Source: an uncultured Clostridia bacterium
GTDB taxonomy: Bacteria > Bacillota > Clostridia > Christensenellales > CAG-314
Direction of reading: 5' to 3'
Length of the DNA stretch: 64,000 bases
Assembly: GCA_944336125.1 (NCBI GenBank)
Contig: CALVLA010000005.1
Span: forward strand, 1-64,000
Made by a program: the position numbers and the translations under genes. Shown piece by piece: positions 1 to 64,000 of the stretch (its first letter is position 1; every line of letters starts with the position of its first letter). The notes beneath the pieces are model-generated. The model was not told the DNA's origin. It made no database searches and worked only from the letters and a program-made list of their open reading frames with translations.

Positions 1-1
1 A

Positions 2-325
2 GAAAAAACAGGCAAATTCGGAAAGTATCTTGCCTGCGAAAACTATCCTGAGTGTAAAAACACAAAAAGCATAAACAAAGTTGTGGGCGTTTGTCCTGAA
101 TGCGGCGGAGACGTCGTTGAAAGAAAAAGCAAAAAGGGCAACGTGTTTTACGGCTGCGCAAATTACCCTGATTGCCAGTTTGTCAGCTGGGATATACCGC
201 TTGCCGAAAAGTGTCCGGAATGCGGTCATTATCTCATCAAAAAAACAACTAAAGACAAAAAGACTGTTGTCCGCTGCGGCAACAAGGACTGCAAATACGT
301 AAAAGAGGAAAATGATGAAAATTAA
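2..325 (+). CDS. topA: DNA topoisomerase I, C-terminal zinc-ribbon end (partial)
   Basis: This is the last 107 codons of a gene cut by the left window edge; the reading frame is open from base 2. The segment carries repeated four-cysteine zinc ribbons: the tail of one ([12 protein letters not shown]), a complete one starting CPECGGDV and ending GCANYPDC, and another starting CPECGHYL and ending RCGNKDC. Such ribbons form the C-terminal DNA-binding tail of bacterial type IA topoisomerase I, which relaxes negative supercoils. The catalytic tyrosine domain lies outside the window. The gene is followed immediately by trmFO, as in many Bacillota, which supports the call. The stop codon overlaps the trmFO start region. 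Confidence 0.88.
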
Positions 326-1619
326 TGTCATCGGAGCGGGGCTTGCCGGGTGCGAATGCGCCTTGCAAATAGCTGACAGGGGTTTTGAAGTAAACCTTTA
401 TGAAATGAAACCGCTCAAAAAGTCACCTGCTCACACAAATGATCTGTTTGCCGAACTGGTGTGCAGCAATTCACTTAAATCCAATGACATAGGCACGGCA
501 GGCGGACTCATAAAGGAAGAACTGAGAATACTCGGCTCGCACGTGATTGAATGTGCCGACCAGACGGCTGTTCCCGCTGGCGGAGCTTTGGCGGTAGACA
601 GAGAACTTTTTGCACAAAAAGTAACCGAAAAAGTAAAAAACAACAAAAACATAAAAGTCATAAACAAAATCTGCGACAAAATTTTTGAGGGTGAGATAAA
701 CGTAATAGCTACTGGGCCTCTCACCGACGAGGCTTTTCTCGGGGAAATCGCAAGGCTTTGTAAAAACGAATTTTTGCACTTTTTCGACGCGGCGGCTCCT
801 ATCGTTACCTTTGACAGTATCGACATGAACGAAGTTTTTGTTTCCAGCCGTTACGACAAGGGTACCGACGACTATTTAAACTGTCCTATGAACAAGGAAC
901 AGTTTGAAGCTTTTTGGCACGAACTGGTAAATGCTGAAACTGCGCATGTAAAGGACTTTGAGGATGACAAGGTTTTTGAGGGATGTATGCCGGTGGAGGT
1001 CATGGCAAAACGCGGTACCGATACCATACGTTTTGGCCCGTTGAAGCCGGTAGGCCTCATAGATCCTAAAACAGGAAAACGTCCTTGGGCAGTGCTGCAA
1101 CTCAGAAAGGAAAACAATTACAACACAATGTACAACCTCGTGGGTTTTCAGACACACCTGACTTTCCCAGAACAGCGCAGAGTGTTTTCAATGATTCCTG
1201 CTCTCAAAAATGCGGAATTCGTGCGTTACGGGGTTATGCACAAAAACACTTATATAAATTCTCCGGATTTGCTGGACAAAAATTTTGCTTTGACAGATAA
1301 TCAAAATGTATACTTTGCGGGGCAGATTTCAGGCGTAGAAGGGTACGTCGAGTCGGTTGCCAGCGGACTTGTTGCGGGCTTAAGCGTAGTCAACAAACTG
1401 CAAGGCAAACCGCAGATTGATTTTACAAACCGTACAATAGTGGGTTCTCTCGCAAATTACATTTCGTCGGCAAACGGAAAGTATTTTCAGCCTATGAATG
1501 CAAATTTCGGCATTTTGGAAGGGCTGGATTTTAACGAGAGGGACAAACGTAAGAAAAAACAGCTGCTTGCCGAAAGGTCTTTGCAGACGATGAGGGATAT
1601 AGCATCCAAGATAAGATAG
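315..1619 (+). CDS. trmFO: methylenetetrahydrofolate-tRNA-(uracil-5-)-methyltransferase TrmFO
   Basis: The protein makes ribothymidine at position 54 of tRNA using methylenetetrahydrofolate and FAD; it is cytosolic. The N-terminus has the dinucleotide-binding motif GAGLAG at about residues 7-12. The family's two reactive cysteines are present in [10 protein letters not shown] (about residue 50) and [13 protein letters not shown]. The length of 434 residues is normal. Two ATG codons lie back to back at 312 and 315; I chose 315 because it gives a better distance (6 nt) from the GAGG at 305-308. It overlaps the end of topA, so the two are likely co-translated. The topA-trmFO-hslVU order is typical of Bacillota, but a xerC gene often found here is missing. 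Confidence 0.95.
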
Positions 1620-1627
1620 GAGGCAAT

Positions 1628-2179
1628 ATGGCAGAATACGATTTCAGCGCATTTAAAGGCACGACCATATGCGCCGTAAAAAAGGACGGACAAATCGCCG
1701 TCGCAGGTGACGGACAAGTCACCTTTTCGCAATCGGTAGTGTTGAAAAACAACGCCGTAAAAGTAAGAAGAATTTTTGACTCGAAAGTGGTTATCGGCTT
1801 TGCAGGTACCGTTTCCGACGCATTTTCGCTCAGCGAAAAATTTGAAGGGATGCTGCAAAAGTATGCGGGCAACCTCACGAGAAGCGCGGTTGAACTTGCC
1901 GAACTTTGGAGAAACGACAAAGCGGTAAGAAAGCTCGAAGCAATGATGATAGTTGCCGACAAGGACACGGTTTTGCTTGTCAGCGGCTCGGGCGAAGTAA
2001 TTGAACCCGAAGGCGGAATTTGCGCAATCGGAAGCGGCGGAAACTTTGCGCTTGCGGCAGCAAGGGCGCTTTACACCGAGACAAATCTTTCGGCAGAGCA
2101 AATCGCAAGACGCGCTCTTGAAATTGCGGGAGAAATTTGCATTTACACAAATTCGCACATTACGGTGGAGGTGGTTTAA
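1628..2179 (+). CDS. hslV: ATP-dependent protease proteolytic subunit HslV (ClpQ/CodW)
   Basis: This is the peptidase of the HslVU two-component protease, a proteasome-like threonine protease in the cytoplasm. The conserved start of the mature protein is [20 protein letters not shown], so the first 11 residues would be removed and Thr12 would be the catalytic nucleophile. The 183-residue length fits the family. A GGAGG Shine-Dalgarno site precedes the ATG, which lies 8 bases after the trmFO stop. The stop codon abuts the hslU start, so the two subunits are translationally coupled. Confidence 0.95.
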
Positions 2180-3478
2180 ATGAGCATGACACCGAGAGAA
2201 ATAGTAGCCGAACTCGATAAATACATCATCGGGCAGGACGAGGCGAAAAGAGCCGTTGCGGTAGCTCTTCGAAACAGATACCGCAGGAGCAAACTTTCCG
2301 AAAGCGACAGGGAAGAAATCACTCCTAAAAACATCATAATGAAAGGACCTACCGGCGTAGGTAAAACAGAAATCGCAAGGCGTCTTGCGCGTTTGGTAAA
2401 AGCTCCGTTTTTGAAAGTGGAAGCAACCAAGTACACCGAAGTAGGCTACGTAGGACGCGACGTCGAATCGATGATTCGCGACCTTGTCGAAGTTTCGATA
2501 AGACTTGTAAAGGAAGAAACTTTTAAGGACGTTTCCGAAAGGGCGCAAAACACTGCGGTCAACAAAATCGTAAACATTCTTTACAAAAAGAAAGACGAAA
2601 TTCCCGAGGGCATAGCAAAGGAACAGCTTAAACAGGAAATTTTGTCGCACAATCTCGACAACATGCATGTCGAAATCGAAGTTGCCGACGCTCCTAAGCC
2701 TATGGAACTTGTTCCGGGAAGCGGTGCTGAAATAAACATCGGTAGTATTTTTGGGGATATGTTCCCTAAAAAGACTAAAAAACGCAGCGTAACCATTAAA
2801 GAAGCTTTGACAATTCTCACCAACGAGGAAGCGGACAGGCTTATCGATATGGATGCGGTTTATTCCGAAGCTATAAGAAGAGCCGAAAACGAAGGCATCA
2901 TCTTTATCGACGAAATTGACAAAATTGCAGGAAAAGGAAACGGCAGCGGCCCCGACGTTTCGCGCGAAGGTGTCCAGAGAGATATTCTTCCTATAGTCGA
3001 AGGTTGCAACGTTACGACAAAATACGGCAACATCAAAACCGACTTCATTTTGTTTTTCGGCAGCGGTGCGTTTCAGGTTGCGAAAGTTCAGGATTTGATT
3101 CCTGAGCTTCAAGGACGTTTTCCCGTCATGGTTGAGCTCAACAGCCTCACGAAAGATGATTTTGTGAGAATTTTGACCGAGCCTACCAACGCCATTACGG
3201 GTCAGTACAAAAAACTGCTTGCGGTTGACAACATCGAGCTTGAATTTGCCGAGGACGGCATCAAGGAAATTGCCGAAATCTCATACGAACTGAACACTAC
3301 TTCGGAAGACATCGGAGCAAGACGTTTGCAAGGCGTCCTCGAACTGTTGCTCAACGATGTTTCATACAACGTTGACGGAAGCGGCGAAGTTAAAAAAGTC
3401 GTTGTCGACAAGGAATTTGTCGATAAAAATCTTGCAAAGGAAACAAAAAACTTTAACATTAAAAAATATATTTTGTAA
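2180..3478 (+). CDS. hslU: ATP-dependent protease ATPase subunit HslU (ClpY)
   Basis: This AAA+ unfoldase feeds substrates to HslV. The Walker A motif GPTGVGKT is at residues 56-63 and the pore-loop motif GYVG at 89-92. The Walker B segment is IIFIDEIDKI, and the C-terminus ends KKYIL, as expected for the tail that docks into HslV. The variable I-domain lies between about residues 100 and 230. Sensor-region text reads FFGSGAFQVAK where most homologues have an IASGAFH-type sequence, a mild variant. The start codon follows the hslV stop with no gap. The regulator gene codY, which often follows hslU in Bacilli and some Clostridia, is not present here; aspS follows instead. Confidence 0.95.
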   Translation: MSMTPREIVAELDKYIIGQDEAKRAVAVALRNRYRRSKLSESDREEITPKNIIMKGPTGVGKTEIARRLARLVKAPFLKVEATKYTEVGYVGRDVESMIRDLVEVSIRLVKEETFKDVSERAQNTAVNKIVNILYKKKDEIPEGIAKEQLKQEILSHNLDNMHVEIEVADAPKPMELVPGSGAEINIGSIFGDMFPKKTKKRSVTIKEALTILTNEEADRLIDMDAVYSEAIRRAENEGIIFIDEIDKIAGKGNGSGPDVSREGVQRDILPIVEGCNVTTKYGNIKTDFILFFGSGAFQVAKVQDLIPELQGRFPVMVELNSLTKDDFVRILTEPTNAITGQYKKLLAVDNIELEFAEDGIKEIAEISYELNTTSEDIGARRLQGVLELLLNDVSYNVDGSGEVKKVVVDKEFVDKNLAKETKNFNIKKYIL

Positions 3479-3495
3479 AAAACAAAAGGTGAAAA

Positions 3496-5298
3496 ATGGC
3501 TGAATTTTTGTCGGGTATGAAAAGGACTGTCAGATGCGGAGAAGTTTCAACCGCATTTGTGGGACAGGAAGTAACTGTAATGGGCTGGACAAACAGAAGA
3601 AGGGATTTGGGCGCTTTGATTTTTGTTCAAATTCGTGACGTATCGGGTATTGTTCAGGCGGTAATCGACAGCACGAAAGTATCGAAAGAACTTTTTGCAA
3701 AAGCCGAAACCATCAAACTGGAATACGTAATCGCAGTAAAAGGCAAGGTAGTAAGAAGAACCGCGCCTAACATCAACCCAAACATGAAAACGGGTGAAAT
3801 CGAAATTGAGGTTTCGGAACTCAGGATTCTTTCGGAAGCGGAAGTAACTCCGTTTAACGTAGGTGATTCAAACGCGGGTGAAGCGCTTCGTTTGAAATAT
3901 CGTTATCTTGACCTCCGAAGGGAAGATTTGCAGCACAATCTCATCGTTCGCAGTCAGATTGCCCAGTCAGCCAGAAGATATCTTTCCGAAAACGGCTTTT
4001 TGGAAATCGAAACTCCGTTTTTGGGAAAATCTACACCTGAAGGCGCAAGGGACTATCTTGTTCCTAGCCGCGTTCACCAAGGCAAATTCTATGCTTTGCC
4101 GCAGTCTCCGCAAATTTACAAACAATTGCTTATGGTTGCGGGACTCGACAGATATTTTCAAATCGCAAAATGCTTCCGTGACGAAGACCTCAGGGCAAAC
4201 AGGCAGCCTGAGTTTACTCAGATAGACATTGAAATGTCTTTTGTCGACAAAGAGGAAGACGTTTTTGAAATCATCGAGGGACTTATTGCAGGCATATTCA
4301 AAGATGTTTTGAATATGGATCTCAAACGTCCTTTCAACACAATGCCTTATGCCGACGCTATGGCTTACTACGGTTCAGACAAACCTGACCTTCGTTTTGA
4401 CATGAAAATCAAGGATTTGACCGATACAGTCAAGGGATGCGGCTTCGGCGTATTTGAAAGCGCGGCTGAAAAAGGAAGCGTCAGGTGCATTGTTCTTAAA
4501 AATCACGAAAGCGACCTCAGCAGAAAGGAAATGGACAAACTGGGAGAGCTTGTCAAAACATACAGGGCAAAGGGACTTGCTTATCTCGGCAAAACTGCCG
4601 ACGGACAAGTGGGGCGTTGCTCTTTCGGAAAATTCGTTTCGCCTGAATTTTTGAACAAACTTTTCGAAGTTTGCGAAATGGAAAACAACGATACTGCGTT
4701 TATCGTTGCCGATTCCAACGACGAAATCACTTGCGTGTCACTTGGCGCTTTGAGATGTCATCTCGCGGAAAAATTTGACCTTATCGACAAAGACAAGTTT
4801 GAAATTTTGTGGATTAAGGATTTCCCTCTTTTCGAGTACAGCGAAGAAGAGAACAGATACGTTGCAAAACACCATCCGTTTACTTCTCCTAAAAACGAGG
4901 ACGTTGAGTTTATGCTTACCGACCCTGCCAGAGTCAGAGCAAAGGCATACGACCTTGTAATTAACGGTGAAGAAGCCGGCGGCGGCAGCCTCAGGATTTA
5001 CAACCGTGATATTCAAAAACTTATGTTTGAAGCATTGGGCTTTACCGATGAGGACATCGCAAAAAAATTCGGTTTCTTCGTAAATGCATTCAATTACGGA
5101 ACTCCTCCTCACGGCGGACTTGCTTTCGGCCTTGACAGGTTGACAATGCTTTTGACTCATACTTCGTCTATTAAAGACGTTATCGCTTTCCCTAAAATGC
5201 AAAATGCTTGCGACCTTATGACGGAAGCTCCTAACGTTGTTGACGACAAACAACTCAGAGAATTGGGACTTGAAGTGCCAAAAAAGCAAAATGACTGA
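3496..5298 (+). CDS. aspS: aspartyl-tRNA synthetase
   Basis: Class II synthetase that charges tRNA with aspartate (or both Asp and Asn tRNAs in organisms using the amidotransferase route; this cannot be decided here). It has an N-terminal OB-fold anticodon-binding domain (about residues 10-110), class II motif 2 with FRDEDLRANRQPEFTQID, the bacterial GAD insertion in the middle, and motif 3 near GLAFGLDRLTML. The 600-residue length is standard. The start has an AAGGTG site upstream. Its last 8 bases overlap tcdA. Confidence 0.96.
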   Translation: MAEFLSGMKRTVRCGEVSTAFVGQEVTVMGWTNRRRDLGALIFVQIRDVSGIVQAVIDSTKVSKELFAKAETIKLEYVIAVKGKVVRRTAPNINPNMKTGEIEIEVSELRILSEAEVTPFNVGDSNAGEALRLKYRYLDLRREDLQHNLIVRSQIAQSARRYLSENGFLEIETPFLGKSTPEGARDYLVPSRVHQGKFYALPQSPQIYKQLLMVAGLDRYFQIAKCFRDEDLRANRQPEFTQIDIEMSFVDKEEDVFEIIEGLIAGIFKDVLNMDLKRPFNTMPYADAMAYYGSDKPDLRFDMKIKDLTDTVKGCGFGVFESAAEKGSVRCIVLKNHESDLSRKEMDKLGELVKTYRAKGLAYLGKTADGQVGRCSFGKFVSPEFLNKLFEVCEMENNDTAFIVADSNDEITCVSLGALRCHLAEKFDLIDKDKFEILWIKDFPLFEYSEEENRYVAKHHPFTSPKNEDVEFMLTDPARVRAKAYDLVINGEEAGGGSLRIYNRDIQKLMFEALGFTDEDIAKKFGFFVNAFNYGTPPHGGLAFGLDRLTMLLTHTSSIKDVIAFPKMQNACDLMTEAPNVVDDKQLRELGLEVPKKQND

Positions 5299-5971
5299 TT
5301 TTTGTCAAAGAACTGAGCAATTAATTGGTTGCGAAAGCTACCAAAAAATAAAAAACAGTGTTATACTGATTGTAGGAGTAGGCGGCGTCGGCGGCTATGC
5401 GGCAGAATTTTTTGCCAGAGCCGGCGTGGGAAACCTTGTTTTGGTTGATTTTGACAAAGTGGAAAACTCAAACATCAACCGACAGATTATCGCTACTTCG
5501 AAAACCGTCGGGGAGTTTAAGACGGAAGTTTTAAAACAAAGGCTTCTTGAAATTAATCCCGACATTTCAGTCAGGATTTTTACTCAGCGTTTCAATGAAG
5601 AGTCCGCTGAAAAAATTCTTGGTGAAAAATTTGACTTCGTGGTCGACGCAATCGACTCGGTAAAAGACAAAACCTCGCTTATCCTTTCTGCAAAGAGGGC
5701 GGGGTTTAAAGTGATTTCCGCGATGGGCGCGGGCAACCGCTTTGATATTCCGTCTTTCGAAGTCAAAGATATTTTCAAAACGCAAAACGACGGGCTGGCA
5801 AAAGTCATGCGAAAAAATCTGCGCGAAGCGGGAGTCAGTGAACTTCCTTGTGTGTGCGCAAAATCGCAGGCGATAAAACTCAGCGGCGTCGTGGGTAGTA
5901 TTTCCTATTATCCGCCTGCCTGCGCGTCAGTCATTTGCGCTTACGTATTAAACGAAATCATCAAAGGTTGA
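5291..5971 (+). CDS. tcdA: tRNA threonylcarbamoyladenosine dehydratase (ThiF/MoeB/HesA superfamily)
   Basis: An E1-like, ATP-dependent enzyme that cyclises the t6A modification at tRNA position 37 to ct6A. The nucleotide-binding glycine motif GVGGVGG follows ILIV near residue 25, and VDFDKVENSNINRQ matches the adenylation core of this superfamily. The 226-residue length is at the short end for TcdA, and the closely related ThiF/MoeB partners would be the alternative call. The reading frame is open further upstream inside aspS, but the ATG at 5291 (MTDFCQRTEQLIG) aligns with the family's start and overlaps the aspS stop, which suggests coupling. Confidence 0.88.
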   Translation: MTDFCQRTEQLIGCESYQKIKNSVILIVGVGGVGGYAAEFFARAGVGNLVLVDFDKVENSNINRQIIATSKTVGEFKTEVLKQRLLEINPDISVRIFTQRFNEESAEKILGEKFDFVVDAIDSVKDKTSLILSAKRAGFKVISAMGAGNRFDIPSFEVKDIFKTQNDGLAKVMRKNLREAGVSELPCVCAKSQAIKLSGVVGSISYYPPACASVICAYVLNEIIKG

Positions 5972-5972
5972 T

Positions 5973-6401
5973 ATGTTGGAAACAGGTCAAGTAGTAAAAC
6001 AAAAAAACAACCTGGTTACGGTGCGTTTTTCAAGAAAATCCACTTGCGAACATTGCAACATGTGTGCTTTTAAGCCGAATGATTCGCATGTTGACATTAC
6101 TATGGAAAACACCGTCGGCTGCAAAGTAGGGGACAGCGTAGAAGTTAACATCACCGACAGCACGGTCCTAAAGCTTTCTGTCCTGGTTTATTTCCTGCCG
6201 CTTTTTGTCGGCCTTGTCGGCTTTTTGATTTCTTACCTGCTTGAAGCCTCCGAAATTGTTCAGCTTATTGTTTTTGTGGCTTCGTTGGGATTGGGATTCC
6301 TTTCCCTTGCGGTTATCGATAAATTTTACCGCTTAAGCAAAAAGGGTAAACCGGAAATTATCAGAGTTGTATCCAATACGGATTTTAGTGAGGAGGGTTG
6401 A
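5973..6401 (+). CDS. RseC/MucC-family membrane protein
   Basis: A 142-residue protein with a cytosolic N-terminal half and two hydrophobic segments (about residues 70-92 and 97-118). A cysteine cluster C25-x2-C28-x2-C31 is typical of the SoxR-reducing system protein RseC/MucC family; Rnf-associated homologues are common in anaerobes. A role in membrane-linked redox control is inferred from the family, and there is no direct evidence of a partner here. It lies 1 base after tcdA, and its last bases contain the Shine-Dalgarno site of trxA. Confidence 0.82.
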   Translation: MLETGQVVKQKNNLVTVRFSRKSTCEHCNMCAFKPNDSHVDITMENTVGCKVGDSVEVNITDSTVLKLSVLVYFLPLFVGLVGFLISYLLEASEIVQLIVFVASLGLGFLSLAVIDKFYRLSKKGKPEIIRVVSNTDFSEEG

Positions 6402-6402
6402 A

Positions 6403-6720
6403 ATGGTAGAAATTACCGGCAACAATTTTGAACAAACTTTAAAAGAAAACGAAGTTGTTTTGGTCGATTTTTGGGCTCCTTGGTGCGGCCCTTGCAAAAT
6501 GGTGGCTCCCGTACTTGACGAACTCGAAGCTCAATATTCGGGTAAAGTCGCTTTTGCAAAAATCAACATTGACGATAATCAGGAAGTGGCATTTAAAAAC
6601 GGCGTATTCAGTATTCCTAACATCTGTCTTTTCAAAAACGGCGAACTTATTGACAGGCTTGTCGGCTTTAAACCAAAAAAAGACATCGAAAAATTTTTGG
6701 ATAAACAATTGAAAAAATAA
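6403..6720 (+). CDS. trxA: thioredoxin
   Basis: A 105-residue cytosolic thiol-disulfide oxidoreductase with the classical active site WCGPC (W27, C28, C31) and the cis-proline region SIPNICLFKNG. The frame continues upstream, but the ATG at 6403 is preceded by GAGGAGG and gives the usual thioredoxin N-terminus (MVEITGNNFEQ). It sits immediately after an RseC-family gene, which also carries redox-type cysteines, so the pair may work together. Confidence 0.95.
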   Translation: MVEITGNNFEQTLKENEVVLVDFWAPWCGPCKMVAPVLDELEAQYSGKVAFAKINIDDNQEVAFKNGVFSIPNICLFKNGELIDRLVGFKPKKDIEKFLDKQLKK

Positions 6721-6738
6721 TAAAGGAGATATACCAAG

Positions 6739-7992
6739 ATGATTGATTTCAAAACTCTTAAGGCGGCTGATCCTGAAATTTGCGAAAGTTTCGAACTGGA
6801 ACTTACCCGTCAAAGACAAAACATTGAGCTTATCGCCAGCGAAAACATTGTTTCACCGGCTGTTATGGCTGCAATGGGTTCACACCTGACCAACAAATAT
6901 GCCGAGGGTCTTCCTGGCAAAAGGTATTACGGCGGCTGCCAGTGTGTTGACATTGCCGAAAACCTTGCTATCGAAAGAGCTAAAAAGCTGTTCGGCGCAG
7001 AACACGCAAACGTTCAGCCTCACAGCGGCGCAAACGCCAACCTCGCTGCTTTTTACGCTTTCATGAAACCTGGCGACACTTACATGGGCATGAGCCTTGC
7101 TCACGGCGGACACCTTACTCACGGTAGCCCTGTTGCCGTTTCGGGTACATGGTTCAACGTTGTTCCTTACTTCGTTTCCGAAAAAGATTTCCGCATCGAC
7201 TACGACGCTTTGGAAAAAACCGCTTTGGAGTGCAAACCTAAACTCATCATTGCCGGCGCAAGCGCTTACGGCAGGGTTATCGACTTTAAACGCTTCAGAG
7301 AAATCTGCGACAAAGTAGGCGCCATCATGATGGTTGACATCGCTCACATCGCAGGTCTTATCGCTGCAGGCATTCACCCAAGCCCTGTTCCTTACGCTGA
7401 CGTTGTAACCACTACAACTCACAAAACATTGAGAGGACCTCGCGGCGGCCTTATCCTCTGCAAAGAAAAACATGCAAAAGCAATCGACAAGGCTGTGTTC
7501 CCTGGTACTCAAGGCGGTCCTTTGATGCACGTAATCGCAGCAAAAGCAGTTTGCTTGAAAGAAGCTATGCAACCTGAATTTGTTGAGTATCAAAAACAAG
7601 TTGTTAAAAACGCTCAGACTCTTGCCGACACTTTGATGAAAAACGGAGTCAACATCATTACCGGCGGTACTGACAACCACCTCATGCTCGTTGACCTCAC
7701 CAACGACGATATCACAGGTAAAGAACTTGAACATCTCCTTGACGAAGCTCACATCACCGTCAACAAAAACGGTATTCCTTTCGACAAAGAAAGTCCGTTC
7801 GTTACCAGCGGTATCCGTATCGGTACTCCTGCCGTTACAACCCGCGGTATGAAGGAAGCCGAAATGGTTATTATCGGTGAAATCATCGCAGATATGATCA
7901 AAAATAAGGAAGCTGCAGTTGAAAGAAGCTCTGCAAAAGTGCTTGAACTCACACAGAAATTCCCTATTTACGAAAACGATATTTTGAGATAA
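6739..7992 (+). CDS. glyA: serine hydroxymethyltransferase
   Basis: A PLP enzyme that interconverts serine and glycine while loading tetrahydrofolate with a one-carbon unit. The PLP lysine lies in the conserved [15 protein letters not shown] segment. The N-terminal [13 protein letters not shown] and the GKRYYGGC motif are also intact. The length is 417 residues, as expected. It has a good AAAGGAGAT Shine-Dalgarno site and ends a transcription unit: a strong terminator follows within 10 bases. Confidence 0.97.
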
Positions 7993-8002
7993 CTTTCTCA
8001 TT

Positions 8003-8042
8003 AAAAAAAGTGCCGAAATCGATAAGATTTCGGCACTTTTTT
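8003..8042 (+). terminator. intrinsic terminator after glyA
   Basis: An 11-bp perfect stem (GTGCCGAAATC pairing with GATTTCGGCAC) with a 5-nt loop, flanked by an A-run on the left and a T-run on the right, so it could work in both directions. Confidence 0.93.
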
Positions 8043-8043
8043 G

Positions 8044-8072
8044 TTGACAAAAGAATATCTCAATGATAAAAT
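8044..8072 (+). promoter_or_regulatory. sigma-A-type promoter of the isc operon
   Basis: A consensus TTGACA (-35) at 8044-8049 and TAAAAT (-10) at 8067-8072 with a 17-bp spacer, placed right after the glyA terminator and before the Rrf2 regulator gene. Confidence 0.85.
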
Positions 8073-8073
8073 C

Positions 8074-8103
8074 CCAGTAAAATAATCGGAATTAGATTAC
8101 TGG
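8074..8103 (+). promoter_or_regulatory. inverted repeat spanning start of transcription and ribosome site of iscR
   Basis: CCAGTAA (8074-8080) and TTACTGG (8097-8103) form perfect 7-base arms around a 16-base centre, which itself holds a smaller repeat TAATC (8083-8087) / GATTA (8095-8099). The left arm lies at the expected transcription start; the right arm runs into the GGAG ribosome site. It is a good candidate operator for autoregulation by the adjacent Rrf2 protein, or an mRNA hairpin that hides the ribosome site. Both readings are inference. Confidence 0.6.
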
Positions 8104-8108
8104 AGATT

Positions 8109-8516
8109 ATGAAGTTATCTGTTAAGGCAAAATACGGACTTTCCGCCTGCATACAGCTTGCGGAAAACTATCAAAAGGGAAACCTCACCGTTTCACAGCT
8201 GAGCACCAAAGCCGGCACCTCGGAAAAATTTTTGGAACAGATTATGGCCATGCTTAAAAAGGCCGAAATCGTCACGAGTACGAGGGGGGCTTTTGGGGGA
8301 TATACGCTTACAAAAAGTCCCAAGGACACAACCGTAGGTGAGATTTTGCGTTGCCTTGAAGATAATTTGCAAATAGTCGACTGCCTTACGAACGATTGCA
8401 AATGCGAAACGCCTTGTCAGTCCTTCGTAGTGTGGCAAAATTTGCATGATTCTATCAATAATTGTCTTGATTCCATTTCTTTATACAGTTTGACCAAGGG
8501 GGATTTAAATGGATAG
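8109..8516 (+). CDS. iscR: Rrf2-family transcriptional regulator, IscR-like
   Basis: A 135-residue winged-helix regulator (MKLSVKAKYGLSACIQLA, then a helix-turn-helix around residues 25-55). Cysteines at 92, 97, 99 and 103 in the loop VDCLTNDCKCETPC match the position where IscR of Escherichia coli binds a [2Fe-2S] cluster (C92, C98, C104), so cluster sensing is likely; CymR-type relatives lack these cysteines. It is first in the operon, overlaps iscS by 8 bases, and has an inverted repeat at its own promoter. The GGAG site is unusually close (3 nt) to the ATG. Confidence 0.88.
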   Translation: MKLSVKAKYGLSACIQLAENYQKGNLTVSQLSTKAGTSEKFLEQIMAMLKKAEIVTSTRGAFGGYTLTKSPKDTTVGEILRCLEDNLQIVDCLTNDCKCETPCQSFVVWQNLHDSINNCLDSISLYSLTKGDLNG

Positions 8517-9696
8517 AATTTATTTTGACCACGCGGCTACAACGCCCGTTTCAAAAAACGTGCTTGAAAAAATGCTTCCGTATTTTACCGAAAATTTCGG
8601 AAATTCGCATTCGCAGCATTCTTTCGGCAGAAATGCCGTAAAAGGCGTGGATTTCGCCCGCTCGCAGGTTGCCAAAGCTCTTAACTGTCTGCCTAACGAA
8701 ATTTATTTTACCGGCAGCGGTACAGAGGCCGACAACTGGGCAATTAAAGGGAGCGCGTGGGCAAGGCAGTCTAGAGGAAAGCACATCATTACTTCGCAAA
8801 TTGAGCATCCTGCCGTTCTCAACAGCTGCAAATGGCTTGAAAAACAGGGTTTTGAAGTGACTTATCTTCCTGTCGACGGCGAAGGTTTCGTTAAGCTCGA
8901 CGAACTTGAAAAAGCTTTGAGAAAAGACACGATTCTCGTTTCGATAATGTTTGCCAATAACGAAGTAGGCGCAATTCAGCCTGTCAGGAAAATTGCCGAA
9001 ATAGTAAAGAAAAACAGCAACGCGTTGTTTCATGTAGACGCCGTTCAGGCGGTAGGCGCGGTAAAAGTTGACGTAAAGGAAATAGGTTGCGACATGCTTA
9101 CGGTATCGGCGCATAAATTTTACGGACCTAAAGGAATAGGCGCGCTGTTTATCAGAAACGGTTTGAAAATCGACAAACTCATTATTGGCGGCGGGCAGGA
9201 AAGAGCAATGCGCGGCGGTACATCTAACACTCCTGCAATCGTTGGTATGGGGCAGGCAATAGAGGACGCGGTAAATAACCTCGAAAGTTATTCCGAACAT
9301 TGCAAAAAACTCCGCGACACATTTATTTCGCGTGTCGAAAGCGAAGTGCCTTATGTAAAACTTAACGGTCCGCGCGAAAACAGATTGCCTAACAACGCAA
9401 ACTTTTCCTTCGAATTTATCGAAGGCGAAAGTATTCTTTACAGGCTCGACCTTGCGGGAATTGCCGTTTCCAGCGGTTCGGCTTGCTCCAGCGGTTCTCT
9501 TGAACCTTCGCACGTACTTCTCGCAATGGGAGTTGACGTAGTTATGGGTCATGGCTCGATAAGATTTTCTTTCGGCAAGGACAATACTATGGAGCAAGTC
9601 GATTACGCCGTAGATAAAATTAAAGAAGTGGTTTCAACGCTCAGACAAATGTCGCCGTTGTTTAACTTGAAAGAAGGAGATGTTTCAAATGTCTAG
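8509..9696 (+). CDS. iscS: cysteine desulfurase (IscS/NifS)
   Basis: A PLP enzyme that removes sulfur from cysteine and passes it as persulfide to scaffold proteins for Fe-S clusters. The Schiff-base lysine is K203 in VSAHKFYGPKG, and the persulfide cysteine is C326 in SGSACSSGS. The length of 395 residues is normal. It overlaps the regulator gene upstream and iscU downstream by 8 bases each, which is typical of a compact clostridial iscR-iscS-iscU unit. Confidence 0.96.
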   Translation: MDRIYFDHAATTPVSKNVLEKMLPYFTENFGNSHSQHSFGRNAVKGVDFARSQVAKALNCLPNEIYFTGSGTEADNWAIKGSAWARQSRGKHIITSQIEHPAVLNSCKWLEKQGFEVTYLPVDGEGFVKLDELEKALRKDTILVSIMFANNEVGAIQPVRKIAEIVKKNSNALFHVDAVQAVGAVKVDVKEIGCDMLTVSAHKFYGPKGIGALFIRNGLKIDKLIIGGGQERAMRGGTSNTPAIVGMGQAIEDAVNNLESYSEHCKKLRDTFISRVESEVPYVKLNGPRENRLPNNANFSFEFIEGESILYRLDLAGIAVSSGSACSSGSLEPSHVLLAMGVDVVMGHGSIRFSFGKDNTMEQVDYAVDKIKEVVSTLRQMSPLFNLKEGDVSNV

Positions 9697-10072
9697 TATG
9701 TACAACGAAAAAGTTATGGAAGTTTTTTCAAATCCTCAAAACGTGGGACAGATTCCTGATGCGGACGGTGTCGGAACTGTGGGAAACGCTACCTGCGGCG
9801 ATATTATGAAAATGTACCTTAAAATTAAGGACAACGTCATCACCGACGCTAAATTTCAAACTTTCGGCTGCGCTGCGGCAATTGCAACAAGTTCAGTCGC
9901 TACGCAAATGATTATCGGCAAAACAATCGACGAGGCTGAAAAACTCACCAACGCCGACGTTATCGAAAATCTCGGAGGTTTGCCTGCTCAAAAAATTCAT
10001 TGCTCGGTACTTGCCGAAGGCGCCATCAGAGAAGCAATTAAAAATTATCGCGAAAAACAACAAAATAAATAA
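9689..10072 (+). CDS. iscU: Fe-S cluster scaffold IscU (NifU N-terminal family)
   Basis: A 127-residue scaffold on which new Fe-S clusters are built. The three cluster cysteines are present: C36 in NATCGDIM, C61 in FGCAAAIA and C105 in IHCSVLAE; the aspartate of TCGD is also kept. I chose the ATG at 9689 because it lies 9 nt from the AAGGAG at 9674-9679; an in-frame ATG at 9680 directly abuts that site, and another lies at 9698. It overlaps the end of iscS. Confidence 0.94.
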   Translation: MSSMYNEKVMEVFSNPQNVGQIPDADGVGTVGNATCGDIMKMYLKIKDNVITDAKFQTFGCAAAIATSSVATQMIIGKTIDEAEKLTNADVIENLGGLPAQKIHCSVLAEGAIREAIKNYREKQQNK

Positions 10073-10121
10073 GAATATATTTTTTTCACCTGCTCATACT
10101 ACCTTCAAAGGGAGGTGTGTT

Positions 10122-10262
10122 ATGAAAGGGGGATTTTTCGCAGGCATTGCTCTCGGTGCGATGATGGGCGCCGTACTTCTCGAACTTAGTCCTCAAGCAA
10201 AACAAATCGCAAAGGACAGTCAGCAGGCGGTTGCCGAACAAATTAAAAACATGACAAAATAA
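10122..10262 (+). CDS. 46-residue YtxH-like membrane-associated protein
   Basis: A small gene with an excellent GGAGG site (10111-10115) 6 nt before its ATG. The product starts MKGGFFAGIALGAMMGAVLL, a glycine-zipper-like hydrophobic segment, followed by an amphipathic, Lys/Gln-rich helix ending in KNMTK. This arrangement resembles YtxH-domain proteins, whose function is poorly known. It lies 49 bases after iscU and ends within a terminator stem, so it closes the isc transcript. Confidence 0.75.
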   Translation: MKGGFFAGIALGAMMGAVLLELSPQAKQIAKDSQQAVAEQIKNMTK

Positions 10263-10291
10263 AAGGCAAAGTTTTCTTTGCCTTTATTTTT
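10261..10291 (+). terminator. intrinsic terminator after the isc operon
   Basis: AAAGGCAAAG and CTTTGCCTTT form a 10-bp stem with a TTTT loop, followed by ATTTTTT. The stem begins with the stop codon's last bases. Confidence 0.9.
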
Positions 10292-10298
10292 TCAAACG

Positions 10299-10328
10299 CT
10301 TCAAAAAAGGGCGCAGTTATGTTATACT
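10299..10328 (+). promoter_or_regulatory. possible promoter of ruvX
   Basis: A good -10 box TATACT at 10323-10328 lies 17 bases before the ruvX start. The best upstream match, TTCAAA at 10299-10304 with an 18-bp spacer, is weak. The position just after a terminator is what supports it. Confidence 0.4.
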
Positions 10329-10345
10329 TTTTTCGGTAGGTAACT

Positions 10346-10759
10346 ATGGGCAGAGTTTTGGCTTTGGACGTCGGCGACGTCAGAATCGGACTTGCGGTCT
10401 CAGACCTCATGGGAATTATCGCAAATCCGCTTGAAACGTACAACAGAAAAGAATTGTCCGCCGATGTGGACTATATCGTAAAACTGGCCGGGGAAAGGGA
10501 AGTCGATACGATCGTAAGCGGCTTGCCGAAAAGCCTCAACAACGGCGAAAGCATTCAGACGGCAAAAGTACGCGAGTTTGTTTCTGCATTGGAGGAAAAA
10601 TGGGGTAAAAAGGTGGTTTTTGTGGACGAACGTTTTACTACCGCCTCTGCTCAGCGAGTTTTGATTGAAGGTAACGTCCGCCGCGGCGACAGGAAAAAGG
10701 TCGTCGACAAAGTGGCTGCCGCCATTATTTTGCAGACTTATCTCGATACCAAAAAATAG
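10346..10759 (+). CDS. ruvX: Holliday junction resolvase-like / pre-16S rRNA nuclease YqgF (RuvX)
   Basis: An RNase H-fold nuclease that processes the 5' end of 16S rRNA precursor; a role in recombination has also been proposed. The first acidic strand LALDVGDVRIGLAVSD and the later DERFTTASAQ motif are intact. The protein has 137 residues, standard for the family. A DUF1292 gene follows 9 bases later, the same ruvX-DUF1292 pairing seen in many Bacillota. Confidence 0.93.
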   Translation: MGRVLALDVGDVRIGLAVSDLMGIIANPLETYNRKELSADVDYIVKLAGEREVDTIVSGLPKSLNNGESIQTAKVREFVSALEEKWGKKVVFVDERFTTASAQRVLIEGNVRRGDRKKVVDKVAAAIILQTYLDTKK

Positions 10760-10768
10760 GAGGGAACC

Positions 10769-11134
10769 ATGGAAGAACAAAACAAAGATCTTCTTCAGGA
10801 CGAAGAACTCGAAGACGGCGAAGTAGTTCAGCTTATCAACGAAGACGGCGATACCGTTGAATTTTATCACGTAGCCACAATCGAATACGAAAACAACTGG
10901 TACGTATTTTTTCAACCTGCCGAGGAAATGGAAGATATCGGCGAAGACGAAGTCGTTATATTCAAACTTGACACCGATGAAAACGGCGAAGACCTTTTCG
11001 TTCCGATCGAGGACGAAGAACTTCTCGACAAAGTTTTCGACGAGTACAACAAGCTTATGGAAGAAGACGACGAAGAAGATGGTTGCTCGTGCGGCTGCGG
11101 ATGCGGCTCGGACTGCGACTGCAAAAACAACTGA
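10769..11134 (+). CDS. DUF1292 protein with a cysteine-rich tail
   Basis: A 121-residue, very acidic protein. Residues about 10-90 match the DUF1292 (YrzB-type) domain (GEVVQLINEDGDTVEFYHV), of unknown function. The C-terminus carries six cysteines in 13 residues (CSCGCGCGSDCDC), after a run of Asp/Glu; such a tail could bind metal, which is inference. The GGAGGG ribosome site is strong. A terminator follows directly. Confidence 0.85.
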   Translation: MEEQNKDLLQDEELEDGEVVQLINEDGDTVEFYHVATIEYENNWYVFFQPAEEMEDIGEDEVVIFKLDTDENGEDLFVPIEDEELLDKVFDEYNKLMEEDDEEDGCSCGCGCGSDCDCKNN

Positions 11135-11141
11135 CAAAATT

Positions 11142-11167
11142 GCACCCTTTAAAGGGTGTTTTTTTTG
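11142..11167 (+). terminator. intrinsic terminator after the DUF1292 gene
   Basis: GCACCCTTT pairs with AAAGGGTGT (closing G-T wobble; the centre is TTTAAA, so the true stem is about 6 bp) and is followed by a run of seven T. Confidence 0.85.
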
Positions 11168-11176
11168 TTCAAATTT

Positions 11177-11205
11177 TTGACAAACGGTTTGTCTTGTGAT
11201 ATACT
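11177..11205 (+). promoter_or_regulatory. sigma-A-type promoter of rpsB-tsf
   Basis: TTGACA at 11177-11182 and TATACT at 11200-11205, spaced 17 bp: a near-perfect housekeeping promoter, as expected for a ribosomal protein operon. Confidence 0.92.
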
Positions 11206-11207
11206 AT

Positions 11208-11330
11208 GCAAGGTTTATTACGCACCCTGTGTCTATTCGCGTATCGTTGCCGTACCTTGCGGTTGGTCGCGGAGCAAAAAGGAACGGGGGAGGGCTTTTT
11301 GTAAACCAAAAAGTAAAAACGAAAAGGAGA
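11208..11330 (+). promoter_or_regulatory. structured 5' leader of rpsB
   Basis: About 125 nt separate the promoter from the start codon. GCAAGGT (11208-11214) can pair with ACCTTGC (11254-11260), enclosing a second helix TACGC (11219-11223) with GCGTA (11239-11243). The rest is purine-rich and ends in the GGAG ribosome site. A leader of this kind before rpsB suggests autoregulation by protein S2, which is known for rpsB in other bacteria; the exact motif class here is not recognised. Confidence 0.6.
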
Positions 11331-11338
11331 AACAAAAA

Positions 11339-12112
11339 ATGGCAGTAGTTTCGATGAAACAGCTTCTCGAAGCGGGCGTTCACTTCGGTCACCAGACCAG
11401 AAGATGGAACCCAAAAATGAAAAAGTACATTTACTCCGCAAGAAACGATATTCATATTATCGACTTGCAGAAAACCGTTCAGTTGGCTGAAGAGGCTTAC
11501 GCTTTTGTAAGAGATATCGCGGCAAGCGGTAAATCGGTATTGTTCGTAGGTACCAAAAAGCAGGCTCAGGCAGCAATTCAGCAGGAAGCCGAAAGATGCG
11601 GTATGTACTTCATCAACAACCGTTGGCTCGGCGGTACGCTCACAAACAACAGGACAATCCGTACTCGTATCGAAAGACTCAACAAAATCAACCAGATGGA
11701 AAAACTCGGCGAATTTGATCTTTTGCCTAAAAAGGAAGTCGCTAAACTCAAAGAGGAAAGAGACAAGCTTCAACTCAACCTCGGCGGTATTAAAGATATG
11801 AAAGGTCTTCCTGGCTGCATGTTCGTTGTAGACCCTAAAAAGGAAGCAATCGCCGTTAAAGAAGCTAAAAACCTCAACATTCCTATCGTCGCAATCGTTG
11901 ATACAAACTGCGATCCTGACGATGTTGATTACGTTATCCCTGGTAACGACGACGCTATCGGCGCTGTTAAAATTATTTCTTCGATCATTGCAAACGCAGT
12001 TATCGAAGCAAGAGAAGGTATCGTAGTAAACGTTACCGATGAAGAACCTATCGCTATGAACGACGCCGTTAAAACCGACGTTGCTGAACAAAGCAAAGAA
12101 GTAACTGAATAA
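11339..12112 (+). CDS. rpsB: 30S ribosomal protein S2
   Basis: A 257-residue protein of the small subunit, needed to place S1. The start [20 protein letters not shown] and the motifs [18 protein letters not shown] and [13 protein letters not shown] are diagnostic. The frame is open upstream through the leader, but the ATG at 11339 has GGAG at 9 nt and gives the universal S2 N-terminus. The tsf gene follows 14 bases later, the usual bacterial pair. Confidence 0.97.
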
Positions 12113-12126
12113 TAAGAGGTGAAAAT

Positions 12127-12792
12127 ATGGCAAACTTTACAAGTGCTGATGTAATGAAACTTCGCGAACAGACCGGCGTAGGCATGATGGACTGCAAAAA
12201 AGCTTTGACTGAAGCTGACGGCAACATCGAAGCCGCAATCAAAATTTTGCGTGAAAAGGGCATGGCAAGCGCTGCTAAAAAACAAGGCAGAATCGCTTCC
12301 GAAGGTATCGTATCCAGCTACATTCACATGGGCGGAAGAATCGGTGTTTTGGTTGAAGTTAACTGCGAAACAGATTTTGTCGCTCGCTCCGACGCTTTCC
12401 AAGAACTCGTTCACGACATCGCTATGCAAATTGCTGCGGCAAAACCTGAAGTTGTTTCCGTAAACGACGTTGACCCTGCAAAAGTTGCTGCCGAAAGAGA
12501 AATTTTGACTGCTCAGGCTATGAACGAACCTAAACCGAAGCCTGCTGCCGTTATCGAAAAAATGGTTGAAGGCAGAATCAAAAAATATTACAAAGAAGTT
12601 TGTCTTTTGGAACAGGAATTCGTTAAGGATCCTTCAAAAACCATTGCTACTTTGATTAACGAAACAGTTGCTAAAATCGGCGAAAAGATTTCGGTCAGAA
12701 GATTCGTAAGATACGAAGTAGGCGAAGGTCTTGAAAAGAAAGAAAACAATTTCGCTCAGGAAATCATGGAACAGGTTAACCAAGTGAAGTAA
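12127..12792 (+). CDS. tsf: elongation factor Ts
   Basis: Nucleotide-exchange factor for EF-Tu. The N-terminal UBA-like domain ([19 protein letters not shown]) and the core motif [10 protein letters not shown] are intact. With 221 residues it is shorter than the roughly 290 of Bacillus and 283 of E. coli, and appears to keep only one core subdomain, as in other short EF-Ts forms. A terminator follows. Confidence 0.96.
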
Positions 12793-12797
12793 TTTTT

Positions 12798-12829
12798 AAG
12801 GGAACAAGTTTTCTTGTTCCCTTTTTTTC
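12798..12829 (+). terminator. intrinsic terminator between tsf and pyrH
   Basis: AAGGGAACAAG pairs with CTTGTTCCCTT (11 bp) around a TTTT loop, followed by TTTTT. Only about 16 bases remain before the pyrH start, so pyrH needs read-through or a promoter inside tsf. Confidence 0.92.
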
Positions 12830-12844
12830 AAAAAGGAGAAAACC

Positions 12845-13540
12845 ATGTACAATCGTATTTTGATTAAAGTCAGCGGCGAGGCCTTGGCTGACGAAAACGG
12901 ATTCGGACTGGGTACAAAAACCATTGAAAACCTTGTCAACCAGCTCAAGGCATTGAATGAGCAAAACATACAGGTAGGCATTGTCATCGGCGGCGGAAAC
13001 TTTTGGCGCGGACGCCAAGGGGAGCATATGGACAGAAGCACTGCCGACCACATGGGCATGCTGGCAACGCTTATTAACGCTTTGGCTTTGCAGGACGCTT
13101 TGGAGGCCCAGGGCGTACCGGCACGCGTTCAGTCGGCGATCAACATCAACCGTATTGCGGAGCCTTACATCTTAAGGCGTGCGATTCGTCATTTAGAAAA
13201 GGGAAGGATTGTTATTTTCGCGTGCGGAACAGGCAATCCTTATTTCTCTACCGATACAGGAGCCGCTTTGAGAGCGGCTGAAATTCATGCCGATATTCTG
13301 TTGCTTGCAAAAAACGTAGACGGTATCTATTCAGCAGACCCTAAAAAAGATCCTGACGCAAAAAAATACGACGAATTGAGCTACATGGACGTTATTCAAA
13401 AGGGCCTTAAAGCAATGGATACTACTGCCATCTCAATGTGCATGGAAAACAACATTCCTATCCTTGCCTTTGCCGTAAACGAAAAAGACAGCATTATCAG
13501 GGCTGTACGCGGCGAAAAAATCGGCACTATCATAAAATAA
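12845..13540 (+). CDS. pyrH: UMP kinase
   Basis: Amino-acid-kinase fold enzyme that phosphorylates UMP to UDP in pyrimidine synthesis. The N-terminal [14 protein letters not shown] and glycine-rich [14 protein letters not shown] motifs, and [17 protein letters not shown], are all characteristic of bacterial PyrH. The length is 231 residues, as expected. It has an AAGGAG site 8 nt before the ATG. It sits between tsf and frr as in most bacteria, but after a terminator. Confidence 0.97.
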
Positions 13541-13550
13541 AAAAATAAGC

Positions 13551-13579
13551 TTGAAAAATGTGGCAAAATAAAGTAAAAT
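13551..13579 (+). promoter_or_regulatory. possible sigma-A-type promoter of frr
   Basis: TTGAAA at 13551-13556 and TAAAAT at 13574-13579 with a 17-bp spacer, just upstream of the frr ribosome site (GAGGTG, 13589-13594). The leader would be only about 15 nt. Confidence 0.6.
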
Positions 13580-13600
13580 GTGTACTACGAGGTGCAGATT

Positions 13601-14176
13601 ATGTTATATGAAAATGAACAATTGCAAAAAATTTGCGATGAGTTGCCTGTCAAGTGCAACAAAGCCATCGATTTTACCAAAAGCGAATACAGCTTGTTGA
13701 GAGCCGGACGCGCAAATTCGAAAATTCTCGACAAAGTTTTAGTTGACTATTACGGCACGATGACTCCTATTACTCAAATGGGCAACGTTTCTACACCTGA
13801 ACCGCGTATGCTTGTCGTTACGCTTTGGGATAAGTCCGCTTTGGGTAAAGCCGAAAAAGCAATTCTTGCCGCAAACATCGGTGTTACGCCTTCAAACGAC
13901 GGCAATGTCATAAGACTTGTTTTTCCTGAGCTTACGGAAGAACGCAGAAAAGACCTTGTCAAACAAGTCAAAAAAATGGCGGAAGATTGCAAAGTAGCGA
14001 TCAGAAATGCTCGCAGAGATGCCATCGAAGGTATAAGAAAGCTTAAAAATGACAAACAAATATCTGAAGATATAGCGTCTAACGCCGAAAAAGACGTGGA
14101 CAAGGATATCGCAAAATTTATCGAATCAGTCGATCGCCTGTCCGCCGATAAAGAAAAAAATATTATGTCGGTTTAA
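13601..14176 (+). CDS. frr: ribosome recycling factor
   Basis: A 191-residue factor that, with EF-G, splits ribosomes after termination. The pattern LRAGRANSKILDKVLVDYYG and the C-terminal RRDAIEGIRKLKND are diagnostic. The frame opens earlier at a GTG, but the ATG at 13601, 6 nt after GAGGTG, gives a normal length. It follows pyrH in the standard order. Confidence 0.95.
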   Translation: MLYENEQLQKICDELPVKCNKAIDFTKSEYSLLRAGRANSKILDKVLVDYYGTMTPITQMGNVSTPEPRMLVVTLWDKSALGKAEKAILAANIGVTPSNDGNVIRLVFPELTEERRKDLVKQVKKMAEDCKVAIRNARRDAIEGIRKLKNDKQISEDIASNAEKDVDKDIAKFIESVDRLSADKEKNIMSV

Positions 14177-14179
14177 CAC

Positions 14180-14377
14180 ATGTATTTTAAAAATCTAATC
14201 GGGCTTGAAGTTGACGAGGCGGTCAAAGTGTTGACAGACAGCGGCGTCGATTTCAAGTTCACTTTTTGTCAGTCGAAAAAATTGCGTCAGTATGACGAAA
14301 GGCTGGTTATTGCGGTAAGAGAAACATTGCCCGTCGAGCTTGTTGTGGGGGATTTTAAATTTAACGTAAACAAATAG
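14180..14377 (+). CDS. 65-residue protein of unknown function, PASTA-like
   Basis: A short gene that lies 3 bases after frr and 7 before uppS, so it is almost surely translated in the operon. I do not recognise a named family. The pattern NLIGLEVDEAVKVLTDSG followed by alternating strands ending VELVVGDFKFNV recalls a single PASTA-type repeat (a helix packed on a three-stranded sheet), but this is only a visual resemblance. It has no signal peptide, no membrane segment and one cysteine. No clear Shine-Dalgarno site precedes the ATG. Confidence 0.6.
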   Translation: MYFKNLIGLEVDEAVKVLTDSGVDFKFTFCQSKKLRQYDERLVIAVRETLPVELVVGDFKFNVNK

Positions 14378-14384
14378 GAGTTTT

Positions 14385-15071
14385 ATGGAATTTTTATCGT
14401 TGCCCAAACATATCGGGTTTATTATGGACGGAAACGGCAGATGGGCAAAAGCCAAAGGTATGCCTAGGATCAGCGGACATAAAGCCGGCGTCAGGCAAGT
14501 TGACGTCGTGGTTGATTTGTGTCTGAAATACCGTATTTCATACGTAAGCCTTTTTGTTTTTTCTACCGAAAATTGGTCAAGACCTCAGTCCGAGGTTGAA
14601 AATCTTTTTGATCTTGCAAGGGTTTACCTGAAAAAAGCGCAGGCTTTTTTAAAAAAGGACGTGAGAGTGGTCGTGTCGGGAGATAAAACAAAACTTCCCG
14701 ATGACTTGCAGAGGGCAATTTTCGACGTGCAGACAAAAACCGCAAACTGTAAATCGCTTACTCTCAATTTGTGTATTAACTACGGCGGAAGAGACGAAAT
14801 AGTTCATGCCGTAAATGCGGCGGTGGCTTCGGGCGTTCCCGTCGACGAAAAAAGTTTTAAAAATTATTTTTACAATCCCTTTTTGCCGGAACTGGATTTG
14901 GTTGTCAGGACCGGCGGAGAAGTCAGACTTTCAAACTTTATGCTGTTTGACGCCGCGTATGCCGAACTTTATTTTTCTGACGTCATGTGGCCTGACTTCG
15001 ATAAAGACGAATTTGAAAAAATGCTTTTCTCATATCAAAACAGAGTGAGAAAATTCGGAGATATTAAGTAA
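14385..15071 (+). CDS. uppS: isoprenyl transferase (undecaprenyl diphosphate synthase)
   Basis: Cis-prenyltransferase that makes the C55 lipid carrier for cell-wall synthesis. The IMDGNGRWAKAKG motif (catalytic Asp), the middle FVFSTENWSRP, and the C-terminal RTGGEVRLSNFMLFD signature are present. The length of 228 residues is near the family norm of about 240-250. It precedes cdsA, dxr and rseP as in most Bacillota. Confidence 0.95.
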   Translation: MEFLSLPKHIGFIMDGNGRWAKAKGMPRISGHKAGVRQVDVVVDLCLKYRISYVSLFVFSTENWSRPQSEVENLFDLARVYLKKAQAFLKKDVRVVVSGDKTKLPDDLQRAIFDVQTKTANCKSLTLNLCINYGGRDEIVHAVNAAVASGVPVDEKSFKNYFYNPFLPELDLVVRTGGEVRLSNFMLFDAAYAELYFSDVMWPDFDKDEFEKMLFSYQNRVRKFGDIK

Positions 15072-15074
15072 CTG

Positions 15075-15914
15075 ATGCGTAACAGAGTAATTGTGTCTAT
15101 TTTAATAGGTATCGTTCTTGCGGGAACATATCTATTGGGATATTTTGTCAGCAAACTTTTTATGGACGCTCTCATTACCATAGTCATTTTCTTTTCGGTA
15201 AACGAGATGCGCAAGGCATTGAAAGACAAAATGCCAAAGGAATTTAATCCGCTGCTTTTGACATATTCCCTGACTGTAGGCTTGCCTTACCTGAAACTCG
15301 GATTTATGGGTGTAGTTTACTATACCTTGCTGATTTTCGGTCTTGGCGCCACTCTTGCCGTATTCAAAAATATTCATCTCGACGGATTGATGCATTTTGC
15401 CTTTATTCTTATTTATCCGGGACTAACGCTTTCGTCGTTGTTTTTTATCAACAACTCGCCGCTTGCAAGTTTGGGTCTTGCCATCGTGTTTTTGGTGTCG
15501 ACCATGTCCGACGTGTTTGCGCTTGTGTTCGGTATGCTGTTCGGAAAGCACAAACTCGCTCCGCTCATCAGTCCTAAAAAAACGATAGAGGGTGCAGTCG
15601 GAGGACTTTTCGGCGGTGTTGTGGGCGGATTTGCCGTATTTTTGGTGTTTGAAATTTTCGGAATTTTGGGTCCCGGATTTTTCGCCTGGGGACTCAGAAA
15701 ATCCTATACATATCTGTCTTACGCATTGATGGCGGTGTGTGGCTCCTGCCTTACACAAATAGGCGACCTTGTCGCAAGCCTTATCAAGCGCAGTTTGGGT
15801 ATAAAGGATTTCAGCAGAATGCTGGGGAATCACGGAGGCATGCTTGACAGGGTTGACGGAATTATGCTTAATTCCTGTTTCGTTTCGCTGATATTTACAT
15901 TTATCGTATTATGA
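15075..15914 (+). CDS. cdsA: phosphatidate cytidylyltransferase
   Basis: Membrane enzyme that makes CDP-diacylglycerol from CTP and phosphatidic acid. There are about seven to eight hydrophobic segments, and the C-terminal signature SLIKRSLGIKDFSRMLGNHG followed by GMLDRVD is intact. The 279-residue length is normal. Its stop codon overlaps the dxr start (ATGA). Confidence 0.94.
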   Translation: MRNRVIVSILIGIVLAGTYLLGYFVSKLFMDALITIVIFFSVNEMRKALKDKMPKEFNPLLLTYSLTVGLPYLKLGFMGVVYYTLLIFGLGATLAVFKNIHLDGLMHFAFILIYPGLTLSSLFFINNSPLASLGLAIVFLVSTMSDVFALVFGMLFGKHKLAPLISPKKTIEGAVGGLFGGVVGGFAVFLVFEIFGILGPGFFAWGLRKSYTYLSYALMAVCGSCLTQIGDLVASLIKRSLGIKDFSRMLGNHGGMLDRVDGIMLNSCFVSLIFTFIVL

Positions 15915-17032
15915 AAAAAATCGCTGTATTGGGAAGTACGGGTTCGATAGGCGTGCAAACGCTCGATGTGTTAAAAGCCAAGGGGGAATTGTTTGATGTT
16001 TTCAGCCTCGTGGCTTTTTCAGATATTAAAAAGGTTTTGGAACAGCAACGCGAATTTTCGGTACCATACGTCGGAGTAATTAATCTTCATGAGCAAACGG
16101 AAGGCGTTCACACTGGGGAAAACTGTCTGCTTGAAGCCGTGGAAGGCGCGGACACCGTAGTTGTCGCAACTCGCGGAATTGTGGCTTTGCCGGCTGTTTT
16201 AAAAGCTTTGAAAGAAGGCAAAACCGTGGCGCTTGCAAACAAGGAAACGTTGGTTTGCGGCGGAAAGCTTGTGAACGAATACGCAAAAAAGTACGGCGGA
16301 AAGCTTGTGACGGTGGACAGCGAACATTCTGCCGTTATGCAGTGCCTAAACGGCGAAAACAAAAAAAACGTTTCAAAAATCATTTTGACGGCAAGCGGGG
16401 GAGCGTTTCGAAATTTTTCGTATGAACAGCTGAAAAACGTAACTGCTGCCGACGCATTAAAACATCCTACGTGGCGCATGGGTCAAAAAATTACTATAGA
16501 CTGTGCTACAATGATGAACAAGGGATTGGAAATTATCGAAGCGTGCAGACTGTTTGACGTAAGCGAGGACAAAGTGGAAGTAGTCGTTCACCCTCAAAGC
16601 ATTGTTCACTCAATGGTTGAGTTTGCGGACGGCAGCGTCAAGGCGCAGCTTGCAAGTCCCGATATGAAACTTCCGATTCAGTATGCTTTGACTTATCCCG
16701 AAAGATTTGGCTGCGACATAAAGCCTTTGGACTTGTTTTCGTCGCCGTTAGAATTTTTTGTTCCCGACGAAAATAAATTTAAATGTATGAGCCTTTGCCG
16801 TGAGGCAATTAAAAAAGACAGGCTTTATCCTACGGCGTTAAATGCCGCGAACGACGTCTGTGTCGAAAATTTTATAAAAGGAAAAATCGGATTTTTTGAT
16901 ATTGCCGATACAATCGAAAGAGTTTTGAACGAATTTCTTCCGCAATATGACAAAGTTGACGTAAAAAGTATTTTCGATACTGACAGACAAGTAAAAATTA
17001 TCACTCAAAATATTATCGACGGAGTTTTATGA
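15911..17032 (+). CDS. dxr: 1-deoxy-D-xylulose 5-phosphate reductoisomerase
   Basis: Second step of the MEP isoprenoid pathway. The NADPH motif LGSTGSIGVQTLDV opens the protein, and ANKETLVCGG and VDSEHSAVMQCL carry metal and substrate residues. The length is 373 residues. ATGA overlaps with cdsA upstream and rseP downstream show tight coupling. Confidence 0.96.
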   Translation: MKKIAVLGSTGSIGVQTLDVLKAKGELFDVFSLVAFSDIKKVLEQQREFSVPYVGVINLHEQTEGVHTGENCLLEAVEGADTVVVATRGIVALPAVLKALKEGKTVALANKETLVCGGKLVNEYAKKYGGKLVTVDSEHSAVMQCLNGENKKNVSKIILTASGGAFRNFSYEQLKNVTAADALKHPTWRMGQKITIDCATMMNKGLEIIEACRLFDVSEDKVEVVVHPQSIVHSMVEFADGSVKAQLASPDMKLPIQYALTYPERFGCDIKPLDLFSSPLEFFVPDENKFKCMSLCREAIKKDRLYPTALNAANDVCVENFIKGKIGFFDIADTIERVLNEFLPQYDKVDVKSIFDTDRQVKIITQNIIDGVL

Positions 17033-18099
17033 CGGTTTTAAGCAACTTGTTTTACATTTTGATTGCCTTGGTTGTGCTGATGTTCATGATTACCGTTCAC
17101 GAACTTGGGCATTATATCGCGGGCAGAATACTCGGTTTCAAAATCAATGAGTTTTCCATTGGTATGGGACCGAAAATCTTTTCAAAAAGACTTAAAAACG
17201 ACCAGATCTTTTCCTTGCGCTGGCTGCCGCTGGGAGGCTACTGCGCATTTGAGGGAGAGGACGAGGACAATCCTTCTCCTCAGGCTTTCAACAATCAAAA
17301 GCCTTGGAAACGTATTATCGTTTTGTTTGCAGGCGCGTTTATGAACTTTATTTCCGCGCTTATTATCGTTATCATTGCGTTTTCGTGTTTCGGTGATTAT
17401 TTACCGACCATTGTTTCAAAATACGATTTCGATGCCGATTCTCAGGGAAATGCTATCGTAAGCCCTTTGGAGAAAGGCGACGTCATTCTCGAAATTGACG
17501 GAAAAGCCATTCTTTTGACTGTCGATCTTTCAAATATGATTCAAAGCGCCGGAGAGTTTTCAGACGTTTTGGTGTTGCGCGACGGGCAAAAGGTTTTGCT
17601 TGAAGACGTTCCTAAGGCCAACTATACAGTTACTGACGACGACGGAAAAACTACGACATATTACGGCTGGGGTGCTACTATAGCTCTCGGCGGTGGCGAA
17701 AGAGTGCGTTTTTCTTTCGGTGAATCGTTGCAGCGCAGTTTACCTTACTGTCTTAGGGCAGGCGGTTATGTGCTGGAAACTTTGGGCGGGCTTATCACGG
17801 GACTTATCGGTCTTGACCAGATAGGCGGTCCTATAACTACCATTGATATCACAAGTCAAATAGCAAGGAGCGGATTTGCCAATATCTTGATGCTTATTAC
17901 GCTCATTTCCGTAAACCTTGCCGTGTTTAACCTTTTGCCTATTCCTGCGCTCGACGGTTCGAAAATCATTTTTGTCATCATCGAGTGGATAAGGGGAAAG
18001 CCTCTCAACAGGCAGGTGGAAGCATACATTCACTTCGCAGGGCTGGTACTGCTTTTCGGATTCGTGATATTGATTGACCTCATGAAAATTTTGGGTTGA
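17029..18099 (+). CDS. rseP: site-2 protease RseP (M50 zinc metallopeptidase)
   Basis: Intramembrane protease that cleaves membrane-bound regulators and remnant signal peptides. The zinc motif HELGH is at residues 24-28 in the first membrane helix; a PDZ domain spans about residues 120-200; the second zinc site is in NLLPIPALDG near the C-terminal membrane helices. The 356-residue length fits RasP/RseP-type proteins. Confidence 0.94.
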   Translation: MTVLSNLFYILIALVVLMFMITVHELGHYIAGRILGFKINEFSIGMGPKIFSKRLKNDQIFSLRWLPLGGYCAFEGEDEDNPSPQAFNNQKPWKRIIVLFAGAFMNFISALIIVIIAFSCFGDYLPTIVSKYDFDADSQGNAIVSPLEKGDVILEIDGKAILLTVDLSNMIQSAGEFSDVLVLRDGQKVLLEDVPKANYTVTDDDGKTTTYYGWGATIALGGGERVRFSFGESLQRSLPYCLRAGGYVLETLGGLITGLIGLDQIGGPITTIDITSQIARSGFANILMLITLISVNLAVFNLLPIPALDGSKIIFVIIEWIRGKPLNRQVEAYIHFAGLVLLFGFVILIDLMKILG

Positions 18100-18102
18100 T
18101 TT

Positions 18103-19140
18103 ATGACTAAGGAAGTTAAAATAGGAAAAATTACCATAGGCGGCGGAAACAAAATCGCGGTGCAGTCAATGACCAACACCCGCACCGCCGACATTGAAAA
18201 AACAGCCGAGCAAATGCTTCGTCTGGAAAAAGAGGGCTGTGATATAATACGAGTTGCCGTGCTTGATTTGTCAGATGCCCAAGCGATAAAAGAGCTTAAA
18301 AAACACACTTCGACGCCTATTGTCGCCGATATTCATTTTGACCATAAGCTTGCGCTTGCCGCAATTGAGTACGGTGCCGATAAAATAAGGATTAACCCCG
18401 GCAACATAGCAAACGAGGATTTTTTAAGACAAATAATATGCAAGGCAAAAGAAAAAAACGTTTGCATAAGGATTGGCGTCAACGGCGGTTCTCTCAACAA
18501 GCTTTCAGAGGAAAAGTACGGCAGAGGAGTTGACGCGCTTGTTGACAGCGCTTTGCGTTACGTTGAGTTTTTCGAAAAAGAGAGCTTTTTCAACCTCGTA
18601 ATTTCGATAAAATCAAGTTCTGTTTTAAAAACCGTCGAAGCAAACAGAATTTTGTCATCAAAAACAAATTATCCTTTGCACATCGGAGTTACGGAAAGCG
18701 GTTCCGGGCAAATTGCCTTGACAAAGTCAGCTGTGGGAATAGGAAGTCTTTTGATTGACGGAATAGGCGACACGATAAGGGTATCGTTGACGGATGACCC
18801 CGTCGAGGAAGTAAAGTTTGCAAAAATTTTGCTGCGCGCTATAGAAAAGGATAAAAATTTTTGCGAAGTTATCTCATGTCCGTCATGCGGCAGATGCTGT
18901 TTTGACTTGATCGGGACGGCAAAACAAGTTTCGGACTACGTCAAAGACATTTCAAAACCGCTGAAAATTGCGGTGATGGGCTGTGTGGTAAACGGTCCCG
19001 GCGAGGCAAGGGAAGCCGATTTGGGGCTTGCCGGAGGAAAAGGAAAAGTCGTGTTTTTCAAAAGGGGTGAAGTGTTTTCCACCGTTGAAGAAAAAGACGC
19101 ATTGCAGAAGTTTAAAGAGGAAATAGACAAACTAAGGTGA
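18103..19140 (+). CDS. ispG: 4-hydroxy-3-methylbut-2-en-1-yl diphosphate synthase (GcpE)
   Basis: Penultimate MEP-pathway enzyme with a [4Fe-4S] cluster. N-terminal QSMTNTRTADIEKTAEQM is typical; the cluster cysteines are in CPSCGRC and in GCVVNGPGEARE near the C-terminus. The length is 345 residues, slightly short but normal for Clostridia. It starts 3 bases after rseP. Confidence 0.96.
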   Translation: MTKEVKIGKITIGGGNKIAVQSMTNTRTADIEKTAEQMLRLEKEGCDIIRVAVLDLSDAQAIKELKKHTSTPIVADIHFDHKLALAAIEYGADKIRINPGNIANEDFLRQIICKAKEKNVCIRIGVNGGSLNKLSEEKYGRGVDALVDSALRYVEFFEKESFFNLVISIKSSSVLKTVEANRILSSKTNYPLHIGVTESGSGQIALTKSAVGIGSLLIDGIGDTIRVSLTDDPVEEVKFAKILLRAIEKDKNFCEVISCPSCGRCCFDLIGTAKQVSDYVKDISKPLKIAVMGCVVNGPGEAREADLGLAGGKGKVVFFKRGEVFSTVEEKDALQKFKEEIDKLR

Positions 19141-19143
19141 AAA

Positions 19144-20694
19144 ATGCTGTTGGACGACATTAAGCAACTAAACCTAACACAACTTAAAGATTTGAAACTG
19201 TCAAAAGCCGTTTTCAGTAAAAAAGACAGGACTTTAAATCTCGAATTTGCCTCGAAGGAAAAACTTGACGAAAGTTTGGAAAGGGAAATTTCTGCCTTTG
19301 TCGAAAGTCAAATGAAAGGCGGAGTAAAAACTTCGGTTAAGTTTTTTAAAGACTATTTTGACGAAGAAAAAGTAAAAGGCGAGTTTTTCAATTACATAAA
19401 AAGGGAATATCTGTTTTTTTCCACTCGAATTGACGAGGACAACGTTTGCGTGTCAAAAACCGACGACGTATTTGTACTTACCGTAACAGTTACGCCGGAG
19501 CTTGAAAAAATGCTTGTTCAAATAGACTTTTTGCCTTGTGTCGAAAAACATTTTGCCGATATAACAAACTTTGAGGTCAAATGCAAATTCGACGTGGTGG
19601 AAAGCGACGTTGACGTGGAAAATCTTATGAAAGCCACTCAGACAATGCGTGAAACCCAAGTGACAAAAGCATTGTTTAAGCCTCAGAGAAAAATCGACGT
19701 AGAGGATGTGCAACCGCTTTTCGGAAATTTCATAAATCAAAAACCGCAATATATTATCGACGTTACCCGTCCCGAAAAATCTGTTACGCTTTGCGGAATA
19801 GTCGAGGGAATAAAGGAAGTAGTTACAAACAGCGGCTACACTTTGTTTAAATTTGATTTGTCTGATTTTACCGGCAAAATTTCGGTAATAGTTTTTTCCG
19901 ACGACAAAATTTATTTAAAACTTAAAGAATTGCAGGTCGGAGACCAAATTTTACTTAACGGACAGGTAAAGGAAAACTCTTTTTCTCAGGAGCTGGAAAT
20001 GCACGCTTACAGGATTTGTCGATGCAAAATCCTCGAAGAAAAGTTTGAAAGTTCACTTTCCAGACCTGTTCCCGAAGCGTACGTAATAGTAAAACCTGAA
20101 AAATTCGAAAAAGAGGAGCAGGGCAATCTTTTTTCGGAAAAAAGAGTTTCGCCTAAACTTTTGGGAAAATCTTTCGTCGTTTTTGACTTTGAAACAACCG
20201 GCAAAAATTATCTCAGCTGCAAAATAATCGAAATCGGCGCAGTGAAAGTAGTAGACGGAGTTATTACGGAAACATTTTCGACGTTTGTAAACCCCGAATG
20301 CAAAATTTCACGTGAAATTACCGAACTTACCGGCATAACCGACGATATGGTTGAGCATGCGCCTACTTTTCCTGAAATCATTTCGGATTTTTACAAGTTT
20401 TGTTACGGCTCAACTCTTATTGCACACAACATCGAATTCGATATAGGGTTTTTAAAGTTCAATACCAAAGACAGCGGATTTAATTTTTCAAATCCGCAAA
20501 TCGATACGCTTGCTCTTTCGCGAAAATATTTCCGCTCGCTTCAGGGCGGCGTGGATACTCCTAAAAACTTCAAGCTTGGTACTCTTGCAGAGTTTTTGGG
20601 TGTAAGCCGTGAAAATGCGCACAGGGCAACAGACGACTCTATCATGGCTGCGGATATTTTTATCAAACTGGTGGAAATGGGTGCGGATTTTTGA
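19144..20694 (+). CDS. PolC-like protein reduced to N-terminal, OB-fold and 3'-5' exonuclease domains
   Basis: A 516-residue protein at the position where most Bacillota carry polC (after ispG, before rimP). Residues 1 to about 200 resemble the PolC N-terminal domain; about 210-300 form an OB-fold (KSVTLCGIVEGIKEVVTNSG onward); 340-516 form a DEDDh exonuclease with all catalytic residues (D348, E350, H428-N429, D433, H493, D498). The PHP domain that normally surrounds the exonuclease and the whole polymerase region are absent, and the downstream bases hold a promoter, not a lost frame. It may act as a stand-alone proofreading exonuclease for a DnaE-type polymerase; that role is inference. A divergent DnaQ-type protein is the alternative label. 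Confidence 0.85.
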   Translation: MLLDDIKQLNLTQLKDLKLSKAVFSKKDRTLNLEFASKEKLDESLEREISAFVESQMKGGVKTSVKFFKDYFDEEKVKGEFFNYIKREYLFFSTRIDEDNVCVSKTDDVFVLTVTVTPELEKMLVQIDFLPCVEKHFADITNFEVKCKFDVVESDVDVENLMKATQTMRETQVTKALFKPQRKIDVEDVQPLFGNFINQKPQYIIDVTRPEKSVTLCGIVEGIKEVVTNSGYTLFKFDLSDFTGKISVIVFSDDKIYLKLKELQVGDQILLNGQVKENSFSQELEMHAYRICRCKILEEKFESSLSRPVPEAYVIVKPEKFEKEEQGNLFSEKRVSPKLLGKSFVVFDFETTGKNYLSCKIIEIGAVKVVDGVITETFSTFVNPECKISREITELTGITDDMVEHAPTFPEIISDFYKFCYGSTLIAHNIEFDIGFLKFNTKDSGFNFSNPQIDTLALSRKYFRSLQGGVDTPKNFKLGTLAEFLGVSRENAHRATDDSIMAADIFIKLVEMGADF

Positions 20695-20731
20695 TTTTTG
20701 ATAAGTTTTTGCCCAAATTGTGCAAAAAATG

Positions 20732-20760
20732 TTGTACTTTTTATCTCTTTATGATATACT
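20732..20760 (+). promoter_or_regulatory. sigma-A-type promoter of the rimP-nusA-infB operon
   Basis: TTGTAC at 20732-20737 and TATACT at 20755-20760 with a 17-bp spacer, in the gap between the PolC-like gene and rimP. Confidence 0.78.
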
Positions 20761-20785
20761 AACAATGCTTATATTGGTACTATAT

Positions 20786-20809
20786 GAGAGTAGGGTTGCC
20801 CCTGCTCTC
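20786..20809 (+). promoter_or_regulatory. hairpin in the rimP leader
   Basis: GAGAG-t-AGGG, loop TTGC, CCCT-g-CTCTC: a 9-bp stem with one symmetric mismatch, 20 nt upstream of the rimP start. It lacks a T-run, so it is not a terminator; it may be part of a regulatory leader. Confidence 0.5.
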
Positions 20810-20829
20810 AAATCATTTAAAGGTGTTGT

Positions 20830-21291
20830 ATGGCATTGAAAATTTGTGAATCGGTGGAAAAATTTATTCAGCCGTATGCCGAACAGTGCGGACTTGACAT
20901 TTTGGATGTCGAATATGTGAAAAAAGCCGACGGCATGAATCTTACCATTGTTATCGACAAAGAGGGCGGCGTTACCCTTGACGATTGCGAGAAACTTCAC
21001 CGTCTCATTGACGAGCCGCTTGACGAATTGGATCCTACAGAGGGTGCGGCGTACACATTGAACGTTTCGTCGCCGGGACTTGACAGACCGCTTAAAAATC
21101 AAAAAGATTTTAAACGCAACCTGAACAAGGAAATCGTCGTAAAACTTTACGCACCTGTTGACGGCAAAAAACTTTTTGAAGGCTTTTTGACCGATTATGA
21201 CGAAAAAACTTTTACAATAAACACCAATGACGGATTAAGGCAGTTCGAAATTGCCAAAACGGCTATTATTACGCCGCTGTTAAGATTTTAA
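20830..21291 (+). CDS. rimP: ribosome maturation factor RimP
   Basis: Assembly factor for the 30S subunit. The core EYVKKADGMNLTIVIDKEGG and VSSPGLDRPLKNQKDFKRN motifs are diagnostic. The length is 153 residues. It has an AAGGTG site before the ATG and heads the conserved rimP-nusA-rnpM-ylxQ-infB-rbfA order. Confidence 0.95.
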   Translation: MALKICESVEKFIQPYAEQCGLDILDVEYVKKADGMNLTIVIDKEGGVTLDDCEKLHRLIDEPLDELDPTEGAAYTLNVSSPGLDRPLKNQKDFKRNLNKEIVVKLYAPVDGKKLFEGFLTDYDEKTFTINTNDGLRQFEIAKTAIITPLLRF

Positions 21292-21304
21292 TCGGAGGAA
21301 AATT

Positions 21305-22468
21305 ATGATTAGCAAGGATTTCTTTTTGGCGTTGGATGACCTCGAAAAAGAAAAAGGTATTTCAAAAGACGTTTTTATCAAGGCACTTGAAAACGCTTTG
21401 ACTTTCGCCTGCAAAAAACATTTTGGCGAAGCTACCAACGTTGAGGTTAAACTCAATCCCGAAAAGAGTACTATTAGGGTTTTGTCTTACAAAAACGTTG
21501 TAGAAACGGTTGAAGATCCGGACAAGGAAATTTCGCTCGAAGAAGCTCAGGAAATCAAAAAAACATATGAGCTCGGGGACAAAGTTGCGAAAGAAATTTC
21601 TCCGAAAGATTTCAGCAGAATTGCTGCCCAGACAGCAAAGCAAGTAATTATGCAGACTTTGAAGGAAATTGAAAAAAGCCAGACTTATGATCAATTTTCC
21701 GAAAAAGAAAACGAATTGCTGGTAGGCGTAGTCAGCAGAGTTAAAGACGACGGAACCGTTTTTGTGGAAATCGGAAAAAATCAGATGGAAGGCATCTTGA
21801 TGCCGTCTGACCAAATTCCGGGAGAAAGCTTTAAATTCGGCGACAAAATCAAAGTTTACGTAAAACGCGTTAAAGACGGGGCGAAAGGAGTTCAGGTTTT
21901 GCTTAGCCGTGCTTGCATCGGTTTTGTAAAAAGGCTTTTCGAAAACGAAGTTCCTGAAATCCGCGCGGGCATTGTAGTCATTAAATCAATCGCTCGTGAA
22001 GCCGGCTACCGTACAAAAATCGCTGTTTGGTCTTCCGAGTCGGATATCGACGCCGTAGGCGCATGCGTCGGTTCAAAGGGTGTTCGTATCAATGCAATAA
22101 GCAACAATGAGCTAAACGGCGAAAAAATAGACGTTATTCCTTGGAGCGAAGACAGCCTTGACTTTATCGCAAGCGCACTTAGTCCTGCCAAAGTATTTAT
22201 GGTTCAGGGCAGCGAGGAAACAAAGGAAGCAAAAGTTATCGTTCCTGACGACAAGCTTTCCTTGGCAATCGGTAAGGAAGGTCAAAACGCAAGGCTTGCA
22301 GCTCGCCTCACCGGTTGGAAAATCGACGTTAAGTCTTATTCCAATGCAGTCAAGCTTGGGCTTATCGAAGGCGAAAAGAATGAAGAAGAAAAATCAGATT
22401 CCGCTGACGACATAAACGATATACTTTCCCAAATGAAAGAAATATCTGCCGAGGACGCAGGAGAATAA
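21305..22468 (+). CDS. nusA: transcription termination/antitermination factor NusA
   Basis: RNA polymerase-associated factor that controls pausing and termination. It has an N-terminal polymerase-binding domain, an S1 domain (about residues 135-200), and two KH domains, with the conserved VGACVGSKGVRINAISNNEL and LAIGKEGQNARLAARLTGW segments. There are no C-terminal acidic repeats, as usual in Gram-positives. The length is 387 residues. It has a strong GGAGG ribosome site. Confidence 0.96.
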   Translation: MISKDFFLALDDLEKEKGISKDVFIKALENALTFACKKHFGEATNVEVKLNPEKSTIRVLSYKNVVETVEDPDKEISLEEAQEIKKTYELGDKVAKEISPKDFSRIAAQTAKQVIMQTLKEIEKSQTYDQFSEKENELLVGVVSRVKDDGTVFVEIGKNQMEGILMPSDQIPGESFKFGDKIKVYVKRVKDGAKGVQVLLSRACIGFVKRLFENEVPEIRAGIVVIKSIAREAGYRTKIAVWSSESDIDAVGACVGSKGVRINAISNNELNGEKIDVIPWSEDSLDFIASALSPAKVFMVQGSEETKEAKVIVPDDKLSLAIGKEGQNARLAARLTGWKIDVKSYSNAVKLGLIEGEKNEEEKSDSADDINDILSQMKEISAEDAGE

Positions 22469-22469
22469 C

Positions 22470-22739
22470 ATGGTTAAAAAAATCCCTATGCGTATGTGCA
22501 CCGTGTGCCGTGAAATGAAACCTAAAAAAGAGCTTTTCCGAGTCGTAAAAAACAATGAGGGAAACATCTTTGTGGACTTGACTTTCAAGGCTAACGGAAG
22601 GGGCGCATATATTTGCCGTTGCAAAGAATGCGTTGAAAAAGCTAAAAAAGCAAAAACGCTAAACAAACAGTTTGAATGTCAGGTTGGCGATGAGATTTAT
22701 CAACAGCTGACAGATTTATTAAATGAACAACAAAATTAA
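22470..22739 (+). CDS. rnpM: YlxR/RnpM RNA-binding protein (DUF448)
   Basis: An 89-residue basic protein with the family start PMRMCTVCREMKPKKELFR and the GRGAYICRCKEC motif. Homologues (YlxR, renamed RnpM in Bacillus subtilis) bind RNase P RNA and lower its activity. It starts 1 base after the nusA stop and overlaps ylxQ by 17 bases. Confidence 0.92.
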   Translation: MVKKIPMRMCTVCREMKPKKELFRVVKNNEGNIFVDLTFKANGRGAYICRCKECVEKAKKAKTLNKQFECQVGDEIYQQLTDLLNEQQN

Positions 22740-23037
22740 AGCTTACATCGGATTTGCAATCAACAAGGGAAGCGTCATTTTCGGGATTGACAACATCGTC
22801 AAAAGCAAACTGAAAATAAAACTTGTTTTGTTGTGCAAATCCACTCAAAAAAACACCAGAAAAGAAGCGGCGGAGTTTTGTAAAAAAAAGAATATCCGAC
22901 TGCTGGAAACGGCAGTTCCTCTTGAAGAGTTGGCAAGCAGGAACGGTGTAAAAGTGTTGGCTATTACCGACACTAACCTTGCTCAAGCAATTATTAAAAA
23001 TTCAGACGAAGAAGATGTGTGCGGAGGTGTCAATTGA
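22723..23037 (+). CDS. rplGA: YlxQ, L7Ae-family RNA-binding protein
   Basis: A 104-residue L7Ae/L30e-fold protein of the kink-turn-binding superfamily, in the usual position between rnpM and inf[20 protein letters not shown] and the basic middle region match YlxQ. Its stop overlaps the TTG start of infB. Because an L7Ae-family protein (OapC) is a known partner of OLE RNA in another species, this protein is worth remembering in connection with the OLE RNA at 40 kb, although OapC belongs to a different subgroup (YbxF/YbzG-type). Confidence 0.88.
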
Positions 23038-25685
23038 CAAACGGTAACAACAATATGAGTCAAAACAATCAGGCTGTGCAAAATTTTGATTCATTGAAGG
23101 CCTTGAAGTCCACGACCGTAAAGGAAGCAAATACGCTTTTAAGCGACGTAAGGGAAATCAAAAAGCGAATTGCAGGTATTTCTCAGGCAGTGGAACAAAA
23201 ACAAAAACTTTTTGCCGAGCAGGTTAAATCGGCGCAGGAAGAGGAGCTCAAAAAACCTCAGCCTGAAGTTTTGCCTGCGGAAAAACCGGAAGAAAAAGTT
23301 TCGAAACCTGTTGTTGAACAGCAACCTGTGCAACAGGAAAATAAAGAAGAAGTTAAGCAGGAAGAAAAGAAGAGCTCTGTTAAAATCGAAATTACTCGAG
23401 TTCAACCGCTTATTTCTACTCCTCAGCAAAACGAACCTAAAATTTTCATTGACGAAAAGGGAAATAAAATCGTCAGAAAATTTATTACCGACCGTTTTCC
23501 GCCTAAAAAGCCACAGCCGGCCGCACCGCAGCAGCGTGTAAATTTCAATCAGCCTAGACCACAGAGCGGCAACAAAAATTTCGGAGGAAAACCGTTTGAC
23601 CAAAACAAACCTCGTCAACAATTCGGTGCAAACAAGCCTTTTGGTGACAAGGATCAGGACTCCGCAAACAAATTCAATCAAAACAGACAAGCGGCAAAAC
23701 CGAAAGTTTTTTCGGACATGCCAAGTATGCCAAAAGAACCGCAAGGTAAATCTTTCGGCAATAAAAATAAAACTCCTGAAAAGTCTGAATCCAAAAAACA
23801 ACTTTCGGCAAAATCGCTGCTTAAAAAAGGTTATATCAATCAAGGCAGCATAAGCGAATTTGACGACGAATTCGTAACAAGAAAACTTCGCGTCAAAAAG
23901 CAGGAAGTTAAAAAAGAAGCGGTAAAAATCGAAAAAGCGGTTGTCAATACGCAGGAAGTACAAATCAAAGTACTCAGCGAAAAAATCGGCGTTACCGCAT
24001 CTGAAATTATCAAACAGCTTTTCAAGGAAGGCATCGTAAAAACCATTAACGACTCAATCGACTTTGACTATGCTGCTTTTATCGCCTCCAACTTCGGCGT
24101 CGAACTTACTCAGGAACTCGACAAATCCTTTGAGGAAGTCATGCAAAGCGCAGTCGCAAGCGATGATGATAACCTTGCGGACAACGAAAAACGTCCTCCT
24201 ATCGTTACGGTATTGGGTCACGTTGACCACGGTAAAACTTCGCTTCTCGACGCAATCAGAAAAACAAACGTTACTTCGGGCGAAGCGGGCGGTATCACAC
24301 AGCACATCGGTGCTTATACCGTTCAGGCAAAGGGAGAACCTATTACATTTATCGATACTCCTGGTCACGCGGCGTTTACAGCAATGCGTGCTAGGGGCGC
24401 TCAGGTTACCGACGTCGCTATTCTCGTAGTTGCTGCCGACGACGGCGTTATGCCGCAGACTATTGAAGCTCTTAACCACGCAAAAGCGGCTGACGTTCCT
24501 ATTATCGTTGCGGTTAATAAAATCGATAAACCTGAAGCAAATCCTGACAGGGTTAAACAACAGCTTACCGAGCACGGCGTATTGCCTGAAGAATGGGGCG
24601 GCGATTCTATTTTTGTTAACGTTTCCGCAAAAGCAGGAACCGGAATAGACAAATTGCTCGAAGCAGTGTTGCTTGTTGCTGAAATCAAGGATTTGAAAGC
24701 AAATCATCTCAAACGCGCAAGAGGCACAATCATCGAGGCAAAACTCGATAAAGGCAGGGGACCTGTCGCTACCGTGCTTGTACAAAACGGAACTTTGCAC
24801 GTTGGGGACAACGTCGTAGCAGGTACGGCAGTTGGTAAAATCCGTGCTATGTTCGACGATAAAAACAGAAGCGTCAAAAGCGCGGGACCTTCTATGCCTG
24901 TCGAAGTTCTCGGTTTCTCTGATGTGCCTAACGCCGGCGATTTGCTCAATGCAGTAGACGAAAAACTCGCAAAACAAGTTGCCGACGAAAGAAAGGATAA
25001 GGAACGCAGCGACAAATTCAAGGCTTCCGCAAAAGTCTCGCTTGACGATTTGTTTGGAAAAATCAGCGAAGGACAGTCCAAAAATCTCAACCTTATCATT
25101 AAAACAGACGTGCAAGGTTCTCTCGAAGCGCTTAAAGGCACCGTCGAAAAGATTTCAAATGCCGAAGTTAAAATTTGTCCTATTCACGGCGGCGTAGGCG
25201 CAATCAACGAAACAGACGTTATGCTTGCAAAAGCGTCTGGAGCAATTATTATCGGATTTAACGTTCGTGCAGATGCTTCCGCAAGAGCAGCTGCCGAAAG
25301 AGAACAAGTTGACATCAGGCTTTACAGCATTATTTACGACGTTGTGGACGACATTACAAAAGCAATGAAGGGTATGCTTGCTCCTGTATTTAGGGATACG
25401 GTTACCGGTTCGGCAGATGTCAGAGAAGTGTTTAAAATCACAGGCGTCGGCGCCGTTGCGGGTTGCTACGTCACTAACGGAAAAATTTCGCGTAACTGCA
25501 AAATTAAAGTATTCCGCGACAACGTCATTGTTTATGACGGTGAGATTTTGGCGCTTAAACGCTTTAAAGACGATGTTAAAGAAGTGGCTTCCGGCTTTGA
25601 ATGCGGTATTTCAATTAAAAACTACAACGATATTAAAGTAGGCGACGTATTTGAAGCTTACCTTGTAGAGGAAGTCAAAGAATAA
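23034..25685 (+). CDS. infB: translation initiation factor IF-2
   Basis: GTPase that brings initiator tRNA to the ribosome. The first ~310 residues are a low-complexity, Lys/Gln/Pro/Asn-rich arm; the G domain starts near residue 390 with [14 protein letters not shown], then [16 protein letters not shown] and NKIDKP; domains II-IV follow. I start at the TTG at 23034, 6 nt from GGAGG (23023-23027) and overlapping the ylxQ stop as TTGA; the first ATG, at 23055, lacks a good ribosome site. The 883-residue length is normal. Confidence 0.95.
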
Positions 25686-25697
25686 TCAGAGGTTATT

Positions 25698-26048
25698 ATG
25701 AGCGGTATCAGAACGGATAAATTAAATTCCGAATTTCAAAAAAGCATATATGAAATTTTGACGAAAAAGGTAAAAGATCCGCGTCTTACCGAAATGTTTT
25801 CCATACTCGAAGTGCGTGTCGACAAAGAACTTCAAACCGCGAAAGTTTTTGTCAGTGTGTTTTCAACCGATCAAGAAAAAGCCGCAAAAACCTTTGAAGC
25901 GATTAAAGACTCCGCAGGTTTTATCAGGCAGACTTTGTCAAAGTCCATGCACATAAGAACGGTCCCGAAGTTTGAATTTTTGATGGACACTTCGATGGAA
26001 TACAGTCAAAAGATAAACGACATTTTGAGTGAGATTAACAAAAAATGA
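25698..26048 (+). CDS. rbfA: ribosome-binding factor A
   Basis: A 116-residue KH-like cold-shock assembly factor for 16S rRNA. The start RTDKLNSEFQKSIYEILT and the VRVDKELQTAKVFVSVF strand are family hallmarks. It overlaps the next gene by 4 bases (ATGA). Confidence 0.95.
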   Translation: MSGIRTDKLNSEFQKSIYEILTKKVKDPRLTEMFSILEVRVDKELQTAKVFVSVFSTDQEKAAKTFEAIKDSAGFIRQTLSKSMHIRTVPKFEFLMDTSMEYSQKINDILSEINKK

Positions 26049-26992
26049 ATTTTGACAAAATCGCTAAAGTAATTTTTAAAGCTCAAAAAATTGCATTGTT
26101 TTCACATACGCGCCCCGACGGTGATACCATCGGGGGCGTTTTGGCGTTGAAAAACGCTTTGCAAAGTATCGGAAAACATTGCGACGCTTTCTGCGACAAC
26201 AATATTGCTGAAAAATTTTTCTATCTGCCCGAAGCTGACAGTTTTATGTTGTTCCCTCAGGAAAAGTATGATTTATACATTGCGGTCGATTGCGGTGAGC
26301 TTGCAAGACTTGGTGAAAATTTTCAGGTTTTTACGCGTGAAAAAAATACCGTAAACATAGATCACCACATGACAAACGACAATTTTGCGGCAATTAACTG
26401 CGTCATGGAATACTCCAGTACCTGTGAAATAGTTTTTGAGCTGTTGAAATTTATGAAAGTGCAAATCGACGAAAAGTCGGCGATTTGTATGTATACGGGA
26501 CTTTCTACGGATACGGGAAATTTTGCTCATTCAAACACTAACGAACATACTTTCGAAACTGCGCGCGAACTTGTAAAATACGACATAGATATCGCAAAAT
26601 TGAATTTTGTTTTGTACAGGAACACTTCATATGAAAGGACTAAACTTTTGGGAAAAGTCATTTCAAGAATGCGTAGATACGAAGACGGTCAAATTTCATT
26701 AATTTACACTTTGACATCTGACATGCAGGAAGTGGGGGCAGACGCAAGCTTTACCGAAGGATTTATCGATTATGCGACTAACGTCGAGGGCACAGAAGTG
26801 GGGATTTCGCTTTGCCAACATGCGGAAAATACTTTTAAGGTAAGCATGCGTAGCCGCGGAAAAATCGACGTAAGCAAAATTTGTTCCGAGTTTGGCGGTG
26901 GCGGTCACAGAAACGCATCGGGCTGCATGGTTTCAGGCTTTTTTGAAGATGTCGTTGATAAAATAGTCAGAGCTGTTTCATTTGAGTTATGA
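26045..26992 (+). CDS. nrnA: DHH/DHHA1 phosphoesterase, NrnA-type oligoribonuclease
   Basis: Cytosolic Mn-dependent enzyme that degrades short oligoribonucleotides and dephosphorylates pAp. The SHTRPDGDTIGG motif, the VNIDHHMTND motif and the DHHA1 GGGGHRNASGC box are all intact. The length is 315 residues. The rbfA-nrnA-truB-ribF order is standard in Bacillota. Confidence 0.94.
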   Translation: MNFDKIAKVIFKAQKIALFSHTRPDGDTIGGVLALKNALQSIGKHCDAFCDNNIAEKFFYLPEADSFMLFPQEKYDLYIAVDCGELARLGENFQVFTREKNTVNIDHHMTNDNFAAINCVMEYSSTCEIVFELLKFMKVQIDEKSAICMYTGLSTDTGNFAHSNTNEHTFETARELVKYDIDIAKLNFVLYRNTSYERTKLLGKVISRMRRYEDGQISLIYTLTSDMQEVGADASFTEGFIDYATNVEGTEVGISLCQHAENTFKVSMRSRGKIDVSKICSEFGGGGHRNASGCMVSGFFEDVVDKIVRAVSFEL

Positions 26993-27834
26993 ACGGATTT
27001 TTCAATGTAATTAAACCGAGCGGCATGACTGCAAGCGATGTTGTCGTTTTTGTGAGAAGAGTGCTTAAAGAAAAAAAAGTCGGACATTTGGGTACGCTTG
27101 ACCCGTTGGCTACAGGCGTTTTGCCTGTTGCCGTGGGAAAGGGTACAAAACTTTTCAATTTGCTTTTGAACAAGCGAAAAACATATCTGGCGTTTTTTAC
27201 CTTCGGCACGGAAACCGACACGTTGGACAGCGACGGACAAATAGTCAGGCAATCAGAAACATTAGTGTCGGCGGAACAGATCAAAGAGGCGTGCAAACTG
27301 TTTTTGGGAAAACAAATTCAAATTCCGCCACAGTATTCGGCAAAAAAAGTCAACGGATCAAAAGCTTATGACTTGGCAAGGAAAGGCGAAACCGTTGAGC
27401 TAAAAGGCCGCGAAATAGAAATTTTCAAATTTGATTTTTTTAGGCAAAAGGATGAAAAAACTTTTGTTTTCGAAATAGAGTGCTCTTCGGGAACCTATAT
27501 TCGTTCGATAGTCAGGGACCTTGCGGAAAAATTAAATACCGTGGGTTATATGAGCGCATTGATTCGTACCCAAAGCGGTCCGTTTTCGGTACTTGACGGA
27601 TTTACGCTTGACGAGATAGAAAAAGAAAAAGAAAATCTTTTAGTGCCTGTTGAGTTTGCTTTGAATGATTTGTCGGATTTTATCGTTGACGAAAAGCTTT
27701 ACAAAAAACTTTGCAACGGCGTTAAAATTCAATGCGAATTTGACGGCTACAGAAAAATTTTTTGCGGCGGAGAGTTTTTCGGAGTCGGAAAAAGCGAAAA
27801 AGGCTTTTTGGATTTGGAGTTTTATTTAAAATAA
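26989..27834 (+). CDS. truB: tRNA pseudouridine(55) synthase
   Basis: Makes pseudouridine 55 in tRNA. The catalytic-aspartate motif GHLGTLDPLATGVLPVAVG is present, as are the KTYLAFFTFGTETDTLD and CSSGTYIRSIVRDLAEKL segments. The length is 281 residues. It overlaps nrnA by 4 bases; ribF begins directly after its stop. Confidence 0.95.
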   Translation: MNGFFNVIKPSGMTASDVVVFVRRVLKEKKVGHLGTLDPLATGVLPVAVGKGTKLFNLLLNKRKTYLAFFTFGTETDTLDSDGQIVRQSETLVSAEQIKEACKLFLGKQIQIPPQYSAKKVNGSKAYDLARKGETVELKGREIEIFKFDFFRQKDEKTFVFEIECSSGTYIRSIVRDLAEKLNTVGYMSALIRTQSGPFSVLDGFTLDEIEKEKENLLVPVEFALNDLSDFIVDEKLYKKLCNGVKIQCEFDGYRKIFCGGEFFGVGKSEKGFLDLEFYLK

Positions 27835-28734
27835 ATGGTCATTTCAAATTTTTTTGACAAAAATACCGTTCCTGTCGTTATAGCTTTGGGCTATTTCGAC
27901 TGTTTACATATCGGTCATATGCAGCTCATTAAAAAAGCCTGCGAAAAAGCAAAGCAACTGGGGGTTGAAAGTGCGGTGTTCACCTTTTCAAACAATCCCG
28001 GAAGTTTGCTTCCGAGCAAAAACAGACTGGTCAACACCTTTGAGGAAAGACTGAAAATGTTTGAAGAAGCGGGAATTGACAGGGTTGTATATGCAGAATT
28101 TACAAAACAGTTTATGTCAATCACTTCCGATGAGTTTTTGAACATGTTAAAAACACGAAACGTAGTGGGCGTTGTGTGCGGTTTTGACTATACTTTCGGA
28201 AAAAACTCCGCAGGCGACACAAAGGTTTTAAGACAGTTTTGTGAAGCAAACAACATGTCTTTTGACGAAGTGGCGATGGTTGGTTTTGAAGGGCAAAAAG
28301 CAAGCGCTACACTTATTAAAAAACTGTTGACCGACGGCGACATGCAAAAAGTAACCGCATGTTTGGGGCATAAATACTTTGTCAGCGGCAAGGTGGTGCA
28401 CGGATACGGAATAGGCGGCTCAAAGCTTTTTCCTACAGCCAATTTAGATGTGTCCGACGACAAGCTTTTTCCTAAAAAAGGAGTTTACGCAGGTGAAACC
28501 GTAATTGATGGTAAAAAATACGTCTGCGTGATAAATGTCGGAACAAGACCGACTTTCAACGACGACTGCGTAAAAATCGAGGCTCATATTGTGGATTTCA
28601 GCGGAAATTTGTACGGTAAAGACATAACGGTTTATTTCAACGAATTTTTAAGAGACATAAAAAAATTTGACGATTTAAATCAGCTTAAAAATCAGATTTC
28701 AAAAGATATTGAGGATGCAAAATGTGTAAAGTAA
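27835..28734 (+). CDS. ribF: bifunctional riboflavin kinase/FAD synthetase
   Basis: N-terminal nucleotidyltransferase (ALGYFDCLHIGHMQLI, then CGFDYTFGKNSAGD) and C-terminal riboflavin kinase (GYGIGGSKLFPTANLD) turn riboflavin into FMN and FAD. The length is 299 residues. The highly conserved FDGVHxGH of the family is here YFDCLHIGH, with Cys replacing Gly-Val, a small variation. No clear ribosome site; coupling to truB is likely. Confidence 0.94.
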   Translation: MVISNFFDKNTVPVVIALGYFDCLHIGHMQLIKKACEKAKQLGVESAVFTFSNNPGSLLPSKNRLVNTFEERLKMFEEAGIDRVVYAEFTKQFMSITSDEFLNMLKTRNVVGVVCGFDYTFGKNSAGDTKVLRQFCEANNMSFDEVAMVGFEGQKASATLIKKLLTDGDMQKVTACLGHKYFVSGKVVHGYGIGGSKLFPTANLDVSDDKLFPKKGVYAGETVIDGKKYVCVINVGTRPTFNDDCVKIEAHIVDFSGNLYGKDITVYFNEFLRDIKKFDDLNQLKNQISKDIEDAKCVK

Positions 28735-29582
28735 GGTTCGGACCAAGCGGCAACAGCGAAAGTTTTTATGAACAAGGCTACAAAAATACCGAGCAGGCGG
28801 CAGAATGGCTGAGTAAAATGGGTCTGTCTGCTTTTGAATATTCTTTCGGACGCGGAACAAAAATTTCCGAAAAAAAGGCGTTGCTTATCGGAGAAAAAAT
28901 GTCTCAGTTTGATATTGAAATTTCCGCTCACGCTCCTTATTACATAAATTTTGCAAATCCCGACGATGAAATGATTGAAAAGTCTTTCGGTTACGTATTA
29001 AGCACGGCGGAAAAGCTGAAACTTATGGGAGGAAAAAGAGTTGTTTTTCATCCGGCAAGCGTAGGAAAAAATGCTCTTAGGGAAGATGCTTTCAATCGAG
29101 CTTATGAAAACATGAAAAAGCTTGCTGAAAGGATTTATGCCGCAGGATATGAAGACATGATTTTTTGTCCTGAAACCATGGGCAAAATAAATCAGATAGG
29201 CGATTTTCACGAAATTGCAAAACTGTGCTCGATAGACGATGTTTTTGTGCCTACGGTTGACTTCGGGCATCAAAACGCAAGGACTCTCGGAGGACTTAAA
29301 ACTCAGAAAGATTTTGATGAAATTATAAGTTGCTTCATTTCAGAAATAGGCGAAAACCGTACTAAAATGATGCACATACATTTTTCAAAAATAGAGTATA
29401 CAAAGGGCGGTGAAGTCAGACATTTGACTTTTGATACCGATACTTTAAATTACGGTCCGTCATTTGAGCCGCTTGCAGCATCAATTAAGAAATTTGGTCT
29501 CTGTCCGGTAGTTATATGTGAATCGGCTGGCACACAGGCTGAGGACGCTTTGAAAATGAAAAATATTTACGAGGCAATTTGA
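28722..29582 (+). CDS. endonuclease IV-like TIM-barrel protein
   Basis: A 286-residue AP endonuclease family 2 (Nfo-type) protein. Its metal-site pattern includes SAHAPYYINFANPD, VVFHPAS, CPETMGK, VDFGHQNAR, MHIHFSK and ICESAG, which match the His/Glu/Asp ligands of the three-zinc site. It would incise DNA at abasic sites, although distant sugar-isomerase-like relatives share this fold. It overlaps ribF by 13 bases, with a GAGG site inside ribF. Confidence 0.85.
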   Translation: MCKVRFGPSGNSESFYEQGYKNTEQAAEWLSKMGLSAFEYSFGRGTKISEKKALLIGEKMSQFDIEISAHAPYYINFANPDDEMIEKSFGYVLSTAEKLKLMGGKRVVFHPASVGKNALREDAFNRAYENMKKLAERIYAAGYEDMIFCPETMGKINQIGDFHEIAKLCSIDDVFVPTVDFGHQNARTLGGLKTQKDFDEIISCFISEIGENRTKMMHIHFSKIEYTKGGEVRHLTFDTDTLNYGPSFEPLAASIKKFGLCPVVICESAGTQAEDALKMKNIYEAI

Positions 29583-30643
29583 TGACATTGTTTGATTTTG
29601 ACAAAAATTTTGACGCATTTCTCGTAGTAACGCAAAAAAATCGCAGATACTTCACTCGATTTGATTCTACCTTCGGTTATCTGATTCTTACAAAGGACAG
29701 AAAAATTTTTTTGACCGACTCACGCTATTTTGAAATGGCGCAGGAATCAAACAGTCAGGGCGTAGAGTTTGAGCTTGATATTGTAGGCAGATATGACCTT
29801 AAGGACAAGCTCAATGAAATTTTTTCCTCTTTAAAGGTAAAGAATATAGCTTTTGAAGATAATGAACTTACCTTTGCCGAAGTAAAAGACTTGAAAGAAA
29901 CGTTAAAAAATTTCAACCTGGTTGAAGGCGGAAATGCTTTGACTGAGCTTAAAAAATACAAAAACGATTATGAGGTTGAATGCATCGAAAAAGCTCAAAA
30001 GATAACCGACAAGGTTTTTTCGGAAGTGTTGGCTACGGTGAAAGAGGGGATGACCGAAAAAGAACTTTCCGTTCAGATGCAGTGTCTGATGTTAAAATAC
30101 GGTGCGGAAAAAAACTCTTTCGACCCGATTGTTTCATTCGGCGAAAACACAAGCAAGCCTCATGCTCATCCCACTGACAGAAAGCTTAAAAAAGGGGACA
30201 ATGTATTGCTTGATTTCGGCTGCGTCGTAGGTGGCTATTGCTCTGACATGACAAGGACGTTTTTCTTCGGTGAACCGGATGAAAAAATCAAAAAAATTTA
30301 CGAAATAGTAAAAGAGGCTCAAATAGAGGTTTTAAACAACCTCAAATGCGGTATGACTTGCCGCGAAGCTTACGAAATTGCGCAAAAGGTTTTTGAAAAA
30401 TACAATGTTCAGCAAAACTTTACACATGCGCTAGGACACGGCGTGGGTATCGATATCCATGAAACACCGTCACTTCATCCGCTTAACAACGACGTTTTGC
30501 GAGAGGGCATGATAGTAACGGTAGAGCCGGGACTGTATTTTCCGAAACTCGGAGGCGTCAGAATAGAAGATATGGTTTTGATTTGCGGCGATTGTATCAA
30601 AAATTTGACAAAGAGCCCCAAAGATATTATAATAATCAAGTAA
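29582..30643 (+). CDS. Xaa-Pro aminopeptidase-type M24 metallopeptidase
   Basis: A 353-residue cytosolic peptidase with an N-terminal creatinase-like domain and a C-terminal pita-bread domain. All five metal ligands are visible: [18 protein letters not shown] (two Asp), [13 protein letters not shown] (His), VEPGLYFP (Glu) and VRIEDMVLI (Glu). It probably removes N-terminal residues next to proline. The start overlaps the preceding stop as TGATG. It precedes efp, as often in Bacillota (pepP/papA-efp). Confidence 0.9.
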
Positions 30644-30659
30644 ACATCAGGAGGATAAT

Positions 30660-31220
30660 ATGATAGTAGCAGGCGATTTCAGAAAAGGTATCACTTTTGA
30701 AATGGACGGTAACGTTTATGTTGTCGTTGATTTTCAGCACGTAAAACCGGGCAAAGGCGCAGCTTTTGTCAGAACAAAAATCAAAAACGTTGTTACCGGC
30801 GCGGTTCTTGAAAAAACTTTCAACCCATCGGATAAATTTGAAAGGGCTCACATTGAAAGTAAAGAAATGGAATATCTTTATTCCGACGGCGAACTTTATT
30901 ACTTCATGGATACCGAAACTTATGAACAGTTGCCTCTCAATCATTCACAGGTTGAAGACGCTTTGTCTTTCATAAAGGAAAACATGAAAGTGTTCATTAA
31001 ATTTTACAAAGGTGAAGCTTTCTCGGTAGAACCTGAAAACTTTGTAGTTTTGCAGGTTACTTCATGCGAACCTGCAGTTGCGGGAAATACGGCAACCAAC
31101 GCTACAAAACCTGCTACGCTTGAAACAGGTTATGAAATTCTTGTGCCTATGTTCATCAATGAAGGCGATTTTGTTCGTATCGATACCAGAACAGGCGAAT
31201 ACATGGAAAGAGCAAAATAA
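30660..31220 (+). CDS. efp: elongation factor P
   Basis: A 186-residue, three-domain factor that rescues ribosomes stalled at polyproline. The loop with the modifiable tip residue reads [16 protein letters not shown], giving a lysine at the tip. It has a strong AGGAGGAT ribosome site and is followed by a terminator, so it ends the rimP-efp superoperon. Confidence 0.97.
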
Positions 31221-31234
31221 AACTTATTGTTTTG

Positions 31235-31266
31235 AAAACTCTCCGCAAAGCGGAGAGTTTTTTTTA
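31235..31266 (+). terminator. intrinsic terminator after efp
   Basis: AAAACTCTCCGC, loop AAAG with a GCGGAGAGTTTT partner, then a run of T: a strong 11-12-bp hairpin. Confidence 0.94.
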
Positions 31267-31271
31267 TGCTC

Positions 31272-31298
31272 ATATTCGCCAACCGAAAAGAATATATT
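31272..31298 (+). promoter_or_regulatory. possible sigma-E-type promoter of spoIIIA
   Basis: ATA of TCATATT (31270-31276) as -35, 16-bp spacer, AATATATT (31291-31298) as a -10 that matches the Bacillus sigma-E pattern CATAnnnT except the first base. The spoIIIA operon is sigma-E-dependent in B. subtilis. The -10 ends only 5 nt before the ATG. Confidence 0.5.
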
Positions 31299-31303
31299 TC
31301 ACT

Positions 31304-32206
31304 ATGCAAAAGTTAAAACGAATTTTGCCGATCAGTACGTTTGAAGCAATAACGAAACTGGATTTTGAAAGACTGCAGGAAATTAGGCTAAGGACGGACA
31401 AGCCGGTGTCTGTTTTGTACGGTGGCAAAAAGTACTTTTTGTGCTCGCAGGGGCTTACGCTCGAAAGGAAAAAGGCTTTAACGTCAGACAAGGTGCAAGT
31501 CGAAAATGCGCTTTTGGCGGCTTGTGAACACTCAATGCATAGTTATGCCGAACAGATGTCAAAAGGCTTTCTGGCACCTTTTGACGGCGTCAGGATTGGT
31601 GTGTGCGGAACAGCTGTAAAAAATAACGGTGAAATTACGGCATTTAAAGACGTTGCGGCGCTTAATATTAGGCTTCCTCACCGATGTAAGAATTGCAGTG
31701 AAAAATTTTGCTCGTCAAGTTTTTTTCCGCATTCAAACGTACTTGTGATTTCCTCACCTGGCAGAGGTAAAACAACTTTTTTGCGAGATATGATTTTTCA
31801 GACTTCGCTTTTTCCGAAAGGACTGAATGTACTTGTTGCCGACGAAAGAAACGAAATAGCGGGTATGAGCGACGGAAAAAGTCAGTTTGATTTGGGAGAA
31901 AGAGCCGACGTAATTACTTTTGCGGACAAGGGGTTTGCTTTTTCCTGCGGAGTAAGAACCATGACGCCTGATATCGTAGCTTGCGACGAAATAGACGAAA
32001 AAGATTTAATTTCGCTTTTTGAAATTTCTTCGGCTGGAGTAAATATTTACGCTACAATGCACGGAAAAAATCTCGAAGATTTGAAAAGTAAAATCTCATT
32101 TGAAAAGATAAAAAAAATTTTTGATTGTTTTGTGTTTTTGTCCGACGATAAACTGGGCGAAATAGCTGCCGTATACGATAAAAATTTGGTTTTGCAAACG
32201 TTATGA
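31304..32206 (+). CDS. spoIIIAA: stage III sporulation protein AA (ATPase)
   Basis: Secretion-type ATPase of the channel between mother cell and forespore. The Walker A motif SSPGRGKTTFLRDM and the LVADERNEIAG segment are intact; RLQEIRLRTDKP near the start is a family mark. The length is 300 residues from the ATG at 31304; the frame is open further left through the terminator, but such a start is unlikely. There is no Shine-Dalgarno site before this ATG. First gene of a complete spoIIIAA-AH operon. Confidence 0.93.
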   Translation: MQKLKRILPISTFEAITKLDFERLQEIRLRTDKPVSVLYGGKKYFLCSQGLTLERKKALTSDKVQVENALLAACEHSMHSYAEQMSKGFLAPFDGVRIGVCGTAVKNNGEITAFKDVAALNIRLPHRCKNCSEKFCSSSFFPHSNVLVISSPGRGKTTFLRDMIFQTSLFPKGLNVLVADERNEIAGMSDGKSQFDLGERADVITFADKGFAFSCGVRTMTPDIVACDEIDEKDLISLFEISSAGVNIYATMHGKNLEDLKSKISFEKIKKIFDCFVFLSDDKLGEIAAVYDKNLVLQTL

Positions 32207-32697
32207 AAGCTTTGTTTATGATTTTTGTTATGTCGGCCTGTGTTTACATAGGGAACGATTTTGCAAAAAAGTTGAAAAGAAAAGAAAGGCTTTTTGAAGA
32301 TCTGAAAATTTTTTGTTGGAGACTTAAAAATTCAATAGGTTTTTTTAACGAAAAACTTCTTAACGTATTTGAAAAATCACAAAGCGAATGCGGTTCTGAT
32401 TTTTCTGACATATGTAAAAACTGTGTTTCATCATTGAATAACACCGAGGATAAACTTTTAAAAAAAGAAAACTTTGCAAAAAACTTTTTGACAGATGAAG
32501 AAAAAGACACGATTTTGGGATTTTTTTCCTGCCTTGGAAAAAGTGACAGTGCTTCGCAACTCAAACAGATAGAAGGATATGAAAAAATATTTGAGCAAAA
32601 AAACGAGGAGTACAGAAAAAACGCAAAAGAGAAAGGCGGACTTTACAAAAGACTGGGGATTTTTGCCGGATTGTTTTTGATAGTTTTGTGTCTGTGA
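32203..32697 (+). CDS. spoIIIAB: stage III sporulation protein AB
   Basis: A 164-residue protein with a membrane helix at each end and a long charged helical middle, resembling type II secretion F-domain proteins. CVYIGNDFAKKLKRKERLFEDL near the start is typical. Its start overlaps the spoIIIAA stop by 4 bases. Confidence 0.9.
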   Translation: MKALFMIFVMSACVYIGNDFAKKLKRKERLFEDLKIFCWRLKNSIGFFNEKLLNVFEKSQSECGSDFSDICKNCVSSLNNTEDKLLKKENFAKNFLTDEEKDTILGFFSCLGKSDSASQLKQIEGYEKIFEQKNEEYRKNAKEKGGLYKRLGIFAGLFLIVLCL

Positions 32698-32706
32698 GGA
32701 TTATCG

Positions 32707-32901
32707 GTGGGCGTTGAGATAATATTCAAAATAGCGGCAATAGGAATTTTGACCGCAATGATAAACACGATTTTAAAAAAAGCCGACAAAGACGAAATTG
32801 CTACTTTGACGACGATTGCCGGTTTGATTTTAGTTTTGCTCATTGTACTCGACATGCTTGTGCAGCTGTTCGACACGATAAGAGCATTGTTCGGCATATA
32901 G
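32707..32901 (+). CDS. spoIIIAC: stage III sporulation protein AC
   Basis: A 64-residue protein with two membrane helices (IIFKIAAIGILTAMINTIL and TTIAGLILVLLIVLDMLVQL). The GTG start at 32707 is preceded by GAGGA. It has the same length and position as SpoIIIAC in other spore formers. Confidence 0.92.
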   Translation: MGVEIIFKIAAIGILTAMINTILKKADKDEIATLTTIAGLILVLLIVLDMLVQLFDTIRALFGI

Positions 32902-32902
32902 T

Positions 32903-33289
32903 ATGAACATTTTTCAAATCATTGCGATAGGAATAATTTCAGCAATACTCATTACGCTTCTGAAAGAGACAAAACCCGAGCTTGCGATAATTTTGGGTGT
33001 GGCGGCAGGCGTAATAATTGTCATTTTAGTCGTGGACGAGCTGTATGAGATAGTGGCTTCGTTTTACGAAATAGTGGAAATGACGGGTATAGGCGGCGAA
33101 ATATTCACTACTGTCCTCAAAATCATAGGCATAGGGTACATAACGGAGTTTGCGGCAAACATTTGTGCGGACGCAGGGTGTAAAAGCGTGGGGGACAAAA
33201 TTTTGTTTGCGGCAAAAGTAGTAATTATGATTTTATCTTTGCCTGTGATAAAGGGATTGCTGTCGCTTATTGTGGAGATACTGCCGTGA
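32903..33289 (+). CDS. spoIIIAD: stage III sporulation protein AD
   Basis: A 128-residue protein with four hydrophobic segments; the first half mirrors SpoIIIAC (IFQIIAIGIISAILITLLKE). It has no visible Shine-Dalgarno site and begins 1 base after spoIIIAC, so it is translationally coupled. It overlaps spoIIIAE by 4 bases. Confidence 0.92.
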   Translation: MNIFQIIAIGIISAILITLLKETKPELAIILGVAAGVIIVILVVDELYEIVASFYEIVEMTGIGGEIFTTVLKIIGIGYITEFAANICADAGCKSVGDKILFAAKVVIMILSLPVIKGLLSLIVEILP

Positions 33290-34485
33290 AAAAAGTATTT
33301 TGTTCGATACTGATATTTTTAATAATCGGATTTGCGATAAGCATAATGCTTCCTCAAGGAATTTATGCGGCAGGTGAGTCAAATGATGAGATATTCGACA
33401 AGCTTGACCAAAGTGTGGACGAGCAGTTGGGAATGCTCGATTTAAGCGGCTTGGATAAAATTCTCGAAGAATTGGGATTGGAAGACGGCGGACTGTTTGA
33501 AAATAAAACCTTTACCGAAAAGGTGCAAAGCATACTTGACGGCGAGTTTGCGGAAGATACTCAGGGGTTTTTACAAGCCTTTTTAAAACTTATTTTTGAC
33601 GGAATAATAAAGCTTTTGCCTGTACTTTCGGGCATTGCCGTAGTTGCGATTTTGTGCGGAATAATAACAAACATGAAATCGGGATTTATTTCGCAGGCGA
33701 CGGGAGAAATTGTTTTTTTTGCATGCTTTGCGCTTGTGATCGTTCTGACTTTATCATGTGCGGCAGGACTGATAGAAAGCGCGGAAAATGCCGTCCGGCT
33801 GCTTAAAAAGCAAATGAACATAGCCTTTCCGATTTTGCTTACTTTGATGGCAGGAGTAGGCGGAGTTGTCAGCGCAAAAGCTTATCAGCCTGCGGTGGCA
33901 CTTTTGTCAGGCGGTGTGGCAGAAATTGTTGCCAACGTGATTTTGCCGCTGTTTGTTTTTACGCTTGTTTTTTCGGTAGTGGGAAATCTTTCAAAAAGCG
34001 TAAAACTTTCAAAATTAACTGACTTTTTTAAAAGCACTTCCGTAACTATTTTGGCTATAACTTTCACCGTGTTTACGGCATTTATGTCGGTTCAGGGGCT
34101 TACTGCGGGTGCCTTTGATTCCGTGTCAATACGAGCTGCCAAGTTTGCCACAAAAAGCTACATACCTATTTTGGGCGGCTACTTGGCAGACGGTTTCGAT
34201 TTGATTCTGGCAGGCGGTTTGCTGGTAAAAAACTCCGTGGGGGTTGCGGGGCTATTGCTTTTGGTGTCCACGATACTTTCGCCTATAATTCAGATTTTAG
34301 CCGTAACTTTCGGTTTGAAGCTCGTTGCCGCAATAGTAGAGCCTGCTACTGACGAAAGAATAACTTCGTTTTTGACTTCGGTTTCAAAAAATCTCAACAT
34401 GTTGATAGTGGCTATACTTGCTGTGGCGTTTATGTATTTTATCAGCATAATGTTACTCATTTTTACCTCAAATGCCTTCTTTTAA
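33286..34485 (+). CDS. spoIIIAE: stage III sporulation protein AE
   Basis: A 399-residue polytopic protein with an N-terminal signal-like segment (residues 1-28), a luminal stretch, and about seven to eight membrane helices from residue ~105 on. The VSAKAYQPAVALLSGGVAEI and VSTILSPIIQILAVTFGLKL segments are typical. Part of the mother-cell side of the SpoIIIA-SpoIIQ channel. Confidence 0.93.
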   Translation: MKKVFCSILIFLIIGFAISIMLPQGIYAAGESNDEIFDKLDQSVDEQLGMLDLSGLDKILEELGLEDGGLFENKTFTEKVQSILDGEFAEDTQGFLQAFLKLIFDGIIKLLPVLSGIAVVAILCGIITNMKSGFISQATGEIVFFACFALVIVLTLSCAAGLIESAENAVRLLKKQMNIAFPILLTLMAGVGGVVSAKAYQPAVALLSGGVAEIVANVILPLFVFTLVFSVVGNLSKSVKLSKLTDFFKSTSVTILAITFTVFTAFMSVQGLTAGAFDSVSIRAAKFATKSYIPILGGYLADGFDLILAGGLLVKNSVGVAGLLLLVSTILSPIIQILAVTFGLKLVAAIVEPATDERITSFLTSVSKNLNMLIVAILAVAFMYFISIMLLIFTSNAFF

Positions 34486-34496
34486 GGAAAATTACT

Positions 34497-34985
34497 ATGA
34501 ATTTAAGCAGTTGGATACTATCTATTACAGGCATAGTAGTGTTAACTTTGATTGTTGACATACTTTTGCCCGAAGGTCAGACGGCAAAATACATCAAAAG
34601 CATCTTTGCGGTGATTACGGTTTTCGTGATCGTTTCGCCGCTTCCAAAACTTTTTAGCGAAAGCATTTCCTTTGACAAGCAATTTGAAAGCGACGGTGCC
34701 GCTCATGTGGACGAAACATATTTGGAAAACCTTGGTGCTTATCGAGCGGATTATATTGAAAACCTGATTATTTCTGAACTTGAAGGCAAAAAAATTTCCG
34801 GAGTGGAAATTGAAGTTTTTTGTCAAATGAAGGATTACGTTTTTGAGATAAAAACTATTTCGGTAAATTTGGACAAAGCGTCATTTGAGGGACAAGGGAC
34901 GAATATAGATGTTAAAGAAGAAATCCTCAATGTAATTGAAAACGCATTGAATGTTTCAAACGATAAGGTTGTTTTTTATGAGTGA
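34497..34985 (+). CDS. spoIIIAF: stage III sporulation protein AF
   Basis: A 162-residue protein with two N-terminal membrane helices (about residues 5-22 and 35-52) followed by a ring-building-motif-like soluble domain. The TYLENLGAYRADYIENLIISEL and VEIEVFCQMKDY regions fit the family. It overlaps spoIIIAG by 8 bases. Confidence 0.88.
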   Translation: MNLSSWILSITGIVVLTLIVDILLPEGQTAKYIKSIFAVITVFVIVSPLPKLFSESISFDKQFESDGAAHVDETYLENLGAYRADYIENLIISELEGKKISGVEIEVFCQMKDYVFEIKTISVNLDKASFEGQGTNIDVKEEILNVIENALNVSNDKVVFYE

Positions 34986-35475
34986 AAAAAAAGGAATTTT
35001 TGCAAAGATAAAATCTGTTAAAAACATTGAAATAATTTTTGCGCTTGTTTTGGGCGCGATAGCATTATTTGTGTTTTTCGGCAACTTTTCGCTTTTTTCG
35101 ACACAAGAAAAAAATTCTTCTTACGATTTTTCGGAATATGTGAGCAGTTTGCAAAATAAAATTGAAGCAGTAATCTCGCAAATCAACGGAGCGGGAAACG
35201 TAGATATGGTAATTACGTTTTCCGGAGGAGTCGAACAGGAATACGCTTATACAACGGAAAAAGTTACTGAAAACGGTGTGGTTACCGAAACTAACACTCT
35301 TACGTTAGTGTCGGGAAAACCCGTAGTCATAAGAGACAAAATGCCACAAATTTCAGGTGTGGTGATAGTTGCCGACGGAGCGGGGAACATGTCGGTTCGA
35401 CTTGAAATCATTAAGGCTGTTCAGGCATTGTTGGATGTGCCTAACGGAAAAATAGAAGTTTTTAAGCGGTCATAA
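34978..35475 (+). CDS. spoIIIAG: stage III sporulation protein AG
   Basis: A 165-residue protein with one membrane helix (about residues 18-38) and an extracytoplasmic ring-building domain, which forms the large ring in the intermembrane space. The motif INGAGNVDMVITF and the RDKMPQISGVVIVADGAGN segment are characteristic. The ATG at 34978 overlaps the spoIIIAF end. Confidence 0.92.
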   Translation: MSEKKGIFAKIKSVKNIEIIFALVLGAIALFVFFGNFSLFSTQEKNSSYDFSEYVSSLQNKIEAVISQINGAGNVDMVITFSGGVEQEYAYTTEKVTENGVVTETNTLTLVSGKPVVIRDKMPQISGVVIVADGAGNMSVRLEIIKAVQALLDVPNGKIEVFKRS

Positions 35476-35487
35476 AGGGAGGTTTTT

Positions 35488-35964
35488 ATGTCTAAGAAGA
35501 AAAAGGTTTTGGTCTTATCAGTAATGGTGCTTGTTTTGGCTGTCGCGGTAGTGCTTAATTTTACGCTGCTCGGCAACAAAATCAATCCGGATAACGAAAG
35601 CACTTCTGCAAGTTTTTTCGCTACATACCGTGAAACCAGACAAAGCGAACGCAATCAGGAAATTTTGTATCTTGATTCGGTAATCGCAATGGAAGGCGAG
35701 GAGTTTGCCGATGCAAGACAGACTGCAGTAGAACAAAAAATGAAGCTTGTCGAAATTATGGAAAAAGAATTGCTTCTCGAAAGTCTTTTGAAAGCCAAAG
35801 GTTATGAGGACGTTGTGGTAAGCGTAGGTCTTAGCAGCGACAACATCAACGTAATAGTCAAAGCAGACGAATTGACTCGCGAAGACACCGCAAAAATTTA
35901 CGGTACAATCAAAAGCGAAACAAATGCTTCGGCAGACTTGGTAAAAATAATGTCAACAAAATAA
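35488..35964 (+). CDS. spoIIIAH: stage III sporulation protein AH
   Basis: A 158-residue protein with one N-terminal membrane helix (about residues 7-27) and a ring-building domain that pairs with forespore SpoIIQ across the gap. The SASFFATYRETRQSERNQEI linker is typical of SpoIIIAH. It has an AGGGAGG ribosome site. Last gene of the operon. Confidence 0.92.
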   Translation: MSKKKKVLVLSVMVLVLAVAVVLNFTLLGNKINPDNESTSASFFATYRETRQSERNQEILYLDSVIAMEGEEFADARQTAVEQKMKLVEIMEKELLLESLLKAKGYEDVVVSVGLSSDNINVIVKADELTREDTAKIYGTIKSETNASADLVKIMSTK

Positions 35965-35974
35965 TTCCTTGTTG

Positions 35975-36003
35975 TTGTAATTATATGCCGATTGTGCTAT
36001 AAT
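35975..36003 (+). promoter_or_regulatory. sigma-A-type promoter of the asp23-nusB-folD-xse-ispA unit
   Basis: TTGTAA at 35975-35980 and a perfect TATAAT at 35998-36003 with a 17-bp spacer; TGC before the -10 gives an extended -10 element. Confidence 0.85.
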
Positions 36004-36025
36004 TGCCACAATAGGAGTGTAGTTT

Positions 36026-36361
36026 ATGAAGATTGTCTCAAAATCCAGCGATTCGGGCAAGGTCATTTACAACAGCGACATTATCGCTCCGATTGTCAAA
36101 CTTTCGCTGGACAAAATCGACGGCGTCGAGCTGGCCACCTCAAAAAAAGGTTCGGTCAACAGCAGGCGTAATCAGGGAATAAGAGTCGAAAGCGTTTCCG
36201 ATTTGGTTTACATCGACGTTTACGTGAAAGTTCGTTTTTCCGAAAGCGTCAGGGAAGTTGCTTACAAGGTTCAGCAAATCATCAAAAACGAATTGGAAAC
36301 AGCCACTAATTTCCACGTTAAGGATGTTAACGTACACGTTGTCGACGTTGAATTTGCCTGA
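36026..36361 (+). CDS. Asp23/Gls24 family protein (YqhY-type)
   Basis: A 111-residue cytosolic protein of the alkaline shock protein family (VIYNSDIIAPIVKLSLDKIDG, then VYIDVYVKVRFSESV). It lies directly upstream of nusB, like YqhY in Bacillus, where it affects growth and lipid synthesis through acetyl-CoA carboxylase. In OLE-containing bacteria this gene heads the same cluster as the OLE RNA. Confidence 0.92.
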   Translation: MKIVSKSSDSGKVIYNSDIIAPIVKLSLDKIDGVELATSKKGSVNSRRNQGIRVESVSDLVYIDVYVKVRFSESVREVAYKVQQIIKNELETATNFHVKDVNVHVVDVEFA

Positions 36362-36368
36362 GCTTTCT

Positions 36369-36394
36369 AAACCCTTTGGTTTTCCAAAGGGTTT
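36369..36394 (+). terminator. terminator-like hairpin between asp23 and nusB
   Basis: AAACCCTTTGG pairs perfectly with CCAAAGGGTTT around a TTTT loop. The T-run is short (TTTATT), so it may be partial and allow read-through into nusB, which has no clear promoter of its own. Confidence 0.75.
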
Positions 36395-36421
36395 ATTCTG
36401 CATTTAGCTGTTAAGGTTTTT

Positions 36422-36823
36422 ATGAGAAAATACGCAAGAGAAGTTACTTTCAGTCTTACATTTGAATATCTGTTTTCGAAAAACGTCAATTCGCTTGACC
36501 TTGATATGTTTGATTCCAAAAAACTTACGCAAGACGATTTCGAATATATCAAATCAACTTACGGCGGTATTATCGAAAATTTTGACCAATTGATGGCAAC
36601 GGTCGGCAGTCTGTCAAAGGGGTTTAAGCTTGACAGGATTTTTAAAGTGGACCTTGCCATTCTTATGACTGCGGTTTACGAGCTGTCTCATTCTGACATT
36701 CCCGTTGAAGTTTGTATTAACGAAGCGGTTGAACTCGCAAAAAGATTTTCTACCGAAAAAAGCGTCGGCTTCGTAAACGGTATTTTGGCTGAATATGTTA
36801 AAAATTACAAAAAGGAAGGGTGA
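36422..36823 (+). CDS. nusB: transcription antitermination factor NusB
   Basis: A 133-residue helical RNA-binding factor for rRNA transcription. The REVTFSLTFEYLFSK start and the C-terminal DIPVEVCINEAVELAKRFS motif are diagnostic. It has an AAGG site before the ATG. Confidence 0.94.
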   Translation: MRKYAREVTFSLTFEYLFSKNVNSLDLDMFDSKKLTQDDFEYIKSTYGGIIENFDQLMATVGSLSKGFKLDRIFKVDLAILMTAVYELSHSDIPVEVCINEAVELAKRFSTEKSVGFVNGILAEYVKNYKKEG

Positions 36824-36828
36824 TTAAT

Positions 36829-37683
36829 ATGGGAAACGTTCTTAACGGAACTGAACTGTCAAAACAAATGCGCGATATGGTAGCGGAAATGTGCTGCCAG
36901 TTTGAATTGAAATACGGTCATCCCGTCGGGCTTGCTATCATTCAGGTAGGCGACAATCCTTCTGCCACATCATACGTAAAAAACAATCTCAGGCTTTGCA
37001 AGGAAGTCGGTATTGCCGCAAATCTTTACAAAATGTCGGCAAAATCAACTCAGGAAGAAATTATCGCTCAAATCGAGCAGCTTAACGACGACGACAAGGT
37101 CAGCGGTATTTTGTTACAGCTTCCGTTGCCTGCCGGTCTTGACATTCAGCTTATTTCAAGCAAAATCAAGCCTACAAAAGACGTTGACGGCATAAATCCG
37201 GTAAGCGCCGGCAATTTGTTTTCGGGTTTTCCTGCTTTTGCGCCTTGCACTCCGTCAGGTGTGTTGGAACTTATCAAATCGACTCACACAGACATTTTGG
37301 GCAAACACGCAGTTATCGTCGGAGCAAGTAACATCGTAGGCAAACCTTTGGCAATGTTGCTTTTGCGTGAAGAAGCAACCGTAACCGTATGCAACGACAA
37401 AACAAAAAATCTCGCTGAAATTTGCAAACAGGCAGATATATTGATTTCGGCATGCGGACAAGCCGAAATGATTGACAGCAGCTATGTCAAAGAGGGCGCT
37501 ATCGTCATTGACGTAGGCATCAACTTTAAAGATAAAAAACTTTGCGGCGACGTTAAATACGACGACGTGTTGCCTGTTGCTAGTTACATTACTCCTGTTC
37601 CGGGCGGCGTCGGACCGATGACAGTCACTATGCTTATGTTCAATACGTATGCGGCTGCCGTCGAAAGTAAAGAATCTAAATAA
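36829..37683 (+). CDS. folD: methylenetetrahydrofolate dehydrogenase/cyclohydrolase
   Basis: Bifunctional enzyme of one-carbon metabolism. The LAIIQVGDNPSATSYVKNNL and GILLQLPLPAGLD motifs, DGINPVSAGNL, and the nucleotide site VIVGASNIVGKPLAMLLL are intact. The ATG at 36829, 8 nt after AAGGAAGGG, gives 284 residues. An alternative GTG at 36820 is less likely because it overlaps the ribosome site. Confidence 0.96.
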   Translation: MGNVLNGTELSKQMRDMVAEMCCQFELKYGHPVGLAIIQVGDNPSATSYVKNNLRLCKEVGIAANLYKMSAKSTQEEIIAQIEQLNDDDKVSGILLQLPLPAGLDIQLISSKIKPTKDVDGINPVSAGNLFSGFPAFAPCTPSGVLELIKSTHTDILGKHAVIVGASNIVGKPLAMLLLREEATVTVCNDKTKNLAEICKQADILISACGQAEMIDSSYVKEGAIVIDVGINFKDKKLCGDVKYDDVLPVASYITPVPGGVGPMTVTMLMFNTYAAAVESKESK

Positions 37684-37685
37684 TC

Positions 37686-38855
37686 ATGACAATTACTGTT
37701 ACTCAATTAGGCAACTTTCTGAAAGCTATGGTGGACAGCGAAACTTTGCTTTACGACTTAAACGTCGAAGGCGAAGTTTCAAACCTAAGGCTTGGCAGTG
37801 AAGTTGCTTTTTTCGTATTAAAAGATGATAATGCGCAGATAAACTGCTTTTGGTATTCACCCAAAATTAATTTTTTCGACGGAGATAAAGTCGTAGTAAG
37901 CGGCAGACCGAATTTTTACGTCAAAGGCGGAAACCTTTCCTTTGCGGTGTCAAACGTAAAAAGGAAGGACAAAAAGGGGGATTCTTTTTTGGCGTTTTTG
38001 CAGCTCAAGGAAAAATTTGAAAAAGAAGGTCTTTTTGACTTGTCGCGTAAAAAACCTATTGTCAAAAACTGCAAAAAACTTGGGGTAGTCACGTCTTCCG
38101 AAGGTGCGGTCATGCATGACATACATAAAGTATGTAATCGCCGAGACCCTAGTGTAGATATAATTGTTTATGACTGTCGTGTGCAGGGAGCCGAAAGCGA
38201 AAAAACTATTATTGATGGCATCAAATATTTTCAAAATACCGATGTTGACAATATCATCGTTGCCAGAGGCGGCGGAAGCGCGGAGGACTTATCGTCATTT
38301 AACGGCGAAAAACTCGTGTACGCTATTGCCGACAGCAAAAAACCTGTTATTTCTGCAGTCGGACATGAAACGGATTTTACTCTTTGCGATTTTGTTGCCG
38401 ACGCCAGAGCAGCTACTCCGTCTGTCGCCGCAGAAATTTGCACAAGGGACACTGTTGCTTTTAGAGCGGAGCTGACGCAAAGACTAAAAAAATGCGCCGG
38501 AATTTTGAGTTCGCGAATTTCGGAAAACTATTCAAGACTGAAACTTTACGACGAAAAGTTAAAAATGGAGTCAACAAGTCTTTGCGACAGAAAACAAGCG
38601 GAAATTAAAAATCTCTTTTCCTTTTGCCAAGTTGCGCTTGAAAAAAAGTTTTTAAATTCCGAAGCTCAAGTTAAGCTTTTGCTGGCAAGACTTGACGGAG
38701 CAAATCCTTTAAATATACTGAAAAAAGGTTATTCCGTTGCGGAGAAGGACGGTAAAAAAGTCTTTTCGGCAAAGCAGCTGAAAAAATCGGATAAAGTGGA
38801 AGTTGTGTTTTTCGACGGCAGGGCAAAAGTAACCGTTGATGAAATGGAAAATTAA
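37686..38855 (+). CDS. xseA: exodeoxyribonuclease VII large subunit
   Basis: Single-strand DNA exonuclease with an N-terminal OB-fold (VEGEVSNLRLGSEVAFFVLK) and a catalytic domain containing TSSEGAVMHDI, VARGGGSAEDLSSFN, and GHETDFTLCDFVADARAATP. Its 389 residues are at the short end for XseA, with a reduced coiled-coil stalk. It begins 2 bases after folD and is followed by xseB. Confidence 0.95.
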   Translation: MTITVTQLGNFLKAMVDSETLLYDLNVEGEVSNLRLGSEVAFFVLKDDNAQINCFWYSPKINFFDGDKVVVSGRPNFYVKGGNLSFAVSNVKRKDKKGDSFLAFLQLKEKFEKEGLFDLSRKKPIVKNCKKLGVVTSSEGAVMHDIHKVCNRRDPSVDIIVYDCRVQGAESEKTIIDGIKYFQNTDVDNIIVARGGGSAEDLSSFNGEKLVYAIADSKKPVISAVGHETDFTLCDFVADARAATPSVAAEICTRDTVAFRAELTQRLKKCAGILSSRISENYSRLKLYDEKLKMESTSLCDRKQAEIKNLFSFCQVALEKKFLNSEAQVKLLLARLDGANPLNILKKGYSVAEKDGKKVFSAKQLKKSDKVEVVFFDGRAKVTVDEMEN

Positions 38856-38863
38856 GGTGAATT

Positions 38864-39049
38864 ATGAATTTTGAAAAAAACGTTGAAAAAATCGAGGAAA
38901 TTTTAAAAAAACTTGAAGACGGTTCGGTAAGTCTTGAGGAAAGTTTAAAATTGTTTGAAGACGGCGTAAAACTGACTAAAGAATGTCTTGACAGACTTGA
39001 CGAATACAAAGGTAAATTTGAGGTTATCAAAAACAAAATCGGTGAATGA
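38864..39049 (+). CDS. xseB: exodeoxyribonuclease VII small subunit
   Basis: A 61-residue helical-hairpin protein that binds XseA in several copies. NFEKNVEKIEEILKKLEDGS and VSLEESLKLFEDGVKLTK are the family pattern. It has an AAGGTG site before the ATG and ends 1 base before ispA. Confidence 0.94.
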   Translation: MNFEKNVEKIEEILKKLEDGSVSLEESLKLFEDGVKLTKECLDRLDEYKGKFEVIKNKIGE

Positions 39050-39050
39050 A

Positions 39051-39875
39051 ATGAAAAAATTTTTGCAGACGCTTGAATGCGATACGAAAATCATCAACGA
39101 ATATCTCGAAAATTATTGCGGCTCGCTGCCAAAAAATACTGTAGGCGAGGCAGTTAGATACAGCCTTATGTCGGGCGGAAAAAGACTGCGCCCGTCAATT
39201 GTGCTTGAAACGGCAAAAGTTTTGGGCAAAATCGACGACAACGTAATGCGTTTGGCAGCGGCAATAGAAATGATTCATACTTATTCGCTGATACATGACG
39301 ATTTGCCTTGCATGGACGACGACGATTTTCGAAGAGGACAGCCTTCATGTCACAAAAAGTTCGGAGAGGACAATGCTGTTCTTGCGGGGGACGCTTTGCT
39401 TAACTGCGCTGCAGAATTGCTGCTTGAAGGAAAGTATTCTTTAAATTATATAAATGCCGTAAGATTTGTTTTTTCATGCTCGGGAATTTTTGGGATGATA
39501 GGCGGACAGGCAATTGATGTTTCCAAAACGAAAAATCTTGATTATGAAACGCTGGATTTTCTTACCGAAAACAAAACTTCAAAACTTATTATGGCTTGCG
39601 TAGGTGCGGTTTGTTTGTACTTTGACGTTTCTGCCTTTAAGTTTGATTGTTTTATTTCTTTTGCCGAAAAGTTCGGAAAAGCTTTTCAGATTGCAGACGA
39701 CATGCTTGACGAAGAAACAGACGAAAACTTAAATTACGTTTCGTTGTTGGGTATTGACGATGCGGCGGACATTTTAAAACAGCTTTCGGATGAAGCAAAA
39801 AAATTAATCGAGACTTACGACTCGGATGGATTTTTCAAAAGTTTGTGTGATTTTAATCTTTTGAGAAAAATTTGA
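39051..39875 (+). CDS. ispA: polyprenyl synthetase (farnesyl diphosphate synthase type), shortened C-terminal loop
   Basis: Trans-prenyltransferase that condenses IPP with allylic diphosphates. The first aspartate-rich motif DDLPCMDDDDFRRG and the second, FQIADDMLDEE, are intact, as is GGKRLRPSIV. Directly after the second motif, the usual loop with the conserved GK..G.D....K.TY pattern is missing: DDMLDEETDENL runs straight to NYVSLLG. The protein is 274 residues, about 15-20 shorter than typical IspA. The start at 39051 overlaps nothing; it lies 1 base after xseB. Position before the OLE RNA is standard in OLE-bearing genomes. Confidence 0.92.
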   Translation: MKKFLQTLECDTKIINEYLENYCGSLPKNTVGEAVRYSLMSGGKRLRPSIVLETAKVLGKIDDNVMRLAAAIEMIHTYSLIHDDLPCMDDDDFRRGQPSCHKKFGEDNAVLAGDALLNCAAELLLEGKYSLNYINAVRFVFSCSGIFGMIGGQAIDVSKTKNLDYETLDFLTENKTSKLIMACVGAVCLYFDVSAFKFDCFISFAEKFGKAFQIADDMLDEETDENLNYVSLLGIDDAADILKQLSDEAKKLIETYDSDGFFKSLCDFNLLRKI

Positions 39876-39881
39876 TTTTTC

Positions 39882-39920
39882 GGCGAATATTATATAAAGG
39901 TATTCGCCTTGCTTCTTTTA
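39882..39920 (+). terminator. probable terminator after ispA
   Basis: GGCGAATA (39882-39889) and TATTCGCC (39901-39908) form an 8-bp stem with an 11-nt loop, followed by a T-rich stretch (TTGCTTCTTTTA). The large loop and interrupted T-run make it moderate. Confidence 0.65.
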
Positions 39921-39921
39921 T

Positions 39922-39950
39922 TTGATATTTTTTTACAGTTATGATAAAAT
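39922..39950 (+). promoter_or_regulatory. sigma-A-type promoter of OLE RNA
   Basis: TTGATA at 39922-39927 and TAAAAT at 39945-39950 with a 17-bp spacer. Transcription would start near 39957, three bases before the first base of the RNA's closing helix (39960). Confidence 0.82.
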
Positions 39951-39956
39951 AATATT

Positions 39957-40542
39957 ACTGGTGGTGCAGTATCCTAGTCAAACTTGTTTTTATCCAGGAC
40001 GGGATTAAACAATCGTCAAAGGGCATATCGATGAAGTTTCTTGTGTTGGCCTTTGTTGCCCAAACAGGGGCTGATGCTGGAAGTTAAGGACTGTGGGTAA
40101 GCTGTAATGGCATACGGCCGATTCCCATTTTCCGTGGAGACTTATCTCGGTTGTCAATTTTTGACTACTGAATAAGGTTGAACCTGCTATGCGGTATTAA
40201 ATTTTAATGCTGTGTACAGAGTAGCCTGCCTTGAGTGACAGCTTCGGGATTCCCGAACACGTCCGCCGCTTTGTTGGCCGACAACGTGCGGATGATCGCG
40301 GGATGAAATTTGCGTTGCAAAAGAGGCTAAATGAAAACGAGCTTGTTAAGGAAATCTTCTAGGCTGTAATCGGTAATTCGGGGATTATAGTACGGACTTA
40401 GTGGCGATTCAGTTTTGCGAACGGTGACGTCGCAATGCGAAATTTAAAAGGAAACTGCTTCTTCGGCGACGGGAAGTATTTTGCAGGGAAATCCTACTGA
40501 ACCTATGCCGTAAGGTTTACCTGATTTATCACCACCTTTTTT
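39957..40542 (+). ncRNA. ole: OLE RNA (ornate, large, extremophilic RNA)
   Basis: About 580 nt without a plausible gene on either strand, less A-rich than the flanks and rich in hairpins. The two ends pair exactly: GGTGGTG (39960-39966) with CACCACC (40530-40536). Inner hairpins include TTCGGG-att-CCCGAA (40243-40257) and CAAAGG (40017-40022) with CCTTTG (40050-40055). It lies between ispA and a gene for a four-helix membrane protein and dxs, downstream of asp23-nusB-folD-xseAB, which is the known locus of OLE RNA and its protein OapA; the usual length is about 600 nt. OLE RNA forms a membrane-bound ribonucleoprotein that helps cells withstand cold, alcohol and magnesium stress in Halalkalibacterium (Bacillus) halodurans; its biochemical task is unknown. 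Identification rests on context, size and structure, not on a covariance-model search. Confidence 0.9.
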
Positions 40543-40558
40543 ATTTTTGAGGTAAATT

Positions 40559-41140
40559 TTGAAAAATAAATGTGAACCGTCTTCCTCCAAGCAAAAGAAG
40601 GAGGATGACAAGCAGCTCAAAAAGCCGCAGAAAAGGAATACTTGGTTTGTCAAGGCTCTTTTTTTGACGCTTATTTTGTCCTTTACATTCAGCCTTATAT
40701 CCGAGCTTGTAATAGGCAACGCGCCTTTGGCTGTAGCATATCTGCTTATAGTGTTGCTTGTTGTGATCGCGGTAGTTACCGATATGATAGGTACTGCTGC
40801 GGCAGCTTGTGATATCGAGCCGTTTTTGGCAATGTCGGCAAGGAAAGTCAAAGGGTCAAAAATGGCGGTAAGGCTTGCAAAAAATGCCGAAAAAGTTTCT
40901 TCGGTTTGTGCCGACATTATAGGCGACATTTGCGGAATAGTCAGCGGTGCCTGCGGTTCTGCGATCGTAGTCAAGCAGTTTGTTGACGGAACGTCCATTT
41001 TTGTAAGCGTTCTTTTCAGTGCCGTTATCGCCGCTATTACCGTGTCGGGCAAGGCTTTCGGAAAAACTTACGCTATGACGAATTCAAACAAAATCATCTT
41101 TGCCGTAGCGAGAGTTTTGTCTGTGTTTAAAAAGAATTGA
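40559..41140 (+). CDS. oapA: OLE-associated protein OapA (four-helix membrane protein)
   Basis: A 193-residue protein with a basic, lysine-rich N-terminus (residues 2-27) and four membrane helices (about 32-48, 56-78, 113-137, 145-168). Between helices 2 and 3 lies a conserved-looking segment TDMIGTAAAACDIEPFLAMS and then a basic stretch (SARKVKGSKMAVRLAKNAEK). Size, topology and position directly downstream of the RNA match OapA, which anchors OLE RNA to the membrane and affects magnesium balance. The start is a TTG at 40559, 5 nt after GAGGT; no in-frame ATG fits. It is followed 1 base later by dxs. OapB and OapC homologues are not seen in the window. Confidence 0.9.
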   Translation: MKNKCEPSSSKQKKEDDKQLKKPQKRNTWFVKALFLTLILSFTFSLISELVIGNAPLAVAYLLIVLLVVIAVVTDMIGTAAAACDIEPFLAMSARKVKGSKMAVRLAKNAEKVSSVCADIIGDICGIVSGACGSAIVVKQFVDGTSIFVSVLFSAVIAAITVSGKAFGKTYAMTNSNKIIFAVARVLSVFKKN

Positions 41141-41141
41141 T

Positions 41142-42947
41142 ATGTATCTTGAAAAAATAAATTCGCCAAACGATTTAAAAAAACTCAATATTTCGGAGTT
41201 AGAGGTGCTGTGCCGTGAAATCAGACAATATCTTATAGATACTGTCAAAGAAACAGGCGGGCACCTTGCTTCAAATTTGGGAGCGGTTGAAATGACCGTT
41301 GCTTTGCATTATGTTTTTGACGAAAAGGACAAAATCGTTTGGGATGTGGGACACCAAAGTTACGTGCATAAAATTCTGACGGGACGAAAGGACAAACTGG
41401 CTTCATTAAGGCAAAAAGACGGTTTGAGCGGTTTCCCTAAGCCGTCTGAAAGTGAATACGACTCTTTTTTGACGGGGCACGCCAGCACTTCGATTTCGGC
41501 AGGGTTGGGACTGTGCGCGGCAAGAGACTTGCAAGGTGAAAGCTACAATGTCATTTCGGTAATAGGTGACGGGGCTTTTACCGGCGGTCTTGTTTACGAA
41601 GCTTTCAATAACATAGCCGACAAAAAAATACTGGTTGTCTTAAACGACAACGATATGTCAATTTCTCGCAACGTGGGAAAAGTTTCGCTCACACTTTCAA
41701 AATTGCGTTTGGGAAAAAACTACAATAGGTTTAAGTCGGGAATGACAAAATTTTTCGGCTCGATTCCTCTTGTTGGCAAATTTTTGATTAATTTTTTCAC
41801 AGGCGTCAAAAACTTTTTTAAAGGTCTTTTCGGGGCAAATACTTATTTCAGCAACTTCGGAATCAAATATATAGGACCATTTGACGGCAACGATATTAAA
41901 AAGACGGTTAAAATTCTTACGGCGGTTAAAAAGGATTTGAACAGACCCGTACTTTTGCATTTGGTAACAAAAAAAGGCAAGGGGATGACCGAGGCTGAAG
42001 AAAATCCTGAAAAATTCCACGGAATATCTCCGAAAAATCACGCCGCAAAAGAGTATTCTTATTCCGAAACCGCAGGAAAAACTATTTGCGAACTTGCCGA
42101 AAAAAATGACAAGATAGCAGCGGTCTGTGCGGCTATGCCAAGCGGAACAGGCTTGGAAGAATTTAAAAACAAGTTTGCCGACAGATTTTTCGATGTGGGA
42201 ATTGCCGAGGAGCATGCCGTTACTTTTGCCGCAGCCATGGCAAAAGGAGGCATGAAACCATTTGTTTGCGTTTACTCAACCTTTTTGCAAAGGGGATTTG
42301 ATCAGATTTTGCACGACGTTTGCGCAGATGACCTTCCGGTAACCTTTTGTCTTGACAGAGCCGGGTTTGTAGGCAGTGACGGCGAAACTCATCAGGGGCT
42401 TTATGATTTGAGCTACCTTTCTCTAATGCCAAATATGTCTGTTCTTTGCCCAAAAGACACAGAGGAATTGAAAAACATGATTGTTTGGGCGGCACAACAA
42501 AATCATCCGCTTGCGATACGATATCCTAAGGAAACAGATGTTCTGTTTGACAGTCACAGTGAAATTGAATTGGGACGATGGGAAAAACTTGCCGACAACA
42601 AAAGCGATGTGACTTTGTTTGCGGTTGGCGGAAATATGATTGCTCTTGCTCAAAAAGTCGCACAAAAAACAAATGCAAATGTTGTCAATGCCAGATTTGT
42701 CAAACCTATTGACGAAAACATGTTACTTGAGCTTTCTTCCGACAGGCTTTGGGTTGTTTTGGAAGAAAATCAGCAAAACGGTGGTCTTGCTTCGCAAATT
42801 TCTCTTTTTGCTTCGGAGAACAAACTTAAACCTGAAATTCGTTCCGTTTCTGTAAAAGACAAATTTGTTCCTCAGGCAACAATCGAGGAGCAAATGGAAA
42901 ACAGCGGCTTTGATGAAAACAACATCTTAAAAATTATCAACGATTAA
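41142..42947 (+). CDS. dxs: 1-deoxy-D-xylulose-5-phosphate synthase
   Basis: First enzyme of the MEP pathway; thiamine-diphosphate-dependent. GHASTSISAGLGLCAARDL, the TPP motif IGDGAFTGGLVYEAFNN, and YSTFLQRGFDQILHDVC are all family marks. The length of 601 residues is slightly short but complete. It is 1 base downstream of oapA, so it would be made from transcripts passing through OLE RNA and oapA. A terminator follows. Confidence 0.96.
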   Translation: MYLEKINSPNDLKKLNISELEVLCREIRQYLIDTVKETGGHLASNLGAVEMTVALHYVFDEKDKIVWDVGHQSYVHKILTGRKDKLASLRQKDGLSGFPKPSESEYDSFLTGHASTSISAGLGLCAARDLQGESYNVISVIGDGAFTGGLVYEAFNNIADKKILVVLNDNDMSISRNVGKVSLTLSKLRLGKNYNRFKSGMTKFFGSIPLVGKFLINFFTGVKNFFKGLFGANTYFSNFGIKYIGPFDGNDIKKTVKILTAVKKDLNRPVLLHLVTKKGKGMTEAEENPEKFHGISPKNHAAKEYSYSETAGKTICELAEKNDKIAAVCAAMPSGTGLEEFKNKFADRFFDVGIAEEHAVTFAAAMAKGGMKPFVCVYSTFLQRGFDQILHDVCADDLPVTFCLDRAGFVGSDGETHQGLYDLSYLSLMPNMSVLCPKDTEELKNMIVWAAQQNHPLAIRYPKETDVLFDSHSEIELGRWEKLADNKSDVTLFAVGGNMIALAQKVAQKTNANVVNARFVKPIDENMLLELSSDRLWVVLEENQQNGGLASQISLFASENKLKPEIRSVSVKDKFVPQATIEEQMENSGFDENNILKIIND

Positions 42948-42977
42948 AGGCAAATAATATTTTGCCTTTTTCTTTTA
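42946..42977 (+). terminator. intrinsic terminator after dxs
   Basis: AAAGGCAAA (42946-42954) and TTTGCCTTT (42961-42969) form a 9-bp stem with a 6-nt loop, followed by TTCTTTT. The stem starts within the dxs stop codon. Confidence 0.88.
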
Positions 42978-42983
42978 CTGTGC

Positions 42984-43012
42984 TTGTATATTTATAAATT
43001 TTCATGTATAAT
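42984..43012 (+). promoter_or_regulatory. sigma-A-type promoter of nadK-argR-recN
   Basis: TTGTAT at 42984-42989 and a perfect TATAAT at 43007-43012, spaced 17 bp. Confidence 0.82.
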
Positions 43013-43022
43013 TAAATATACA
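43005..43022. promoter_or_regulatory. palindrome over the -10 box of the nadK-argR-recN promoter
   Basis: TGTATA-ATTAAA-TATACA: a perfect 6+6+6 palindrome covering the -10 box and the start region, so any protein bound there would block transcription. ArgR is encoded two genes later, but the arm spacing is 4 nt wider than in the textbook ARG box. Confidence 0.5.
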
Positions 43023-43038
43023 CGAAACGGAGGAACAA

Positions 43039-43872
43039 ATGCGGCTCGGTATTTACACAAACAGACTAAAAGACGAAACTCTTGAAATTGCAAAAAACAT
43101 CGGGAAATATGCCGAAGAAGAAGGTATTGATTGCGTTTTGCTTGAAGAACACACCGAAGTTGAAAAAAACGAAGAGTTGATTAAAAGCGTCGATATAGTG
43201 CTGATAGTGGGTGGCGACGGCACTGTTTTAAACTTGTGTGATCAGGTTGCCCGCCTCGACAAACCAATTTTGTCAGTAAACAACGGTAGAATGGGATTTT
43301 TGACGGAAATCGAGTTGTTTGAAGTTCCTGAAGCGCTGCACAAGATTAAGCAAGGAAATTTCCGCATCGAGGAAAGAATGATGGTGGAAATGGAAGCGTA
43401 CGGAAAAAAGTACAGCGCACTTAACGAAATTTTGGTGGTCAGGGACAAGCGTAACGGTATTAGTACTATTGACATCAAATGTGACGGAGTTTATATCGAT
43501 ACCTATGAGGGTGACGGCATTATTTTGTCAACGCCTACCGGTTCTACGGGGTATTCGCTTTCATCGGGAGGACCTATTTTAAGCCCCAACATCAACGCTT
43601 TGCTTTTGACACCGCTTTGCGTTCACTCGCTGCACAACAGACCTATCGTGTTAAATGAAAACGAAGTAGTGGAACTTGAAATCGACAGTAGAGACGATAA
43701 AAACGTTGCCTACGTAGACGGTAAGGAAATCGGCGTTAAAATCAAACCCGGCAGCAAAATAATTATTAAAAAATCTGATTTGACTGTTAAGTTCGTGAGG
43801 ATAACAAGTCAAAGTTTTTATAAAAGAATGTACAACAAACTTGTTCAATGGAACAATCTGACAAAGGAGTGA
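43039..43872 (+). CDS. nadK: NAD kinase
   Basis: Phosphorylates NAD to NADP. The GGDGT motif (IVGGDGTVLN), NNGRMGFLTEIE, and the STPTGSTGYSLSSGGPI segment are diagnostic. The length is 277 residues. It has an ACGGAGG ribosome site. The nadK-argR-recN order is common in Clostridia. Confidence 0.95.
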   Translation: MRLGIYTNRLKDETLEIAKNIGKYAEEEGIDCVLLEEHTEVEKNEELIKSVDIVLIVGGDGTVLNLCDQVARLDKPILSVNNGRMGFLTEIELFEVPEALHKIKQGNFRIEERMMVEMEAYGKKYSALNEILVVRDKRNGISTIDIKCDGVYIDTYEGDGIILSTPTGSTGYSLSSGGPILSPNINALLLTPLCVHSLHNRPIVLNENEVVELEIDSRDDKNVAYVDGKEIGVKIKPGSKIIIKKSDLTVKFVRITSQSFYKRMYNKLVQWNNLTKE

Positions 43873-43876
43873 AATT

Positions 43877-44329
43877 ATGTCGCGTAGCACAAGACAATCG
43901 AAAATTTTGGATATCATAGCAAAAAAGGACATCGAAACGCAGGAAGAGCTTGTAGGTGAACTTTTGAATTGCGGCATAATCGTTACTCAGGCGACAATAT
44001 CCCGCGATATCAAAGAGCTGGGGCTTGTCAAAACACTTGCCTCCAACAACAAATACAAATATACTTCGGTAAAATCGCGTGATTTGAAAGTCTCTGCGAA
44101 ATTGCTCAATGTTTTTAAGGAAGCGGTAATTACAATCGCATCTGCCAACAACATGGTTATAGTTAAAACCTTGAGCGGCAGTGCAAACGCGGTCGGAATG
44201 GTTATTGACCAAATGCATTTTCCCGAAATGTTCGGAAGCATTGCGGGAGACGACACTTTGCTTGTGATTGCAAAATCAAATGAAGGAGCGGCAGACCTTC
44301 ACAAAAAGCTGTTGGAGATTACAGAGTAA
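43877..44329 (+). CDS. argR: arginine repressor ArgR/AhrC
   Basis: A 150-residue regulator with an N-terminal winged helix (TQEELVGELLNCGIIVTQATISRDIKELGLVK) and a C-terminal hexamerisation and arginine-binding domain containing the GSANAVGMVIDQM and GSIAGDDTLLVI motifs. Strong AAAGGAG ribosome site just after nadK. It probably controls arginine genes and perhaps its own promoter. Confidence 0.94.
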   Translation: MSRSTRQSKILDIIAKKDIETQEELVGELLNCGIIVTQATISRDIKELGLVKTLASNNKYKYTSVKSRDLKVSAKLLNVFKEAVITIASANNMVIVKTLSGSANAVGMVIDQMHFPEMFGSIAGDDTLLVIAKSNEGAADLHKKLLEITE

Positions 44330-44330
44330 G

Positions 44331-46019
44331 ATGTTAAAAAGTCTTTATATAAAAAACATAGCTCTGATAACGGAAGTTAAAATTGAGTTTGAAAAAGGAC
44401 TTAACGTTTTGAGCGGCGAAACGGGCGCAGGCAAATCGATAATTATCGATTCGCTTGCTTTTGTTTTGGGTGAAAGGGCGGACAAATCGCTCATTAAGTC
44501 AGGGGAAAACGATGCGTTTGTTGAAGCCGTGTTTTTGTGCGACGATGAGAAAACTCAAAAAGCATTTGCCGATTACTCGGAGGGGGACGAATTGTGCGTC
44601 ATTTCCAGAAAAATGTCCGTTCAGGGCAAAAACGAAATACGTATAAACGGAAGACTTTCCTCACTTGCGGCACTTAAAGAAATAACTTCCGAATTGGTTG
44701 ATATTTTCAGTCAAAATCAACAAACTTTTTTGTTGAAGCCTGAAAATCATATCGAAATTCTTGACGGATTCAGACAAAACAAGGAGTTGTTTGAAAAAAT
44801 TTCGCAATCAAGAGAACAACTGGATGAAATTAACGGCAAACTCAAAACTTTTGGCGGTGATAAAAGCGAAAGGGAAAGGCTGATTGACATTTTGTCTTAT
44901 CAGATTAAGGAAATTTCCGACGCAGAGCTTAAAGAAAACGAAGACGAAATGCTGCTGGCACAAAAGCAAAAGTTTCAAAATGCGGAAAAAATCAATTACG
45001 CTTTGCAAAATGTATTGAATTTGCTTTATGACGGTCAGACACCTTCTTTAAGTCAAATAAGTTCGGCTCAAAGTTTTATGGCGCAGATAGGAAAACTTGA
45101 CGAGGGGTATCAATCGCTTGCAGACAGGCTTGAATCGGCAAAATATGAAATTCAGGACATCGCTCAAACAGCCGAAAGCATGATGGCTGAAACTTCGTTT
45201 GACAGTTTTGCTTTGGATGAAATTGAAAGCCGCTTGGACAAAATTAAGGCCCTGAAAAGAAAATATGGCGGAAGTATTGCCGCCGTACTTGAATTTTTGG
45301 CAGACTCTCAAAATAAACTTGAAAACATCATAAATGCCGATGCCGAAATAGAAAAATTAAACGCAAAAAGAGAAAAAGTGCTTGACGAAATGTATCGGGC
45401 GGCAAAAAGCCTTTCGGAGTTCAGAAAAGAATCGGCAAAGGAATTCGAAAAGCAGATAATGGTCGAACTTGCGGACTTGGGCATAAAAAATGCCGTATTT
45501 GAAGTAAATTTTCAACCGTTTCCTGAAAGATACAAGTTCAACGGCTGCGATAAAAATGGCGCCGACATTGTAGAATTTTATTTTTCGGCAAACAAGGGCG
45601 AGCCGAAAAAACCTTTGGCAAAAATTATTTCCGGCGGTGAAATGAGCAGGTTTATGCTTGCGTTGAAAAACGTAACCGCAAAAATCGAAAAAATACCTAC
45701 AATGGTGTTTGACGAAATAGATACGGGAATAAGCGGAAAAATCGCCGAAGTTGTCGGGCAAAAGCTGTGTGCGGTATCAAAGGACTATCAGATTTTGGTA
45801 ATAACCCATTTGCCTCAAATTGCTTGTTTTTCAGATGAGCACTTTTTAATTCAAAAAAGTGTGGTGGGCGAAAAAACGGTAACCGACGTTCGGCTGCTTG
45901 ATGAGGAAGGAAAAATCAACGAAGTTGCTCGTCTTTTGGGCGGTGATATAGGGAGTTACGGAATACTGCACGCAAAAGACATGTTGTTTTGGGCGAATGA
46001 AGTAAAAAGCAAAAATTAA
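44331..46019 (+). CDS. recN: DNA repair protein RecN
   Basis: SMC-like ATPase for double-strand-break repair. Walker A is GETGAGKSI near residue 31; the ABC signature ISGGEMSRFMLALK and Walker B region TMVFDEIDTGISG are near the C-terminus; a coiled coil lies between. The length is 562 residues from the ATG at 44331, directly after the argR stop; the frame is open earlier inside argR, but the family N-terminus (MLKSLYIKNIALI) fixes the start. A terminator follows. Confidence 0.95.
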   Translation: MLKSLYIKNIALITEVKIEFEKGLNVLSGETGAGKSIIIDSLAFVLGERADKSLIKSGENDAFVEAVFLCDDEKTQKAFADYSEGDELCVISRKMSVQGKNEIRINGRLSSLAALKEITSELVDIFSQNQQTFLLKPENHIEILDGFRQNKELFEKISQSREQLDEINGKLKTFGGDKSERERLIDILSYQIKEISDAELKENEDEMLLAQKQKFQNAEKINYALQNVLNLLYDGQTPSLSQISSAQSFMAQIGKLDEGYQSLADRLESAKYEIQDIAQTAESMMAETSFDSFALDEIESRLDKIKALKRKYGGSIAAVLEFLADSQNKLENIINADAEIEKLNAKREKVLDEMYRAAKSLSEFRKESAKEFEKQIMVELADLGIKNAVFEVNFQPFPERYKFNGCDKNGADIVEFYFSANKGEPKKPLAKIISGGEMSRFMLALKNVTAKIEKIPTMVFDEIDTGISGKIAEVVGQKLCAVSKDYQILVITHLPQIACFSDEHFLIQKSVVGEKTVTDVRLLDEEGKINEVARLLGGDIGSYGILHAKDMLFWANEVKSKN

Positions 46020-46041
46020 GAGCGGATTTGCCGCTCTTTTT
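46018..46041 (+). terminator. intrinsic terminator after recN
   Basis: AAGAGCGG and CCGCTCTT form an 8-bp stem with a 5-nt loop, followed by TTT. The stem begins in the recN stop codon. Confidence 0.85.
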
Positions 46042-46070
46042 GCATATTAAAACAAAAATTAATCAAACTA
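46042..46070 (+). promoter_or_regulatory. possible forespore (sigma-G/F-type) promoter of spoIVB
   Basis: GCATA at 46042-46046 as -35, 17-bp spacer, CAAACTA at 46064-46070 as -10, close to the sigma-G pattern (GHATR, 18 bp, CATnHTA). In B. subtilis spoIVB is transcribed by sigma-F and sigma-G. Confidence 0.5.
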
Positions 46071-46090
46071 AACCTTGTTGTGAGGTGACG

Positions 46091-47212
46091 ATGAAAAGGT
46101 TTAATTTTGTTTTGATACTTTGCATTTTGCTTTTTATTTTTGCCGTTTTGCCGACAAATGTGTTTGCGCTTGAAGCAACCGACGAAGCGACGGTAAACGA
46201 AAACTCAAAGCAAGTGGCTGAAGAAGCGTCGGCTGATTTGCTGGATGACATCAAAGGACTTTTCGTAAAGCAAAATCAAAAGCAAAATTTAGAAGAAGTT
46301 GTTTTGGGTGGCGTGCCTATCGGCATTAGTCTTGACAACGAAGGTATAGAGGTAATAGGTTTTTCGGAAATAATTACACAAGACGGACTCAAAAGCCCTG
46401 CGGCGGACGCCGGACTTGAAGTTTGCGACAGAATTATAAAAATCAACGGCGAAAACGTTTCAAAAGTAAAGAGGCTCAACGAAATCGCAAACAGCCAAAA
46501 TGGAAAAAGCGTTGTCGTTGATTACCTGAGAGACGGTAAACAAAAGAGAACTCAAATTTTGCCGCAAAAAGATATTCTTACCGAGGAATATAAGCTCGGG
46601 CTTTGGGCAAAGGACGTAAGCAACGGTATCGGGACGCTTACATTTGTCAGGGGAAACGATTACTTCGGTTGCTTGGGACATCCGATTGCCGATAAAAACG
46701 GTGAAATTATCAAAATAACCGGCGGGAAAGTTTACGATTGTCTTATCTTAGGAGTGAACAAAGGCGTAAAGGGAGACGCCGGTGAACTTAAGGGAGCTTT
46801 TTCCGGGAAAACACCTATAGGAACAATTTATAAAAACAACAAATTCGGTGTTTACGGCAAATTTGAAACAATGCCTGAAAAACTAAACTCCTCACAAAAA
46901 GTGGAAGTGGCAAATGTTTGTGAAGTTAAACCTGGCAAGGCGCAAATATATTCGACTGTTGAAGGAAACGAGCCAAAGTTTTATGACATCGAAATAGTAA
47001 AGGTAACAAATCAAAGCCAAAAAGACGACAAGGGTATGGTCGTAAGAGTTGTTGACAAAACTTTGCTTGAAAAAACAGGCGGAATAGTGCAGGGAATGAG
47101 CGGAAGTCCGATATTGCAAAACGGCAAACTTGTAGGCGCTGTTACGCACGTGTTTGTAAACGATCCTACGCAAGGCTTCGGAATGTTTGCGCAGTGGATG
47201 CTTACCGAATAA
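46091..47212 (+). CDS. spoIVB: SpoIVB serine peptidase (S55)
   Basis: Secreted forespore protease that triggers sigma-K activation in the mother cell. It has an N-terminal signal or anchor (residues 1-25), a PDZ domain (about 75-160), and the S55 peptidase domain with His197 in CLGHPI and the serine motif GMSGSPILQNG (S337/S339). The length is 373 residues. The frame is open upstream, but the ATG at 46091 follows GAGGTGA and precedes a signal peptide. recN-spoIVB is a conserved pair in spore formers. Confidence 0.93.
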   Translation: MKRFNFVLILCILLFIFAVLPTNVFALEATDEATVNENSKQVAEEASADLLDDIKGLFVKQNQKQNLEEVVLGGVPIGISLDNEGIEVIGFSEIITQDGLKSPAADAGLEVCDRIIKINGENVSKVKRLNEIANSQNGKSVVVDYLRDGKQKRTQILPQKDILTEEYKLGLWAKDVSNGIGTLTFVRGNDYFGCLGHPIADKNGEIIKITGGKVYDCLILGVNKGVKGDAGELKGAFSGKTPIGTIYKNNKFGVYGKFETMPEKLNSSQKVEVANVCEVKPGKAQIYSTVEGNEPKFYDIEIVKVTNQSQKDDKGMVVRVVDKTLLEKTGGIVQGMSGSPILQNGKLVGAVTHVFVNDPTQGFGMFAQWMLTE

Positions 47213-47214
47213 GT

Positions 47215-47241
47215 ATAAAACAAATTTTCGCGTCATAAAAT
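47215..47241 (+). promoter_or_regulatory. possible sigma-E-type promoter of the SpoIIM-like gene
   Basis: ATA at 47215-47217, 16-bp spacer, CATAAAAT at 47234-47241: a full match to the Bacillus sigma-E pattern ATA(16-18)CATAnnnT. The -10 ends 5 nt before the ATG, as at spoIIIAA. Confidence 0.5.
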
Positions 47242-47246
47242 GTCGT

Positions 47247-47840
47247 ATGTTGACGAATTGTTTTTCTCGTATATGCGATTGCTTTTATGACGTGATTTTT
47301 TCGTTAAAGCGAAACTTTGTCACGGCAGTAATATTTGTATCGGCTTTTGTTCTGGGATTGATTGTCGGCTTAATTTTTTCAAACACTTTCACTTTTGGCT
47401 GGCTTTTTGAAAACACTTACGAAAGCCTTTATCGCTTTTTGTATGTAGGAAGTTTCTTTGGTATATTTACTAACTTCTTTTTTACGTGCTTGTTGTTTAG
47501 CGTCATATTTTTTGTTTTTACGCTCAACAGATTTTTGTTTTTTTTGAGTTTTCCTGTTATATTCGTTAGGGGATATCTGTTTGCGGCGGCGATAAAAACT
47601 TTGTTTACGCCGTTTTCGTTTTTTGCTATTTTTATAGTAATTTTGATATTTTTTGTTCAACAAGCAGCTTTGTTGTTTAGTTTAACAACAATTTTATGCT
47701 ACTATGTCAGAAATAATAATTTAAATTGCTGCAATTTTTCTTGTTGTTTGATTTATTTCGTTATCCAGACGCTTGTCCTAGCATTGGCAGTTTCGATAAT
47801 TTTGTTTTTGATTATTCGTCCGATACTTACTTTCGTATGA
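47247..47840 (+). CDS. SpoIIM-like multi-pass membrane protein
   Basis: A 197-residue, very hydrophobic protein with five membrane segments. After about 20 polar residues, RNFVTAVIFVSAFVLGLIVG resembles the start of SpoIIM, and size and topology fit. In B. subtilis spoIIM also lies near dacF, and the product acts with SpoIID and SpoIIP in engulfment. Sequence identity to SpoIIM is low by eye, so an unrelated membrane protein is possible. There is no Shine-Dalgarno site before the ATG at 47247; the frame is open earlier into spoIVB. Confidence 0.55.
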   Translation: MLTNCFSRICDCFYDVIFSLKRNFVTAVIFVSAFVLGLIVGLIFSNTFTFGWLFENTYESLYRFLYVGSFFGIFTNFFFTCLLFSVIFFVFTLNRFLFFLSFPVIFVRGYLFAAAIKTLFTPFSFFAIFIVILIFFVQQAALLFSLTTILCYYVRNNNLNCCNFSCCLIYFVIQTLVLALAVSIILFLIIRPILTFV

Positions 47841-47879
47841 AAAACAGGTTAATGCAAAAACTAAAAACAGAGGTGGTAT

Positions 47880-49019
47880 ATGAAAAAAATTTTTACTCTG
47901 TTTTTTTGTTTTTTGGCCGCCGTTTTTCTTTGTTACTCTTTAAACGTAAACAAAGTCAATGCTGAAAATATGAAGCTGACTTCAAAATCTGCCGTTTTGA
48001 TGAATTGTGACGGCGAGGTTTTGTTTGAGCACAACAAGGATGAACGCAGACCGATAGCCAGCATGGTCAAAATCATGACATTACTGTTGTGTTTTGAAAA
48101 CATAGACGCAAACAAAATTTCGATTGAAGACGAAGTCGTGGCAAGCGAAAGAGCGGCGTCTATGGGCGGATCACAGGCTTTTCTTGACGCGGGAGCTTCC
48201 TATAAGGTCGAAAATCTTATCAAAAGCGTAATTATTGCGTCGGCTAACGACAGCTGTGTGGCGCTTGCCGAAACAATTTCAGGCAGCGTTGAGGGTTTTG
48301 TGGAACAGATGAACAAAAAAGCCGAAGATTTGGGAATGACTAATACCGTATTTACCAATTGCACGGGACTTCCTATGGCGGGACAGTTTTCTACCGCAAA
48401 TGACGTCGGTATTATGTTTTCACAGCTCATAAAGCACAAAAAATATTTTGAGTACGCAAACATCTGGATGGATGATTTCCTTCATCCTAGCGGCAGAGTC
48501 ACAGGGCTTACAAACACAAACAAGCTCATCAGACAATACAACGGCTGTGACGGCGGAAAAACCGGTTACACAGCCGAAGCAGGACACTGTCTTGCCGCTA
48601 CTGCAAAGCGCAACGGCACAAGACTTATTTCGGTAATTGTAGGCGGTGTCGACAGTAAAACTCGTTTCAGCGAAAACAAGGCTCTCTTCGATTACGGATT
48701 TGCTAATTTTGAGTCAAAGCTTTATTTGTCAGCCGAAAAGCCTATCGAACAAAAGGTCAAAGTAATTGGCGGCAAACAAAATGAATTGAGTGTCAAGCTT
48801 GAAAAAGATTTGACTTGTTTCGGCAGAAAAGGGCAGTCTGCGGGCGAAATCGTTTTGGAACTGCCTGAAAAAGTTAAGGCTCCGGTGACCGAGGGAGATA
48901 AAATAGGCTATGCACACGTAGTTGTTAACGGTAAAAAGGTCGCATCGGTAAAAGTAATTGCGGCACAAAGCGTTAAAAAAGCTACTTTCTGGGATTATCT
49001 TAAAAATATGGTAAAATAA
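47880..49019 (+). CDS. D-alanyl-D-alanine carboxypeptidase, DacF-like
   Basis: Penicillin-binding S11 peptidase that trims peptidoglycan stem peptides, secreted by a signal peptide (residues 1-28). The active-site motifs are S61-M-V-K64, S121-A-N123 and K227-T-G, all intact. A C-terminal beta domain follows (about 275-360) and then an amphipathic membrane-binding helix. The length is 379 residues. Its place between a SpoIIM-like gene and other sporulation genes suggests the spore-specific DacF. Ribosome site AGAGGTGG. Confidence 0.9.
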   Translation: MKKIFTLFFCFLAAVFLCYSLNVNKVNAENMKLTSKSAVLMNCDGEVLFEHNKDERRPIASMVKIMTLLLCFENIDANKISIEDEVVASERAASMGGSQAFLDAGASYKVENLIKSVIIASANDSCVALAETISGSVEGFVEQMNKKAEDLGMTNTVFTNCTGLPMAGQFSTANDVGIMFSQLIKHKKYFEYANIWMDDFLHPSGRVTGLTNTNKLIRQYNGCDGGKTGYTAEAGHCLAATAKRNGTRLISVIVGGVDSKTRFSENKALFDYGFANFESKLYLSAEKPIEQKVKVIGGKQNELSVKLEKDLTCFGRKGQSAGEIVLELPEKVKAPVTEGDKIGYAHVVVNGKKVASVKVIAAQSVKKATFWDYLKNMVK

Positions 49020-49021
49020 AG

Positions 49022-49045
49022 CAAAGGGCGCGAAAGCGCCTTTTG
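49022..49045 (+). terminator. intrinsic terminator after the DacF-like gene
   Basis: AAAGGGCGC, GAAA tetraloop, GCGCCTTTT: a 9-bp stem including one G-T pair, ending in TTTTG. Short T-run. Confidence 0.8.
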
Positions 49046-49058
49046 TATTATTCTGAAA

Positions 49059-49087
49059 TTGACAGCATTGACTTTTATTGCTATATT
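49059..49087 (+). promoter_or_regulatory. sigma-A-type promoter of the M50-scpAB unit
   Basis: A consensus TTGACA at 49059-49064 and TATATT at 49082-49087, spaced 17 bp, right after the terminator. Confidence 0.85.
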
Positions 49088-49104
49088 TATTTATAGGTGA
49101 CAAT

Positions 49105-49830
49105 ATGATTTTTAGATACATTTCAAATCCGCCGGGGCTTGTAAACACGATTGTTCCTTCTACCGCAGAAGGCATTTTGTGTGTAGTTGCGTTTATTTTC
49201 GCAATTATGTTTGGTCTTTCCATTCACGAATTTGCCCACGGTTTTGTTGCATACAAAAAGGGCGACGACACTGCAAGGCTTTACGGCAGGCTTACAATCA
49301 ATCCTTTAAGGCACATTGACCCGCTTGGTTTTGTCATGCTGCTTGTGGCCGGCTTCGGTTGGGCAAAACCCGTTCCGGTTGACGTGAACAAGCTGAAAAG
49401 GACTCGTTCGGACATAGTTTGGGTTTCGCTGGCAGGCATTATTTTCAATATAATTGCGTCGTTTTTCTTTTACGGCATCTACTTTTTGATGCTTAACTAT
49501 ATCCCTGCCGACGCGCTTGTCCAAAACCGCTTCCTTTATATGTTGGTTTATCTGGCAATTTATTTTTGCTATTTTTCTTCGACAATCAACATCGGTTTGG
49601 CATTGTTTAACATTTTGCCGCTTTTTCCGCTCGACGGATACAGGGTGCTCGAAGCCTTTGTCGGAAGCCAACGCAAATTTATGATTTTTTTGAGACAATA
49701 CAGTTTCATTTTGTTTATACTTATTATATTTATGGAATATCTGCCGTTTTCGCCTTTCAGTTGGTATGTCAATGCCTGTGCGGGAGGACTTTACTGGCTG
49801 TTCAATCTTTTTTGGGGACTGTTTGTCTAG
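49105..49830 (+). CDS. M50-family site-2 protease-like membrane peptidase
   Basis: A 241-residue protein with five to six membrane helices. The zinc motif HEFAH is at residues 41-45 and the second metal site is in INIGLALFNILPLFPLDGYR. It belongs to the small, PDZ-less M50 group often found before scpAB in Clostridia; substrate unknown. I use the ATG at 49105 after AGGTGA rather than an earlier in-frame start. Confidence 0.9.
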   Translation: MIFRYISNPPGLVNTIVPSTAEGILCVVAFIFAIMFGLSIHEFAHGFVAYKKGDDTARLYGRLTINPLRHIDPLGFVMLLVAGFGWAKPVPVDVNKLKRTRSDIVWVSLAGIIFNIIASFFFYGIYFLMLNYIPADALVQNRFLYMLVYLAIYFCYFSSTINIGLALFNILPLFPLDGYRVLEAFVGSQRKFMIFLRQYSFILFILIIFMEYLPFSPFSWYVNACAGGLYWLFNLFWGLFV

Positions 49831-49839
49831 GAGTTATTT

Positions 49840-50622
49840 GTGGAAGAACAAATTTTAAACACAAACGAGCTTGAGCTTAAACTTGAAAACTTCGAAGGGC
49901 CGCTTGATTTGCTTCTGCACCTTGTAAAAGAAGCTAAAATTGAAATAAAAGATATCTTTATTTCTCAAGTTACCGACCAGTTTTTGGTTTACATGAACCA
50001 GTTGTCGTCAATTGACGTCGATAAGGCAAGCGAATATATGGCAATAGCCGCTACTCTTATGGAAATTAAATCCCATTCGCTTTTGCCTGTAATGGAAGAA
50101 GAGGAAGCCGACGTATCGCCTGAACAGGAGTTTATCAGAAACCTTGAAGAATACAAAAAGTTTAAGGAAATTTCTCAAAAGCTGAAAGATATCGAAACTG
50201 TGGACAGGCTGTACAAGCCCGAAGACAATTCAAACAAAAACGTAAGGTTTGTGGCAAAAGACATGTCTTTGGACAATCTTCTCGACGCTTTTGCAAAACT
50301 TCTTCACAAAGTAGGGCAAAAAGGAGCTGACGACGGAGCCAAACATATCGAAAGGGATCAGTTCAACGTTCAGGACAAAATTATTTTCATTCAGGACGCT
50401 TTGAACAAAAATCAAAAGATAACGTTTTCATCTCTGTTTGACGAAAGTGTGACTAAAATGGAAGTTGTAGTAACTTTTTCGGCTTTACTGGAACTGTTGA
50501 AATTTCAGTATATTTTCGTAAGTCAAAGCGATTCGTTTGAAGAAATTTATATAGAGAGAAATCCTGATTATCAGGACGTTTACATTTCCGTTGAGGAAGA
50601 AGAGGTCGCAAACAATGAGTAA
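49840..50622 (+). CDS. scpA: segregation and condensation protein ScpA
   Basis: Kleisin subunit that links SMC heads. The start LKLENFEGPLDLLLHLVKEAKI is the strongest family mark, with the SLLP motif (HSLLPVMEEEE) in the N-terminal domain and a winged helix at the C-terminus. The length is 260 residues. A GTG start with a GGAG site 6 nt upstream. It overlaps scpB by 8 bases. Confidence 0.95.
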   Translation: MEEQILNTNELELKLENFEGPLDLLLHLVKEAKIEIKDIFISQVTDQFLVYMNQLSSIDVDKASEYMAIAATLMEIKSHSLLPVMEEEEADVSPEQEFIRNLEEYKKFKEISQKLKDIETVDRLYKPEDNSNKNVRFVAKDMSLDNLLDAFAKLLHKVGQKGADDGAKHIERDQFNVQDKIIFIQDALNKNQKITFSSLFDESVTKMEVVVTFSALLELLKFQYIFVSQSDSFEEIYIERNPDYQDVYISVEEEEVANNE

Positions 50623-51304
50623 TCAATCAAAACAAACTCAACAAAAAACTTCGGCAGACTTGTCCAACATTCTCGAAGCCACTCTTTTTGCTTCGGGAAA
50701 GGAAGTCGAAATTGATTTTCTTATGGAAAAGCTTCAGGTCACAAAAGCCAGGTTTGAAAAAGCGGTTGCCGTTTTGCAGGAAAAGTATTCGGGAGAATGC
50801 GGAATAAATCTTTTAAGATTTAAAAACAAACTTCAGTTTGCGACAAATCCTAAATATATTGAAGAAGTCGCAAGCGTGCTTAACCCGATAAGGGAAAAAG
50901 AACTTACCAAAGCGATGCTTGAAACTCTTTCGATTATCGCCTACAAACAACCGATAACTCGTCTTGAAATAGAAGAAATCAGAGGCGTTGATTGTTCTTA
51001 CGCTGTCCAGACTCTTTCCAAAATGAATCTTATCGAAGTCGTAGGAAAAAAAGACGCAGTAGGCAAACCGTTGCTTTTCGGAACTTCCGACGAATTTTTA
51101 AAACGTTTTTCGCTCCACGATATCGACGAATTGCCTGATTTTGAGGCGCTTGCGGAACGTATTAAAACAATTCCTGTGGAAAACAAGGATTCCGGACTTT
51201 TCGATATGAAATCAAACGAAAATATTAATTTCGAGCAGCCTCCCGAACAAGAAGAAATTCCTGACTTCTTGAAAGGCGAAGAAAACATCGAAGTAGTTGA
51301 ATAA
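50615..51304 (+). CDS. scpB: segregation and condensation protein ScpB
   Basis: Winged-helix partner of ScpA. LEATLFASGKEVEIDFLMEK and the conserved TLSIIAYKQPITRLEIEEIR are diagnostic. The length is 229 residues, with a long acidic tail. The ATG at 50615 is inside the scpA end, after an AGAGG site. Confidence 0.95.
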   Translation: MSNQSKQTQQKTSADLSNILEATLFASGKEVEIDFLMEKLQVTKARFEKAVAVLQEKYSGECGINLLRFKNKLQFATNPKYIEEVASVLNPIREKELTKAMLETLSIIAYKQPITRLEIEEIRGVDCSYAVQTLSKMNLIEVVGKKDAVGKPLLFGTSDEFLKRFSLHDIDELPDFEALAERIKTIPVENKDSGLFDMKSNENINFEQPPEQEEIPDFLKGEENIEVVE

Positions 51305-51338
51305 GAATAATTTTTGATTTTTTAACGATGCTAACTTT

Positions 51339-51848
51339 ATGTTGGCATTGTTTTTTTTATTGTTATTTTTGTTTTTTCCTTTTGTTTTCAGCGGATTTGC
51401 AATTCTGCTGCCAAAAAACAAAAAACTGTTTTTAAAAATAAAACTGTTCGGTTTCATTCCGTTAATTTCAAAAACATTTTCTATGCAGGGTTTGAAAATT
51501 ATAGACGAAAAAAAAGGAAAACCCGTGAAAATAGACAAAGGCGGCAACCCCGCGAAATTGAAATTTTTTAATTTCGTAAAGACACAAGTTGTTTTTCAAG
51601 CAAAAACCCAAGAGGAGTTTCCGTATTTCATGGTATTTGTATGCGGTGAACTTTTTTTGCTTTTTCAAAAAGCGTTTGCCGACAAAAAGACAGTTTACTT
51701 GACCGCATGGGGTAAATATACGATTATTGCCGCGAAAAGTATATTTTATACTTGTTTTGCAAAAATTATATTTAGAACACTGATTTTTTTCGGAGAAAAA
51801 CTATGGAAAACACTAAAAACAAAATTAAAGAAATCGTCGACGGTTTGA
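51339..51848 (+). CDS. DUF2953-like protein (YtfI position)
   Basis: A 169-residue protein with one N-terminal membrane helix (residues 2-24), a basic soluble part and a hydrophobic patch near residues 100-115. It stands directly before a GerW/YtfJ gene, the place of YtfI (DUF2953) in other spore formers; sequence resemblance by eye is modest and rests mainly on this pairing. It overlaps the next gene by 46 bases. No clear ribosome site. Confidence 0.6.
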   Translation: MLALFFLLLFLFFPFVFSGFAILLPKNKKLFLKIKLFGFIPLISKTFSMQGLKIIDEKKGKPVKIDKGGNPAKLKFFNFVKTQVVFQAKTQEEFPYFMVFVCGELFLLFQKAFADKKTVYLTAWGKYTIIAAKSIFYTCFAKIIFRTLIFFGEKLWKTLKTKLKKSSTV

Positions 51849-52177
51849 CATATCAGATGAAAGGACTTACCGAAGGCGACAACGTAATAGGAAAGCCTTT
51901 TGTCACTGTAGACGGCTGCACTGTTCTGCCTGTTTCAAAAGTTTCATTCGGGTTTGCCGCAGGCGGCGGAGATTACGGAAAAAAAGGATTTTTGTCCGGA
52001 GACGGTCAAAACCGTTTTGCCGGACTTTCGGGGGGAGGCGCAACTATTACTCCGGTCGCTTTTCTTGTTGTTACTCAGCAAAGAGTTCAGCTTATTTCGG
52101 CAGAAAGCGGTGAAAAAACCGAAGTGGACAAGTTTGCGGAACTGGCAAAGGATATTTTTGTGAATTTAAACAGGTAA
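51803..52177 (+). CDS. ytfJ: GerW/YtfJ family sporulation protein
   Basis: A 124-residue protein with the GerW core: GKPFVTVDGCTVLPVSKVSF, a glycine-rich loop (GFAAGGGDYG, GLSGGGATITP), then PVAFLVV. YtfJ is made in the forespore; GerW in Streptomyces affects germination; the molecular function is unknown. It has a GGAG site inside the preceding gene. Confidence 0.88.
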   Translation: MENTKNKIKEIVDGLTYQMKGLTEGDNVIGKPFVTVDGCTVLPVSKVSFGFAAGGGDYGKKGFLSGDGQNRFAGLSGGGATITPVAFLVVTQQRVQLISAESGEKTEVDKFAELAKDIFVNLNR

Positions 52178-52180
52178 ATT

Positions 52181-53344
52181 ATGAAAAACAAAATCATTGC
52201 TTTTGTGTTTCTTGCGGTATTGACTGTATTTTCTTTGTTTACCTTTGACGTCGAAGCATTAAACACTTCGGCAAAGGCTTGCATAGTTATGGAAGCAAAC
52301 AGCGGCAGAGTATTTTACTCGAAAAATCAATACCAGCATTTGCCGCTTGCAAGCACGACTAAAATTCTTACATCATTGGTAATCGCAGAAAACTGCAATT
52401 TAAACGACGTAGTTGAAATTCCTCAAAAAGCGGTTGGCGTGGAGGGTTCATCGGTTTACCTCAGAAAGGGAGAACATTTGACGGTTAAGGAACTTCTTTA
52501 CGGTCTGATGCTCCGAAGCGGAAACGACTGTGCGGTGGCGCTGGCGCTTCATGCCGCGGGCAGCATTGAGAATTTTGCCAAAATGATGAACGAAAAGGCA
52601 AAAAGTTTGGGTTGTGAAAATTCAAACTTTACAAATCCTCACGGCTTGCCTGACGATAACCATTATACTTGCGCAAAGGACTTGGGGCTCATCTCCTGTG
52701 AAGCTATGAGAAACCCGATTGTCAAAGAAATTGTTTCGACAAAAAGCAAAACAATAGCAAACGAAGGATATTCTTACGACAGACTGCTTAAAAACAAAAA
52801 TAAAATTTTGTTTAACTACGACGGAGCAAACGGTGTAAAAACAGGTTACACCAAAAAAGCCGGCAGATGTTTTGTAGGGGCGGCTGAGCGCGACGGAATG
52901 CAGCTTGTTGTAGTACTTTTAAACTGCGGACCTATGTTTGAAGAAAGCGTTGAGCTTATGGACGATATTTTTGAACAATACCAAATGTGTGATTTAAAAA
53001 CAATATGTAATATTCCTGAGCAAGTTGAGGTCATTAAAGGTAAGGCAAATTTTGCGGACACCAACCTTAAAAACACTAATTTACTTTATCCGCTCAAAAA
53101 AGACGGCAGCGAAAAGCGTAAGGTCTCGGTAAATTCAAAAGTAATACACAATCTAATCGCACCTGTCGAAAAAGGCAAAACAATTGGCGAAATAGATATT
53201 TCGTTTGACAATCAGTTGATTTTTTCCTCAAAAATCTGTACACTTAACGCAGTCGGAAAAGCAGGCTTTTTTGACAATATTTTTAACTCGGGGAAAAAAC
53301 AAAATGATTCGTCTGAACAAATACATGGCGGACTGCGGAGTTGA
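52181..53344 (+). CDS. D-alanyl-D-alanine carboxypeptidase, DacB-like
   Basis: Second S11 peptidase in the window, 387 residues with a signal peptide (1-26). Active-site motifs: S58-T-T-K61, S113-G-N115 and K220-T-G. Place between ytfJ and rluB, near scpAB, matches dacB of Bacillus (scpAB-dacB-spmAB-rluB), which shapes spore cortex; spmAB is absent here. A GGTAAATT region rather than a strong ribosome site precedes the ATG, which starts 3 bases after ytfJ. It overlaps rluB by 41 bases. Confidence 0.9.
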   Translation: MKNKIIAFVFLAVLTVFSLFTFDVEALNTSAKACIVMEANSGRVFYSKNQYQHLPLASTTKILTSLVIAENCNLNDVVEIPQKAVGVEGSSVYLRKGEHLTVKELLYGLMLRSGNDCAVALALHAAGSIENFAKMMNEKAKSLGCENSNFTNPHGLPDDNHYTCAKDLGLISCEAMRNPIVKEIVSTKSKTIANEGYSYDRLLKNKNKILFNYDGANGVKTGYTKKAGRCFVGAAERDGMQLVVVLLNCGPMFEESVELMDDIFEQYQMCDLKTICNIPEQVEVIKGKANFADTNLKNTNLLYPLKKDGSEKRKVSVNSKVIHNLIAPVEKGKTIGEIDISFDNQLIFSSKICTLNAVGKAGFFDNIFNSGKKQNDSSEQIHGGLRS

Positions 53345-54011
53345 CAGCAGAAGAAACTGCGATAAAATCATCGCCGAAAACAGAGTAAGGGTAAACAGAA
53401 AGCCTGTTTGCGAATTGGGTTTTATGATTAACGAACTTAACGATACCGTTACGGTGGACGGCAAAAAAATCAAGCCTAAAACTAAAAACGTGTACATCAT
53501 GCTTCATAAACCTAAAGGTTACGTCACTACAGTCAAAGACGAAAAAGACAGAAAAACGGTAATGGAACTTGTCGACGTAAAAACAAGGATTTATCCTGTC
53601 GGTCGTCTTGACTACGATACCGAAGGACTGTTACTTTTGACAAATGACGGCTCGCTGACTTACAAGCTTACTCACCCTAAACACGAAGTAGTAAAAAAAT
53701 ACCTTGCAAAAATCGAAGGAGAAATTTCTGAAAGCGAACTTGAAGTTCTTCGCAACGGAGTTGTAATAGACGGTCAAAAAACCGCTCCTGCAAAAGTAAA
53801 AGTTAGCGGAAAGGACGACAAGCTTACAAAAGTGGAAGTAATGATTCACGAGGGTAAAAACAGGCAGGTTAAAAAAATGTTCGAAGCCGTCGGAAAGCAG
53901 GTTGTTTTTCTTAAAAGAACCGAAATAGGGGAAATCAAACTCGGCGGTCTTACGAGAGGTACGTGGAGATATCTCAACGAAAAAGAACTGGAATATCTCA
54001 ATAAAATTTGA
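53304..54011 (+). CDS. rluB: 23S rRNA pseudouridine synthase RluB-type
   Basis: A 235-residue enzyme with an N-terminal S4 domain (IRLNKYMADCGVDSRRNCDK) and the RluB/RsuA catalytic segment VGRLDYDTEGLLLLTNDG, where the Asp is the nucleophile. The C-terminal EGKNRQVKKMFEAVG is typical. I place the start at the ATG 53304 inside the end of the DacB-like gene; an earlier in-frame start adds residues not seen in the family. A terminator follows. Confidence 0.94.
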   Translation: MIRLNKYMADCGVDSRRNCDKIIAENRVRVNRKPVCELGFMINELNDTVTVDGKKIKPKTKNVYIMLHKPKGYVTTVKDEKDRKTVMELVDVKTRIYPVGRLDYDTEGLLLLTNDGSLTYKLTHPKHEVVKKYLAKIEGEISESELEVLRNGVVIDGQKTAPAKVKVSGKDDKLTKVEVMIHEGKNRQVKKMFEAVGKQVVFLKRTEIGEIKLGGLTRGTWRYLNEKELEYLNKI

Positions 54012-54020
54012 CATTTCAAC

Positions 54021-54048
54021 AAAAACCGATTTTTATCGGTTTTTTTCT
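54021..54048 (+). terminator. intrinsic terminator after rluB
   Basis: AAAAACCGAT and ATCGGTTTTT form a 10-bp stem with a TTTT loop, followed by TTC. Confidence 0.92.
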
Positions 54049-54069
54049 TTTAAATTAGCTAAACGCTAT

Positions 54070-54098
54070 TTACAAAATCTTGCTTTTTTGCTTATACT
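54070..54098 (+). promoter_or_regulatory. sigma-A-type promoter of the decarboxylase operon
   Basis: TTACAA at 54070-54075 and TATACT at 54093-54098, spaced 17 bp, upstream of five decarboxylase genes. Confidence 0.78.
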
Positions 54099-54134
54099 GT
54101 ATTTAATGAAGATTTTGGGTCTTTAGGAGGATTT

Positions 54135-55517
54135 ATGGAAAGGAAAGGACTTTTGTCCGAAAGAAAACGTTCGCACAAAGAGTTGACGAAAGATATCAGA
54201 AGTTTTCTTGACGGTTTTGTCGACGAAAAAAGTTTTGTGGAAAACGACGCGTTTTATTTTTCGGACGGGGACAACGCGGGCAAAAGCGTGATTTGCGGCA
54301 GAGCCTCAATCGGCGGCGTTTTTGTTTACGTAATCGCTCAAAACGCAAAAGTTTTAAACGGCGGCGTGGGAAAAAGCCATATCGAAAAATTTTCTAAAGC
54401 AATGGACACGGCTCTTAAAGCAGGCTTGCCGGTAATTTACGTTTTGGACTCGAAAGGTGCTTTTGTTGCGGAAGGAATGAACCTTTTAAACGGTTTTGCC
54501 ACGTTGATTGCAAAGGCAGAACTTATTTCAAAAATAGTTCCTACCGTTTGTGTGATAAAGGGCGAAGCAGTAGGCAATTTGTCTGTTTTTGCTTCTGTCT
54601 GTGATTTTGTTTATATGACCGAAAACGGAATTTCGTCGTTGAATTCGCCTTCGGTAGTAAAAGCAAAAGAGCAAGCAGCCGATGACAAAAATCTTTTCGG
54701 CGGTAAATTTCATTGTGAAACAACTGGTTTTTGCGATTTTGCCGTAACCAAAAAAGAATTTGCAGCGCATATCAGAAATCTTATAAGTTATATACCGTAT
54801 ACAAAAAGCAGTGCTAAAGAGTCTTTGGACGAAAAAGAACTCAACAAAACAGTTTTAAGGCTTGAAAAAGCAGACGGTTCGGAATTTTTGAATAAAATCT
54901 GCGACAAGGAATTTTTGGAAGTCGGATGCGGTTTTGCGCCTGAATGCGTTACCGGTTTCGGAAAACTCGGTGGCATTTCGGTAGGTTTTGTTTCGCAAAA
55001 CGGGGCAATCAGCTGTAAAGGTTTAGACAAAGCGACTCGTTTTGTCGAACTTTGCGAAAAACTTGAAATTCCGCTGGTTTCGGTTATAGACAGCGACGGT
55101 GCTGAAATTTCTTTAAAAACAGAAACTTCGCCTGTTTTGACCAGAATTTCAAAACTTATCAAAGCTTTGAGCGACACATGTCTTCCTAAAATTTCATTGA
55201 TAAAGGGCAAAGCGTCGGGTATCGCTTATACCGTGTTTGCGTCAAAGCAGCTCGGATTTGAAAACGTTATCGCTTGGGACAGTGCGGAAATTTCAGCCGT
55301 GCCTGCCGTTACGGGCGGTGTTGCGATTTATGCCGACGAAATAGCAAATGCTGCTGACCCTGTCAAAGCAAGAGAGGATGCAATAGAAAAATTCAGGTTT
55401 TCGGATGCCGACCCTTACAACATTGCAGTTTTGGGACTTGTCGACAATGTCATAGAACCTAAATACACAAGGGTTTACTTAATTGCGGCATTGCAGACTT
55501 ATGCCGATATCGGTTGA
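54135..55517 (+). CDS. divergent carboxyltransferase subunit (MmdA/12S-like)
   Basis: A 460-residue protein of the crotonase-like biotin-dependent acyl-CoA carboxyltransferase family, with the two-fold repeat: PVIYVLDSKGAFVAEGMNLL in the first half and IPLVSVIDSDGAEIS...KASGIAYTVFASKQLGF in the second. Compared with standard MmdA (about 510 residues) it is shorter, and the glycine-rich GGARI and YGGAY-type motifs of the oxyanion loops are altered (LDSKGAF, KASGIAY). The acyl-CoA substrate is therefore uncertain: methylmalonyl-, malonyl- or glutaconyl-CoA are candidates. It is first in an operon with pump and biotin genes and has an AGGAGG site. Confidence 0.8.
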   Translation: MERKGLLSERKRSHKELTKDIRSFLDGFVDEKSFVENDAFYFSDGDNAGKSVICGRASIGGVFVYVIAQNAKVLNGGVGKSHIEKFSKAMDTALKAGLPVIYVLDSKGAFVAEGMNLLNGFATLIAKAELISKIVPTVCVIKGEAVGNLSVFASVCDFVYMTENGISSLNSPSVVKAKEQAADDKNLFGGKFHCETTGFCDFAVTKKEFAAHIRNLISYIPYTKSSAKESLDEKELNKTVLRLEKADGSEFLNKICDKEFLEVGCGFAPECVTGFGKLGGISVGFVSQNGAISCKGLDKATRFVELCEKLEIPLVSVIDSDGAEISLKTETSPVLTRISKLIKALSDTCLPKISLIKGKASGIAYTVFASKQLGFENVIAWDSAEISAVPAVTGGVAIYADEIANAADPVKAREDAIEKFRFSDADPYNIAVLGLVDNVIEPKYTRVYLIAALQTYADIG

Positions 55518-55533
55518 CGCACGAGGTGTTTAT

Positions 55534-55845
55534 ATGGACGTAAGCAATTTTACAATCGGCGACGCCTGGACATTGGCGATAATGGGAACATTGATTGTTT
55601 TCGGCGTGCTTGCGATAATTATCGTGTTTTTGAGTTTGCAAAGCAAATTTTTTGCTTACCTTGACAAAAATAGCCAAACCAAAAAAGCAAAAAGTGCCGA
55701 TACAGTTGAAATTCCGGCTCAACCGACAAAAAATAACGATGAAGAAATCGTCGCTGCAATTACGGCTGCCGTTTATCAGCTGTTAAGCGAAGACAACGAA
55801 GACGGAGAAATAGACTTCGTCGTAAAAAACATAGTTAAACTTTGA
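55534..55845 (+). CDS. decarboxylase gamma/delta-type membrane subunit (OadG family)
   Basis: A 103-residue protein with one N-terminal membrane helix (about residues 8-35), a charged linker and an acidic C-terminal helix (EEIVAAITAAVYQLLSED), as in OadG/MmdD. It helps assemble the decarboxylase on the membrane pump. The ATG at 55534 follows GAGGTG by 5 nt; the open frame further left is not used. Confidence 0.85.
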   Translation: MDVSNFTIGDAWTLAIMGTLIVFGVLAIIIVFLSLQSKFFAYLDKNSQTKKAKSADTVEIPAQPTKNNDEEIVAAITAAVYQLLSEDNEDGEIDFVVKNIVKL

Positions 55846-55868
55846 TTACTGGTGAGGTAAAGACAATC

Positions 55869-56225
55869 ATGAGAAAATTCATTGTAAACGTTAACGGAAA
55901 CAGTTACAGCGTTGAAGTTGAAGAAGTTTCTTCCGACGGTCAGGTTTCTATTCCTGTCGCTCCCGTTCAGGCATCCGCTCCTGTCGCTCAGCCGGCAGCA
56001 AAACCATCGGGTAACGGCACTCCTTTGACTACTCCTATGCCGGGTGTGGTCATGCGTTACAACGTAAAAAACGGGGATAAAGTTAAAAAAGGTCAATGCG
56101 TCTTGATTCTCGAAGCCATGAAAATGGAAAACGAAATCGCGGCTTGCTGCGACGGTACCATTAATTTCGTTGCTCAAACCGGCTCAAGCGTTGAAACAGG
56201 GGACGTTTTGGCTTATATTTCTTGA
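55869..56225 (+). CDS. biotin carrier protein of the decarboxylase
   Basis: A 118-residue protein with an N-terminal strand region, a Pro/Ala-rich flexible linker (VAPVQASAPVAQPAAKPSG) and a biotinyl domain with the biotin lysine K85 in EAMKMENEI. It would move the carboxyl group between the carboxyltransferase subunits and the membrane pump. The GAGG site is 11 nt before the ATG, a long spacing. Confidence 0.93.
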   Translation: MRKFIVNVNGNSYSVEVEEVSSDGQVSIPVAPVQASAPVAQPAAKPSGNGTPLTTPMPGVVMRYNVKNGDKVKKGQCVLILEAMKMENEIAACCDGTINFVAQTGSSVETGDVLAYIS

Positions 56226-56237
56226 TAAGGTGTGTTT

Positions 56238-57413
56238 ATGTTAAGTATTTCGACTTTATTGCTTGAAAGCGATATCATCGAATCGCTGATAAATTTTTGG
56301 AACAGCACGGGCATTGTTCTTTCCGGTTGGGAAAACTATGTCATGCTGGCAATTTCGGCGGTTTTGTTTTATCTTGCTGTGGTGAAAAAATTCGAGCCGC
56401 TGCTTTTACTTCCTATCGCTTTCGGTATGTTTATAGTCAACATCCCCGGCGCAAAAGAAGTTTTGTTTGCCGAGCCGAGCGATGTTGAAAAAGGCGGATT
56501 GTTTTACTTCCTTTACAAAGGCGTTGACCTTGTAATTTTTCCGCCTATCATCTTTTTGGGTATAGGCGCGATGACCGATTTCGGACCTATGATTGCCGAC
56601 CCGAAAAGTATTTTGTTGGGAGCCGCAGCTCAAATAGGTATTTTTGCCACATATGTCGGCGCAATTTTACTTAATTTCACAGCATTGGAAGCGGCTGCAA
56701 TCGCTATTATCGGCGGTGCGGACGGACCTACGGCAATTTACGTCACGACCAAGACTGCGCCGGATCTGCTTCCTATTATAGCGATAGCGGCTTATTCGTA
56801 CATGGCGCTTATTCCTGCAATCCAGCCGCCTATAATGAAAGCGCTTACCACAAAAAAGGAAAGGGCGATAAGAATGAAACAGCTTCGTGCCGTTTCCAAA
56901 AGAGAAAAAATCATTTTCCCGATTGTCGTAACTTTGATAGTTGGTATCATTCTTCCTTCCGCGCTTCCTCTTATAGGTATGCTTATGCTTGGTAACCTAT
57001 TGCGCGAAAGCGGAGTTTGCGACAGGCTAAGCAAAACAGCGCAAAACGAGCTTATCAACATAGTTACCATTTTCTTGGGAGTCGTTGTCGGAGCAAAAGC
57101 TTACGGTCCGACTTTCCTGCAACTTAAAACTTTGGGAATTATCGGTTTGGGACTTTGCGCATTTGCTATCGCAACAGCGGCGGGCGTTTTGTTCGGCAAA
57201 CTCATGTGCAAACTTTCAGGCGGAAAAATCAATCCGCTCATCGGCGCGGCGGGCGTTTCGGCTGTGCCTATGGCAGCAAGGGTAGCACAAAAAGTAGGAC
57301 AGGAAACAGATCCCGAAAACTATCTGCTTATGCACGCCATGGGACCTAACGTTGCCGGCGTTATCGGTTCGGCTGTGGCAGCAGGCGTATTGCTGGCATT
57401 CTTCGGCGTTTAG
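56238..57413 (+). CDS. oadB: sodium-pumping decarboxylase beta subunit
   Basis: A 391-residue membrane protein with about nine to eleven helices. The hallmark [19 protein letters not shown] (with D162) lines the sodium site, and [11 protein letters not shown]-type and [16 protein letters not shown] segments are also conserved. It decarboxylates carboxybiotin and exports Na+. I use the ATG at 56238 (5 nt after AAGGTG) rather than a GTG at 56232. Confidence 0.94.
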
Positions 57414-57421
57414 GAGTTATT

Positions 57422-58816
57422 ATGAAAAAAGTTTTGATTTGCGATACAATTTTGAGGGACGCTCATCAGTCTCAGGCAGCAACGCGTATGAGACTGGACG
57501 AAATGCTTCCCGCTTGCGAAATGCTTGACAAGGTCGGCTACTATTCTTTGGAAGTTTGGGGCGGCGCGACTTTTGACAGCTGTTTGAGATTTCTTGACGA
57601 AGACCCTTGGGAAAGACTTAGGGCACTCAGAAAAGCTTTGCCAAACACCAAACTGCAAATGCTTTTGAGAGGACAAAATCTGCTTGGTTACAGAAATTTT
57701 CCCGACGACATAGTAGAAAAATTCGTAGAGCTTTCCATTAAAAACGGAATTGACATAATAAGGATTTTCGACGCGCTTAACGATGTGAGAAACATCGAAA
57801 CCGCCGTTAAAGCAACAAAGAAATTCGGCGGAATTTGTGAAATCGCAATGGCTTACACTACAAGTCCGGTTCACACTCGCGAATATTTCGTAAACCTTGC
57901 AAAAACCATGGAAGATATGGGCGCGGACGTTGTTTGTATCAAAGATATGGCGGGTATTCTTGTTCCTTATGAGGCTTACGAGCTGGTAAAGGCGCTAAAA
58001 CAAGTCTTGAAAGTTCCTGTAAGGCTTCACACGCACAACACCGCAGGTATTGCCAACATGGTTTATATGAAAGCCATTGAAGCGGGAGTTGACATTATCG
58101 ATACGGCAATTTCGGCACTTGGCGACGGTACGAGTCAGCCTTCTACCGAATCGATGGTTGCCGCATTGAAAGACACTCCGTATGACACAGGACTTGACCT
58201 CAATTTGCTTACTCAAATTAACGCTCACTTCACAAAAGTAGCGGAAAGACTTAAAAAAGACGGCTTTTTGTCACCTAAAGTTTTAAAAGTCGACGTTAAC
58301 GCGTTGATTTATCAGGTGCCGGGCGGAATGCTCTCAAACCTTATCAGTCAGCTTAAAACACAGGGCAAGGAAGACAAATTGCAGGAAGTTTTGTTTGAAG
58401 TTCCTCGCGTAAGGAAAGATTTCGGTTATCCGCCGCTTGTTACTCCGTCAAGTCAGATTGTCGGCACGCAGGCTTCTCTTAACATTATTAACGGAAAGAG
58501 ATATGCGGTGGTCACAAAAGAAAGCAAGGCGATGCTCAAAGGTGAATACGGAACTCTGCCTTCTTCGCCTGATCCTGAAATTTTAAAATCCGTTTTGGGT
58601 GACGAAAAGATTTTGACTGCAAGACCTGCAGATAGTCTTGAGCCTGAGTTTGAAAAAGCTAAAGAGGAAATGAAAGAGTTTTACGAAAAGGAAGAAGACG
58701 TTTTGTCTTACGCTTTGTTCCCGCAAGTTGCTACAAACTTTTTCAAAAACCGCCGCGCCAAAAAATTCGGCGTTGACGTAAACTTCGATAAAAAGGATAA
58801 AATTTTACCGGTATAA
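57422..58816 (+). CDS. oadA: pyruvate/oxaloacetate carboxyltransferase subunit (OadA/5S-type)
   Basis: A 464-residue TIM-barrel carboxyltransferase without its own biotin domain. DTILRDAHQSQAATRMR, EVWGGATFDSCLRFLDEDPW, LLRGQNLLGYRNFPDD, CIKDMAGIL (carbamylated lysine) and HTHNTAG (metal histidines) are intact. It would remove CO2 from oxaloacetate or add it to pyruvate, using the biotin carrier upstream. It begins 8 bases after oadB with an AGGAG site. A terminator follows. Confidence 0.94.
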   Translation: MKKVLICDTILRDAHQSQAATRMRLDEMLPACEMLDKVGYYSLEVWGGATFDSCLRFLDEDPWERLRALRKALPNTKLQMLLRGQNLLGYRNFPDDIVEKFVELSIKNGIDIIRIFDALNDVRNIETAVKATKKFGGICEIAMAYTTSPVHTREYFVNLAKTMEDMGADVVCIKDMAGILVPYEAYELVKALKQVLKVPVRLHTHNTAGIANMVYMKAIEAGVDIIDTAISALGDGTSQPSTESMVAALKDTPYDTGLDLNLLTQINAHFTKVAERLKKDGFLSPKVLKVDVNALIYQVPGGMLSNLISQLKTQGKEDKLQEVLFEVPRVRKDFGYPPLVTPSSQIVGTQASLNIINGKRYAVVTKESKAMLKGEYGTLPSSPDPEILKSVLGDEKILTARPADSLEPEFEKAKEEMKEFYEKEEDVLSYALFPQVATNFFKNRRAKKFGVDVNFDKKDKILPV

Positions 58817-58818
58817 TC

Positions 58819-58846
58819 AAAACAGTCGGGATTTCCCGACTGTTTT
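58819..58846 (+). terminator. intrinsic terminator after the decarboxylase operon
   Basis: AAAACAGTCGGG, loop ATTT, CCCGACTGTTTT: a perfect 12-bp stem. Only about 15 bases precede surE, so surE needs read-through or an overlapping promoter. Confidence 0.92.
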
Positions 58847-58861
58847 AAATAAGGATTTGAC

Positions 58862-59593
58862 ATGAAAATTTTGCTTGTAAACGATGACGGTATAAAAGCC
58901 AAAGGTATTGAAACATTGTTTCGCCGTCTCAAAAACAATTTTGATGTTTCGGTAGTGGCGCCTAAATTTGAAATGTCTTCTGTCGGACATCATTTGTCCA
59001 TGCGAACTCCCGTTTTTTGCGAAAAATTTCCTGAATACGGCGAAAATGCTTATGCTTTGACGGGAACTCCCGTCGATTGTGTAAAATTTGCCGTAAAACA
59101 GCTGAATTTTCAGCCTGATTTGGTGATTTCGGGAATTAACAAAGGTGCAAACGTCGGCTCAGACGTGGTTTATTCGGGAACGGTAAGCGCAGCGGTAGAA
59201 GCAAATATCTTAGGAATTCCTTCCGTTGCCGTTTCGTCTGCATCGTATGACGATGATGAATACGGTATATGCGCAGATTTTATCTTTGACAATTTGCAAA
59301 AACTGTACAAAGCGGCTTTGCCGGATAAAGTAATTAACGTAAACGTTCCTGACAGCAAAATTACAAAAATTCGCGGAGTCAAAGTTGCCCAACAATCAAT
59401 AAGAGATTACGGCGACCATTACGTTGAAATAAAAGAGGGCTTTTTTGTTAAAGGCACTCCAAAATCTTATGCCGACCATCCCGTAGAAAGCGATGTGAAA
59501 TTTTTGGATTTGGGGTACATTACGATAACGCCGTTAACCTACAGTATGACGCATTTCGAAAGCCTTAAATCAACAGAGGAATTATTTAAATGA
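58862..59593 (+). CDS. surE: 5'/3'-nucleotidase SurE
   Basis: Metal-dependent phosphatase acting on nucleoside monophosphates. The N-terminal LLVNDDGIKAKGIETL (D8, D9), the SGINKGANVGSDVVYSGTVS loop, and GTPVDCVKFA are family marks. The length is 243 residues. It overlaps the following flavoprotein gene by 4 bases. Confidence 0.95.
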   Translation: MKILLVNDDGIKAKGIETLFRRLKNNFDVSVVAPKFEMSSVGHHLSMRTPVFCEKFPEYGENAYALTGTPVDCVKFAVKQLNFQPDLVISGINKGANVGSDVVYSGTVSAAVEANILGIPSVAVSSASYDDDEYGICADFIFDNLQKLYKAALPDKVINVNVPDSKITKIRGVKVAQQSIRDYGDHYVEIKEGFFVKGTPKSYADHPVESDVKFLDLGYITITPLTYSMTHFESLKSTEELFK

Positions 59594-60813
59594 AAGTTTT
59601 GGTCATCGGCGGCGGCGCCGCAGGAATGATGGCAGCCGTTTCTGCCGCTAAAAACGGCGCGGAAGTCACTTTGCTCGAAAAAAACGAAAAGCTGGGCAAA
59701 AAGATTTATATCACGGGAAAAGGCAGATGCAATTTGCTTAACTGCTGTGACATCGAAGAGTTTTTGCAAAACGTAAATACAAACAAAAAGTTTTTGATGA
59801 GTGCTTTGTATGCTTTTTCGCCTGACGACGCTTACTCGTTTTTCTCAGATGCGGGGCTGGAACTTAAAACAGAAAGAGGAAAGAGGGTTTTTCCCGTTTC
59901 AGACAAGGCAAGCGACGTTACCAAAACTTTTGAAAAGCTTTTGAAAAAATATAAAGTTAATGTGTTGCTTAACACAAAAGTAAACGGCTTGGTTTTGGAA
60001 AACGGCAAAATCACAAGAGTTCAAACCCAATCTGGAGATTTTTGTGCAGACAGGTTTATAGTTTGTACGGGAGGCGTAAGTTATCCTTCGACGGGAAGCA
60101 CCGGTGACGGTTTGTCATTTGCCAAAGCAGTCGGGCATAATATTATTGAACCAAAGGGCGGACTTATTGGTCTTTTAGCCGACACGCCGAGCGAACTTGC
60201 AGGACTTACGTTAAAAAACGTAAACGCAAAAATTTTAGACGGCGAAAAGGTTTTGCACGAGGAATTCGGCGAAATGCTTTTTACACATAAAGGCGTTTCG
60301 GGACCTATAATACTGACGCTTTCTTCGAAAATATCGAGGTGCGATTTTTCAAAACTGTTTTTGTCCATAGATCTCAAACCTGCTCTTGATGAAAAACAAC
60401 TGGATTTAAGACTTCAAAGAGATTTTGCAGAGTTTTCAAACAAGCAGTTTTCCAATTCTTTGGACAATTTGTTGCCACGCAGTCTTGTTTCGGTTATACT
60501 AAACAAGTCTGAAATTGCAAATAATACAAAAGTACATCAAATCACTTCGCAGCAACGAAAAAATTTGGTTAAGCTTTTGAAAAACTTGAAGTTTAAACTT
60601 TTGGGCACCGAAGATATTCATACCGCAATCATTACATGCGGCGGGGTGGATACTAAGCAGATTAGCCCTGCTGCCATGAAAAGCAAACTTGTTGACAATT
60701 TGTTTTTCGCCGGCGAAGTTTTGGACGTAGACGCTTTTACCGGAGGATTTAATTTGCAAATAGCTTTTTCTACCGGTTATCTTGCCGGCGTCGGAAGTAC
60801 ACAAGAAAAGTGA
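59590..60813 (+). CDS. HI0933/BaiN-family FAD-dependent oxidoreductase
   Basis: A 407-residue flavoprotein: FAD-binding motif VIGGGAAGMMAAVSAAKNGA at the N-terminus, GKKIYITGKGRCNLLNCC shortly after, and TGGVSYPSTGSTGDG and GEVLDVDAFTGGFNLQIAF toward the end. The last segment closes the FAD site. Members include the bile-acid enzyme BaiN, but most have unknown substrates, and the stable position before cmk in Clostridia argues for a housekeeping role. Confidence 0.9.
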   Translation: MKVLVIGGGAAGMMAAVSAAKNGAEVTLLEKNEKLGKKIYITGKGRCNLLNCCDIEEFLQNVNTNKKFLMSALYAFSPDDAYSFFSDAGLELKTERGKRVFPVSDKASDVTKTFEKLLKKYKVNVLLNTKVNGLVLENGKITRVQTQSGDFCADRFIVCTGGVSYPSTGSTGDGLSFAKAVGHNIIEPKGGLIGLLADTPSELAGLTLKNVNAKILDGEKVLHEEFGEMLFTHKGVSGPIILTLSSKISRCDFSKLFLSIDLKPALDEKQLDLRLQRDFAEFSNKQFSNSLDNLLPRSLVSVILNKSEIANNTKVHQITSQQRKNLVKLLKNLKFKLLGTEDIHTAIITCGGVDTKQISPAAMKSKLVDNLFFAGEVLDVDAFTGGFNLQIAFSTGYLAGVGSTQEK

Positions 60814-60820
60814 GGTTTTT

Positions 60821-61483
60821 ATGTTTAATATTGCCATTGACGGTCCTGCCGGCGCAGGCAAAAGCACTGCCGCTAAAATCGTAGCGGCAAAACTTGGAAT
60901 TTTATATCTTGACACCGGCGCTATGTACAGGGCTATCGGTCTTAAAGCATTGAGACGCGGTATCAATACCCGCGATGCTGAAAAGGTTGCCCAAATGCTT
61001 CCCGACACGGTTGTTGAAATTAAACATATCGACAAAACGCAGAATATTTTTCTTGACGGCGAAAACGTAACTCACCTTATCAGGGAACATAACGTTTCAA
61101 TGGCGGCAAGCGATGTATCCGCAATTCCTGCCGTACGTCTTAAATTAGTAGAGCTTCAACGTCAAATAGCAAAACAAAACAGCTGCATTCTTGACGGAAG
61201 GGATATCGGTACTTACGTTTTGCCTGATGCCCAGTTTAAATTTTACATTACCGCAACGGCACAGGAAAGGGCAAACAGAAGACATAAGGAACTTTTGGAA
61301 AAGGGACAGGACGTTTCTTACGAGGACGTGCTTAAAGACATTGTTACTCGTGACAAAAACGACTCTACCCGTGAGTTTGCTCCTCTTAAAAAAGCAGACG
61401 ACGCATTTGAGTTTGATACGACTACAATGTCAATCGACGAAGTTGTCGAAAAATTGCTGAGCATTATAGGTAACAAAAAATGA
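60821..61483 (+). CDS. cmk: cytidylate kinase
   Basis: Phosphorylates CMP and dCMP. The P-loop GPAGAGKSTAAK, DTGAMYRAIGLKA and DGRDIGTYVLPDA motifs are characteristic. The length is 220 residues from the ATG at 60821, which follows GTGAGG; the frame is open upstream but overlaps the previous gene. It overlaps plsC by 4 bases. Confidence 0.95.
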   Translation: MFNIAIDGPAGAGKSTAAKIVAAKLGILYLDTGAMYRAIGLKALRRGINTRDAEKVAQMLPDTVVEIKHIDKTQNIFLDGENVTHLIREHNVSMAASDVSAIPAVRLKLVELQRQIAKQNSCILDGRDIGTYVLPDAQFKFYITATAQERANRRHKELLEKGQDVSYEDVLKDIVTRDKNDSTREFAPLKKADDAFEFDTTTMSIDEVVEKLLSIIGNKK

Positions 61484-62109
61484 CCAAATTTTATGCTTTT
61501 TGCAGATGTTTGGTGGGCTGGTTTTTTAAATTGTTTTTTCCGACAAAAGTTTTCGGTCCGAAAAAACTTGAACAAAAAAAGACTCTGCTTGCCGCAAATC
61601 ACATGTCTTTGATAGACCCTGTCATAGTCGGATGCAATTTAAAACCGCAGCTTTATTTTTGGGGCAAAAAAGAATTGTTCGACAAAAAGCTGATAGGTTG
61701 GTTCTTACGAAAACTGGGTGTCACGCCAATCAACAGGGGAGAACCTGACATAGCGTCGGTAAAAGCCGCGTTGACCATTTTAAAAAACGAAAAAATTTTT
61801 GCTTTGTTTCCGGAAGGAACACGAAACAAAAACGACAGCATAGATGAAAAAATGCTGGACTTGAAAAACGGTTTGGCTTTGCTTGCCATAAAATCGCAGG
61901 CACCGATAAGACTTGCTATTATTTACAAAAAACCGAAGTTTTTGAGAAAAAATTACTTATATATAGACGACGAGTTTACTCTGGACGAATTTTTCGGAAA
62001 GAAAATTTCTGCTGACGTGCTTGCCGACGCATCAAAATTTATTCAATCTAAATTTGACCAAGCGGCATCAAAACTTTCGGTAATGGTAAATGAATTAAAG
62101 AAAAAATGA
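61480..62109 (+). CDS. plsC: 1-acyl-sn-glycerol-3-phosphate acyltransferase
   Basis: Membrane-associated acyltransferase that makes phosphatidic acid. The NHMSLIDP (HX4D) catalytic motif and FPEGTRNKND substrate motif are intact, with a hydrophobic N-terminus. The length is 209 residues. It overlaps ispH by 4 bases. The cmk-plsC-ispH-rpsA order is typical of Clostridia. Confidence 0.93.
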   Translation: MTKFYAFCRCLVGWFFKLFFPTKVFGPKKLEQKKTLLAANHMSLIDPVIVGCNLKPQLYFWGKKELFDKKLIGWFLRKLGVTPINRGEPDIASVKAALTILKNEKIFALFPEGTRNKNDSIDEKMLDLKNGLALLAIKSQAPIRLAIIYKKPKFLRKNYLYIDDEFTLDEFFGKKISADVLADASKFIQSKFDQAASKLSVMVNELKKK

Positions 62110-64000
62110 GGATTTTTCAACCTAAAAACAATGGATTTTGTTTCGGCGTGAAAAATGCCGTCGACAAGGCTTTTAAAACCGCAAAAAACAAAAACAATGT
62201 GTTTTGCTACGGCGAAATTGTTCACAATCCGCTTGTAGTCAAAAGACTTGCCGAAAGCGGAGTTGCCGTTCAAAAGGACTTGTCGTTGCTTAAAAGCGGT
62301 GACACTCTCATTATCACGGCACACGGAGCACCCAAAAGCGTCTTTGAGTTTTGTAAAGCTCACGACATCGAAGTGGTTGACACCACGTGTCCTTTTGTTA
62401 GAGTTTTGCAAAAAAAAGCAGAGGAATTTTTTCACAAAGGCTTTCAGGTCGTATTGTTCGGCAACGAAAAGCATCCCGAAATCATAGGGGTAAACGGCTG
62501 GTGTGACAATTCGGCAATTATAAGCAGCGGCGAAACAAAACTTGACTTGACTTCTTTTGACAAAGTATTTGTGATGTTTCAGACTACTTTCAATGTCGAA
62601 AAAGTGGAGCCTGCGCTTCAAAATCTTGTTGTTGACAAGGACAAAACGCTTGAAATTTTCAATACAATTTGTTATACTACAACGGAAAGGCAAAAATTTG
62701 CACATCAAATTTCGGCAATTTGCGATACGGTCGTGGTTGTAGGGGGCAAAAACAGCTCAAATACCAGACGTCTTGCGGAAATTTGTTCGTCTGCGTGCGG
62801 CAACGTCATATCCGTTCAGTCCGCCGACGAATTACAAAATTTTGACTTTTCGCAAACAGAAAATTTAGGAATCATAGCAGGAGCGTCAACTCCTCGTGAG
62901 TTGATTGAGGAGGTTTTAGCAAGTATGGCTGAACAAACAAAAGACAACAACATTACCAACGTTAACGCTGACAGCGAAATGTTTATCAATGCCGTTAACA
63001 AAATCAACAAAAAATCAGTAAGAAAAGGTCAAAAGCTTAAAGGCAGGATTTCTTACATCGGCGAAAACGGCATCAACCTTAACTTTGATTTTTCAAAGAG
63101 AGAAGGTTTTATTCCTAACGATGAAATTACCATTGAAGAAGATTTTCAAGCGGTAAAAAACAATTTGAAAGTTGGCGACACAATCGAAGTTGTTGTTTTG
63201 GCATCCGACAAAGAATTGATTCTTTCAAGAAAAGCTGTTGAATTGCTTTATAAAGACGACGAACTCGTCGAAGAAATCAAAAAAGGCGCGGAATTTTCAA
63301 TCGTTGCCGGCAAAGAAGTAAAGGGCGGTTTGCTTTCAAAAATCGGAAGTTACACAGTATTTGTTCCTGCTTCGCAAATTCGTTCAGGCTTTGTAAAAGA
63401 CCTTTCGAAATACGTAGGTAAAAAATTGAGACTCGTTGCTCTTCCTGACGGCGTAGACGACAACAAAAAGAAAATCGTCGCAAGCCAAAAAGTCGTTTTG
63501 GAAGCTGAAAAGAAAGCAAGAGAAGACAATTTCTGGGATAACATCGAAGTAGGCGAAATCGTTGAAGGAAAAGTAGTAAGGTTTGCTTCTTTCGGCGCAT
63601 TCGTAAATGTAAGAGGATTTGACTGCCTCGCTCACATCAGCGATTTGTCTTGGTCCTCGATTAAAGATCCTTCCGAAGTATTGGAACTCAACAAAACATA
63701 CGAATTCGTTGTTTTGAAACTTGACAGAGAAGCTAACAGAGTTTCTATCGGTTACAAACAGCTCATTCCTGATCCTTGGCAGGTTGCTTACGAAAAATAT
63801 CCTGTTGGCAGCGTAATTAAGGGTAAAGTTGCAAGGATTCTTCCTTTCGGCGCTTTTGTTGAAATCGAACCGGGTATCGACGGTTTGCTTCACGTTTCCA
63901 ACGTTTCTTGGGAATGGGTTGACGACATCAAAAAAGTATTGAACATCGGAGACGAAATCGAAGTAGTGGTTACCGAATTCAATCCTGAAACAAAACGCAT
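62106..64000 (+). CDS. ispH-rpsA: IspH-ribosomal protein S1 fusion (runs off the right edge)
   Basis: Residues 1 to about 272 are 4-hydroxy-3-methylbut-2-enyl diphosphate reductase, the last MEP enzyme; its three [4Fe-4S] cysteines are C12 (NGFCFGVKNAV), C95 (TTCPFV) and C189 (NTICYTT). The frame continues without a stop into S1-type repeats; four are visible before the window ends (the third begins VGEIVEGKVVRFASFGAF and the fourth GSVIKGKVARILPFGAFV). Such IspH-S1 fusions are known in Clostridia. An in-frame ATG at 62925 with a strong ribosome site could also give free S1. The C-terminal end is outside the window. Confidence 0.94.
   Translation, partial: MRIFQPKNNGFCFGVKNAVDKAFKTAKNKNNVFCYGEIVHNPLVVKRLAESGVAVQKDLSLLKSGDTLIITAHGAPKSVFEFCKAHDIEVVDTTCPFVRVLQKKAEEFFHKGFQVVLFGNEKHPEIIGVNGWCDNSAIISSGETKLDLTSFDKVFVMFQTTFNVEKVEPALQNLVVDKDKTLEIFNTICYTTTERQKFAHQISAICDTVVVVGGKNSSNTRRLAEICSSACGNVISVQSADELQNFDFSQTENLGIIAGASTPRELIEEVLASMAEQTKDNNITNVNADSEMFINAVNKINKKSVRKGQKLKGRISYIGENGINLNFDFSKREGFIPNDEITIEEDFQAVKNNLKVGDTIEVVVLASDKELILSRKAVELLYKDDELVEEIKKGAEFSIVAGKEVKGGLLSKIGSYTVFVPASQIRSGFVKDLSKYVGKKLRLVALPDGVDDNKKKIVASQKVVLEAEKKAREDNFWDNIEVGEIVEGKVVRFASFGAFVNVRGFDCLAHISDLSWSSIKDPSEVLELNKTYEFVVLKLDREANRVSIGYKQLIPDPWQVAYEKYPVGSVIKGKVARILPFGAFVEIEPGIDGLLHVSNVSWEWVDDIKKVLNIGDEIEVVVTEFNPETKR
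62907..62927 (+). promoter_or_regulatory. possible internal translation start for free S1
   Basis: GAGGAGG at 62907-62913 followed 11 nt later by an in-frame ATG (62925-62927) exactly at the IspH/S1 junction (ASMAEQTKDN). The same bases code for Glu-Glu-Val, so the match may be chance. Confidence 0.4.

Follow-up and report, generated by a model that had tools for sequence, protein, structure and literature searches.

What is encoded in the gap between ispA and the gene of a four-helix membrane protein, is it complete, and could it be transcribed apart from its neighbours? These questions are raised by a 64,000-nucleotide stretch of DNA from an uncultured Clostridia bacterium (hereafter the window). 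A preliminary description of its sequence had read the gap as an OLE RNA gene with its membrane partner OapA, driven by a dedicated promoter. To our knowledge, few conserved bacterial RNAs of unsolved biochemical task are larger than OLE. The locus is laid out as follows.

36026 to 39049, + strand: asp23, nusB, folD, xseA and xseB (Pfam)
39048 to 39875, + strand: ispA, a polyprenyl synthase gene (Pfam PF00348, 7.5e-45), immediately 5' of the OLE gap
39945 to 40551, + strand: OLE RNA, matched by cmscan over the whole 616-position Rfam model (462.2 bits, E 1.8e-132)
40559 to 41140, + strand: oapA, encoding 193 aa from a TTG start preceded by GAGGT; four long helices and a DxxxD motif at residues 119-123
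41142 to 42947, + strand: dxs, one base after oapA (Pfam PF13292, 5e-108)

The search with the OLE model that the preliminary description had proposed as its check has now been run. A single full-length, high-scoring match to RF01071 (model 1-616, untruncated; gathering score 50 bits) was obtained on the + strand; no other Rfam family scored above threshold in the window, and this is the only OLE copy in the whole genome (G000). The interval between ispA and the next gene (39876-40558) is non-coding as described, the list of open reading frames holding no plausible protein gene there. Its length had been given as about 580 nt, but 683 bases separate the ispA stop (39875) from the oapA start (40559), and it is the RNA itself that measures about 585-590 nt. 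Across the 33 loci of the window's own family, the OLE RNA spans 600-615 nt. The window copy falls into the full-length class: its 462 bits exceed the published cut-off of 390 bits, set with a model related to, but different from, the Rfam one used here (PMC11332333), and the Rfam alignment retains arms P7-P9 and P13. None of the large arms is lost; the single element reduced or missing is a small hairpin (model about 424-436).

The gene order asp23-nusB-folD-xseA-xseB-ispA-OLE-oapA-dxs was confirmed by Pfam as that of the usual OLE locus. Within the family, OLE has oapA directly behind it at every one of the 33 loci and ispA in front of it at 32, the remaining locus beginning at a contig start. 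Further out, spoIIIA-like genes lie upstream (32903-35964) and argR-like and spoIVB-like genes downstream (43877-44329 and 46028-47212), all named by reading only; ArgR has been put forward as a candidate OLE partner (PMC12265935).

We then considered the structure of the RNA, for which the following elements matter.

39960 to 39966, + strand: 5' strand of the closing helix P1, GGTGGTG
40530 to 40536, + strand: 3' strand of P1, CACCACC; 6 of its 7 pairs are invariant in the 33 loci
40088 to 40133, + strand: P6 region, with its conserved G-C pairs retained in the 33-locus alignment
40415 to 40485, + strand: three hairpin helices of the 3' half (40415-40435, 40436-40485 and 40457-40477), with 16 compensatory pairs in the first two
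40537 to 40548, + strand: T-rich tract TTTTTTATTTTT, directly after P1; the aligned family loci also have a T-rich stretch after CACCACC

The ends of the RNA pair perfectly, exactly as had been noticed; P1 hardly varies, so that covariation neither supports nor contradicts this helix. The strand also folds more stably than expected, at -190.6 kcal/mol compared to -168.3 kcal/mol in dinucleotide shuffles (z -3.4; 0 of 100 shuffles). For the covariation test, the Rfam structure of the window sequence was transferred onto an alignment of the 33 same-family OLE loci. Pairing was observed in 89.8% of 5102 cells, compared to 81.4% in shuffles and 42-48% with slid partners; these pair counts use a structure derived from the Rfam alignment of the window sequence itself, whereas the covariation comes from the other 32 loci. 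Seventy-two pairs were changed on both sides (48.7 +/- 3.0 in shuffles), and the covariation score was 0.304, compared to 0.145 in shuffles and at most 0.10 in the slid control. Two helices of the 3' half, in alignment columns 502-530 with partners up to 572, showed compensatory changes at all 16 pairs. The OLE secondary structure is conserved, and covariation backs it.

These 3'-half helices (40415-40485) fall within the part of the RNA that OapB is reported to bind, P12.2/P13 (PMC12265935), the stem names not being mapped one to one. P6 is the reported bS21 site, and its left shoulder is part of the OapC k-turn (PMC12054373, PMC9723947). The 3' strand of P6 (40124-40133) reads CCCAUUUUCC in the window and thus lacks the CCUCCU anti-Shine-Dalgarno mimic known from H. 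halodurans; the G-C pairs of P6 are kept, and bS21 is encoded in the genome. The T-rich tract is likely to lie close to the 3' end of the RNA.

The preliminary description would have failed had the downstream protein not aligned with OapA. This protein is OapA by its position, by a DxxxD motif invariant in 31 relatives, and by a CNNM-like sequence and fold lacking CBS domains. Its best Pfam match is CNNM (1.5e-5, slightly below the cut-off), a family matched by 24 of the 31 OapA members, and a likewise weak CNNM match has been published for OapA (PMC11332333). The motif reads DIIGD (119-123), with D119, G122 and D123 invariant in the 31 proteins. OapA is further marked by the loss of a proline conserved in CNNM proteins; the profile alignment made here does not extend over that stretch. 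A structure model built from these 31 sequences (pLDDT 78.7) shows four long helices, in agreement with the earlier reading. No sequence match of OapA to a solved structure was found; the best PDB folds for the model are the CNNM/CorB and CNNM/CorC Mg2+ transporters (7m1t, TM 0.56, probability 1.00, E 0.01). In MpfA, the family mark is a tandem CBS following CNNM. The 193-aa protein stops after the membrane domain and has no CBS match in Pfam; since it lacks both CBS and CorC_HlyC domains, it is not of the MpfA type. Taken together, we hold with high confidence that the gap contains a complete, full-length OLE RNA gene beside its partner gene oapA, a statement on the identity of RNA and partner and not on their role.

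Is the rest of the particle encoded as well? The genome is 1.24 Mb in size and 94.6% complete. An OapB homologue is found at secY-adk-map-oapB-infA (neighbours named by reading): this eL14/KOW protein matches the OapB structure 7k9b with an E-value of 1.4e-10, ribosomal eL14 coming next at only 0.01. The OapB survey took a typical OapB-like sequence, checked against the PDB OapB, as its query; for the window's genome, the assignment is based on the protein that it encodes itself. An L7Ae-type protein encoded between rpoC and rpsL (Pfam L7Ae, 7.2e-08; B. subtilis YbxF, E only 0.02) is a candidate YbxF/OapC. With bS21 also encoded, every OLE partner looked for is thus present, OapC as a candidate. 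Genomes of the window's family typically carry full-length OLE, an OapB-type gene and bS21.

In small-genome gut clades (TANB77, RF39), by contrast, OLE is reported to be shrunken and OapB and OapC to be mostly lost (PMC11332333). A genome of this size and completeness could accordingly be suspected to belong to a genome-reduced gut bacterium that lacks OapB and OapC and carries a structurally reduced OLE (published variant 1 or 2). The sequence contradicts this, and we consider it very improbable: the score lies above the full-length cut of the related but different published model, the major arms are all present bar the one small hairpin, and the genome encodes an OapB homologue as well as an L7Ae-type protein. 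As to the habitat, called unproven in the preliminary description, the nearest named relatives are Clostridia MAGs from animal guts (sheep colon, roe deer cecum).

Several observations were made among relatives. Whether or not OLE is present, OapB homologues are widespread in the order (234 of 247 genomes). In most mixed families the OapB match is poorer in OLE-less members (mean 3.7 log10 E units, compared to 1.5 for the NusB control), family f15 shows the opposite trend, and in the OLE-less genus g59 of f14 no OapB homologue was detected. This suggests that OapB constraint is relaxed after OLE loss, with effects of relatedness and of the query partly remaining. At one locus (L086:1647-2477, genome G066), OLE is 831 nt long and three of its peripheral arms, at P7-, P9- and P13-like positions, are greatly expanded. 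L089 (G086) and further f25 genomes retain OLE at a genome size of 0.8-1.3 Mb and a reported completeness of 98-100%; in most of the f25 members listed it scores about 345-375 bits, which is under the published full-length cut. MAG contigs broken inside or beside OLE give false truncated matches (G025:C17, G026:C36 and C5, G070:C17). The truncated matches in G025 and G026 lie at contig ends and were therefore rejected as variants and assigned to assembly breaks; a 789-nt OLE in G194 was discarded because it contains a run of N.

MpfA is reported to anticorrelate with OLE (PMC11332333). We recounted this in 247 genomes of the order that are at least 85% complete, taking CNNM at E <= 1e-20 as MpfA: 28 genomes have both, 86 only OLE, 114 only MpfA and 19 neither (Fisher 3e-23, uncorrected for relatedness). 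The window's genome is among the 28. Its MpfA-like protein (C8:2095-2613; L060:1057-2055, - strand) has 332 aa with CNNM and CBS and no CorC_HlyC match; the gene's composition fits the genome (tetranucleotide correlation 0.968), and three genus-mates lack it. As such a CNNM-CBS protein is also encoded, OLE/OapA cannot be the genome's only device of that type. This co-occurrence might be taken to mean that the window's OLE is a decayed or non-functional relic. We judge this extremely unlikely, as the invariant segments and compensatory changes are retained in the RNA and oapA is intact with all its invariant residues.

We next asked where the RNA might start, given these features.

39922 to 39950, + strand: candidate sigma-A promoter TTGATA-17-TAAAAT with a conserved extended -10 (TGA before the -10)
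39957, + strand: predicted transcription start, about 7 bases past the -10 (+/- 2 bases), from promoter geometry
39882 to 39908, + strand: non-conserved hairpin resembling a weak terminator, in the ispA-OLE gap

The promoter was found where it had been described, and the TG before the -10 makes it an extended -10 promoter; its position places the predicted start near 39957. Conservation was assessed for the -10 only, as TGnTAnnnT with at least 5 of 6 matches and no more than 60 bases upstream of P1. Such an element was detected at 28 of the 33 family loci (85%), compared to 3.6% of shuffles. It ends 9-13 bases before P1 in the window's genus and lies 37-46 bases upstream in many other genera. 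The earlier claim of a dedicated promoter is backed by this conservation, and on sequence grounds we consider such a promoter likely. Many relatives (L004, L009, L010, L011, L023, L028, L040 and others) have a short 5' hairpin of varying sequence (e.g. TTCGGACGTTTACGTCCGAA) between the predicted start and P1, with a score of 5.9 compared to 2.5 in shuffles; it is absent in the window's genus.

The probable terminator that had been placed between ispA and OLE did not hold up as well: its T run is broken, the scan gave 4 sites where 2.8 +/- 1.7 are expected, and it is not conserved in the genus, close relatives having only 49-64 bases between ispA and OLE and lacking that GC-rich hairpin. Transcription of OLE apart from the housekeeping operon is plausible. 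For H. halodurans, the OLE cluster has been reported to yield a single polycistronic transcript (PMC12265935), so most of the RNA need not come from a dedicated promoter. OLE RNA could come mainly from a long asp23-dxs operon transcript and be freed by processing, the promoter-like sequence being minor or unused. The H. halodurans precedent, the co-directional and tightly packed flanking genes and the weak, non-conserved terminator all speak for this; yet a near-consensus extended -10 occurs near the RNA 5' end at most family loci though the surrounding sequence differs, and we regard an operon origin as possible but on the improbable side.

A bolder joint proposition, to which we give somewhat less than even confidence, is that OLE is an autonomous gene in this small-genome gut family. 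A conserved extended -10 would start the RNA beside or within about 45 bases of P1, the T-rich tract would end it, and the RNA would be independent of the housekeeping operon; the complete particle would be kept despite genome reduction and, in the window's species, alongside an MpfA-like transporter.

What might the particle do? Work on H. halodurans has tied the OLE complex to stress from cold, ethanol, Mg2+ and carbon source, and models based on cryo-EM show an OLE RNA dimer across the membrane (PMC12265935); phenotypes and partners are described in PMC12265935, PMC11332333, PMC9723947 and PMC12054373. The published mechanism, an RNA-OapA device whose task overlaps with that of MpfA, is the best supported, owing to the H. 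halodurans work and the OLE/MpfA anticorrelation. In this view, OLE RNA would fold into the OLE structure closed by P1, its transcription probably beginning near 39957 from an extended -10 promoter of its own. Together with OapA (CNNM-like, without CBS), OapB, the YbxF/OapC-like protein and bS21, it would form the OLE ribonucleoprotein at the membrane, and the RNA may do the work of the regulatory CBS/CorC parts that MpfA-type Mg2+ transporters have in the cytoplasm. We infer that OLE is transcribed, assembled, membrane-located and functional in this bacterium, most likely acting, like other OLE complexes, in Mg2+ and membrane stress as a membrane particle of RNA and OapA. That its role is the one known elsewhere, a stress-responsive device tied to Mg2+ homeostasis with RNA replacing the CBS/CorC parts, is argued by analogy and seems to us evenly poised.

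That a genome of 1.24 Mb retains full-length OLE and the partners searched for, OapC as a candidate, qualifies the view that OLE shrinks and OapB and OapC are shed as genomes become reduced. Same-order relatives with or without OLE, OapB and MpfA offer natural comparisons for OLE function. It is well supported that the locus adds one more copy, in an uncultured bacterium with a small genome, to a known RNA-protein system and does not open a new class; what is new is confined to the conserved promoter and to how complete the partner set is for so small a genome.

Compared with the RF01071 copies of H. halodurans, C. acetobutylicum and C. botulinum, the window copy shares the full-model match, the closing helix, the arms, the gene neighbourhood and oapA directly 3'. 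It differs in lacking the small hairpin and, relative to H. halodurans, the CCUCCU mimic on the P6 strand, and in having a promoter predicted right at the RNA 5' end. The window OapA has the position, four long helices, lysine-rich segment, invariant DxxxD and CNNM-like fold without CBS domains of known OapA; no difference is defining, and the gene begins at TTG. With the CNNM Mg2+ transporters MpfA, CorB and CorC it shares the membrane-domain fold, but it lacks their CBS and CorC_HlyC domains and has DxxxD, and its profile similarity to the genome's own MpfA-like protein is weak.
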